Shown here piece after piece: positions 1 to 37,209 of a stretch of DNA of 37,209 nt. Each line of letters opens with the position of its first letter. Position 1 is the first letter of the stretch. Location: positions 1 through 37,209 of the forward strand of contig JAPKDK010000003.1 in NCBI GenBank assembly GCA_028872645.1, read 5' to 3'. Source of the DNA: Verrucomicrobiota bacterium (GTDB lineage Bacteria; Verrucomicrobiota; Verrucomicrobiia; Limisphaerales; UBA1100). A program made the position numbers and the translations under genes. Below the pieces are notes generated by a model that was not told the DNA's origin, did no database searches, and saw only the letters and a list, made by a program, of their open reading frames with translations.

Positions 1-256
1 AAGGAGTACAAATAGGCTGGGAATAGCCATGGTCAAAGCGCATGCCGCCGGCTGCAAGTTTGTCGATATTGGGGGTAGAATAATGATCCATCTCGCCGGC
101 CTTGGCATTGGGATAATTGTATTTGGCAATCAGGTCGCGATAAGCACTCACGCACTCCCAACCCATATCATCAGCCATAATGACAATGACATTGGGTTTA
201 TCCGCGAAAAGCGGCAAAGCCATCAGGCCCGCAAGAAGAAATAGGATTCGTTTCAT
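1..256 (-). CDS. Sulfatase, N-terminal part (cut by window edge)
   Basis: This is the first 85 codons of a secreted formylglycine-dependent sulfatase; the rest lies beyond base 1. It is absent from the ORF track because it is open-ended, but the minus strand reads [20 protein letters not shown] (signal peptide), then [13 protein letters not shown], the metal-binding DD start of the alkaline-phosphatase-like sulfatase fold. It runs to [16 protein letters not shown] at the edge. The Cys at about residue 83 would be the first residue of the C-x-P-x-R site that is oxidised to formylglycine. The ATG shares one base with the TAA of the upstream sulfatase (TAATG), which suggests translational coupling. 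It is the last visible gene of the dehydratase-aldolase-sulfatase operon. The substrate cannot be read from this part. Confidence 0.9.
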
Positions 257-1563
257 TATTTGATATTAGGGTAATTGAGCTTGGTAAAAGTCGCTCGCAA
301 TGCTGCACGTTTCTCAGCGAGGGAGCCAGCCACATTCTTTAAGGGTTTCTTCTCCATGGCATCCTTTTGCACGTCATAAAGCTGACCATTATTGTAGAGC
401 TTATAACGTTGAGTGCGCACCCACGCCTTGCCGCCTTTGCTCTCGGAAAAGGCAAAGGACCTTGTTTTTCGGGTATTGCGAGGGAGCTGAAATAATCTGC
501 GTGCAAAACTAATCCCGTCGATCTTATGTCCGACTTTAGTTGCGCCAAGCTCTGCCAAGGTCGGTAGCCAGTCACTAAAATCTACGAGTCCACCATCATA
601 ACTGCCGGCCTTGATATAACCGGGCCAGTTGGCAATGAGTGGCACATTGGTGCCGATATTGAGCAGTGTCCCCTTGCCTCCGGGCACGCGCTGGCCATTG
701 CGAATGGAGTGAACGTTTTCATACTCGTACTTGCGCCCCTGAATATGACGCAGCTTGGAACGTTTGGCTGTCCCATTGTCGCCAGTGAACAGGATGATCG
801 TATTTTTGCGTAGGCCAAGTTGATCGATCCGGCTCACGAGTTTGCCCACCATCTCATCCATGCTCTCAACCATCTCGCCATAATTCATCCAGCGATCCTT
901 ACCCGGCATGTAAGGGACCTGTTTCGGGATGTCATCAGTCACATCATGGGCCAAGGCCATAGAGTAATAGGCAAAGAAGGGTTTCTTGGCCTCGGCGCTT
1001 TTCTCCATGAATTCACCTAGGAAATCCACATACAGTTCCGGCCCGTACTTGCCCTTGGTGTCCGTACGCAAACGGCCGTCTTGGTAGATCATCGGCTCAT
1101 GGAAGCGCGCGCCCTCGTGCCAGCCGAATACACTCCATTCATCAAAACCCATCCGGGCCGGCTGCTCAGTATCCTTTTTCATCAAACACAACTGCCACTT
1201 GCCGGCAATGGCTGTAGTATAACCTGCTCGTTTGAGCACCTGTGCCACAGTATTTCTTTCCTCCAACTTGGGGAACGAACCCCAGCCGGACTTCAACCGG
1301 AAAGGATACTTGCCGGTCATCAGGCAAACTCGTGTGGGATGACATACCGGCATGCTGAAGCAGTAGTCAAACCGCATGCCGCCCTTGGCCAGCGCATCGA
1401 TGTGCGGCGTCTTCCAACGCTCGCCACCATAAGCACCGATGGGTTCGCAGCCGACATCATCGGCCATGATCAATACAATATTTGGTTGCAATACAATCTC
1501 CGGCGGCACCTTAGCGGCGATCAACGACACGCTAGTAAGAATTAGAAACAGGAAGGTTTTCAC
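256..1563 (-). CDS. Secreted sulfatase (arylsulfatase family)
   Basis: A 435-residue sulfatase expected to hydrolyse sulfate esters outside the cytoplasm. A short hydrophobic leader ([17 protein letters not shown]) is followed by [21 protein letters not shown], with the metal-binding DD pair. The formylglycine site is C74-H-P-T-R78 followed by [11 protein letters not shown], and then come AGKWQL and a metal-binding FTGDNG motif around residue 260. The start is GTG, which overlaps the TGA of the upstream sulfatase by four bases (GTGA), so it is probably translationally coupled. Its own TAA overlaps the next ATG. This is the second of three consecutive sulfatases that differ in sequence, so they probably remove sulfate from different positions or sugars. 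The exact substrate is unknown. Confidence 0.93.
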
Positions 1564-3392
1564 TGCAATTTCTCCGGGATGCCTTGGATGATTTTATCCT
1601 TGGGAAACATCATCTTCACTTCCGCCAAAACCGCTGCGCGGTCATCGGCCAACGACGTGTAGCTGACCGTCTCGCCATTGAGGTACAGCGCCCACTTGTT
1701 ACATATAAAACAAATCGCCACCTGCGCCTCATGGTCACCAAGATGGAAGCGCAACAATATGCCTGGGTCAAAGTGTGATTTTTCAGCATGTCGAGTGGTG
1801 GAATCCGCGTCGCTTATCAATAAGCTGCGCAAGCGGCCTGCGGGCTTGCCTCTGAGTGTGCGCCCATCCCGGCTGACGATGTAATAGAGGAAACGTTTAT
1901 CATTGGGCTCAGCATTGAGCCTGTGGGTGGTAATTTGCGGCGACTCAGAGAGCAGTTTGTTAAAAAGCTTCATGGGCGGACGTGTTCGGCCCGATGCTTT
2001 TTGCTTTGCGATTTGATTTTCAAAGGACTCAACCAATCCCGGTTCATCGAGCCATAGATTCTTTGCTTCGCCAATGTCCTCAGCCAGATTATAGAGCTGA
2101 CCACGCGGACCCTTCGGCACCGGCTGCACACGGCGCGGATTAGAAAAGCCACCGGATCCGAGCGAAGGGATGTATTTAAACTGACCCTGACGGACAGCCA
2201 TATGTGTTGGCTTAGTGCCGGTAATGAGCTGTTGCCGTGCGGTTTCCCGTTGACCCAACAGTACCGGCAGAAAATTCTCGCTATCCTCCCCCTCGTTATC
2301 GGCCAATCCGCGTCCGGTGAGCGCAGCAAAGGTCGCCATCAAATCCGTCTGGCAAATCAGTGCGTCACTTATCGTGTTGGCCTTCACCTTCCCTGGCCAG
2401 CGGACGATAAAGGGCATGCGATGGCCTGCCTCCCACGCGTCAGCTTTCATGCCACGTAAAGGCGTGGTGGCACTGTGGCCGAAGCGTTCGGTGTCGGTGT
2501 TGTACCAAACCGGCCCGTTGTCACTGGTGAAAATGACAAGGGTGTTTTTGGAGAGTTGGGTGCGATCAAGGGCGGACAGGATTTGACCCACAGTGTCGTC
2601 CACCATTGCCACAAAGTCACTGTACATGTTGTTCGTTTTGCCTCGGAATTTTTTAGTGGGCAACCACGGCGTATGTGGTGCGGGTAAAGCCACATACAGA
2701 AAGAACGGTTGCTCATTACCCTTTCGTTCCTCGATATATTTCACCGACTCCATCGTGAATCGCGGCAGCACCTCCTCATGTTTAAAGTTTGATGCAATCG
2801 GGCCGCCACGCCAAAACTCTCCTTGGATACGACTCCAACCCTCCGTATTGCGGGGACCAACTGTACCTGTGGGCGCAATCACCGCCTTACGGCCGCTGAT
2901 ATAATAGTACGGCACAATATCTAGCGAATGCGGCATGCCGAAGTAAAAATCAAACCCACGATCTATTGGGCCGCCATCCAGCTGCTTGGAGTAATCGTAA
3001 TTCGGACCGCCAGCAAACCCCAGGTGCCACTTACCCACCATTGCCGTAGCATACCCCTTCTCCCGTAATGCTGAGGGAATTGTTGTTCGCCCTTTCTCGA
3101 TCAACGCGCGGCTACGCCAATCCAGCTTTATCCGGTGTGGATAACGTCCTGTCAGCAGTCCGTACCGAGTAGGCACACAAAATGACGCCGGCGCATGAGC
3201 GTCAGTAAATTGCATTCCCTCACGTGCCAACCGGTCGATATTATGTGTGGGATTCTTGGACTTTGGATTATAGCAGCGCGCATCGCCATACCCCATGTCA
3301 TCAGCCAGAATAATCACAATATTCGCCGGGCTGTCCTTCGCAGAAGCCACGAAGGCAACGAACAAAAATCCAATGGCAAAAAAACGGTGCAT
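1560..3392 (-). CDS. Secreted sulfatase with C-terminal extension
   Basis: A 610-residue sulfatase. I start it at ATG 3392, which gives a clear signal peptide (MHRFFAIGFLFVAFVASA); the longer track start is a TTG and adds residues that hide the leader. Landmarks are NIVIILADDMGYGD, the formylglycine site C72-V-P-T-R76 followed by YGLLTGRYPHR, MVGKWHLGF, and FTSDNGP for the metal site. The sulfatase fold appears complete near residue 470. The remaining C-terminal part (for example YYIVSRDGRTLRGKPAGR and WALYLNGETVSY) is unlike the neighbouring sulfatases and looks like a small beta-rich appendage of unknown role. It lies about 55 bases after the aldolase gene and overlaps the next sulfatase start. 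An arylsulfatase A-like exosulfatase is likely; the substrate is unknown. Confidence 0.92.
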   Translation of the reverse strand: MHRFFAIGFLFVAFVASAKDSPANIVIILADDMGYGDARCYNPKSKNPTHNIDRLAREGMQFTDAHAPASFCVPTRYGLLTGRYPHRIKLDWRSRALIEKGRTTIPSALREKGYATAMVGKWHLGFAGGPNYDYSKQLDGGPIDRGFDFYFGMPHSLDIVPYYYISGRKAVIAPTGTVGPRNTEGWSRIQGEFWRGGPIASNFKHEEVLPRFTMESVKYIEERKGNEQPFFLYVALPAPHTPWLPTKKFRGKTNNMYSDFVAMVDDTVGQILSALDRTQLSKNTLVIFTSDNGPVWYNTDTERFGHSATTPLRGMKADAWEAGHRMPFIVRWPGKVKANTISDALICQTDLMATFAALTGRGLADNEGEDSENFLPVLLGQRETARQQLITGTKPTHMAVRQGQFKYIPSLGSGGFSNPRRVQPVPKGPRGQLYNLAEDIGEAKNLWLDEPGLVESFENQIAKQKASGRTRPPMKLFNKLLSESPQITTHRLNAEPNDKRFLYYIVSRDGRTLRGKPAGRLRSLLISDADSTTRHAEKSHFDPGILLRFHLGDHEAQVAICFICNKWALYLNGETVSYTSLADDRAAVLAEVKMMFPKDKIIQGIPEKLQ

Positions 3393-3446
3393 GCGCAATT
3401 GAACCATCACGACGCGGGAGGAGCAAGGGGGAACCCAACAGTCCAA

Positions 3447-4358
3447 TTAATTGTGCACCAACAATGTTTTTGCAGCATCGGCAATATTAGCACGTACATT
3501 TTTACTCACATCGTTCAGCAGCGGCAGGATCGGCCCCGTGTCGGCGATGCCGGCCTCGGCTACGGCAGTGTGAAGGACGCGGATGGGGTTGATGGCATTG
3601 CGGAGATTTTCGAGGGGCTCGAAGGTTTGGCGAATGGATTCGGCGGTTTCGTAATCTTCCGCCTTCAGTGCGGCCAGCATTTTCATAGAAAGACTCGGGG
3701 CGATGCACACGCAGCCGCTGGTGAACCCTTGCACGCCGAAATCGCGAAGGTGCACGATAGCCGGTTGCTCGCCAATGCCGCTGACGATGCGTTGCGGGTC
3801 AACGCAATCCACGAGTTGGCGGAGGTAATCATCCCGCGCGGGGTCGTCGCGGACGATGGCGTATTTAATCCAGTTCACCACGCCGTCGTCCATCAGCGCG
3901 CGCGCGTGTTCCGGCTCGAGGTAGCCTTCGAATTTGATGTAAAGCACGATGGGTTTCCCATAAGCCTCGGCGAATTTTCGGATGCCCGTGGCGACCCCTT
4001 CGGGCGTGGCAATGTCGCGCGCGGGCAACACCATCGCGGTTGGGAAATCAAAATCGCGCAGCACGGCCGCTTGGTCGAGCGCCGTGCCGTAGGCGGGGCC
4101 GACGGAGGGGATGATGGTCGTGTCCGCGCCGGCGTTATCCCGCAGCATCACCAGCGCGTCCGCGTACTCGGCGAGGGCGATGTGGTGAAAAACCGCGTTG
4201 CCGCCGTAGAGCAAAGTACGAATGCCACCGTCCTCAAGGTGGCGGATGATTTTCGCGTTGCCGTCGGCGCAAATGTTGAGGTCCGCATCGCGCGCCATCG
4301 GCGGCACGGCGATGACCGAGCTGGCCAGCATCCCGGGGGTGATGGCGTTTGTGTTCAT
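3447..4358 (-). CDS. DHDPS/NAL-family aldolase or dehydratase for 2-keto-3-deoxy sugar acids
   Basis: A cytoplasmic TIM-barrel protein of 303 residues in the dihydrodipicolinate synthase/N-acetylneuraminate lyase family. The probable Schiff-base lysine is in VVNWIKYAIVRDD and the partner tyrosine in PIVLYIKFEGY. The usual substrate-carboxylate loop GTTGE is replaced by YGGNAVFHH, so it is probably not a lysine-pathway DHDPS. I start it at ATG 4358, which overlaps the dehydratase TGA (TGATG); the track adds one TTG codon. Beside a sugar-acid dehydratase, the likely role is cleavage, or second dehydration, of the 2-keto-3-deoxy acid made by that enzyme. Both reactions are known in this family (KDG aldolase and L-2-keto-3-deoxyarabonate dehydratase); which one applies cannot be told from sequence alone. 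Confidence 0.85.
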   Translation of the reverse strand: MNTNAITPGMLASSVIAVPPMARDADLNICADGNAKIIRHLEDGGIRTLLYGGNAVFHHIALAEYADALVMLRDNAGADTTIIPSVGPAYGTALDQAAVLRDFDFPTAMVLPARDIATPEGVATGIRKFAEAYGKPIVLYIKFEGYLEPEHARALMDDGVVNWIKYAIVRDDPARDDYLRQLVDCVDPQRIVSGIGEQPAIVHLRDFGVQGFTSGCVCIAPSLSMKMLAALKAEDYETAESIRQTFEPLENLRNAINPIRVLHTAVAEAGIADTGPILPLLNDVSKNVRANIADAAKTLLVHN

Positions 4359-6100
4359 CAAAAAATCGGCGGCTCGGGTGTGGCCGGGCCATGTTGCAAA
4401 AAATCAAAATCACAGCCCTCGTGCGCTTGCGTGACATGGTTGATGTAAAGCTGGCCGTAGCCGCGGGCGTATTTGGGCTCGGGCTTTTTCCATGCGGCGC
4501 GGCGGGTTTCGAGTTCGGCGTCTTCCACGTGCAGATGAATTTTTCGGCTGGGCACGTCGAGTTCGATTTCGTCTCCGGTTTGCACGAACGCCAGCGGGCC
4601 GCCCACGTGGCTTTCTGGCGAGAGATGCAGCACGCACATTCCGTAACTCGTGCCGCTCATGCGAGCGTCGGAGAGGCGCACCATGTCGCGCACGCCTTCC
4701 TTCAGTAACTTATCGGGGATGGGCAGCATGCCCCATTCGGGAAAACCCGGCGCGCCTTCGGGACCGGCGCTGCGCAGCACGAGCACGGTGTCTTTTGTGA
4801 CGTCGAGGTCGGGGTCGTTGAGGCGCGCCTTGAGGTCGGGGTAATTATCAAACACCAGCGCGGGGCCGCGATGGGTGAGGAGCGCTTCAGCGGCGGCGGC
4901 GGGTTTCACCACGCATCCGTGCGGGGCGAGATTGCCGCGCAACACAAAGGTACTTCCCTCAGCGGCGACGGGATTGTCGGGCGTGCGAATGACATCGTCG
5001 TCAATCAACTCCGCGTCGGCGATGTTTTCGGCGATCGTGTGGCCGTTGACGGTTACGCAATCGCCGTGGAGTTGATCGCCGAGTTGCGCCATCAACGCGC
5101 GCAGTCCGCCGGCGTTATAAAAATCCTCCATTAAATACTGGTCGCCGTTGGGGCGGATGTTGGCGAGCACGGGCGTGGTGCGCGAGAGGCGGTCGAAATC
5201 CTCCAGCGAAATATCAATGCCCGCGCGGCCCGCCATCGCGATGATATGCACGATGGCGTTGGTGGAGCCGCCGATGGCCATGTCCACCGTGATGGCGTTC
5301 TCGAAGGACTCGCGCGTGAGCACGTCCGACGGTTTCAAATCTTCCCAAGCCATCTCCACCGCGCGCCGGCCGCAGGCGGTGGACATCCGGTGATGCTCGC
5401 TGACCACCGCGGGAATACTCGAGGCGCCCGGCAGCGTGAAGCCCAGCCCCTCGGCGATGGCGCCCATCGTCGACGCCGTGCCCATCGTCATGCAATGGCC
5501 CGGCGACCGGCCGATGGCGTTTTCGAATTTCACCCAGTCTTCATCAGAAAGATTGCCCGCGCATCGTTCGGCCCAAAAATCCCAAACCGAGCTGCCGCTG
5601 CCGAGCGTCTCCTTGCCCCAACGCGCCGTCAGCATCGGCCCCGCCGGCAGAAACAGCGTGGGGATATCCGCCGAGATGGCGCCCATCAGCAGCGCCGGCG
5701 TCGTCTTGTCGCAACCGCCCATCAGCACGGCGGCGTCGATGGGATGACACCGCAGCACCTCCTCCGCTTCCATCGAGAGCAGATTGCGGTAAAGCATCGT
5801 CGTTGGCTTCATCAACATTTCGCCCAGCGACATCACCGGCACTTCCACGGGAAATCCGCCCGCCTGCCACACGCCCTGCTTCACTTTCTCGGCGCGCTCG
5901 CGCAAATGCGAGTGGCACGTGTTGAGGTCGCTCCAAGTATTAAGAATGCCGATGACCGGCTTGCCGCGAAAATCGTTGTCCGCCCAGCCCATCGCCTTCA
6001 CCCGCGCCCGATGCCCATGTGCCCGCACATCATCTGGCGCAAACCACCGCGCACTGCGGAGGTCATCGGGAGTTTTAAGAGTAACAGATTTCTTTTGCAT
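4358..6100 (-). CDS. IlvD/Edd-family sugar-acid dehydratase (arabinonate/xylonate dehydratase-like)
   Basis: A 580-residue Fe-S dehydratase. Its length and sequence fit the L-arabinonate/D-xylonate dehydratase branch better than the branched-chain dihydroxy-acid dehydratase: GKPVIGILNTWSDLNTCHSH, AGGFPVEVPVMSLGE, SMEAEEVLR. The three cluster cysteines are visible in NTCHSH, MGGCDKTTPALL and GHCMTMGTAST. Other family blocks are AIGGSTNAIVHI, VLRGNLAPHGCVVKP and MVRLSDARMSGTSYG. Enzymes of this group remove water from C2-C3 of aldonic acids to give 2-keto-3-deoxy acids. It is the first gene of the minus-strand operon, is coupled to the aldolase gene by TGATG, and is followed by three sulfatases. 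This points to catabolism of a sugar released from a sulfated glycan. The specific aldonate is not determinable. Confidence 0.92.
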   Translation of the reverse strand: MQKKSVTLKTPDDLRSARWFAPDDVRAHGHRARVKAMGWADNDFRGKPVIGILNTWSDLNTCHSHLRERAEKVKQGVWQAGGFPVEVPVMSLGEMLMKPTTMLYRNLLSMEAEEVLRCHPIDAAVLMGGCDKTTPALLMGAISADIPTLFLPAGPMLTARWGKETLGSGSSVWDFWAERCAGNLSDEDWVKFENAIGRSPGHCMTMGTASTMGAIAEGLGFTLPGASSIPAVVSEHHRMSTACGRRAVEMAWEDLKPSDVLTRESFENAITVDMAIGGSTNAIVHIIAMAGRAGIDISLEDFDRLSRTTPVLANIRPNGDQYLMEDFYNAGGLRALMAQLGDQLHGDCVTVNGHTIAENIADAELIDDDVIRTPDNPVAAEGSTFVLRGNLAPHGCVVKPAAAAEALLTHRGPALVFDNYPDLKARLNDPDLDVTKDTVLVLRSAGPEGAPGFPEWGMLPIPDKLLKEGVRDMVRLSDARMSGTSYGMCVLHLSPESHVGGPLAFVQTGDEIELDVPSRKIHLHVEDAELETRRAAWKKPEPKYARGYGQLYINHVTQAHEGCDFDFLQHGPATPEPPIF

Positions 6101-6149
6101 AAAAATAGATGCGGGTTTGTAGCGGAAATATAGGTGTGGGACGATTTAA

Positions 6150-6177
6150 TTCACCACAGAGGACACCGAGATGAAAA
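6150..6177. repeat. CACAGAGG-type interspersed repeat, partial copy
   Basis: TTCACCACAGAGGACACCGA followed by GATGAAAA is a diverged copy of the element that occurs in full as an inverted repeat at 10829-10885 and again near 18726. It lies about 50 bases upstream of the dehydratase start, between the operon and the gene remnants. Function unknown. Confidence 0.6.
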
Positions 6178-6208
6178 GGCAGGTGGGTAGAGGTTGAGGA
6201 AAAAAGCT

Positions 6209-6427
6209 TTAAGATTTCGTTTCCTCTACGAGTTCCATTACATTTTCAATATCCCAAAGATCAATGTCTGCCTTTTTAGCCCATTTGCGTGCTTACTTGG
6301 TGAATCCAGATTTACAAACAACCAATCCTATTCCTCCCTCAGTAGACACAACCCCAGCCAAGTCATCCGGCAATAGTTGTGCCGTTCTCGTCCGAAGCAG
6401 GGCATGGTTCCCGGAAAAGCAGGCCAT
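6209..6427 (-). pseudogene. Remnant of an Mrr-like restriction endonuclease C-terminus
   Basis: Reading the minus strand in one frame gives LAGVVSTEGGIGLVVCKSGF, then TK, an in-frame TAA, and ARKWAKKADIDLWDIENVME before a final stop. The order GVV-x-G-x-GLVV-x-SGFT-x-AR-x-A-x-IDLWD matches the end of Mrr-type nuclease domains, which typically read GlvVttsGFTkeA..fAkk..IeLiD. The stop codon in the middle and the absence of most of the protein make this a decayed fragment. The frame is open back to an ATG at 6427, but the upstream residues are not convincing. It is not in the ORF track because of the internal stop. The assignment comes from motif memory and needs a profile search. Confidence 0.45.
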
Positions 6428-6542
6428 CAATCGGCGTGAGTTCGCCTTATTTCCCCGTGAGCAGGCATAATTTTGCCCTTGGCGATGTTCGTAGGGTGAC
6501 TGATTTCTCTATGCCCCAGCGATATAAGAACGGTTTTTTTGT

Positions 6543-6689
6543 TCGCTAAAACCCATTATTTCCCAAAACGAACCGCGTTCAATGGCGTTTATTCACGACG
6601 ATTTTCTTTTGAACAATGAGCCGGTCCAGAAGTGCGTGCCCCCGTCCGTCTCCAAGCAGCCCTTCACCAGCAGCTCATTGCCGGTGTAA
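6543..6689 (+). pseudogene. Truncated second copy of the uxaC 5' end
   Basis: From 6543 the sequence closely repeats the region before and at the start of intact uxaC (7551 onward), including the leader AACGAACCGCGTTC and the first codons. The fragment reads MAFIHDDFLLNNEP, against MAFIHDDFLLGNEP in uxaC. Similarity ends near base 6625. The frame then runs through unrelated sequence (VQKCVPPSVS) to a TAA at 6689, giving a 35-codon nonsense ORF. So an entire uxaC copy, or just its start, was once here and was cut off. Because the upstream leader is duplicated too, a duplication or paralogue that included its promoter region is likely. Confidence 0.75.
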
Positions 6690-6742
6690 ACCTCCAAGCC
6701 TCCTTCGCGACTGAATCGAGGGTCTGTCTTCACTATGGAAAT
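6626..6742 (-). pseudogene. Possible remnant of a 2-oxoacid:ferredoxin oxidoreductase-like N-terminus
   Basis: Directly after the uxaC fragment the opposite strand has an open stretch reading SIVKTDPRFSREGG, then LEVYTGNELLVKGCLETDGG and THFWT, where it meets the uxaC remnant head to head. The segment GNELLVKGxLE resembles the GNEAIARGAxEAG start of indolepyruvate/2-oxoacid:ferredoxin oxidoreductases. No start codon, no continuation and no catalytic part are present. If it is coding debris, the join with uxaC marks a recombination point. The assignment is weak and rests on one short motif. Confidence 0.28.
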
Positions 6743-6787
6743 TCACTCGCCAGTTTCTGCCACATCCACTAACCCATCTGCACCTCC

Positions 6788-7111
6788 ATGAAAGCGAACC
6801 ACGAAAAACTTGAGCAACTCATCAGCGCAACGTTCGCCAGCGCGGGTTGCGCGGGGGCGGAGGCGGATTGCGTGGCGGATCATCTCGTGCAGTCGAACCT
6901 TGCCGAGCACGACTCGCATGGGGTCATCCGCACCAAGGCGTATGTCGAGTGGCTGCGCGAGGGCAAGATGCACGCGGGGCGAACGCTGGAGGTGGTGCGG
7001 GACAGTGGCGCGCTGGCGGTGGCCTAAACGACATGGGCGCAAATTTGCGCGACGGCCGAGTCATGCGGCGTGGAGCGAGAGTTGATTGAAACGGTGGAGG
7101 TGGCGGCATGA
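6788..7111 (+). pseudogene. Malate/L-lactate dehydrogenase family (Ldh_2) gene with large internal deletion
   Basis: The first 79 codons (MKANHEKLEQLISATFASAG, then DHLVQSNLAEHDSHGVIRTK) match the N-terminus of Ldh_2/YlbC-type NAD(P)-dependent 2-hydroxyacid dehydrogenases, including the conserved DSHGVIR block. The frame stops at TAA 7025. Past that stop, in the same frame, TTWAQICATAESCGVERELI continues to a TGA at 7109-7111; it looks like the usual C-terminal helix of the same family (x-TW-x-x-I-x-x-x-A-x-x-x-GV). About 250 residues of the roughly 340-residue enzyme, including the active site, are therefore missing. The TGA overlaps the ATG of the next ORF (ATGA), an operon junction that survived the decay. 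Confidence 0.7.
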
Positions 7112-7494
7112 CCACCGTGGGCACCGACGATTTAATCTTTGAGCCGGTACCGGACTGGGCGGCGGACGCGCCCATCACGGAGGCCGTCGGCGTGGCGGTG
7201 GATTCGCGGAACCGCGTTTACGTTTTCAATCGCGCCGACGATGTCGAGGCGCCACAGGTCATCGTGCTGGACACCGACGGCAATGTTTTAAACACCTGGG
7301 GCCAGGGCGTTGTCACACGGCCGCACGGAATTTGGATTGCCCCCGACGACACGCTTTACCTCACCGATGACATCGGCCACGCCGTGCGACAGTTCACCGC
7401 CGACGGCGAGCACATCCCCGACCGCCCCGGCCTCGGCGTCACGCTCAATGAGGATTTCATCAAGGAATATCTCGTGTCTGAATCCGGCGCATGA
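7108..7494 (+). pseudogene. Apparent fusion remnant: NHL beta-propeller joined to an enolase-superfamily C-terminus
   Basis: This ORF has 128 codons. Residues 1 to about 98 look like the start of an NHL-type six-bladed propeller (AVGVAVDSRNRVYVFNR, GVVTRPHGIWIAPDDTLYLT, GHAVRQFTADGEHI) but hold only about two blades. The tail PDRPGLGVTLNEDFIKEY is instead typical of the end of mandelate racemase/enolase-superfamily sugar-acid dehydratases (PGLGVxLNE). An in-frame deletion probably joined two adjacent genes, although the ORF stays open. It starts by ATGA overlap with the Ldh_2 remnant. It could still be expressed as a short protein, but no complete fold is present, so I treat it as broken. Confidence 0.6.
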
Positions 7495-7514
7495 TTATTG
7501 AAAATCCAAAATTG

Positions 7515-7542
7515 TTGATGGACAAGTTCGGGCGCGTATATT
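7515..7542 (+). promoter_or_regulatory. Possible sigma70-type promoter of uxaC
   Basis: TTGATG and TATATT separated by 16 bases lie about 45 bases before the uxaC start codon. The match to consensus is moderate (4 of 6 at each box) and was found by eye. The leader between this site and the ATG is conserved in the truncated uxaC copy at 6543, which supports a regulatory or translational role for that leader but not this promoter directly. Confidence 0.3.
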
Positions 7543-7587
7543 TTTCCTCGCAAAAACCCTTCCTTTCCCCTAAACGAACCGCGTTCC

Positions 7588-9003
7588 ATGGCGTTTATCC
7601 ACGACGATTTTTTGTTAGGCAATGAGCCGGCGCGCCGGTTGTACCACGAGTACGCCGCGGGCGAGCCGATTCTGGATTACCACAACCACCTGCCGCCGGC
7701 GGAGATTGCGGGCAACCGGCAGTTCGCAAACCTCAGCGAGGTGTGGCTCGAAGGCGACCATTACAAGTGGCGGGCCATGCGCGCCAATGGCGAGCCCGAA
7801 GAGGCCATCACCGGCAGCTCCGACGCCAAGCAAAAATTCCTCGCGTGGGCGCGCACGGTGCCACACACGCTTTGCAATCCGCTCTATCACTGGACCCATT
7901 TGGAATTGAGCCGGCACTTCGGCATCGATACTTTGCTGGACGAATCGACGGCGGAGGAAATCTGGGAAACCGCCAACGCCAAGCTCGCGCAGCCGGAACT
8001 TTCGGTGCACGGAGTTTTGAAACAGTTCGACGTTCGCGCGCTGTGCACCACCGATGACCCCACCGAAAGCCTCGCGCAACACGAGGCTATCGCCGCGCTG
8101 GGCCTCGACACGAAGGTGTACCCGACCTTCCGCCCCGACAAGGCTTGGCGGGTCGATGAGCCGGAGCTGTTCAACGCATGGGCCGACAAGCTCGCTGACG
8201 CCGCCATTGGCGACACGGGGACGCTGACTGGCTTTCTCGCAGCGCTCGAAAAACGCATCGACGATTTCCACACCATCGGCTCGCGGCTCAGCGACCACAG
8301 CTTCCCGTACGCTTACGCCGATTTCCCCGGCGACGCGAAGGCCGCCGCCATTTTTAACAAGGCCCGCGCGGGCACCGCCGCCACGCTGAAGGAACAGGAG
8401 CAATTCGGCGCGCACATCATGCAGCACCTCGGTCGCTGCTATGCCCAACGCGGCTGGGCGATGCAATTGCACATTGGCCCGCTGCGCAACAACAACTCGC
8501 GCCTCTTCAAAACCATCGGCCCCGACATCGGCTGCGACTCCATCGGCGACTGGCAACAAGCCGCGCCGCTCTCCGCGTTTCTCGACCGCCTTGACCGCGA
8601 TCAGTCGCTGCCAAAAACCATCCTTTATAATAATAACCCGATGGACAATTTAACCTTCGCCACAGTGATCGGAAATTTCCAGGGGGATGCAACGGGGATG
8701 CCGGGCAAAATGCAGTTCGGCAGCGGCTGGTGGCACGCCGACCAACAGGAAGGTATGGAATGGCAAATGAAAGCCCTTGCCAACACCGGCCTTCTCTCCC
8801 GCTTCATCGGCATGCTCACCGACTCGCGTTCGTTTCTAAGCTTCCCACGCCACGAATATTTCCGCCGCACCCTCTGCAACCTCATCGGCGAATCCATGGC
8901 CAACGGCAAACTTCCCGACGACTACAGCCTCGTCGGCGGCATGGTGAAACGCATCAGCTACCAAAACGCGAGAGAGTATTTGAAGTTGGTTGTGGCGGAC
9001 TAA
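7588..9003 (+). CDS. uxaC: Uronate isomerase (glucuronate isomerase)
   Basis: A 471-residue protein, the normal length for UxaC, which interconverts D-glucuronate and D-fructuronate (or D-galacturonate and D-tagaturonate) in the cytoplasm. Recognisable blocks are MAFIHDDFLLGNEPARRLYH, the metal-site region ILDYHNHLPP, TFRPDKAW, the central AMQLHIGPLRNNNSRLF, and the end stretch FGSGWWHADQQEGME with GMLTDSRSFLSFPRHEYFRR. It belongs to the amidohydrolase superfamily. The ATG follows a leader shared with the truncated copy at 6543. It ends convergently with the NHL gene, overlapping it by four bases. It provides the entry step for uronic acids, in keeping with the sugar-acid remnants just upstream, which were probably once part of the same pathway cluster. 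Confidence 0.96.
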   Translation: MAFIHDDFLLGNEPARRLYHEYAAGEPILDYHNHLPPAEIAGNRQFANLSEVWLEGDHYKWRAMRANGEPEEAITGSSDAKQKFLAWARTVPHTLCNPLYHWTHLELSRHFGIDTLLDESTAEEIWETANAKLAQPELSVHGVLKQFDVRALCTTDDPTESLAQHEAIAALGLDTKVYPTFRPDKAWRVDEPELFNAWADKLADAAIGDTGTLTGFLAALEKRIDDFHTIGSRLSDHSFPYAYADFPGDAKAAAIFNKARAGTAATLKEQEQFGAHIMQHLGRCYAQRGWAMQLHIGPLRNNNSRLFKTIGPDIGCDSIGDWQQAAPLSAFLDRLDRDQSLPKTILYNNNPMDNLTFATVIGNFQGDATGMPGKMQFGSGWWHADQQEGMEWQMKALANTGLLSRFIGMLTDSRSFLSFPRHEYFRRTLCNLIGESMANGKLPDDYSLVGGMVKRISYQNAREYLKLVVAD

Positions 9004-10028
9004 TCAATCCGCAGAATGCGGTTGTGGCCGGTGTCGACAACGTAAAGCTTCCCCTTTTCCCACGTGACGCCGTGTGGGTAATCAAGCTTCACTTTCCCGT
9101 GGCCGAGCACCGTTGAGACCTTGCCGGTCTTGGGGTTATACTTCCGGATTAGATCATTCGCCTCGTCGGCAATGTAAACGTTGTCCGCATCGTCCACGCA
9201 AATGTGCTTGGGTGCGCCGAGGGTGGCCAGTTTTCCGGGGCCATCTTTTTTGCCGCGCTTGCCGGTGCCGGCGACAGTGTAGATTTTGCCGTTGGGGCGC
9301 ACGACGCGCAACGCGTGGCCGCTGCGCTCGAGGATGTAAACATTGCCCTTCGAGTCGGGCGCAACGGCGCGCGGGTCGAAGAGCGGTGCGGCGGTGGCCT
9401 TCGCGCCATCCTTGGGCACCCCGCGCCTGCCATTGCCCGCAAGGGTGTTGACTTTGCCGGTCTTTAAATCCGCCACGCGAATGCGTCGGTTGCCGATGTC
9501 CGCAATGTAAATCTTGTCGTGCGCGGCGTTCATGGTGATGCACATCACATTGGTAAACGTCGCTTTTCCGTTTGGCCCACCGTCCCCACTGAAACCTTTG
9601 TTGCCCGTACCGATCACGGTGCTGATGCGGCCTTTCGTATCAATTTTGCGAACACAGAAATTCCACGTGTCGCTGATATACACGTCGCCCTTGGGCATCA
9701 CGGCCACGTTGTGCATGCCATTAAAAGTAGCGTCCTTCGCGGGGCCGCCGTCGCCCTTGTAACTTTTGCTGCCATCGCCGCCGATGGTGGTGAAGACATT
9801 GCGCGGCGTCAGCTTGTGCACGCGACCCCCACCGAGTTCCACAATCCACATGTTGCCCTTCGCATCAAAATCCACGCCGAAAGGCTGCTTCAGCGGATTC
9901 AGCTGAGTGGTCAACGGCCCGCCTTCGCCGGGATTCCAACTGCCGTAAATGAGAGACACCTTGGATTCAGCCGCGCACGCAGAGTTCGAGATGAGGCACG
10001 CGGCAAAAAGTGGAAGGATGGTTTTCAT
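9000..10028 (-). CDS. Secreted NHL-repeat beta-propeller protein
   Basis: A 342-residue protein with a signal peptide (MKTILPLFAACLISNSACA) followed by NHL-type propeller repeats. Typical blade signatures recur: PFGVDFDAKGNMWIVELGGG, AVMPKGDVYISDTWN, KIYIADIGNRRIRV, PKGNVYILERSGHALRVV-like, NVYIADEANDLIRKYN and KLYVVDTGHNRIL. Glycine-rich linkers (GTGNKGFSGDGGP, GTGKRGKKDGPG) join the blades, a pattern common in secreted propellers of the PVC group. No catalytic residues can be assigned; binding or a lactonase-like activity are both possible. It is convergent with uxaC and divergent from the SDR gene, with only 66 bases between the two starts, so those two may share a control region. Confidence 0.85.
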   Translation of the reverse strand: MKTILPLFAACLISNSACAAESKVSLIYGSWNPGEGGPLTTQLNPLKQPFGVDFDAKGNMWIVELGGGRVHKLTPRNVFTTIGGDGSKSYKGDGGPAKDATFNGMHNVAVMPKGDVYISDTWNFCVRKIDTKGRISTVIGTGNKGFSGDGGPNGKATFTNVMCITMNAAHDKIYIADIGNRRIRVADLKTGKVNTLAGNGRRGVPKDGAKATAAPLFDPRAVAPDSKGNVYILERSGHALRVVRPNGKIYTVAGTGKRGKKDGPGKLATLGAPKHICVDDADNVYIADEANDLIRKYNPKTGKVSTVLGHGKVKLDYPHGVTWEKGKLYVVDTGHNRILRID

Positions 10029-10094
10029 ATGCGCGGATTGTCACAGGTACCGCCGGGCTTGGCAATGCACGGTTGGATCGGTATCGTCCGGCGC

Positions 10095-10820
10095 ATGAGT
10101 TTAACGGGACAAAACGCATTGGTGCTGGGCGGCGGCTCAGGAATGGGCGAGGCAATTGCGCTGGCGCTGGCGAAGGAGGGCATGAACGTGGCCATCGCCG
10201 GTCGGCGGTTGGAAAATCTTGATGCCGTGGCAGCGCAGTCGGACACCGAAATGCTGACGCGCACCGCCGACGTGGGCGATCGCGAAAGTGTGCGGGCACT
10301 ATTCGAATGGTTCGCGGGGAGGTTTGACCGGCTGCATTTGTTGGTGAACAGCGCGGGCGTGAATGTGCCCAACCGCTCAATGGCCGAGCTATCGCCGGAA
10401 GATTGGGACAAGCTCATGCGCATCAACGCCACCGGCGCGTTCAACTGTTTGCACTTCGGTCTGCCGTTGATGCGGCCGCACAAGGCGGGATTGATCATCA
10501 ACATTTCGTCCATCGCCGGCTTGCGCGCGAACCCTCTCGGCGGGGTGGCTTACAACGCCAGCAAGTTTGCCATGAACGCGCTGGGCACTTCCGCGGCGGG
10601 TGATGAACTGAAAAACAACATCCGTATCACGACGATTTGCCCCGGTGAAGTGGATACGCCCATTCTCGATGACCGCCCCGAGCCGCCCAGCGCCGAACAT
10701 CGCGCCACGATTTTGAGAGCCACCGACGTGGCCGAAATGGTCGTCGCCGTCGCCCGGCTCCCCGCCCGCGCACACGTGCCGGAACTGACGATCAAGCCGA
10801 CGTCGCAGTTGTTCGTGTGA
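10095..10820 (+). CDS. Short-chain dehydrogenase/reductase (SDR)
   Basis: A 241-residue classical SDR acting on an alcohol or ketone with NAD(P). The nucleotide-binding loop is LGGGSGMGEAIA, the adenine-side motif is LVNSAGVN, the active serine lies in NISSIAG, and the catalytic Y-x-x-x-K is YNASK. TICPGEVDTPI follows as expected. I start at ATG 10095 because the Rossmann fold begins immediately after it; the track ORF from 9519 adds about 190 residues that are antisense to the NHL gene and are not credible. An ATG 30 bases upstream would add ten residues. The substrate is unknown. It stands alone on the plus strand and is followed by a strong inverted repeat. Confidence 0.9.
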   Translation: MSLTGQNALVLGGGSGMGEAIALALAKEGMNVAIAGRRLENLDAVAAQSDTEMLTRTADVGDRESVRALFEWFAGRFDRLHLLVNSAGVNVPNRSMAELSPEDWDKLMRINATGAFNCLHFGLPLMRPHKAGLIINISSIAGLRANPLGGVAYNASKFAMNALGTSAAGDELKNNIRITTICPGEVDTPILDDRPEPPSAEHRATILRATDVAEMVVAVARLPARAHVPELTIKPTSQLFV

Positions 10821-10828
10821 ACTCATTT

Positions 10829-10885
10829 TTCACCACAGAGGCACAGAGAACACAGAGGTGAAAATCTCTGTGCCTCTGTGGTGAA
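10829..10885. repeat. Perfect 21-base inverted repeat of the CACAGAGG family
   Basis: Arms 10829-10849 and 10865-10885 (TTCACCACAGAGGCACAGAG plus A, and its exact complement) flank a 15-base loop that itself holds another CACAGAGG. It begins eight bases after the SDR stop, so the transcript would fold into a long hairpin; there is no following T-run, so it is not a classical terminator. Related partial copies lie at 6150 and near 18726, so this is a dispersed element rather than a gene-specific signal. Confidence 0.85.
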
Positions 10886-10987
10886 TTTACTGCTCCCCTT
10901 CGTGACTCCAGCCCATAAAAAGGTGGCAATTACGCGCGCGTTCTGCTAATTATCCAAAACGGAACCACGCTGGCCCGCAGGTTTTTA

Positions 10988-12241
10988 ATGTTTGCCCGCA
11001 AACAGATCGACATCGGTTACCGCGACTTAGCTGCAGCCTTGGGCTATTGCCTGTGGCCAAGGTCGAGTCGGCAGCGCCTTGAGACAGAGCTTACGCAGCT
11101 TTGGGCCGAGGGTGGCGATGCGGTCACCGCGCTTTCTGTTCGCACCGCTTTCGATTGTTGGTTGGCCACCGTTAATCTTCCGCGCGGCAGCGAGGTCATC
11201 ATTAGCGGCATCAACATCCCCGACATGGCGCGCATCCTCGAACATCACGGGCTGCAAATGGTGCCGGTGGATGTGGATTTGCACACTATGGAAATCCTCG
11301 CCGACGAAGTGGAGGACGCCATCACCCCGCGCACGCGGCTGGTGCTCGTGGCGCATCTCTTCGGCTCGCGCATGGACATGGATCCGGTTTTTAAAATCAC
11401 CGGCCAACATCCGGATATTTTGGTTGTGGAAGACTGCGCGCAGGCGTTTGACGGATGCGAAGGCTATCGCGGCGATGCCCGCAGCGCACTCAGCCTCTTT
11501 AGCTTCGGCGCCATCAAAACCGCCAGCGCATTGGGCGGTGCCCTGGCCCGCGTACGCAATACCGACGTGCGCGAACGGATGCGCACGATGATGGCCGAGT
11601 ACCCCGCGCAAGGCCGCGGTTATTTTTTCAAACGCACTCTGAAATTTGCCGCACTCAAGACGCTTGGCCTCAACTGGATTTACACCGCTTTCACCCAAGC
11701 CTGCGGAATGTTTGGGGTGGATTATGATTTGCTCGTCGTCAACGCTGTGCGCGGATTTCGTGGCGATCTCATCCCGCTCCTGCACCGCCAACCCGCCCTG
11801 CCCCAACTGGCACTCTTGCGGCGGCGGCTGCGCCAATACCCACGCTCCCGACTTGAGGCCCGCCGCCACGCCGGCCAGCTTGTTAACCATCAGCTACCCA
11901 CCTCACTCCGCTGCGCCGGCCACGCTAACCCGCATAACACGTGGTGGCTCTTTCCAGTTTATACCAACTACAAGTCCGAACTGGTCAACGACCTGCGCGC
12001 CGAAGGTTTTGACGCCACCGCCTCCTCCTCCCAACTCTGCGCAATGGAAGGTGTGGACGGACCCGCAGTTGATTGTGAGGATTTCATTGACGGCACCGTA
12101 TACGTGCCCGTCTATGCTGACATCCCACACGATGCACTCGACCGCCTAGCCGCAACTCTCCGACAGCACGCCCAAGCCATCCCCAGCGCACTCGAGGAAG
12201 AACCGGAAACAGAACTGGAACCGGCAATTCTGGCCGATTAA
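10988..12241 (+). CDS. DegT/DnrJ/EryC1/StrS-family PLP enzyme
   Basis: A 417-residue protein of the sugar-aminotransferase fold (type I PLP enzymes). Seen in order: ALSVRTAFDCWLATVNLP at the cofactor phosphate region, EVIISGINIPDMARILEHHG, VVEDCAQAFDGCEGYRGD (PLP-ring aspartate in the usual EDxAQ setting), and SLFSFGAIKTASALGGALAR, where the lysine is the expected Schiff-base residue. Family members usually transaminate nucleotide keto-sugars. Here the second half is diverged and Arg-rich (QLALLRRRLRQYPRSRLEAR), and no nucleotide-sugar genes lie nearby, so the substrate is open. It is followed 58 bases later by the rhomboid gene in the same direction. It lacks a signal peptide and should be cytoplasmic. 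Confidence 0.8.
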   Translation: MFARKQIDIGYRDLAAALGYCLWPRSSRQRLETELTQLWAEGGDAVTALSVRTAFDCWLATVNLPRGSEVIISGINIPDMARILEHHGLQMVPVDVDLHTMEILADEVEDAITPRTRLVLVAHLFGSRMDMDPVFKITGQHPDILVVEDCAQAFDGCEGYRGDARSALSLFSFGAIKTASALGGALARVRNTDVRERMRTMMAEYPAQGRGYFFKRTLKFAALKTLGLNWIYTAFTQACGMFGVDYDLLVVNAVRGFRGDLIPLLHRQPALPQLALLRRRLRQYPRSRLEARRHAGQLVNHQLPTSLRCAGHANPHNTWWLFPVYTNYKSELVNDLRAEGFDATASSSQLCAMEGVDGPAVDCEDFIDGTVYVPVYADIPHDALDRLAATLRQHAQAIPSALEEEPETELEPAILAD

Positions 12242-12299
12242 TTCTTTTTTTCTCAAAAAAGCCTGACTCCGGTCCACATTTCGTCTTCAATCCGCGCCG

Positions 12300-13268
12300 A
12301 TGCGTGCGATTGATGAATTCTCCAGTGAACAGGAAGCCCGGCTACTGGGCGATTACCTGTACGCCAAGGGCATCAGCAATGACGTGGACGAGGAAGATGG
12401 CGTGTGGACGCTGTGGATTCACGATGACGATCAACTCGCAAAAGCCAAAGACGAACTGAAGGCGTTCCGTTCCAACCCCACCAACAGCCAATACGCCGAG
12501 GGCGCCCGTCAAGCCGCCACCCTGCGTAAAGAGGAAGCCCAAGCAGATGCACTCGCGGCAAAACGCCAAGTGGATGTGCGCACCCAAGTCTTTGGGCAAA
12601 GCACGACGGGCACGCCGTATCTCACGTTTCTAATCATCGGTCTTTGCGTGATGGTTCAGGTGATGACCGTGGCGGAAAAAGATGTCAGTAAGCTCAAGAT
12701 TTCTAACTTCCCCGCAAAGCAACATATCACCGTTACTCGGGTTTTAACTGGGGAAGAAACACAGAAAGTAAACGACACTTTTCTGGCGGAAATAACAGGC
12801 AAAAAAGTGTTGGTAGGCAGCAAATATGAAAAGGCGGGGACTGGCCAAGTGTGGCGACTGGTGACGCCCATTCTTTTGCACTTCGGCTGGATGCATTTTA
12901 TTTTCAACCTTTACTGGCTATATTTTTTAGGCGGCGGCATGGAAGGCAAACTCGGTACAGGACGATTCCTAGGGTTCATTCTGTTGGCGGCCGTTCTTTC
13001 CAACCTCGGCCAATACCTGCTCAGCGGGCCCAACTTTGGCGGAATGTCAGGTGTCAACTACGGGCTCTTCGGCTACCTTTGGATTCGCGGTAACCGCGAT
13101 CCAAGCTTTGGCCTGCAGCTCGATCAGGGGACCATCGCGATGCTTCTCATTTGGTTTGCCCTTTGTTTTACCGGTCTTGTCGGCCCCATCGCTAACACCG
13201 CCCATACGCTGGGATTAGTCGTAGGCGTCGCCGGCGGCTGGCTCGCCGCCCAACGGGCGATGCGGTAA
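12300..13268 (+). CDS. Rhomboid-family intramembrane serine protease, GlpG-like
   Basis: A 322-residue protein. The first 70 residues (FSSEQEARLLGDYLYAKGIS and following) resemble the small cytoplasmic N-terminal domain of GlpG. A first membrane segment (PYLTFLIIGLCVMVQVM) and a long loop come next, then the rhomboid core: HFGWMHFIFNLYWLYFLGG (the HxxxN helix), GGMSGVNYGLFGY with the catalytic Ser at residue 250, and NTAHTLGLVVGVAGG with the catalytic His at residue 302. The Ser-to-His spacing of 52 is close to that of E. coli GlpG. It would cleave transmembrane substrates within the inner membrane. Substrates cannot be predicted. It converges with the L,D-transpeptidase gene across a 52-base gap that has a T-rich run but no clear hairpin. 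Confidence 0.93.
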   Translation: MRAIDEFSSEQEARLLGDYLYAKGISNDVDEEDGVWTLWIHDDDQLAKAKDELKAFRSNPTNSQYAEGARQAATLRKEEAQADALAAKRQVDVRTQVFGQSTTGTPYLTFLIIGLCVMVQVMTVAEKDVSKLKISNFPAKQHITVTRVLTGEETQKVNDTFLAEITGKKVLVGSKYEKAGTGQVWRLVTPILLHFGWMHFIFNLYWLYFLGGGMEGKLGTGRFLGFILLAAVLSNLGQYLLSGPNFGGMSGVNYGLFGYLWIRGNRDPSFGLQLDQGTIAMLLIWFALCFTGLVGPIANTAHTLGLVVGVAGGWLAAQRAMR

Positions 13269-13320
13269 TTGGGAGGGACGATTTCCACCTCGTCTTGTTT
13301 TCTTTTTTTTTTCAAGCCGC

Positions 13321-14121
13321 CTAGCGCATATCGGCACCGAATTGATATTTTTTATCATTCACCGTCACATTCGGTGGCCGCTTGGTTTTTTTAAACCAAT
13401 CGTAGCCGGCCTTAAGATTTTCCCATTCGCTCATCCACTTGGATTTCCGGTGGCGTTTCATATTGGCCTCAGTCATCCGAAAGGGAAAACAATGCACGCG
13501 AAAAAAGCGTTGGCCGTTTTGCTGCGCGGCGGCGCACAATGAATAAATTTCCTCAATGCGCGGATCGGTCATCGCGTAGCAGCCGATGCTCACGCAATTG
13601 CCGTGCACCATCAACGCGCTGCCGGTGCGTTGGCGCGCTCGGTCATAGGCATTGGGATAGCCAAGGTTAAAAGACAAATGAAACCGACTGCGCGGATTCA
13701 TTCGCGCGCTCGGCACAAAATAAAACCCTTCTGGCGCTTGCCCATCGCCCTCCTTCAGCTTGGGGCCCAGCTCGCCGGAAAATTTACAAATGACCCACGT
13801 CTTGAAAAGTTTAAACTGTTTCCCATCATCCACCCACAGCTCGAGCTGTTTCTCTTCCTTAAAAACACGAATGTACACTGGCGCGCCCCAGTGCAAGCCT
13901 TTCACACGGAGGGCCGCTTCCAGCGCCGGGCGGACCCGCTTTGACGCAGCCGCAAAACGATCTGAGCGCGGCGCATATCTCCACGCGGACAAAGCAAATA
14001 CGCCAAAAAACAACACGCCGATGACCAGCAAGAATCGCAAGCGACTATTTTCCCTAAACACGCGGCAGACATTAGATAAATCCAACGAATCGAGCCATCG
14101 CAAGTTATGGACAAGCGGCAA
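13321..14121 (-). CDS. L,D-transpeptidase (YkuD) family protein, membrane-anchored
   Basis: One hydrophobic segment (RFLLVIGVLFFGVFALSAW) near the N-terminus is followed by a periplasmic YkuD domain. The catalytic block is SALMVHGNCVSIGCYAMTD, with the HG and S-x-GC residues of cysteine L,D-transpeptidases, and the preceding FHLSFNLGYPNAYDRA is typical. The family cross-links peptidoglycan or attaches proteins to it; members of this subgroup (ErfK/YafK-like) may instead cut or modify it. There is no ATG before the membrane helix. The track start is TTG 14121, 14 bases after the upstream hydrolase stop, and a GTG at VFRENSRLRF is another candidate, so the start is uncertain. It probably belongs to the operon above it. 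Confidence 0.85.
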   Translation of the reverse strand: MPLVHNLRWLDSLDLSNVCRVFRENSRLRFLLVIGVLFFGVFALSAWRYAPRSDRFAAASKRVRPALEAALRVKGLHWGAPVYIRVFKEEKQLELWVDDGKQFKLFKTWVICKFSGELGPKLKEGDGQAPEGFYFVPSARMNPRSRFHLSFNLGYPNAYDRARQRTGSALMVHGNCVSIGCYAMTDPRIEEIYSLCAAAQQNGQRFFRVHCFPFRMTEANMKRHRKSKWMSEWENLKAGYDWFKKTKRPPNVTVNDKKYQFGADMR

Positions 14122-14135
14122 TCGCTCGATGCGAT

Positions 14136-15242
14136 TTATCGACTTGTGGGCACCGTTTCGTCGGCCAGCTTTTCGCCTTTTCCTCGCAAATGCCGCCTCA
14201 GAAACAAGCGCACCTGATTCTCACCCACAGCCCGTGGCGCGTTGTGGCCACCGTCTTCCACTGTGATAAGCGTGGATTCCACACCAACTTTCTTTAATGC
14301 CGCGTGGTAGATCTGCGATTGATGAAACGGCACCAACGGATCCTTGGTACCATGCACGTGCAAATGCGGCGCATCATCCTTGCTGACATGTGTGAGTGGT
14401 GAAGCTTGCCGCGTCTTCTCCTTCGCCTCCTGAATCGGTGCGCCGATCAGCAAGCTTTCAGGAGAATCGGGAGCATTATGCTTCATGCGACTCGGATGAT
14501 CATCCATTTGCAACAACGCACTGGGGCCATAATAATTTACCACGGCCGTTACACGACTGGATTGGCCGAGGTGCTTGCCTTGTTTACCTTCCAACTCCTT
14601 CACGCCACCAGTTGATCCGAGCATGGAAACCAGATGCCCACCAGCTGAGGAACCCCATACCGCAATCTTGTCTGGATCTATTCCGTGTTCCTTCGCGTTG
14701 CCGCGCAACCATCGGATGGCTGCCTTACAGTCGTGAATCTGTGCCGGCCAAATGGCTTCACCCGTGAGCCGGTAGCCGATACTTACGCCGACAAATTGGC
14801 CGGTTTTGACCAAGCCTGTCACCCGGTTTATGCCACTATTCTTGTTGCCGTTGCGCCAACCACCACCATGAATGAAAGCGATCACCGGCAGCGATTCCTT
14901 GCCTTCACGCTTCACCGGCAAAATCAAATCGAGCATCTGCCTCGGGTTCTCTGTGCCGGCATAGAGAATGTCTCGCTGCACCTTGACATCTCTTGGTTGA
15001 GATGGCTCGGCATTACGAGGGCGTTTTAAGAAGCGCAAATGCTCTTCCATTGTAATGGTGCCATCCTTGTTGGCATCCACTCGCGAGAAATTGCGCCGGG
15101 CATTTTGTGGCAATTCTGACAGCATCAGTTTACCGTCCTTGTTCCTGTCCCACTGCTTGAACAATGCCTCCGGTGAAGCCTTTTGCGCCGAAGCCCATGG
15201 CCCAAGCGTCACCAAAAATATGCCACAAATAACCTTCTTCAT
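14136..15242 (-). CDS. Secreted alpha/beta hydrolase (esterase) with N-terminal EF-hand pair
   Basis: A 368-residue protein. A signal peptide (MKKVICGIFLVTLGPWASAQ) is followed by two EF-hand loops, DRNKDGKLMLSEL and DANKDGTITMEEH, which are expected to bind calcium. After these comes a BD-FAE/carboxylesterase-like domain: FIHGGGWRNG (oxyanion hole), VWGSSAGGHLVSM (nucleophile Ser), HGTKDPLVPFH (acid) and EDGGHNAP (His). Proteins of this kind in PVC genomes are often carbohydrate or aryl esterases, so removal of acetyl or feruloyl groups from polysaccharide is plausible but inferred. The ATG overlaps the upstream hydrolase stop by ATGA. The neighbours are a second hydrolase, a PIG-L deacetylase and a sulfatase. 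Confidence 0.9.
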   Translation of the reverse strand: MKKVICGIFLVTLGPWASAQKASPEALFKQWDRNKDGKLMLSELPQNARRNFSRVDANKDGTITMEEHLRFLKRPRNAEPSQPRDVKVQRDILYAGTENPRQMLDLILPVKREGKESLPVIAFIHGGGWRNGNKNSGINRVTGLVKTGQFVGVSIGYRLTGEAIWPAQIHDCKAAIRWLRGNAKEHGIDPDKIAVWGSSAGGHLVSMLGSTGGVKELEGKQGKHLGQSSRVTAVVNYYGPSALLQMDDHPSRMKHNAPDSPESLLIGAPIQEAKEKTRQASPLTHVSKDDAPHLHVHGTKDPLVPFHQSQIYHAALKKVGVESTLITVEDGGHNAPRAVGENQVRLFLRRHLRGKGEKLADETVPTSR

Positions 15243-16099
15243 TTCGGCTCCTTCGTGATTGTCGGCTCACCCTTCAGCCACCCAAGCGAATTCAGGAAAT
15301 CATCCATCTTGATTACGGTGTCTGGATAAGCATCACCCTTACTTTTGTTAAAGAACCCATGAGTCGCCCCCTCGTAAAGGTGCAGCTCACTACGGCTACC
15401 CACAGCCACCAAACGTTTTTCGTACTCCTGAGCGGTACTCACCGGAATCAGTTTATCCTTGGTCCCAAGAAAAACAATCGTCGGAGGAGCTCCCTTGCGA
15501 ATATTGTGCATCGGAGAAATCTCCTTCCAACGTGGTTTCACCCGATCATACCCATAGCCCTTGGAGCTGTTATCATAAACCGGATTAAAGAGTACCAGCA
15601 CATCAGGCTTGCTGCTGACCTTTAGGTTCTCGCCTTCCTCTTCCAACCCCGGGCAATTACCCGTAGCCGCAGCAACGTGCCCACCAGCCGAACCACCGCC
15701 CGCAGCCACGCGCTTGGGATCCACTCCCAATTTAGCAGCGTTGGCCCGCACCCAACGGATGGCTGACTTGCCATCTTTCACACACTCAAAGGGGGTTGTC
15801 TTGTTACGGCTTTTCACTCGGTACTCCGCAGTGATCGCCACCATCCCTCGCGAGGCGAGATACGTACAGTGAGGTTCAAATTGCTTAGGTGTCCCCCCGC
15901 TCCAGCCCCCTCCAAAGAAGAATACAATTGCCGGGCGTCGATCCGAGGCCTTGTGGTCCTTAGGATTAAATACGTGCAAGAACAGTTTGGTGTCCTCCAC
16001 TTGTTTATACTGAATGACCTTCGCTCCATCGAGTTTGACCAATTGGGCTGAGACCGCTAGTGGCAGCACGAATGAGAGTAGGAGTAATGCGCGTTTCAT
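15239..16099 (-). CDS. Secreted alpha/beta hydrolase (esterase/acetylesterase-like)
   Basis: A 286-residue hydrolase with a clean signal peptide (MKRALLLLSFVLPLAVSAQ). The oxyanion-hole motif HGGGW appears here as VFFFGGGWSGG, with His replaced by Phe. The nucleophile elbow is AAGGGSAGGHVAAATG, the acid is in LGTKDKLIPV and the His in GATHGFFN. It belongs to the same broad family as the next gene but lacks EF-hands. It starts four bases after the PIG-L stop and overlaps the following gene by ATGA, so it is clearly co-transcribed. A role in trimming ester groups from polysaccharides fits the sulfatase-deacetylase context; the substrate is unknown. Confidence 0.9.
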   Translation of the reverse strand: MKRALLLLSFVLPLAVSAQLVKLDGAKVIQYKQVEDTKLFLHVFNPKDHKASDRRPAIVFFFGGGWSGGTPKQFEPHCTYLASRGMVAITAEYRVKSRNKTTPFECVKDGKSAIRWVRANAAKLGVDPKRVAAGGGSAGGHVAAATGNCPGLEEEGENLKVSSKPDVLVLFNPVYDNSSKGYGYDRVKPRWKEISPMHNIRKGAPPTIVFLGTKDKLIPVSTAQEYEKRLVAVGSRSELHLYEGATHGFFNKSKGDAYPDTVIKMDDFLNSLGWLKGEPTITKEPK

Positions 16100-16103
16100 G
16101 AAT

Positions 16104-17018
16104 TTATTTTTTGAAAAATGGGAATAGTGTTTTTAACTCCGCTTCGCTCGGGCGGCGGCCATATTCGCAAAGTTCAAATGCCTCGGCAGTTTTCACAGCC
16201 TTGCCTTTCTCCGGGCCATACCATTTCACCAGTGACTTGCGGAAGCGATCAGCAATGCGGCCATTACGACCAGTCCAATTAGCCTTGAGGATTTCCTTGC
16301 GCGCCACGGGATCGTGAGCCTTGCTTCGAATAAGTGTCTGCGCCGAGCCATTTGCGCCACCCTCGTAAACTTGTGATTCCAGTGCATCGAGCGCATGCAC
16401 TTTTTCATCGAACACATCGTCGATAGAAATCGCGATGTCTGCCTGGAAAGGATAGGGGCGAGTAAAGCGATCGGGGAAATACATAAAGACAGGCATCCGC
16501 TTCACCGGCGGCGTATCGGGCACATAAAACGGAACGCCCACCATGAAGGCCGCATCGCGAATGAGCAGTCCGGCGTTGCGGTGATCCGGATGATAATCAT
16601 GCGGGCGATGAGTGAAAACAAGGTCTGCCTGCCATTCGCGAATTAGTCGTGCAATAGTTTTGCGATTAGCGAGCGTGGGCATGATTTCGCCATCGTGAAT
16701 ATCCAACACTAGCGACTCCACTCCCATGCGCTTGGCTGCTTCCTTTGATTCAGCGGTGCGGCGCTTCGCCAACGGACCGCCGGCCATTTTCCAGTGACCA
16801 ATGTCGCCGTTGGTCACAGACACAAGCTTAACCTTGTGTCCGAGCTGCGCCCACTTGATAGCACAACCGCCCAACTGAAACTCCGCATCATCCGGATGCG
16901 CGCCAAAGGCAATAATGCGCAGCACGCGCTTGGGCTGTGCTGCGGCGTCCGCGAGGGAAACCAAAAGCGAGAGGCACAACAGGGCGGCAAGAATACGATT
17001 CATTTTCATACGATTCAT
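16104..17018 (-). CDS. Secreted PIG-L/LmbE family deacetylase
   Basis: A 304-residue protein with a hydrophobic leader (MNRILAALLCLSLLVSLADA, after a short Met-rich start). The zinc site is visible as IIAFGAHPDDAEFQLGG (the AHPDDxE motif) and THRPHDYHPDHRNAG (the HPDH motif). Family members de-N-acetylate amino sugars such as GlcNAc-inositol or chitobiose. The signal peptide indicates it works outside the cytoplasm, so a glycan substrate is likely. The ATG overlaps the TGA of the sulfatase before it (ATGA), and the hydrolase gene follows four bases later. The pairing with a sulfatase suggests an N-acetylated, sulfated sugar, but this is inference from gene order. Confidence 0.92.
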   Translation of the reverse strand: MNRMKMNRILAALLCLSLLVSLADAAAQPKRVLRIIAFGAHPDDAEFQLGGCAIKWAQLGHKVKLVSVTNGDIGHWKMAGGPLAKRRTAESKEAAKRMGVESLVLDIHDGEIMPTLANRKTIARLIREWQADLVFTHRPHDYHPDHRNAGLLIRDAAFMVGVPFYVPDTPPVKRMPVFMYFPDRFTRPYPFQADIAISIDDVFDEKVHALDALESQVYEGGANGSAQTLIRSKAHDPVARKEILKANWTGRNGRIADRFRKSLVKWYGPEKGKAVKTAEAFELCEYGRRPSEAELKTLFPFFKK

Positions 17019-18610
17019 TTTTTATTTTTGTTCTTCTTTGATTTGTTTGATGGCTTGGGTAACACGTTGGCGCGCTTGGCCCAGGCCTCCCACATAGCCT
17101 TTAGTTCCTGTGCCTTGTCGGCGCGTTGATTAATGAGATTCACCCTCTCGGTGCGATCTGTCTTTAGATTGTATAGCTCCCACTCCTGCTTGCGAAAACG
17201 CGCGTTTGCAACGAGCTTCCAATCGCCTGAACGTACCGCGCGGTTGCCCACGTGTTCCCAGTAGATTCCTGCACGATCAAGCGGCTCATCAGTAAACGTC
17301 GGCACCAAACTGCGCCCTTCCAATGGCTTAATGACGTGATCCTTGAATTTTTTTGGATAGGCCGCTCCAGATACATCCACGCACGTGGCCATAACATCAA
17401 TCACATGGCCCGGTTGATGACGTAATTTGTTCTTTTCCTCAATCCCATCTGGCCAATGAGCGATGAGTGGAGAAGCAATGCCTCCCTCATGATTATCCTT
17501 CTTGAAAAACTGGAATGGCGTGTTGCTCGCGTTGGCCCAGCAGAGACCGTAGCTAGCAAAGGAACTGTCGGTGCCAATCTTGCCACCCTTTTTTCGCTCG
17601 AAACCGAACAGGCCAGATTCATCGCACCCGCCATTATCTGCCAAAAACAAAACTAGCGTATTGTCGCGCTGACCATGTTCATCTAATGTAACCAGAATGC
17701 GACCAATACTTTGGTCCATGCTATCTATCATTGCTGCATAAATCGCCATCCGCTCGTCCATCTCCTTTTTCTTCGATTCATTAAGCGAACTCCAAGCCGG
17801 TGCCTTGTTATGGCGGCCACTAATCGGCCAGCGTTGATCGACAATGCCCATCTCTAACTGGCGCGCATGACGTTCAACACGCAGATTGTCCCAGCCTTTC
17901 AGGTATTTGCCTCGATATTTTTCAATGTCCTTCTCGAGTGCATGCAGCGGCCAGTGAGGTGAGGTGAAGGGTACATATAGAAAGAATGGCTGTTCCTTTT
18001 TCTCAACCAAGTGTTCGCCAATAAACTTCGCGGCGTATTTCCCAATTTCAGTAGTGTAATAAAAATATTTCGGAAACTCCGTGATGGGATCGTTTCCAAG
18101 CGTAAGTGTATTTGGAGTATAAAAACTACCTGCACCAGCAATGGTACCAAAGAAGCGATCAAACCCACGCTGCCGTGGCCAGTTTTCCTTGGAGCCGCCG
18201 GCGAGTTTGTTTTTGTTCTCGGTCAAATGCCACTTGCCGGTCATGAAGGTCGCGTACCCTGCGCCCTTCAGCACCTCGGCAATGGTCACGCACTCTTTAG
18301 TAATGTGGCCGACATAACCGGGCGTGGACGTTGGGTTGGTCATCGCACCCACACCTGCCTGATGCGCATAAAGACCGGTCATTAAAGAAGCCCGTGTGGG
18401 GCAGCAGCGCGCCGTGTTATAAAACTGCGTGTAACGCAAACCGTTGGCCGCCAGTTTGTCGAGATTGGGAGTCTGTATTTCGCCGCCGTAGCAACCAATG
18501 TCCGAAAACCCCATATCATCGGCCATCACCAAAATAATATTCGGCCGCACGGCATCTTTGGCAGACGCGGTGACTGCCAACAAAATAAATAGTGCAAACA
18601 AGTGTTTCAT
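17015..18610 (-). CDS. Secreted sulfatase (arylsulfatase A-like)
   Basis: A 531-residue sulfatase beginning at ATG 18610, which gives the leader MKHLFALFILLAVTASAKD; the track's TTG start would place eleven polar residues in front. Landmarks are PNIILVMADDMGFSDIGCYG, the formylglycine site C69-C-P-T-R73 followed by ASLMTGLYAHQAG, GKWHL, FYLYVPFTSPHWPLH-like text, and LFLADNGG for the metal site. The C-terminal end (KSKKNKNKK) is very basic. It is of the long arylsulfatase type common in PVC bacteria. It is the first gene of the minus-strand group with PIG-L and two hydrolases, and it overlaps PIG-L by ATGA. A CACAGAGG-type repeat lies upstream, in the probable promoter region. The substrate is unknown. 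Confidence 0.94.
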   Translation of the reverse strand: MKHLFALFILLAVTASAKDAVRPNIILVMADDMGFSDIGCYGGEIQTPNLDKLAANGLRYTQFYNTARCCPTRASLMTGLYAHQAGVGAMTNPTSTPGYVGHITKECVTIAEVLKGAGYATFMTGKWHLTENKNKLAGGSKENWPRQRGFDRFFGTIAGAGSFYTPNTLTLGNDPITEFPKYFYYTTEIGKYAAKFIGEHLVEKKEQPFFLYVPFTSPHWPLHALEKDIEKYRGKYLKGWDNLRVERHARQLEMGIVDQRWPISGRHNKAPAWSSLNESKKKEMDERMAIYAAMIDSMDQSIGRILVTLDEHGQRDNTLVLFLADNGGCDESGLFGFERKKGGKIGTDSSFASYGLCWANASNTPFQFFKKDNHEGGIASPLIAHWPDGIEEKNKLRHQPGHVIDVMATCVDVSGAAYPKKFKDHVIKPLEGRSLVPTFTDEPLDRAGIYWEHVGNRAVRSGDWKLVANARFRKQEWELYNLKTDRTERVNLINQRADKAQELKAMWEAWAKRANVLPKPSNKSKKNKNKK

Positions 18611-18659
18611 GCGGGAAATAAATTTACTGTGTTCTTCACGCAACGGGAAGTCATTTTAT

Positions 18660-18747
18660 GAACCGCCAAGGCGCAAGGATACCAAGTTATTTGCACAAAA
18701 AAGCGAGACGAAGCCCGCTGTGAAACTCTGTGCCTCCGTGGTGAAAA
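18660..18747. repeat. Composite interspersed repeat: GCCAAGGCGCAAGG unit and CACAGAGG-type unit
   Basis: AACCGCCAAGGCGCAAGGAT at 18661, followed about 45 bases later by ACTCTGTGCCTCCGTGGTGA, makes up most of the space between the sulfatase start and the proline-rich gene. The second unit matches the right arm of the 10829-10885 repeat with one base changed. Both are short non-coding dispersed sequences. No gene is visible here. Confidence 0.6.
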
Positions 18748-19824
18748 TTAGTTCACCGGCTTTTTGGATGCCGCGCGGATAGCGTCATGATGGCGGGACA
18801 TATAATAGAAGCTCTGCTTGCTGCTGCGTTCGCCGAGGCAGAATTGGAACTCGATGCGATAACCGCCCTTCGGCCACGACGGGCCTACGAGCGCGAGCGC
18901 GTTGACCGTGGTGCTAATGCTCTGGCCGGGCTTGAGCGTCACGGCCTCGGTCGGGCGTAATAAACCAATCGAGCCGGGCACAGTATAGGATTTGCCTTGG
19001 CACATGATCACGAGACTCTCTTTCCAAAGAATACGTTTACCTGCTTGGCGCAGGGCATCCACGGTCACAGGTTTGGCGGTGGGATTAGTGATCGTGATTT
19101 TATATTGACCGTCACCATCGGGATTGGTCCATTTGATAGCTTTGGTCGGCGGCACTTTTTCCACTGTGTAATTCACCACACCACCTGCCAGCAACGCGGG
19201 CCGACCGGTCACGGAACACATGTGTTTGGCGTCCGTTTCCTGCGCTTTGGGCCAAGCGCGTTTTTTTTGTGCGGCCCATGGAGAAGTAAGTTTGCCGTTC
19301 ACATTTTTCCAGCCCATCGGCAGTTCGCACGCAAGCTTGATGGCGGCAAGCTTCTTGGCGTCCACCGCTTCCACGGCCTCGATGCGAAGACTGCCGCGCA
19401 CTTTGGAAATAGCCACGATCACTTTGCCTTTGGGATAAGCCGGCTTTTGCATTTGGCGGGCGGAATGGTTGGCCGTCAGGTTAGCGCCCGGCTTGATGTC
19501 ACCGCGCAACACGCCATCGATATCCAGTGTGAGGGTGTGGTTGAAAATGGGTGGCAACGATCGGGAAGTCGGCCCTTGTTTGATGTTGGCAACAGTGCCA
19601 GTGACAACAATTTGTTTCTCTGCCCAGTTCACAGCCTGTGGCTTGACTGGCCCACGACCAGGGAAGCGCCCCGGCAATCCACCAGGCAAACGACCCGGCA
19701 ACGGACGCACTCCCGGCTGAATGGCCGGACGCGGCGTAGGCCGGACTTGGGGAGGGTCTACCGCAAAACCACCAAGCGGCAGGCAGAGGATTAACACTGA
19801 GGGGATGAGCTTATGCGTATTCAT
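18748..19824 (-). CDS. Secreted proline-rich protein of unknown function
   Basis: A protein of 358 residues that I do not recognise. It starts at ATG 19824 (MNTHKLIPSVLILCLPLGGF, a signal peptide); a GTG two codons earlier is possible. Residues about 25-65 form a Pro/Gly/Arg linker (RPLPGRLPGGLPGRFPGRGP). The middle (IVVTGTVANIKQG, FNHTLTLDIDGVLRGDIKPG, GKVIVAISKV) resembles a small beta-barrel that might bind ligands. The last third (YKITITNPTAKPVTVDALR, AVTLKPGQSISTTVNALAL) looks like an immunoglobulin-like or transglutaminase-associated beta-sandwich. Single cysteines (ACELPMG, HMCSVTG, IMCQG) could form disulfides. It stands alone, with repeats on both sides. Likely an envelope or matrix protein. 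Confidence 0.75.
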   Translation of the reverse strand: MNTHKLIPSVLILCLPLGGFAVDPPQVRPTPRPAIQPGVRPLPGRLPGGLPGRFPGRGPVKPQAVNWAEKQIVVTGTVANIKQGPTSRSLPPIFNHTLTLDIDGVLRGDIKPGANLTANHSARQMQKPAYPKGKVIVAISKVRGSLRIEAVEAVDAKKLAAIKLACELPMGWKNVNGKLTSPWAAQKKRAWPKAQETDAKHMCSVTGRPALLAGGVVNYTVEKVPPTKAIKWTNPDGDGQYKITITNPTAKPVTVDALRQAGKRILWKESLVIMCQGKSYTVPGSIGLLRPTEAVTLKPGQSISTTVNALALVGPSWPKGGYRIEFQFCLGERSSKQSFYYMSRHHDAIRAASKKPVN

Positions 19825-19829
19825 TTTCA

Positions 19830-20072
19830 CAGGATGTCAGACGGGGATTCTACAAGATCGACCCAAATTTTAAAGGGGTTTTTTTGAACACAGATAAGCA
19901 GGAGATTCAGGGTCTATATTAAGATTTATCGTGGATATCCATTTTCATTTCTTCTCAAGAATTAGTGTCACAATCTTATTCATGGAAGCGGTCAGTAGCT
20001 TAAATCAAATTTCCTAAATGATGAAAAGTCTTTGCTGGCAGGGGTTCCACAGAATACTATCAGCGCTCTTAC
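19830..20072. other. Intergenic region with a degenerate repeat; divergent starts
   Basis: The 240 bases lie between two divergent genes. I see no ORF with a family signature. The part from about 19884 (TTGAACACAGATAAGC) to 19971 (ATCGTGGATATCC and AAGAATTAGTGTCAC) looks like a worn copy of CACAGATTA-type dispersed repeats found in many bacterial genomes. Promoters for both flanking genes should be here, but no boxes stand out. Confidence 0.4.
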
Positions 20073-21113
20073 ATGAAGGCACTGCTGCTCGAAGAATACA
20101 AGAAACTGACCGTTACTGATATGCCCGAACCGGAGTTTGGTGAGCACGACGTGCTGATTCAGATCAAGGCATGCGGTATTTGTGGCAGCGATATCCATGG
20201 TTTTGATGGCTCCAGCGGGCGGCGCATCCCTCCACTTATCATGGGCCACGAGGCGAGCGGTGTAGTGGCCAACACTGGCAGTGCAGTCACCAAGGCAAAG
20301 AGTGGGGACCGCGTCACGTTTGACTCAATGGTGTCGTGTGGCCAATGCGGCTTTTGCGAACGTGGGCAAATGAATCTGTGCGATGAGCGCCGTGTCCTGG
20401 GCGTTTCCTGCGATGATTACCGGCAGCATGGTTGCTTCGCCGAGTACGCAGTTGTGCCCGAACACATTATTTACCCTATGCCAGATAACCTCGCCTTTGA
20501 GCACGCTGCAATGATCGAGCCAGTCTCCGTGGCAGTACATGCGGTGAAGCGCACCCCAATCACTGAAGGTGACACTGCTGTGGTGGTCGGTGCGGGCATG
20601 ATCGGACTGCTAGTTGTGCAGGCTTTAAAGGCTGCGGGTTGCGGTAAGGTTATTGCCGTCGACTTGGCTGAAGAGAAACTGTCATTGGCAAAAGATCTCG
20701 GTGCAGAAATCGGCATTAACCCCAATAGCACCGACGCCGTTCAGAGTATTCGAGAAGCAACTGGCGGCGATGGTGCTGACATCGCGATGGAAGTCGTAGG
20801 AGCAACGCCTACCGTGCAGACCGCTATTGAAGGCACTCGTAAGGGTGGATCTGTTACCCTCATTGGAAACCTTGCTTCCAAGGTTGATTTTCCGCTGCAA
20901 TCGGTTGTGACGCGCGAACTCACTATTTACGGCACCTGCGGTTCCAACGGCGAATACCTCGAATGCATTGATCTCCTTTCCCGCGGCGTCATCAAGGTCG
21001 ATCCTCTCATCAGTGCCAAGGCCACGTTGGACGAAGGCCCCGAATGGTTCGACCGTCTCTACGCCACCGAAGCCGGCTTGATGAAAGTAATTCTGCAGCC
21101 GACAGGACCCTAG
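20073..21113 (+). CDS. Zinc-dependent alcohol/polyol dehydrogenase (MDR superfamily)
   Basis: A 346-residue medium-chain dehydrogenase. The catalytic zinc ligands are in ACGICGSDIHGF (Cys37) and MGHEASG (His59, Glu60); the structural zinc is held by Cys89, 92, 95 and 103 in SCGQCGFCERGQMNLC. The NAD-binding loop is AVVVGAGMIGLLVVQA, and the acidic residue in VIAVDLAEEKL favours NAD over NADP. It resembles sorbitol, threonine or galactitol-phosphate dehydrogenases, so oxidation of a sugar alcohol or similar secondary alcohol is likely; the substrate cannot be fixed. It is followed immediately by an MFS transporter remnant, suggesting that it once formed a dehydrogenase-transporter pair. Confidence 0.93.
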   Translation: MKALLLEEYKKLTVTDMPEPEFGEHDVLIQIKACGICGSDIHGFDGSSGRRIPPLIMGHEASGVVANTGSAVTKAKSGDRVTFDSMVSCGQCGFCERGQMNLCDERRVLGVSCDDYRQHGCFAEYAVVPEHIIYPMPDNLAFEHAAMIEPVSVAVHAVKRTPITEGDTAVVVGAGMIGLLVVQALKAAGCGKVIAVDLAEEKLSLAKDLGAEIGINPNSTDAVQSIREATGGDGADIAMEVVGATPTVQTAIEGTRKGGSVTLIGNLASKVDFPLQSVVTRELTIYGTCGSNGEYLECIDLLSRGVIKVDPLISAKATLDEGPEWFDRLYATEAGLMKVILQPTGP

Positions 21114-21119
21114 CTTTCT

Positions 21120-21409
21120 TTCATCTGGCGCCTTTAAGCGAGGTTGTGAATGAGCGCATACCAACAAATCTTCGGGCTACTTATCTTTCCGTTCAAAGTT
21201 TGGCAGGTCGATTGGCCTTTGCGACTTGCCTCTTAGCGCTGTCACTTGTCATTGGAGACGGCAATACTGACTGGAACTCCCTATCACTGATGGCGAAAAT
21301 ATTCTTCAGAGTTGGAACGGCAGGTTGGATGATTCTGATTCTCACCGCCCGATTTGTGAAAGAGAAGCCGCCAGATTTAAAATCATCTTATTCATCGACT
21401 GTACGATAA
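21120..21409 (+). pseudogene. C-terminal remnant of an MFS transporter
   Basis: From just after the dehydrogenase stop the frame reads APLSEVVNERIPTNLRATYL, then SVQSLAGRLAFATCLLALSL, a soluble loop, and GTAGWMILILTARFVKEKP to a TAA. This matches the last three or so helices of a 12-helix major facilitator (the N-x-x-IP-x-x-x-RAT-x-LS loop is typical). The first 300 or so residues are missing and no start is present. The track's ATG at 21044 lies inside the dehydrogenase gene in another frame and is not meaningful. The remnant probably arose by deletion of the 5' part. It could have been the transporter for the dehydrogenase's substrate. Confidence 0.65.
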
Positions 21410-21487
21410 AAACCCTAAGGGGTTCCCGCGATTTTTTAATGAAAACCGCTTGCGCAGAACTGAATCTGCGCGTGGTTAGTGGAGAAG

Positions 21488-21670
21488 TATGCCAACATCA
21501 TGACCGGCGTAGGAAAGACTCATTCCGACCTCGCACGCGGATTTATTAAGGCTGCAATCATCAGCCACTAGTTGCCAATGACCGACCACAATTCCAAGGA
21601 CTCACACAAATAGTGGACAAAAAAATTCCTACTGGAGAAGACGATGCTGGAAATCCGGTTTAACGGCTGA
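21488..21670 (+). pseudogene. Degraded C-terminus resembling YchF/OLA1 GTPase (TGS domain)
   Basis: One frame reads VGKTHSDLARGFIKAAIISH and then stops; a second, shifted frame ends with LEKTMLEIRFNG and a TGA at 21670. Together they resemble the end of YchF-type GTPases (G-x-IHSD-x-x-RGFIKAEVI ... DGD-x-x-x-x-RFN). The frameshift and stop show that it is decayed. Between the MFS remnant and this segment (21410-21487) nothing is recognisable. The assignment rests on two short motifs in the right order and distance. Confidence 0.45.
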
Positions 21671-21671
21671 C

Positions 21672-23147
21672 CTAAATAATTTGCTTAATCGGCTCTGCCC
21701 CTTCCACGCCAACTAATTTTTGGTCAAGGCCTCGGTAAAAATAGCTCAGCTCATTGGGGTCGAAGCCGAGTTGGGCCAAGACCGTTGCATGAAGATTTTT
21801 CACGTGGAATCGGTCTTCCACGGCAGCCGCACCGAGTTCGTCGGTCTTGCCAACGCTAATGCCGCCTTTGATGCCGCCGCCGGCCATCCACATTGTGAAA
21901 CCGTAGCTATTATGATCCCGGCCCGTACCTTTGGCATATTCGGCAGTGGGTTGGCGGCCAAATTCGCCACCCCAAACGATAAGCGTTTCATCCAGTAACC
22001 CTCGTTGTTCGAGGTCCTTCAATAAACCGGCAATCGGTTGATCGGTATTACCGGCATGGTAGTTATGGTTTTTCTCGAGGTCACCGTGGGCGTCCCAGTT
22101 CGCATCGTTGTGATTGCCGCCGCTGTAAATCTGGATAAACCGCACTCCGCGCTCCACAAGCCGACGTGCAAGTAAACATTTACGCCCGAAATCCTGCGTA
22201 CGTTTTTGGTCAAGGCCATAAAGTTTTTGGATGTGATCCGGTTCACTATCAAAATCCACCGCCTCAGGTGCACTCATTTGCATTTTATACGCGAGCTCAT
22301 AGCTGGCAATGCGGGCAGCAAGATTGGAGTTGTCCGTACGTGTGCTGAGATGGCGGTTGTTGAAGCGGCCCAACGCATCAAGCATCGTACGCTGTTCATC
22401 ACGCTCCATCCCTCGCGCGTTTTTCAAATCAAGAATCGGCGTGCCGCTAGCGTTTACAGTGACACCCTGATACGCGGCGGGCATATAGCCGCTCGTCCAA
22501 TTTTTCGCACCACTTATAGGGCCGCCGGTGGGGTCGAGCATTACGACATATCCGGGCAGGTTTTCATTTTCGCTGCCGAGGCCGTAATTCACCCACGAAC
22601 CCAACGAAGGTTTTCCGCTGAGCAAGTGACCCGAATTCATCATCAACATCGCCGAGCCATGGATAGGCGAATCGGCCGTCATCGAATGCAGGAAGGCAAT
22701 CTTGTCCGCTTGCTGGCCAACGTGCGGGAAAAGGTCACTTATCTGTTTACCACATTGACCGTATTTTTTAAAATTCCATTTCGGGCCGACCACACGGCCA
22801 CCTGTCTTTTTTCCGCCACGCCCAAAAGTTTTCACGTCAATCGTCTTACCGTCCAATGGATAGAGCTTGGGCTTGTAATCAAACGTGTCCATGTGGCTTG
22901 GTCCACCATACATAAACAGAAAAATCACATGCTTCGCTTTCGCTGGCAACGGCGGCTTCTTGGGCGCAAGCGGATTGGCCCACGGCGTCTTGCCGTCTGC
23001 TGCCATCGCTTGATTGGCGAGGAAACCATCCCCCGCCATCATTCCAGTGAGTGCTAAAGAAGAGAAGCCGCCACCAACTTGGTGTAAAAATTCTCGCCGC
23101 GAGGTCTGTCCGCAAAACGTGTTTGCTGGTTTGTCAATGTTCGCCAT
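21672..23147 (-). CDS. DUF1501 family protein, Tat-exported
   Basis: A 491-residue protein. The N-terminus has a twin-arginine type signal (TSRREFLHQVGGGFSSLALT, ending at ANQAMA), then the DUF1501 fold: KHVIFLFMYGGPSHMDTFDY, LHSMTADSPIHGSAMLMMNS, LPGYVVMLDP, TLIVWGGEFGRQPTAE, GRDHNSYGFTMWMAGGGIKGG. DUF1501 belongs to the alkaline-phosphatase/sulfatase superfamily and is greatly expanded in PVC genomes; its activity is not established. It follows the PSD1/cytochrome gene after 31 bases. This pairing is typical and suggests that the two proteins work together in the periplasm. The stop lies next to the YchF-like remnant. Confidence 0.93.
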   Translation of the reverse strand: MANIDKPANTFCGQTSRREFLHQVGGGFSSLALTGMMAGDGFLANQAMAADGKTPWANPLAPKKPPLPAKAKHVIFLFMYGGPSHMDTFDYKPKLYPLDGKTIDVKTFGRGGKKTGGRVVGPKWNFKKYGQCGKQISDLFPHVGQQADKIAFLHSMTADSPIHGSAMLMMNSGHLLSGKPSLGSWVNYGLGSENENLPGYVVMLDPTGGPISGAKNWTSGYMPAAYQGVTVNASGTPILDLKNARGMERDEQRTMLDALGRFNNRHLSTRTDNSNLAARIASYELAYKMQMSAPEAVDFDSEPDHIQKLYGLDQKRTQDFGRKCLLARRLVERGVRFIQIYSGGNHNDANWDAHGDLEKNHNYHAGNTDQPIAGLLKDLEQRGLLDETLIVWGGEFGRQPTAEYAKGTGRDHNSYGFTMWMAGGGIKGGISVGKTDELGAAAVEDRFHVKNLHATVLAQLGFDPNELSYFYRGLDQKLVGVEGAEPIKQII

Positions 23148-23178
23148 GAGTTTGTTTTAGTTTAAAGGTTTCAGTGGA

Positions 23179-26139
23179 TTAGTCGAGATAGACAAATTCG
23201 TTTAAATTCAGCACCAACAAACAGAAGCGCTGCAGGGCTTTATTTTTATCGATGCCATTTTTAGTAAAATGTTCGATGAGCTTCAGCCCATCAGCCACGT
23301 CTTCTTTTGTGGCAGGACGGCTGGTGGCGAGAGTGATGGCGCGAGTGACTTGGGCTGAGGTATCGTTGGGTTGTTCTTCCTGCAAGCGCGCGGCCAACAC
23401 CTCAGCAGAGTCGTTGAGAAATTTGCTATTCATCATCGTGAGCGTCTGCGTAGGGACGGTGGTGACGAAACGAACGTCACAGGTGTTGTCGGTGTCCGCC
23501 CAGTCGAACGCGGCGAGAAAGGGCTCTTGCAGGGAGCGTTTGACGAATATGTAAACGCTGCGGCGAACTGCGTCTTCCTTGGAGCTGCGGCCCCATGCGG
23601 CGCCGGGACGCGAGGCGGTATTAGCTACCTCGGCGGGAATCTCAGTGTAAATACTGGGACCCGCCATTTTTAAATTCAACTGGCCGGTAAGGGTGAGAAT
23701 AGAGTCACGGATTTCCTCGGCGGTGAGGCGGCGCATATCAAACCGCCAAAAGAAATCGTTGTTCGGGTCAGCAGCGAGCGCGGCTTGATTCCCGCTTGAA
23801 GCCATTTGATATGTACGGCTCATCATGATGAGCTTGTGCATACGCTTGAGTTTCCAGCCGCCGTCGACTAACTCGGCGGCGAGCCAGTTAAGTAACTCCG
23901 GATGCGTAGGTTGGTCACCAATGTGGCCAAAATTATTCGAGCTGCGCACAATGCCACGGCCAAAATGATGTTGCCAGAGACGATTGGCCATCACCTTGGC
24001 GGTCATTGGGTTGTTCTTGCTTGCGATCCACTCGGCCAAGACACGACGTTTACCGGAAGTCTTTCCAGTATTATAACCCTCAGGAATCTTTACTTCAGAG
24101 GCACTGAGAATCTGCGGGAATGCAGGAACAACTTCCTCACCCTGAAGCTGTGGGTTTCCCCGCCTGAGTACCCAGGTCTTTTGTCGACCTCGTTCGCCAA
24201 CAGCCATGGCAAACTCTTCTTTCACCGCAAACTTCTGTTGCTCCAGAGTGGTGAGTTGCTGATGTAAATGATTATACTCAGCCAACTTAGCATCACCCAA
24301 AATAGCCTTACCATGTAATCGAGCCAGAATTGGAATCGGGGTAATATTGTAGTCAACCAACAACCCTGCATCTATGTACTGGCCTCCAGCGGTTTGACGA
24401 CAGTGAATGGCGATTGTGTTGCGGCCGGTTTGCAAAACATCAAGCGAGGCTTCGGTGATATCCACGTCAACATAACGACCAATATGACCAGTGAAGGTTT
24501 TTATCTGTTTTCCATTCAGGTAGACTTCAGCATCCTCATCATGGTGAATGCGTAGGACAAGCTTGCCAGGAATTTCCACAAGACGGAAATCCTTCCGCAA
24601 CCAGATATCACTTGTCTTCCACTCGGTACGAACGTGACCACCCGGCGTGCCCTTGCTGCCGAATCCAGACCAATCCTTTTTCCATTCTCGGTCGTTGTAG
24701 GCAATTTCAAACCAATTGTCGCCAGGCTTGGTGGTTGTGTATTCCCAAATCTGGCCCTTACCACGGGCCGCATCAGGGAGTGCATAAGGATTCTTCAGCT
24801 TATTCCTCTCCTTTCCATCCGCCTTATCCCGAATAGTAGGATTTTTCACCGCATAACCATCAATCAAAGCTTCCTCTATTGGCTCAAGCTTGGATTGAAT
24901 CGCGGTAATCACCTTCTGCTGTTCCGCCCGTTTCTTTTCCATCTGCGCCTTGGTATTGGCATCGGTGATCGGAACGTGATTCGTTTTCCCTTTTCCATGT
25001 GGAGAGATATCGTTGAAGAACGACAGAAGTGAGTAATAGTCTTTTTGTGGGATGGGATCGATCTTGTGATCATGGCAGCGCGCACAACCCACAGTCATGC
25101 CAAGGAATGTCTCACTGGTGGTACGCAAAATGTCATCGAGATAGTCATAGCGCGCCAGAGGACGATCTGCTGGCTCATCATCCCATATGCCGAGACGATA
25201 AAAACCGGTGGCAGTTATAGAGTCGCCCGTCTTGTCCGGCATTTCATCGCCAGCGATTTGTTCCATGACGAACCGGTCATACGGCTTGTCCTCATTAAAA
25301 GCGCGGATCACGTAATCACGGTACTTCCAAATGAGGTCTTTTTTGCTGTCGCGCTCGTAGCCGTTCGTCTCGGCGAAGCGGACGAGATCTAACCAGTGGC
25401 GGCCCCACTTCTCGCCGTACTGCGGCATGGCGAGCAGTCGGTCGATGACTTTTCCAAATGCATTGGGCGAGCTATCTTTTATAAAGGCCGCCACCTCTTC
25501 GGGTGAAGGTGGCAGGCCAATAAGATCATAATACGCACGGCGGATGAGTTGGCGTCTGTCGGCAGGGCCGTTGGGCGTAAGTTTATTGCGCGCCAACCGA
25601 TCGAACACAAACGCATCGATGGCACTGCGGCCCCAATCGTCATTGGCCACCTTGGGCGTTGGTGGGTGTTGGATTTTCTGGTAGGCCCAGTACGCTTTGG
25701 TGCGGTCGTTAATCTGTGTGTTGGGCAGCTTGTGCGGTACATCGTTGCCAGCGATTTCCAGCTTAGGATTAAACGGCGCACCCAGCTTGACCCATTGCGT
25801 GAGGATGTCGATCTGCGCCTGCGGCAGCTTGGCTTTGGGCGGCATTTCGTGATCGCCATCGCGATAGGAAAGCATATCAAGCAGCAAGCTCTTCTGAGGC
25901 TCCTTGAGATTGATGGCCGGTCCAATTTCGCCACCCGCAAGCAATCCCTCTCGGCTGGTGAGGCGAAATTGCCCCTTAAGCTTCTTCTCCTCGCCGTGGC
26001 ACTTAAAGCAATTATCCTTGAGTATCGCGTAAACCTTCTGGTCAAAAAACTCAACCTTTGCCGCGTCGGACAACTCTTGTGCCGACAACACCATGGGCAT
26101 CGCCAACACGCTCATTAACAATCGTGACCAGTATTTCAT
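23179..26139 (-). CDS. PSD1 / planctomycete cytochrome C domain protein (DUF1549-DUF1553)
   Basis: A 986-residue secreted protein. I start at ATG 26139 (MKYWSRLLMSVLAMPMVLSA signal peptide); the track's longer start runs into the divergent promoter region. Domains in order: a planctomycete-type cytochrome C module with the heme site CFKCH and MPPKAKLP; the PSCyt2/DUF1549 domain (AIDAFVFDRLARNKL, RHWLDLVRFAETNGYERD, GCARCHDHKIDPIPQKDYY, holding a second CxxCH); a jelly-roll insertion (DIWLRKDFRLVEIPGKLVLR, DAEVYLNGKQIKTFTGH); and PSD1/DUF1553 (VMANRLWQHHFGRGIVRSSN, MRRLTAEEIRDSILTLTGQL, FNLNEFVYLD-like end). The role is unknown; polysaccharide oxidation in the periplasm has been proposed for such pairs. 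It is divergent from an AraC-type regulator. Confidence 0.93.
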   Translation of the reverse strand: MKYWSRLLMSVLAMPMVLSAQELSDAAKVEFFDQKVYAILKDNCFKCHGEEKKLKGQFRLTSREGLLAGGEIGPAINLKEPQKSLLLDMLSYRDGDHEMPPKAKLPQAQIDILTQWVKLGAPFNPKLEIAGNDVPHKLPNTQINDRTKAYWAYQKIQHPPTPKVANDDWGRSAIDAFVFDRLARNKLTPNGPADRRQLIRRAYYDLIGLPPSPEEVAAFIKDSSPNAFGKVIDRLLAMPQYGEKWGRHWLDLVRFAETNGYERDSKKDLIWKYRDYVIRAFNEDKPYDRFVMEQIAGDEMPDKTGDSITATGFYRLGIWDDEPADRPLARYDYLDDILRTTSETFLGMTVGCARCHDHKIDPIPQKDYYSLLSFFNDISPHGKGKTNHVPITDANTKAQMEKKRAEQQKVITAIQSKLEPIEEALIDGYAVKNPTIRDKADGKERNKLKNPYALPDAARGKGQIWEYTTTKPGDNWFEIAYNDREWKKDWSGFGSKGTPGGHVRTEWKTSDIWLRKDFRLVEIPGKLVLRIHHDEDAEVYLNGKQIKTFTGHIGRYVDVDITEASLDVLQTGRNTIAIHCRQTAGGQYIDAGLLVDYNITPIPILARLHGKAILGDAKLAEYNHLHQQLTTLEQQKFAVKEEFAMAVGERGRQKTWVLRRGNPQLQGEEVVPAFPQILSASEVKIPEGYNTGKTSGKRRVLAEWIASKNNPMTAKVMANRLWQHHFGRGIVRSSNNFGHIGDQPTHPELLNWLAAELVDGGWKLKRMHKLIMMSRTYQMASSGNQAALAADPNNDFFWRFDMRRLTAEEIRDSILTLTGQLNLKMAGPSIYTEIPAEVANTASRPGAAWGRSSKEDAVRRSVYIFVKRSLQEPFLAAFDWADTDNTCDVRFVTTVPTQTLTMMNSKFLNDSAEVLAARLQEEQPNDTSAQVTRAITLATSRPATKEDVADGLKLIEHFTKNGIDKNKALQRFCLLVLNLNEFVYLD

Positions 26140-26264
26140 TGGATTGGTTATTCTCTGAACGCCACGAGCATACCTTGTTCGGGAAGACCTGTCTTGCATT
26201 ATTTCGGCATTTTTTATTATTAATACGACATGCAAGGGCAATCGTCTCCATCTCAATTTTAAAC
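26140..26264. promoter_or_regulatory. Divergent control region with inverted repeat CTTGCAT...ATGCAAG
   Basis: The 125 bases between the PSD1 gene and the AraC-type gene hold both promoters. CTTGCAT (26193-26199) and ATGCAAG (26230-26236) form a seven-base inverted repeat with centres 37 bases apart, suited to a looping or dimeric regulator. An AT-rich run with TATTAA lies between them. The repeat is short enough to occur by chance, so binding by the adjacent regulator is a guess. Confidence 0.35.
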
Positions 26265-27017
26265 ATGAAAAGCACAAAAGAACTTCAAAAAAGGCGTCGC
26301 GCTTTGTTAAGCGCGCTCAGTTCAACCACCCCTATCTATCATCTTTTCGACTGCATTGAGCATGTCTCCTTTTTTGCCAAGGATCGCGAAGGGGTGCTCT
26401 TAGCGGCCAATCAGTATCTGGTTGAGTTGTATGAATTTAGAACCGAAACGGAGTTGATCGGCCATACGGACTTTGATTTGTTGCCACGCCGGTTGGCGGA
26501 AAAATTCCGTCGCGATGACCTGCAGATCATGGAACGTCGCAAGCCGGTCACCAAGATTGTGGAGATTTTTCTAAACCGCCAGGGCATCCCCTCATGGTTT
26601 ATCACGTCAAAATATCCCATCCTCTCCAAGGCCAATCAGGTTCTGGGCGTGATGGGCATCATTCAGGACTATCATCAAAGCCACGAATTATTCTCCGGCC
26701 AGCAAAGCATGGCCCGCGTGATGAACCATCTGCATGCTCAATTTCGCGAAAAGTTGTCCATCCCTCAATTAGCCGAAATGGGCGGGATCTCGTTGCGGCA
26801 ATTTGAGCGACGTTTTAAGAATCACTTTAACCTCACCCCGCAGCAGTACCTCATCAAGCTGCGCATACATGAATCGTGCGATTTGTTGATGCAACCCAAC
26901 CTGAAAATTGGCAGCATCGCGATCGACCTCGGCTTCTACGACCAAAGTTCCTTCACCGTGCAGTTCAAGAAAGCCATGGGCCTCACCCCGCTACAGTACC
27001 GCAAGCAGTTCCTCTAA
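26265..27017 (+). CDS. AraC-family transcriptional regulator with N-terminal PAS domain
   Basis: A 250-residue regulator starting at ATG 26265; the track start at 26058 lies inside the divergent gene. Residues about 20-140 form a PAS domain (CIEHVSFFAKDREGVLLAAN, ELIGHTDFDLLPRRLAEKFR, GIPSWFITSKYPILSK, VMGIIQDYHQ) that could sense a small molecule or redox cofactor. Residues about 150-250 are the AraC double helix-turn-helix (SIPQLAEMGGISLRQFERRF, KLRIHESCDLLM, SIAIDLGFYDQSSFTVQFKK, GLTPLQYRK). PAS-AraC proteins occur in PVC bacteria close to DUF1501/PSD1 genes. Its position divergent from that pair makes it their likely regulator. It ends three bases before the convergent lactonase gene. Confidence 0.93.
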   Translation: MKSTKELQKRRRALLSALSSTTPIYHLFDCIEHVSFFAKDREGVLLAANQYLVELYEFRTETELIGHTDFDLLPRRLAEKFRRDDLQIMERRKPVTKIVEIFLNRQGIPSWFITSKYPILSKANQVLGVMGIIQDYHQSHELFSGQQSMARVMNHLHAQFREKLSIPQLAEMGGISLRQFERRFKNHFNLTPQQYLIKLRIHESCDLLMQPNLKIGSIAIDLGFYDQSSFTVQFKKAMGLTPLQYRKQFL

Positions 27018-27020
27018 TCC

Positions 27021-28154
27021 TCATTCACTCAAATCCAAAAACTTAACACAAACCGGCATGGGCACTTTGACTGAATGGCTGGTGGGCTTCAGCTCGCCGG
27101 TATCTTGGTTAATATGAAAAGTGAAAACATCACCGCTGGATTGATTGGCAGCAATTAGAAATTTCCCAGTGGGATCGATGCCGAAATTACGGGGTGTTTT
27201 ACCCAGCGTGGACTGATGTTGAATCGCCTTTAGCTTGCCGGTCTTTCCATCGATGCTGAATACCGCAATCGTGTTATGCCCGCGGTTGGAGCCGTACAAA
27301 AACTTCCCGCTCGGGTGCACCTGCACTTCCGCCGTGCTCATCCCCTTCCCTCGTTCCACTGGTAACGTCGTAATGGTTTGCAACTCGCTTAGTTTACCCT
27401 TCGCTTCATCCCATCCAAAAGCAGTAACAGTAAGCGTGATCTCATTAATCACGTAAGCAAATTTGCCGTTTGGATGAAACGCAAAATGCCGGGGACCAGC
27501 ACCGGGAGCTACCTTGGTGAAACCTACTGGGGTCAACTTACCGCCTTTCGCGTTAAAACCGTAAACTAGAACCTTGTCTAGACCGAGATCAGCCGCCACG
27601 GCAAACTTGTTGCCCGGTGATACGTTAATGGAATGACCATGTGGAGCAGCTTGCCTGGGTTTCAATACACTCGAACCTTTATGTTGGATAAACGAGGAAG
27701 CTTTACGTAAACGCCCTTTTCGTGAGATCGGCAAACTTGCCACACTGCCGCCGGTATAGTTGGCCACGAGGACGTTTCGGCCGGTGGCATCCACCACCAG
27801 ATGACATGGTGCCCCACCCTTGGAGGATTGCTGGTTGAGGAACGTCAAGGCACCGGTCTTTGGGTCAATTGAATACGCACTCACTCCTCCGGCCTTCTCG
27901 CCCTTGTAATTGCTAATCTCATTGACCGCATAGAGAAATGTTTTATTGGGATGGATGGCGAGGAATGAAGGGTTCTTTTGCCCGGCCAATTTTCCCACCG
28001 CCGTAAGCTTGCCCGTTGCCATTTCCAATTTAAGCCAATGGATCCCTTGCTCCTCGGTTTTGGTGTAGGTGCCAATATAAACCAACAACTCCTTTGGAGC
28101 CGCCTGAAGGTTTAAAGTAACAACACAAACTAGAGTGATTAAAAACGTGCGCAT
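27021..28154 (-). CDS. Secreted lactonase-family seven-bladed beta-propeller (Pgl/YbhE-like)
   Basis: A 377-residue protein with a signal peptide (MRTFLITLVCVVTLNLQA). It follows the 6-phosphogluconolactonase YbhE pattern: LLVYIGTYTKTEEQGIHWLK, NPSFLAIHPNKTFLYAVNEI, GAPCHLVVDATGRNVLVANY, PHGHSINVSPGNKFAVAADL, GPRHFAFHPNGKFAYVINEI, STAEVQVHPSGKFLYGSNRG and TPRNFGIDPTGKFLIAANQS. These are the seven repeating blades. Cytoplasmic Pgl opens 6-phosphogluconolactone; this exported form more likely acts on a periplasmic sugar lactone, a product of sugar oxidation. The substrate is inferred. It converges with the AraC-type gene with a three-base gap, so no terminator fits between them. Confidence 0.92.
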   Translation of the reverse strand: MRTFLITLVCVVTLNLQAAPKELLVYIGTYTKTEEQGIHWLKLEMATGKLTAVGKLAGQKNPSFLAIHPNKTFLYAVNEISNYKGEKAGGVSAYSIDPKTGALTFLNQQSSKGGAPCHLVVDATGRNVLVANYTGGSVASLPISRKGRLRKASSFIQHKGSSVLKPRQAAPHGHSINVSPGNKFAVAADLGLDKVLVYGFNAKGGKLTPVGFTKVAPGAGPRHFAFHPNGKFAYVINEITLTVTAFGWDEAKGKLSELQTITTLPVERGKGMSTAEVQVHPSGKFLYGSNRGHNTIAVFSIDGKTGKLKAIQHQSTLGKTPRNFGIDPTGKFLIAANQSSGDVFTFHINQDTGELKPTSHSVKVPMPVCVKFLDLSE

Positions 28155-28264
28155 GAATGATTATGGGACGAGGCGCAAAGGTTCTGCAATTTTTAAAACA
28201 AAAACTTTACTCCCTATCGATTTCCTATTGCATTAAGCAACAAAACCCACATAAACTCGCCCCG

Positions 28265-29443
28265 ATGAAAATACACACAATGGGAGCCGTTACCGCAGTA
28301 TTGCTACTGATCGGCAGCATTTCTGTTGTGATGGCCGATGACAAAAAGGAAGTCAAAGATCCATTAACGGAGAAATATGCCACAAAGGAAAAGGAAATCG
28401 GGGTCGCCCTCAAGTCAGGATTAATCTCGAAAGATTTGGCTGAGAAGATACTTAATGAATACGAAAGACAATTAAAAGCTGACCAACGAAGAGGGCAATT
28501 TCGCAACCGACAAGCTGGCAGGGTATTTGGGGAAGCAAGGGACCGTGCCGATAAAGCGCGTGAGGATGCCAGGGCGCGTATGGAAGAAAAAAGAAAGAAC
28601 CGGGGTCCAGGCTGGGTATTTCGAAATGGCACTACGACCAGCTCCGATGGTAAAGGCGGCCGTTACACAATCACAGTTAGTAACGGTGAAAAACGATTCA
28701 AAGCCGAAGGTGGTGGAGCTTTGCTATTTGACGGGCCAGTGGATACCGAGAAGCAGCGTGAGACGTTGGACACCAAGAAGGTGTATGAAGGCCTCGTCAA
28801 CGCGAAACAAAAGCCCGCGCAAACAAAGGCCACCGCTGCTGCAACGGCACTGACCAAGGCGCTGGCCAACAAGACTTTTGCTGACAAGGCGCAGACCGAG
28901 GCAAATGCCGAGACAAAAGAACAAGCGCAAGCCAAGGCCGCCGAGGCTGCGAAGACACTGACCAAGGCGCTGACCGACAAGACTCTTGCTGACAAGGCGC
29001 TGACCGCAGCCAATGCCGAGGTTGCAAAAGCCAAAACCACTTTTGATTCGGCAAGTTTCTCGGCACCGGATGGCAATTTGCTCAAGAAACTTGAACAAAT
29101 GGAAGAGGGGCGTGTGGGTATTCGCGCGGCAGCCTTCCGCGGGCGCTGGGAAGAAATGCGAAAGAACCAGGGGCAAGCATTTGATCCATTCGCCCGCCAA
29201 CGACTCGGCGGTTTTAACGGGGATAACCCGTTCAAGGAACTCAACTTGACTGAAGAACAGCAAAAGAAAATTGCTGCTATTAGGCTAAAGCAAAGCGAGG
29301 AACAGCTTGAGTACTCCGAGATGATGAAAGAACTGGATGAAACGTATCAAAAGCGGATGGAAGGACTTCTGACTGACGAGCAGAGGGGGAAGTACAAGGA
29401 GATGCAATCTCAGCAAGGCCGCCGGCCTCCTAGAGGTCGGTGA
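28265..29443 (+). CDS. Secreted coiled-coil protein with Spy/CpxP-like LTxxQ C-terminus
   Basis: A protein of 392 residues beginning at ATG 28265 (MKIHTMGAVTAVLLLIGSIS leader); the track ORF's start lies upstream without a leader. Order: a charged helical region (LISKDLAEKILNEYERQLKA); a beta-like module at about 116-180 (GRYTITVSNGEKRFKA, FDGPVDTEKQRETLD) that is also found in the next gene; an Ala/Lys/Thr coiled coil made of a 36-residue tandem duplication; then LLKKLEQMEEGRVG and a helical end, NLTEEQQKKIAAIRLKQSEE and LLTDEQRGKY. The two LTxxQ motifs resemble Spy/CpxP periplasmic chaperone-like proteins. No full-length family is known to me. The PDZ gene follows 38 bases later, probably in one operon. 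Confidence 0.8.
   Translation: MKIHTMGAVTAVLLLIGSISVVMADDKKEVKDPLTEKYATKEKEIGVALKSGLISKDLAEKILNEYERQLKADQRRGQFRNRQAGRVFGEARDRADKAREDARARMEEKRKNRGPGWVFRNGTTTSSDGKGGRYTITVSNGEKRFKAEGGGALLFDGPVDTEKQRETLDTKKVYEGLVNAKQKPAQTKATAAATALTKALANKTFADKAQTEANAETKEQAQAKAAEAAKTLTKALTDKTLADKALTAANAEVAKAKTTFDSASFSAPDGNLLKKLEQMEEGRVGIRAAAFRGRWEEMRKNQGQAFDPFARQRLGGFNGDNPFKELNLTEEQQKKIAAIRLKQSEEQLEYSEMMKELDETYQKRMEGLLTDEQRGKYKEMQSQQGRRPPRGR
28849..29020 (+). repeat. Tandem in-frame duplication, 108-base period
   Basis: ACTGACCAAGGCGCTG begins at 28849 and again at 28957, and about 64 bases match closely in both (28849-28912 and 28957-29020). The period equals 36 codons, so the reading frame is kept and the coiled-coil segment TLTKALxxKTxADKA is doubled. 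The high base identity points to a recent event. Confidence 0.8.
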
Positions 29444-29481
29444 TTGACGTACACTGACTTTAACCTAAATTGAAAATCAAA

Positions 29482-30555
29482 ATGAAAAGACTACTTATCC
29501 CAATAATCGCTGCAGCCATCACGTTGCCCGCCTTGGCAGCTGACAAAGATAAGATTCCGGAGCCCTCCGCCAAAGAAGCCTCCGGCACCTACCTTGGAGT
29601 AGCAATGGGCGAAATTCCACCCCTCACCCGCGCGCAGCTCGGCCTGCCCGAAGGCATTGGCGTATCCGTGGAACACGTGACCAAAGGAAGCGCGGCGGAA
29701 AAGGCCGGACTCAAGGCAAATGACATCATCACCCAGCTCGATGAACAGCTCATTATCAATAGTCAGCAATTACAGACCCTCATCCGCACTAAGAAACCCG
29801 GCGACGAAGTAAAGCTAACTTATATTCGCAAAGGCAAAGAACACAAAGCTAAGGCCAAACTTACCAAAGGACCGATCGTGGCGCGCACGCCGCAGGCCTT
29901 GCGATTGCAAAATAGCAAGTTGTTGCCCTTCAACCTACCCAACGGGCCGGAAGGTCAATGGCAACAGTTTAACCTGCCCAATGGGCTCGGCCATGGGCAA
30001 ATGCAAATGTTCAAACTGAACCCGCAAAATCTTGATCAACTGAATGGGCAGTTAAAAAACATTCCAGGCATTAACCCTGAGGATTTGAAAAAACTGCTCG
30101 AAGGACAGGGGCTCAACTTTGGCCAAGGTGCCCCTAAAGGGAATGGCGGCAAAGAGTTCAAGTTTCACTTTAATCTACCGGGCGGAAATAACGAGAACCC
30201 GAACCTAAACATCCGTAGACAAGTGGTGACCAGCGTCTCGGTCAGTGACAACACCGGCTCATACACGCTCAATACGAAGAATGGAAAAAAGACATTTACC
30301 GCGAAGGATCCCGATGGTGCGGAATCATTTGCCGGACCGGTGAACACAGAGGAACAGCGCGACTCACTGGATCGTAATCTCATCAAGAAGCTCGAGCAGC
30401 TGGAAGGCATGGGTGCCGGCAAGGGAGGCATCCAGCTCAACGGGCTAAACTTGAAGGGCGGCAATTTCAAATTCGACCACAAGTTTGATTTCAACATCGA
30501 GCCCTTCAAGCGTCAGCCGAAGAAGGCGCCAAAGAAAGAGCGCTCGGACGCGTAA
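29482..30555 (+). CDS. Secreted PDZ-domain protein sharing a module with the preceding gene
   Basis: A protein of 357 residues. ATG 29482 gives a clean leader (MKRLLIPIIAAAITLPALAA); the track's TTG four codons earlier is less likely. Residues about 35-130 are a PDZ domain of the HtrA/DegS type (YLGVAMGEIPPLTRAQLGLP, VEHVTKGSAAEKAGLKANDI, LIRTKKPGDEVKLTYIRKGK), but no protease domain is present. A Gln/Asn/Pro-rich linker with repeated FNLPNG follows. A module then resembles the upstream protein: GSYTLNTKNGKKTFTAKDPD, FAGPVNTEEQRDSLD, LIKKLEQLEG. The end is basic (KRQPKKAPKKERSDA). It is probably a periplasmic adaptor working with the LTxxQ protein; no enzyme activity is visible. Confidence 0.85.
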   Translation: MKRLLIPIIAAAITLPALAADKDKIPEPSAKEASGTYLGVAMGEIPPLTRAQLGLPEGIGVSVEHVTKGSAAEKAGLKANDIITQLDEQLIINSQQLQTLIRTKKPGDEVKLTYIRKGKEHKAKAKLTKGPIVARTPQALRLQNSKLLPFNLPNGPEGQWQQFNLPNGLGHGQMQMFKLNPQNLDQLNGQLKNIPGINPEDLKKLLEGQGLNFGQGAPKGNGGKEFKFHFNLPGGNNENPNLNIRRQVVTSVSVSDNTGSYTLNTKNGKKTFTAKDPDGAESFAGPVNTEEQRDSLDRNLIKKLEQLEGMGAGKGGIQLNGLNLKGGNFKFDHKFDFNIEPFKRQPKKAPKKERSDA

Positions 30556-30575
30556 TCGAACCAATCCCGATCTAT

Positions 30576-31499
30576 CTAGCGGGAATCTTCCGCTGGACGA
30601 TCACATTGACCGGCGGGAGGCTCCGCTTCCACCGGCCTTTTTATTTCCACCGAACCACTGCGGATGTGTAGGTCCCTCTGCGGGAAAGGAATCTCGATAT
30701 TATTTTCGCGCAATTTTTTCTCGATTGCAAAATTGAGGGTACTAATAAACCGCCGCGGCCGCGTAGTCATCGAGGCGGTCCACAGCGCCAGCTCAAAGTT
30801 CAGCGAATTGTCGCCGAAACTATCAAAAAGCACCGAGGGCTTGGGGTCTTTCAGCGCCTTGGGACTTTCATCAGCAATCTCCAGCAGTACTTTTTCCAGC
30901 AACACAATGTCCGACCCGTACGCCACGCCAATGGGCACGCGAATGCGCACCTTCGGATCGCCGTGGCTCCAGTTGGTAACCGTCTGAGAAATGAAATCCG
31001 CATTAGGCACGATCATCGTGATGTTGTCATTGGTAATCACGGTGGTGCTGCGGAGGCTGATTTTCACCACGCGCCCGGCGATGCCACTCACCTCCACGCG
31101 ATCGCCAATGGCGATGGGCCGCTCGGCAAAAATGATGATGCCGCTCACAAAGTTATTGATGATATTTTGCAGGCCGAAACCGACACCCACACTGATGCCG
31201 CCGGCGATGAGCGCCAGCGAGCTGAGATCGATTCCCACAAACTGCATCGCCATATACCAGCCAATGACGATGAACACATACCCCATGATTCGGGCGAGGC
31301 CGTACTCCAACGATTCGGGGAAATCCGTCTTCTCGAAAATGCGCATAATCACGCGCTCGCGCAGGATTTTTTCCAGCAACAAAACCACCGCAAACAACAC
31401 GCAAAGAATCACCAAACTTTGCAGAGTGAGACTGCCCTCGCCCATTTTAATGAGCGGATAAGTCAGCACCTCTCTGATGATTTCCCAAGTTTTATCCAT
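30576..31499 (-). CDS. MscS-family mechanosensitive ion channel
   Basis: A 307-residue inner-membrane channel that opens under membrane tension to release solutes. Three hydrophobic segments are visible: LQSLVILCVLFAVVLLLEKI, IMGYVFIVIGWYMAMQFVGI, and the pore-lining SSLALIAGGISVGVGFGLQN followed by IINNFVSGIIIFAERPIAIG, the hallmark glycine-rich TM3 and start of the beta domain. GDRVEVSGIAGRVVKISLRS, IVPNADFISQTVTNWSHGDP and the late IEIPFPQRDLHI complete the family pattern. The short length is the simple MscS type. The C-terminal tail (PVEAEPPAGQCDRPAED) is unrelated filler. It converges with the PDZ gene and is divergent from the TPPII-like gene. Confidence 0.95.
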   Translation of the reverse strand: MDKTWEIIREVLTYPLIKMGEGSLTLQSLVILCVLFAVVLLLEKILRERVIMRIFEKTDFPESLEYGLARIMGYVFIVIGWYMAMQFVGIDLSSLALIAGGISVGVGFGLQNIINNFVSGIIIFAERPIAIGDRVEVSGIAGRVVKISLRSTTVITNDNITMIVPNADFISQTVTNWSHGDPKVRIRVPIGVAYGSDIVLLEKVLLEIADESPKALKDPKPSVLFDSFGDNSLNFELALWTASMTTRPRRFISTLNFAIEKKLRENNIEIPFPQRDLHIRSGSVEIKRPVEAEPPAGQCDRPAEDSR

Positions 31500-31590
31500 G
31501 CCAAAACTGACGGATGACTATAACAAATCTGCAATGATTTCAACGAACAAAGTTGGCAAGCCCAACGTCCATCATTATCCTATCGCGCAA

Positions 31591-34500
31591 ATGAAACGAT
31601 TCATTCCAATGCTGGCCGTGCTGCTGGCCGCTTGTCACACGCCGGACCCAACGAGTTTCGGCGCGTACGCCAAGTATATTTCCAACGCCGAGAACGGTAA
31701 AAATGGCAACCAGCCCTTCACCGCGCTCATCCCCAAACGCGCCACCGGCGCGGAGCAATTCCTCAAGGAACATCCGCAATACGATGGACGCGGAGTCGTC
31801 GTCGCCATTTTTGATACCGGCGTGGATCCTGGCGCGCCCGGATTGCAAACCACCCCCGACGGCCGCCCCAAAATTATTGACGTTGTGGATGGCTCCGGCA
31901 GCGGCGACGTGCGCACCACCACCGAACGCGAACTCAAGGAGGGTAAACTTACTGGCCTCACCGGTCGCACGCTCACGCTGCCCAAAGCTTGGAAGAGCCG
32001 CGATAAAAAATACCGCGTCGGGGTGGTGGAAGCGTGGCGCATTTTCCCCGCTGAACTAGTGGGCCGCCTCAAGGCCAAACGCCGCGAACCGTGGGACATC
32101 CAACAGCGCAAACGCACGGAGGGAATTGACCGCGCCATCGCCGATTGGGACAAAGCCAACCCCAAACCCACGAAGGAGCAAATGCTCGAACGCGATGACC
32201 TCGCTGCGGGCCTAATCCAGCTCAAAACTCTGCAAACTCAATACCGCGACCCCGGCCCCATTTTCGACTGCCTTGTTTTTCACGATGGCGAACGCTGGAA
32301 TGCGAGCATTGACACCGATGAGGACGGCGATTTCGCTAACGAAAAACTAATGACGAATTTCCGCGTGAACCGCGATTATGGAACCTTCGGCGGCGAAGCG
32401 CAGATGAATTTCGCCACCAACATTTATCGCGATGGTGATCTGCTTTCGGTCGTCGTCGATTGCGGCGCGCACGGCACGCACGTCGCCGGCATCGTGGCGG
32501 CGCATTTTCCCAAGCAACCCGAACTCAACGGCCTCGCGCCCGGCGCGCAAATTGTTTCCGTGAAAATCGGCGACACCCGCCTCGGCTCCAGCTCCACCGG
32601 CACCGGCCAAATGCGCGGGCTCATTACTGTTTTGCAAAACAAATGCGACCTCATCAATATGAGCTACGGCGGTCCCTCGCCCCGCCCGAATGTCGGCCGG
32701 ATTTATACTGAGTACGCCAACATCGTGAACCGCCACAGCGTCATTTTTTGCGCCAGCGCGGGCAACAACGGCCCCGCGCTGTCTACCGTCGGTTCCCCCG
32801 GCGGCAGCACCAGCGCCTTGCTCGGCATTGGCGCGAGTGTCACGCCGCAAATGATGCTCGATCAATACGGCATGCGCGCCACACGCAAGGATATGCAATA
32901 CACGTGGAGCTCGCGCGGACCCGCGCTCGATGGCGACCTCGGCGTGGACCTCACCGCGCCCGGCGGCGCGATTGCGCCCGTGCCAAACTGGCTGCTCCGC
33001 CGCAACACGCAAATGAACGGCACGTCAATGTCCTCCCCCAACGCCTGCGGAAACATCGCCCTGCTCCTTTCTGCGCTCAAGGCGGAGAAGACCAACCGCT
33101 CGCCCCATCGCGTGCGCCGTGCTCTGGAAAATACCGCCAAGCCCATCGCCGGGCTTTCGCCGCACGAACAGGGGCGCGGGATGATCCAAATTCACAAGGC
33201 GTACGATTGGCTCAAAAATAATCCGGCCATTACAAAAAGTGATTTCAAATTTGACGTCCGCATCACCTCTCGCGGCAATGCGCGCGGAATTTATTTGCGC
33301 GAACCGTTTGAGGTCAACCGCACGCATTCGGTTTCGGTGACATTGATTCCTACTTTCCATCGAGACACAAAACCCTCCGAGAAAATTAATTTTGAAAAAC
33401 GTTTGCTGCTCCATTGCAAAGCCGACTGGGTGGAACACGCCAGCCAAATCCTGCTCGCCAACGATTCCGAACGCATCACGGTAAAAGTCGATTCCACCGG
33501 CCTCGCGCCCGGCGTGCATTACACCGAAGTGGTAGGCACCGATGCCGATGCGCCCCAACGCGGCGCGCTTGTGCGCGTGCCGGTCACGGTGATTATTCCC
33601 GAAAAAATTGAGGACGCGAAATGGAATGAAACGCTCACCTTCAAGGGCGGCGACACCACGCGGCGGTTTCTCGCCGTGCCGATGGGCGCGACGTGGGCCG
33701 ACCTCCACATGCGGACGATTAAGGCCAGCACGGATCAGCGAATCACAATGCACGCGGTGCAGTTGTTGCCGGGGCTCTCCTTCCGCGCGGGTGACAAGCG
33801 GCGCTACGTCACTTTGCGCGAAGGCACGGAGCGCGTGGAGAGTTTCGCTGTCACCGGCGGCCGCACGTTGGAGCTTTGCCTCGCGCAATATTGGTCCAGC
33901 CTCGGCGAGGCGGAGGCGGAGTTCACGCTACAGTTTCACGGGCTGCGTCCAAGCAGCGAAGTGGTTTCGCTTGATGGAAATGATTTAACCGACAGCGTGG
34001 TGGTCACCGCGCCGTTGCGCGATGAGCGTGTGGCGCCTTCGGGCTCATTCAAAACATGGCGGCGCGCGGTGCGACCGGCCAAGTCGGAAATCCGGCCGCT
34101 CGATCCCGTGCGCGATCGGTTGGATGATGAGAAACAAATCCACGAAATGATTCTCACGTACAATTTCGATCAGGCCTCAAGCGCGCGTGTGACGCCCGTG
34201 CTCACGGTGGATTACAACGATGGCTCGGATTATTTTCTCGAGTCCGGCGTGTGGCAATTGTTCGACGCACAAAAACGCCGGCTCGGCAGCGGCACTCACA
34301 ATGATCCCGTGAGCCTCGTCAAAGGCAAACACGTGCTGCGCTATCACGTGCGTCATCCCGACAAAAAATTGCTCGAGCGTTTTCAGCACACGCTGCTGAT
34401 GCTCGATCAACCCATTTCGCGCGCCGTTTCGCTCGCCTTCCACGAACACGCCGAAGGGGCGATCCGCGGCAGTTCGCGTTTTGCCGCGCGCACGCTTCGG

Positions 34501-35307
34501 CGCGGCGATTCGGTACGGCTGCACTTCGCCATTCCCAAGCACGGGCAACTGCCTTCCGGCGTGAAGCCCGGCGACATTTTGCGCGGCACGATTCAATACG
34601 GCGGCAACACCGATGACCTCAACGGCGCGGGCCAAAAGCCCGGCGGTTTCCCCGTGCAATACATCGTGCCCGCCGCGCGCAACTCATTCCCCTCCACCAA
34701 ACCCAAAGTGGTGCCGCCCAAAAAACCAGAACCTAAAAAACTCAGCGCCGAAGAAAAACTCGCTGAAAAAAATCTCAAGCTCGAACTCGCCAAGCTTAAG
34801 CCACTTAAGCCAGCTAAGGACGCCAAAGAAATCCTGAAAGTCGCCGACACCGTTCTCAAACAACTCGACCTCGACGGCCTTCAGCAATACCTCGGCACGC
34901 CCGCCGATGAAACTGCCGCCGACAAAGATGCTTTGAAAAAGAAATGGGATGTTCAAAAGGCAGCGCTCATCACCGCCCTCCGCGCCCAAGCCCGAGCGCG
35001 ACTCGCTCAAGCCAAGGCCGACAAAAAATCCATCGCCGCATTTGAAGCCGCTTGGGATAAACTCATCCGCTGGAACCCCGCCACCGATGCCGCCAACGCC
35101 GAGCTGAATCTTGAACGCGAACTGCTGCACAATCGTCTCGGAAACGCTGTGAAAATTCTTACCGCCAAGATTTCCAAATCCCCCGCCACCCGCGCTCATT
35201 ACGAAAAACGCGCCGATTTCCTCGGCAAACTCGGCTGGACAGAATGGCAAGCCCACGAGAAAAAATCCCTGCTCGTGCGCTTCCCAAGTGAGTATCCACC
35301 GTTTTAG
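31591..35307 (+). CDS. Tripeptidyl peptidase II-like subtilisin protease, predicted lipoprotein
   Basis: A protein of 1238 residues from ATG 31591; the leader MKRFIPMLAVLLAAC ends in a lipobox (LAAC), so it is probably anchored in the outer or inner membrane. The S8 triad is Asp75 (VVVAIFDTGVDPG), His294 (CGAHGTHVAGI) and Ser479 (MNGTSMSSPNACG), with oxyanion Asn392 (SAGNNGP). The long Asp-His insertion (219 residues) and the other spacings match my memory of human TPPII (Asp44, His264, Asn362, Ser449). The middle (HYTEVVGTDADAPQRGALVR and following) is the TPPII beta-sandwich region, and the C-terminus is Lys/Ala-rich and helical. TPPII removes tripeptides from peptide N-termini; here, digestion of extracellular peptides is likely. 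Confidence 0.93.
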   Translation: MKRFIPMLAVLLAACHTPDPTSFGAYAKYISNAENGKNGNQPFTALIPKRATGAEQFLKEHPQYDGRGVVVAIFDTGVDPGAPGLQTTPDGRPKIIDVVDGSGSGDVRTTTERELKEGKLTGLTGRTLTLPKAWKSRDKKYRVGVVEAWRIFPAELVGRLKAKRREPWDIQQRKRTEGIDRAIADWDKANPKPTKEQMLERDDLAAGLIQLKTLQTQYRDPGPIFDCLVFHDGERWNASIDTDEDGDFANEKLMTNFRVNRDYGTFGGEAQMNFATNIYRDGDLLSVVVDCGAHGTHVAGIVAAHFPKQPELNGLAPGAQIVSVKIGDTRLGSSSTGTGQMRGLITVLQNKCDLINMSYGGPSPRPNVGRIYTEYANIVNRHSVIFCASAGNNGPALSTVGSPGGSTSALLGIGASVTPQMMLDQYGMRATRKDMQYTWSSRGPALDGDLGVDLTAPGGAIAPVPNWLLRRNTQMNGTSMSSPNACGNIALLLSALKAEKTNRSPHRVRRALENTAKPIAGLSPHEQGRGMIQIHKAYDWLKNNPAITKSDFKFDVRITSRGNARGIYLREPFEVNRTHSVSVTLIPTFHRDTKPSEKINFEKRLLLHCKADWVEHASQILLANDSERITVKVDSTGLAPGVHYTEVVGTDADAPQRGALVRVPVTVIIPEKIEDAKWNETLTFKGGDTTRRFLAVPMGATWADLHMRTIKASTDQRITMHAVQLLPGLSFRAGDKRRYVTLREGTERVESFAVTGGRTLELCLAQYWSSLGEAEAEFTLQFHGLRPSSEVVSLDGNDLTDSVVVTAPLRDERVAPSGSFKTWRRAVRPAKSEIRPLDPVRDRLDDEKQIHEMILTYNFDQASSARVTPVLTVDYNDGSDYFLESGVWQLFDAQKRRLGSGTHNDPVSLVKGKHVLRYHVRHPDKKLLERFQHTLLMLDQPISRAVSLAFHEHAEGAIRGSSRFAARTLRRGDSVRLHFAIPKHGQLPSGVKPGDILRGTIQYGGNTDDLNGAGQKPGGFPVQYIVPAARNSFPSTKPKVVPPKKPEPKKLSAEEKLAEKNLKLELAKLKPLKPAKDAKEILKVADTVLKQLDLDGLQQYLGTPADETAADKDALKKKWDVQKAALITALRAQARARLAQAKADKKSIAAFEAAWDKLIRWNPATDAANAELNLERELLHNRLGNAVKILTAKISKSPATRAHYEKRADFLGKLGWTEWQAHEKKSLLVRFPSEYPPF

Positions 35308-35398
35308 CAAAATCGACCGCGGATTTTTTTGATTCCCTTTTCTCCGCCAACCCCCTACTTTCCGGCGCTTTCCGCCCTCAGATGGCGCGAAACCTATT

Positions 35399-36433
35399 AT
35401 GCCCATTGCCACACCCACACAATACGCCGCGATTCTCGATGCCGCCCAAGCGGGCGACTACGCCTATCCCGCCGTCAACGTCACCTCTATCACCACCATC
35501 AACGCCGCGCTCAAGGCCTTTGCCGACGCGAAGTCCGATGGCATCATTCAGTTCTCAACCGGTGGCGGCCAGTTCGCTTCCGGCCTGAATGTGAAGGACG
35601 CCGCCTTTGGCTGCATCGTCCTCGCCGAGGCCGCGCATCGGTTGGCGGAAAAATATGACGTGCTCATCGGCCTGCACACAGACCATTGCCAACCGGAAGT
35701 AGCCGCCGATTTCCTCAAACCGCTCATCGCCGAAACTGCCAAGCGCCGTGCTGCCGGTCAGGGAAATCTTTTCCAAAGCCATATGCTCGACGCCTCCATT
35801 TTGCCGTTGGAGGATAATATGAAAATCTCCAAGGAATATCTTGAGCTATGCGCCGCCAATGAAATCATCCTCGAAGTCGAAGCCGGCGTCGTGGGCGGTG
35901 AGGAAGACGGCTCGGCCGGCAGCGAAGACACGCCCGCCGAAAAACTTTACACCACGCCCGAAGATATGCTCACCGTTTACGAAAGCCTCAATGGGCTTGG
36001 CCGGTATATGTTCGCCGCCACCTTCGGCAATGTGCACGGGGCCTACAAACCCGGCGCGGTGAAGCTCAGCCCCGAGATTCTTAAGCAGGGACAGGACGCG
36101 GTGATCGGCAAACACGGCGAGGAAGCGAAGTTCGACCTCGTTTTCCATGGCGGCAGTGGATCAGAGAAACATCAGATTAAAGAGACCCTCAACTACGGTG
36201 TCATCAAAATGAACATCGACACCGACACACAATACAGTTTCACCCGCCCCATCGCCGACCACATGATGACCAATTACGAGGGCGTGCTGAAAATCGACGG
36301 AGAAGTCGGAGTCAAAAAGGTTTATGACCCGCGCTCCTACCTGAAGAAGGGCGAGGAAGCGATGGCGGCTCGCCTTGTGGAAGCCTGTAACGATCTTGAG
36401 AGCACCGGCAAATCAATTGCCGGCTCGGTCTAA
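35399..36433 (+). CDS. fba: Class II fructose-bisphosphate aldolase
   Basis: A 344-residue zinc aldolase of glycolysis and gluconeogenesis that splits fructose 1,6-bisphosphate into glyceraldehyde 3-phosphate and dihydroxyacetone phosphate. Visible motifs: the start PTQYAAILDAAQAGDYAYPA, VNVTSITTINAALKAF, IIQFSTGGGQFASG, the zinc-binding VLIGLHTDHCQPEV, LEVEAGVVGGEEDG, TFGNVHGAYKPG (zinc His) and LVFHGGSGSEKH (zinc His and phosphate loop), then GVIKMNIDTDTQYSFTRP. The length and the HTDHC form fit class IIa, the yeast/actinobacterial-like branch. It is a housekeeping gene, standing alone between the TPPII-like gene (91 bases upstream) and a convergent sulfatase. Confidence 0.96.
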   Translation: MPIATPTQYAAILDAAQAGDYAYPAVNVTSITTINAALKAFADAKSDGIIQFSTGGGQFASGLNVKDAAFGCIVLAEAAHRLAEKYDVLIGLHTDHCQPEVAADFLKPLIAETAKRRAAGQGNLFQSHMLDASILPLEDNMKISKEYLELCAANEIILEVEAGVVGGEEDGSAGSEDTPAEKLYTTPEDMLTVYESLNGLGRYMFAATFGNVHGAYKPGAVKLSPEILKQGQDAVIGKHGEEAKFDLVFHGGSGSEKHQIKETLNYGVIKMNIDTDTQYSFTRPIADHMMTNYEGVLKIDGEVGVKKVYDPRSYLKKGEEAMAARLVEACNDLESTGKSIAGSV

Positions 36434-36447
36434 GGCTAAAAACCCAA

Positions 36448-37209
36448 CTACTTGATGGTCACCGGACTAAACCGGGTCTTGGTTCCCTTGGCGTAGATAC
36501 CGAAGTACTGGATCTTTTCCAGATCTTTAGGGGTTTGCATCACAACTTCCGTCTTACCCACTTTCAAGGTAAGCAACCCTTTAACCGTGTCAATGGTCAC
36601 CACCGCCTTGAATGATTCGTCCGGATTCAAGGCCACTTTTTTAACGGTTCCCAGGCTGCTATTAGCCCAGGATCCCGGGAAAATTCCGTGTGCTCCCATG
36701 CCGATCATGGAACCGGCCTTCCAGAGTTTATCGTTGAGAGGCTCTGCTCCCAGCACGAGGCAAGCGTTGCGGGTTCGCTCCTTGACTGCGGCCTGATACT
36801 CCAGTTCAAAGGTAATCTTTTTACCCACCGCACGATCCAGCTTATGCAGCGCAAAGGCTTCCCCCTGCCCCGCATCCAGAAGATACCCCTCACCATCCTT
36901 GGTCACCGTGCCTCCCTTGACAATCTCCCAGTCGCCGGTTTCATCCTTACCCTCGGATAATTTCTTACCCTTGGTCCGTTTGCCGCGTTGACGGGGCTTT
37001 TCATTAACCCACCATTCCGAGGGCCCCTCCTTTTCCACCTCTCCATGCACCTTGAGTAGTGCGGCCTTCATCGAGGCGAGCTTTTCGGGCATCTTGGCGG
37101 CCAAATCCGTTTGCTCCTTCCAATCCTTTTCGATCTCATAGAGTTGAAATTTTTGTAACGCGTTGTCCCCCACAATTTTCCAGTCCCCAATACGCATAGC
37201 CACATGGTT
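36448..37209 (-). CDS. Sulfatase, C-terminal part with extra beta-sandwich domain (cut by window edge)
   Basis: The last 253 codons of a sulfatase whose catalytic part lies beyond base 37209. The first visible residues NHVAMRIGDWKIVGD, then LYEIEKDWKEQTDLAAKMPE and MKAALLKVHGEVEKEGPSEW, are the standard end of the arylsulfatase fold. After a basic linker (RQRGKRTKGKK) comes an added domain of about 150 residues (DWEIVKGGTVTKDGEGYLLD, AVGKKITFELEYQAAVKERT, TIDTVKGLLTLKVGKTEVVM, YFGIYAKGTKTRFSPVTIK). It reads as a concanavalin/laminin-G-like or carbohydrate-binding beta-sandwich. The track's GTG start is internal; the frame is open to the window edge. It converges with the aldolase gene. Confidence 0.85.
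   Translation of the reverse strand, partial: NHVAMRIGDWKIVGDNALQKFQLYEIEKDWKEQTDLAAKMPEKLASMKAALLKVHGEVEKEGPSEWWVNEKPRQRGKRTKGKKLSEGKDETGDWEIVKGGTVTKDGEGYLLDAGQGEAFALHKLDRAVGKKITFELEYQAAVKERTRNACLVLGAEPLNDKLWKAGSMIGMGAHGIFPGSWANSSLGTVKKVALNPDESFKAVVTIDTVKGLLTLKVGKTEVVMQTPKDLEKIQYFGIYAKGTKTRFSPVTIK

Follow-up and report, generated by a model that had tools for sequence, protein, structure and literature searches.

An unnamed module shared by a secreted LTxxQ-like protein and a protease-free PDZ protein, and the ECF sigma factor operon in which it usually occurs

Two adjacent genes of a marine verrucomicrobial bacterium, designated here A and B and located in a stretch of 37,209 nucleotides (the window), both read as genes of secreted proteins and share a homologous module of approximately 58 residues. 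The A-B pair is real but local, and the broader result is the module itself together with its usual operon, in which a gene for an ECF sigma factor and one for a small anti-sigma-like protein precede a PDZ gene whose product ends in the module. Thus the boundary, predicted fold, range and conserved operon of an unnamed domain are now described, and envelope-stress signalling in Verrucomicrobiota and Planctomycetota can be tested gene by gene. Furthermore, in one genus the regulator has been lost, its presumably periplasmic partner B has stayed, and a new protein with the same tail is found in the regulator's place.

Gene A (28265-29443, plus strand) codes for a secreted LTxxQ-like protein of 392 amino acids. 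Gene B (29482-30555, plus strand) starts 38 bp further on in the same direction and codes for a secreted PDZ protein of 357 amino acids without a protease domain. In most of the family relatives examined the locus is flanked by a lactonase-type beta-propeller gene (27021-28154, minus strand) on one side and by a MscS-type channel gene (30576-31499, minus strand) on the other. A preliminary description of the pair at 28265-30555, made from the sequence alone, had quoted three stretches common to both products; coordinates and stretches proved to be correct letter for letter, and it can be added that the third stretch of A lies about 100 residues further on, beyond an insert.

The relatedness of the two segments, proposed by the same description, was borne out by several comparisons. 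BLASTP of A against B gave E=1e-8 over the first two stretches, with NLLKKLEQME/NLIKKLEQLE aligned as a separate piece. Profile A3, which was built from 17 modules with no A sequence among them, found the copy in A at 28643-28777 with E=1.7e-11, and the profile-profile comparison (hhalign) of the A modules with A3 resulted in a probability of 99% and E=1.4e-18. Taken together, these scores exclude chance as the origin of the match. The A-free profile and the profile-profile comparison likewise rule out a low-complexity linker as its cause, the low-complexity portion of A being the insert and not the shared segment.

AlphaFold2, applied to 45 module rows, predicted four strands followed by a helix with a pLDDT of ~90. 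The order of strands and helix is predicted alike in A and B, although the two predictions are not independent, since the alignment of A included B-type rows. The module of B is complete (four strands and helix, 30238-30411, plus strand). In A, the strand part (GRYTITVSNGEKRFKAEGGGALLFDGPVDTEKQRETLD) occupies 28643-28777 (plus strand; predicted strands E122-128, E132-139, E142-149 and E152-158), and the C-terminal helix (DGNLLKKLEQMEE) is found beyond the insert at 29069-29107 (plus strand). The module had been called unnamed, and rightly so: in a Pfam search of the 45 module members no family was matched by more than three of them (best E 0.005). Among solved structures there was no convincing relative by sequence (best E 0.047), and no fold in the PDB resembled the module at E<=0.001. 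A likeness to the BON domain, seen in a single match (BON-like L053), was set aside, since the similarity seems to be local and limited to a strand, a turn and the start of a helix.

The order of elements in protein A is a signal-peptide-like N-terminus, a helical region, the module, a coiled-coil insert and the LTxxQ helices. The insert (28772-29068, plus strand) breaks the module before its last helix by ~100 residues and consists of two tandem copies of 108 bp (28801-29016, 80% identical) with flanking coiled coil; it was modelled by AlphaFold2 as a helical hairpin. The ortholog of A in the sister genome G001 is free of the insert and has the module whole, and the insert is lineage-specific. 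Similar stretches are found in large proteins, mostly of 1150-1300 residues, encoded in many relatives and elsewhere in the genome of the window. Outside the module and the insert the model of A is poor (mean pLDDT 59). Comparison of the predicted model with solved structures yielded no significant match, with mostly coiled coils at the top of the list.

The earlier assignment of A as a Spy/CpxP-like LTxxQ protein was upheld in part only. The score of A against PF07813 (LTXXQ) is 14.3 bits (E=0.067), which is below the Pfam gathering score of 24.3. The label is based instead on the motif pair LTEEQ...LTDEQ (helices at 29222-29419, plus strand) and on the homology of the C-terminal part of A to secreted proteins with multiple LTxxQ motifs that these genomes also encode. 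One of these, L233 of the window's genome, is aligned with A at E=1.7e-19 and itself matches PF07813 at E=1.7e-12, so that by motifs and by homology to accepted members A can be counted with this family. These are also the features which A has in common with Spy and CpxP, whereas its score below the cut-off, its single LTxxQ pair, the module and the coiled-coil insert set it apart from them.

Protein B contains a single PDZ domain (29593-29862, plus strand; residues 38-127 according to Pfam; PDZ_2, E=1.6e-16), which passes the gathering scores of PF13180 and PF00595 with 60.7 and 37.6 bits. As in the PDZ domains of HtrA, DegQ and DegS, a carboxylate loop (YLGV) is present, and in NCBIfam the domain is matched to the PDZ region of DegP/DegS; by pattern search the HtrA-type loop was found in 56 of 69 module proteins. 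Unlike these proteases, B has no trypsin-like domain detectable by Pfam and hence does not qualify as an HtrA/DegS protease. The protein ends in the tetrapeptide RSDA (30541-30552; with the stop codon 30541-30555, plus strand). The same ending is found in the multi-LTxxQ protein L233 (G000:C65) and in an EF-hand protein with glycine/arginine/proline-rich stretches (L247, G000:C25). The C-termini of B and of the LTxxQ protein are mostly alike in the relatives as well, both being RSEA in G015 and G018 and both RDDI in G009; in G012 they differ (RSDA and RSEA, respectively). Such shared endings suggest a putative C-terminal tag.

The module was detected with a narrow profile in 21 of the 146 genomes of the order. 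Among the genomes sampled more widely, it is present in 61 of 289 from Verrucomicrobiota and in 7 of 149 from Planctomycetota; many of the genomes are MAGs, and the gene calls were mechanical. None was found in 18 genomes of other phyla, in a search that had no positive control. Nearly always it ends a protein of a single PDZ family, the exceptions being A and a secreted S15-type hydrolase. Of the 20 genomes in its family three have protein A, which was not found elsewhere. By profile, only G001 and G005 besides the window had an LTxxQ neighbour among the 69 module loci, and one further weak LTxxQ-like neighbour was noticed by eye in G019. That PDZ and LTxxQ proteins form a conserved chaperone pair is therefore not supported, the conserved partners of B being different ones; of the overall interpretation in the preliminary description, the homology of the modules and the envelope-stress setting remain. 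A module that chiefly ends the proteins of one PDZ family, and that is carried by a hydrolase as well, has no specificity for an A-B complex.

The setting follows from the conserved neighbours of B. An ECF sigma factor gene was found by profile in 49 of the 69 module loci across Verrucomicrobiota, and in all 49 it precedes the PDZ gene on the same strand, mostly by 330-760 bp; the anti-sigma-like profile was matched in 46 of the 69; both counts disregard kinship and include the eight loci that supplied the profile seeds and match by construction. The sigma protein is above the Pfam cut-off for sigma-70 region 4 and just under it for region 2 (23.8 vs 24 bits), and it scores 58-82 bits against the NCBIfam sigma70-ECF superfamily (cut-off 42.9), which places it in this superfamily. 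The product of the middle gene is a small protein with a likely single membrane span, as read by eye. It has no Pfam match and a weak match to an NCBIfam anti-sigma entry (E=0.015). It probably acts as an anti-sigma protein holding the sigma factor back. The pattern REE-x3-VP-[VA]-x-x-[YQH] is frequent at the C-termini of these proteins and could, as a guess, be the ligand of the PDZ domain. The same layout is kept in some Planctomycetota. The PDZ loci of other phyla in the same scan, a rough control, were devoid of the module, and only four of them had a sigma match, generic and in each case weaker than 1e-12. No description of such an operon was found in the open-access literature, to which the search was mostly confined.

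In the genus of the window the sigma and anti-sigma genes are present at the locus in G004 only, where they lie upstream of B, as they do in several genomes of other genera. In G002 and G003, B stands alone beside the lactonase gene, and in the window's genome (G000), G001 and G005 gene A is situated between the two. Neither regulatory gene adjoins B in the window, and a search of the whole G000 assembly (93% complete) revealed no ortholog of either. Outside G004 this genus has thus lost both genes, and in one sub-lineage A is found in their place.

Between the lactonase gene and the last codons of B, both included, the DNA of G000 and G001 is mostly 94-100% identical; the centre of A (28550-29190, plus strand) is the exception, with an identity of only ~44-67%. 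Such low identity between near-identical flanks marks A as a mosaic gene, the centre of which is a replaced or fast-evolving segment. The corresponding dS values, one pairwise estimate over short sequence, are 1.35 in the module of A and 0.05 in B. In the tree the A modules are placed inside the B modules of the family with moderate support (88/84), and the B modules to which the module of A is nearest are those of another genus, not that of its neighbour. A recent copying of the neighbouring B module into A is not supported, given the little DNA similarity between the two; this, along with the tree position and the closer B modules of the other genus, indicates that the copied module is old or comes from elsewhere in the family.

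According to the explanation we favour, to which we would give an even chance, B belongs to an ECF envelope-stress operon and acts in the periplasm as a PDZ sensor or adaptor, the tail serves it as a docking module, and A is an LTxxQ protein that captured this tail. The analogy behind the envelope-stress reading is the RpoE-RseA-RseB-DegS/RseP system of Proteobacteria (PMC8103513). Like that system, the related loci encode an ECF sigma factor, a presumed anti-sigma protein with one span and a co-encoded, presumably periplasmic component, and the B-type PDZ domain with its HtrA-type carboxylate loop is a possible reader of envelope damage. Unlike in Proteobacteria, the PDZ protein lacks a protease domain and has a beta/alpha tail that belongs to no named family, the operon is without a site-1 or site-2 protease, and the anti-sigma-like protein falls outside the Pfam families. 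In an operon ordered as sigma factor, one-span anti-sigma-like protein and tailed PDZ protein, the PDZ domain would most likely read exposed C-termini of envelope proteins, while the tail of four strands and one helix would dock B onto an envelope partner, plausibly the anti-sigma protein in most species. After the loss of both regulatory genes in the genus of the window, B would have continued to work without its sigma factor. In one sub-lineage A, with a copy of the tail of B, would have come to occupy their place, probably docking on the partner of B and acting as a Spy/CpxP-like holdase or brake; any contact between A and B themselves, as well as their regulation, is likewise presumptive. 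What speaks against the sigma-operon part is that the middle protein, a presumed binder of the sigma factor, has no Pfam match and only the weak one in NCBIfam. Besides, sigma control cannot be the sole function of B, since B persists here without the sigma factor and since, in several other families, the PDZ gene with the module does not adjoin a sigma gene. A more specific version would seem improbable: Verrucomicrobiota and some Planctomycetota would possess an ECF signalling unit free of proteases, where the operon's own PDZ protein binds the conserved C-terminal end of the anti-sigma protein (the REE pattern given above) and the tail completes the contact, and this unit would have been rewired here to a tail-copying LTxxQ protein.

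Alternatively, the module may be a general tail for envelope localisation, directed at the cell wall, the outer membrane or another abundant component, so that A and B share an address and not a complex. This reading, which we regard as possible though doubtful, gains from the many module loci without a sigma gene and from the two genomes of another family of the order (G078 and G110) in which an S15-type hydrolase (L131, L135; type read by eye) ends in the module, a location easier to reconcile with general docking than with a role tied to sigma factors. A general address tail, however, would be expected on many proteins, and most genomes have about one copy, nearly always in the one PDZ family. 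That the module is a self-interaction domain which joins A and B in one periplasmic chaperone assembly appears unlikely: the genes adjoin on one strand at a distance of 38 bp, have the module in common and recur as a pair in three genomes, but dozens of genomes that lack A have a B with its module retained, and the module of A was replaced in mosaic fashion while that of B is nearly unchanged between the sisters, which is unexpected for fitted surfaces. Little credit is also given to the reading of A as a transient chimera that serves no lasting function, for although A is limited to three genomes, has its module interrupted by a repeat and bears frame-breaking indels in G005, its frame in the window is open, its N-terminal part has a dN/dS between G000 and G001 far under 1 (0.16; 0.51 in the C-terminal part), and B of G005 is frame-broken too.

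The frame breaks in G005 (L016) are due to small indels, found in A and B each, and possibly reflect an assembly error or decay. At the other end of the locus, the MscS-type gene (30600-31500) and its counterpart in G001 share only 81-92% identity, compared with ~98% for the adjacent B, which marks a second recombination-like boundary.
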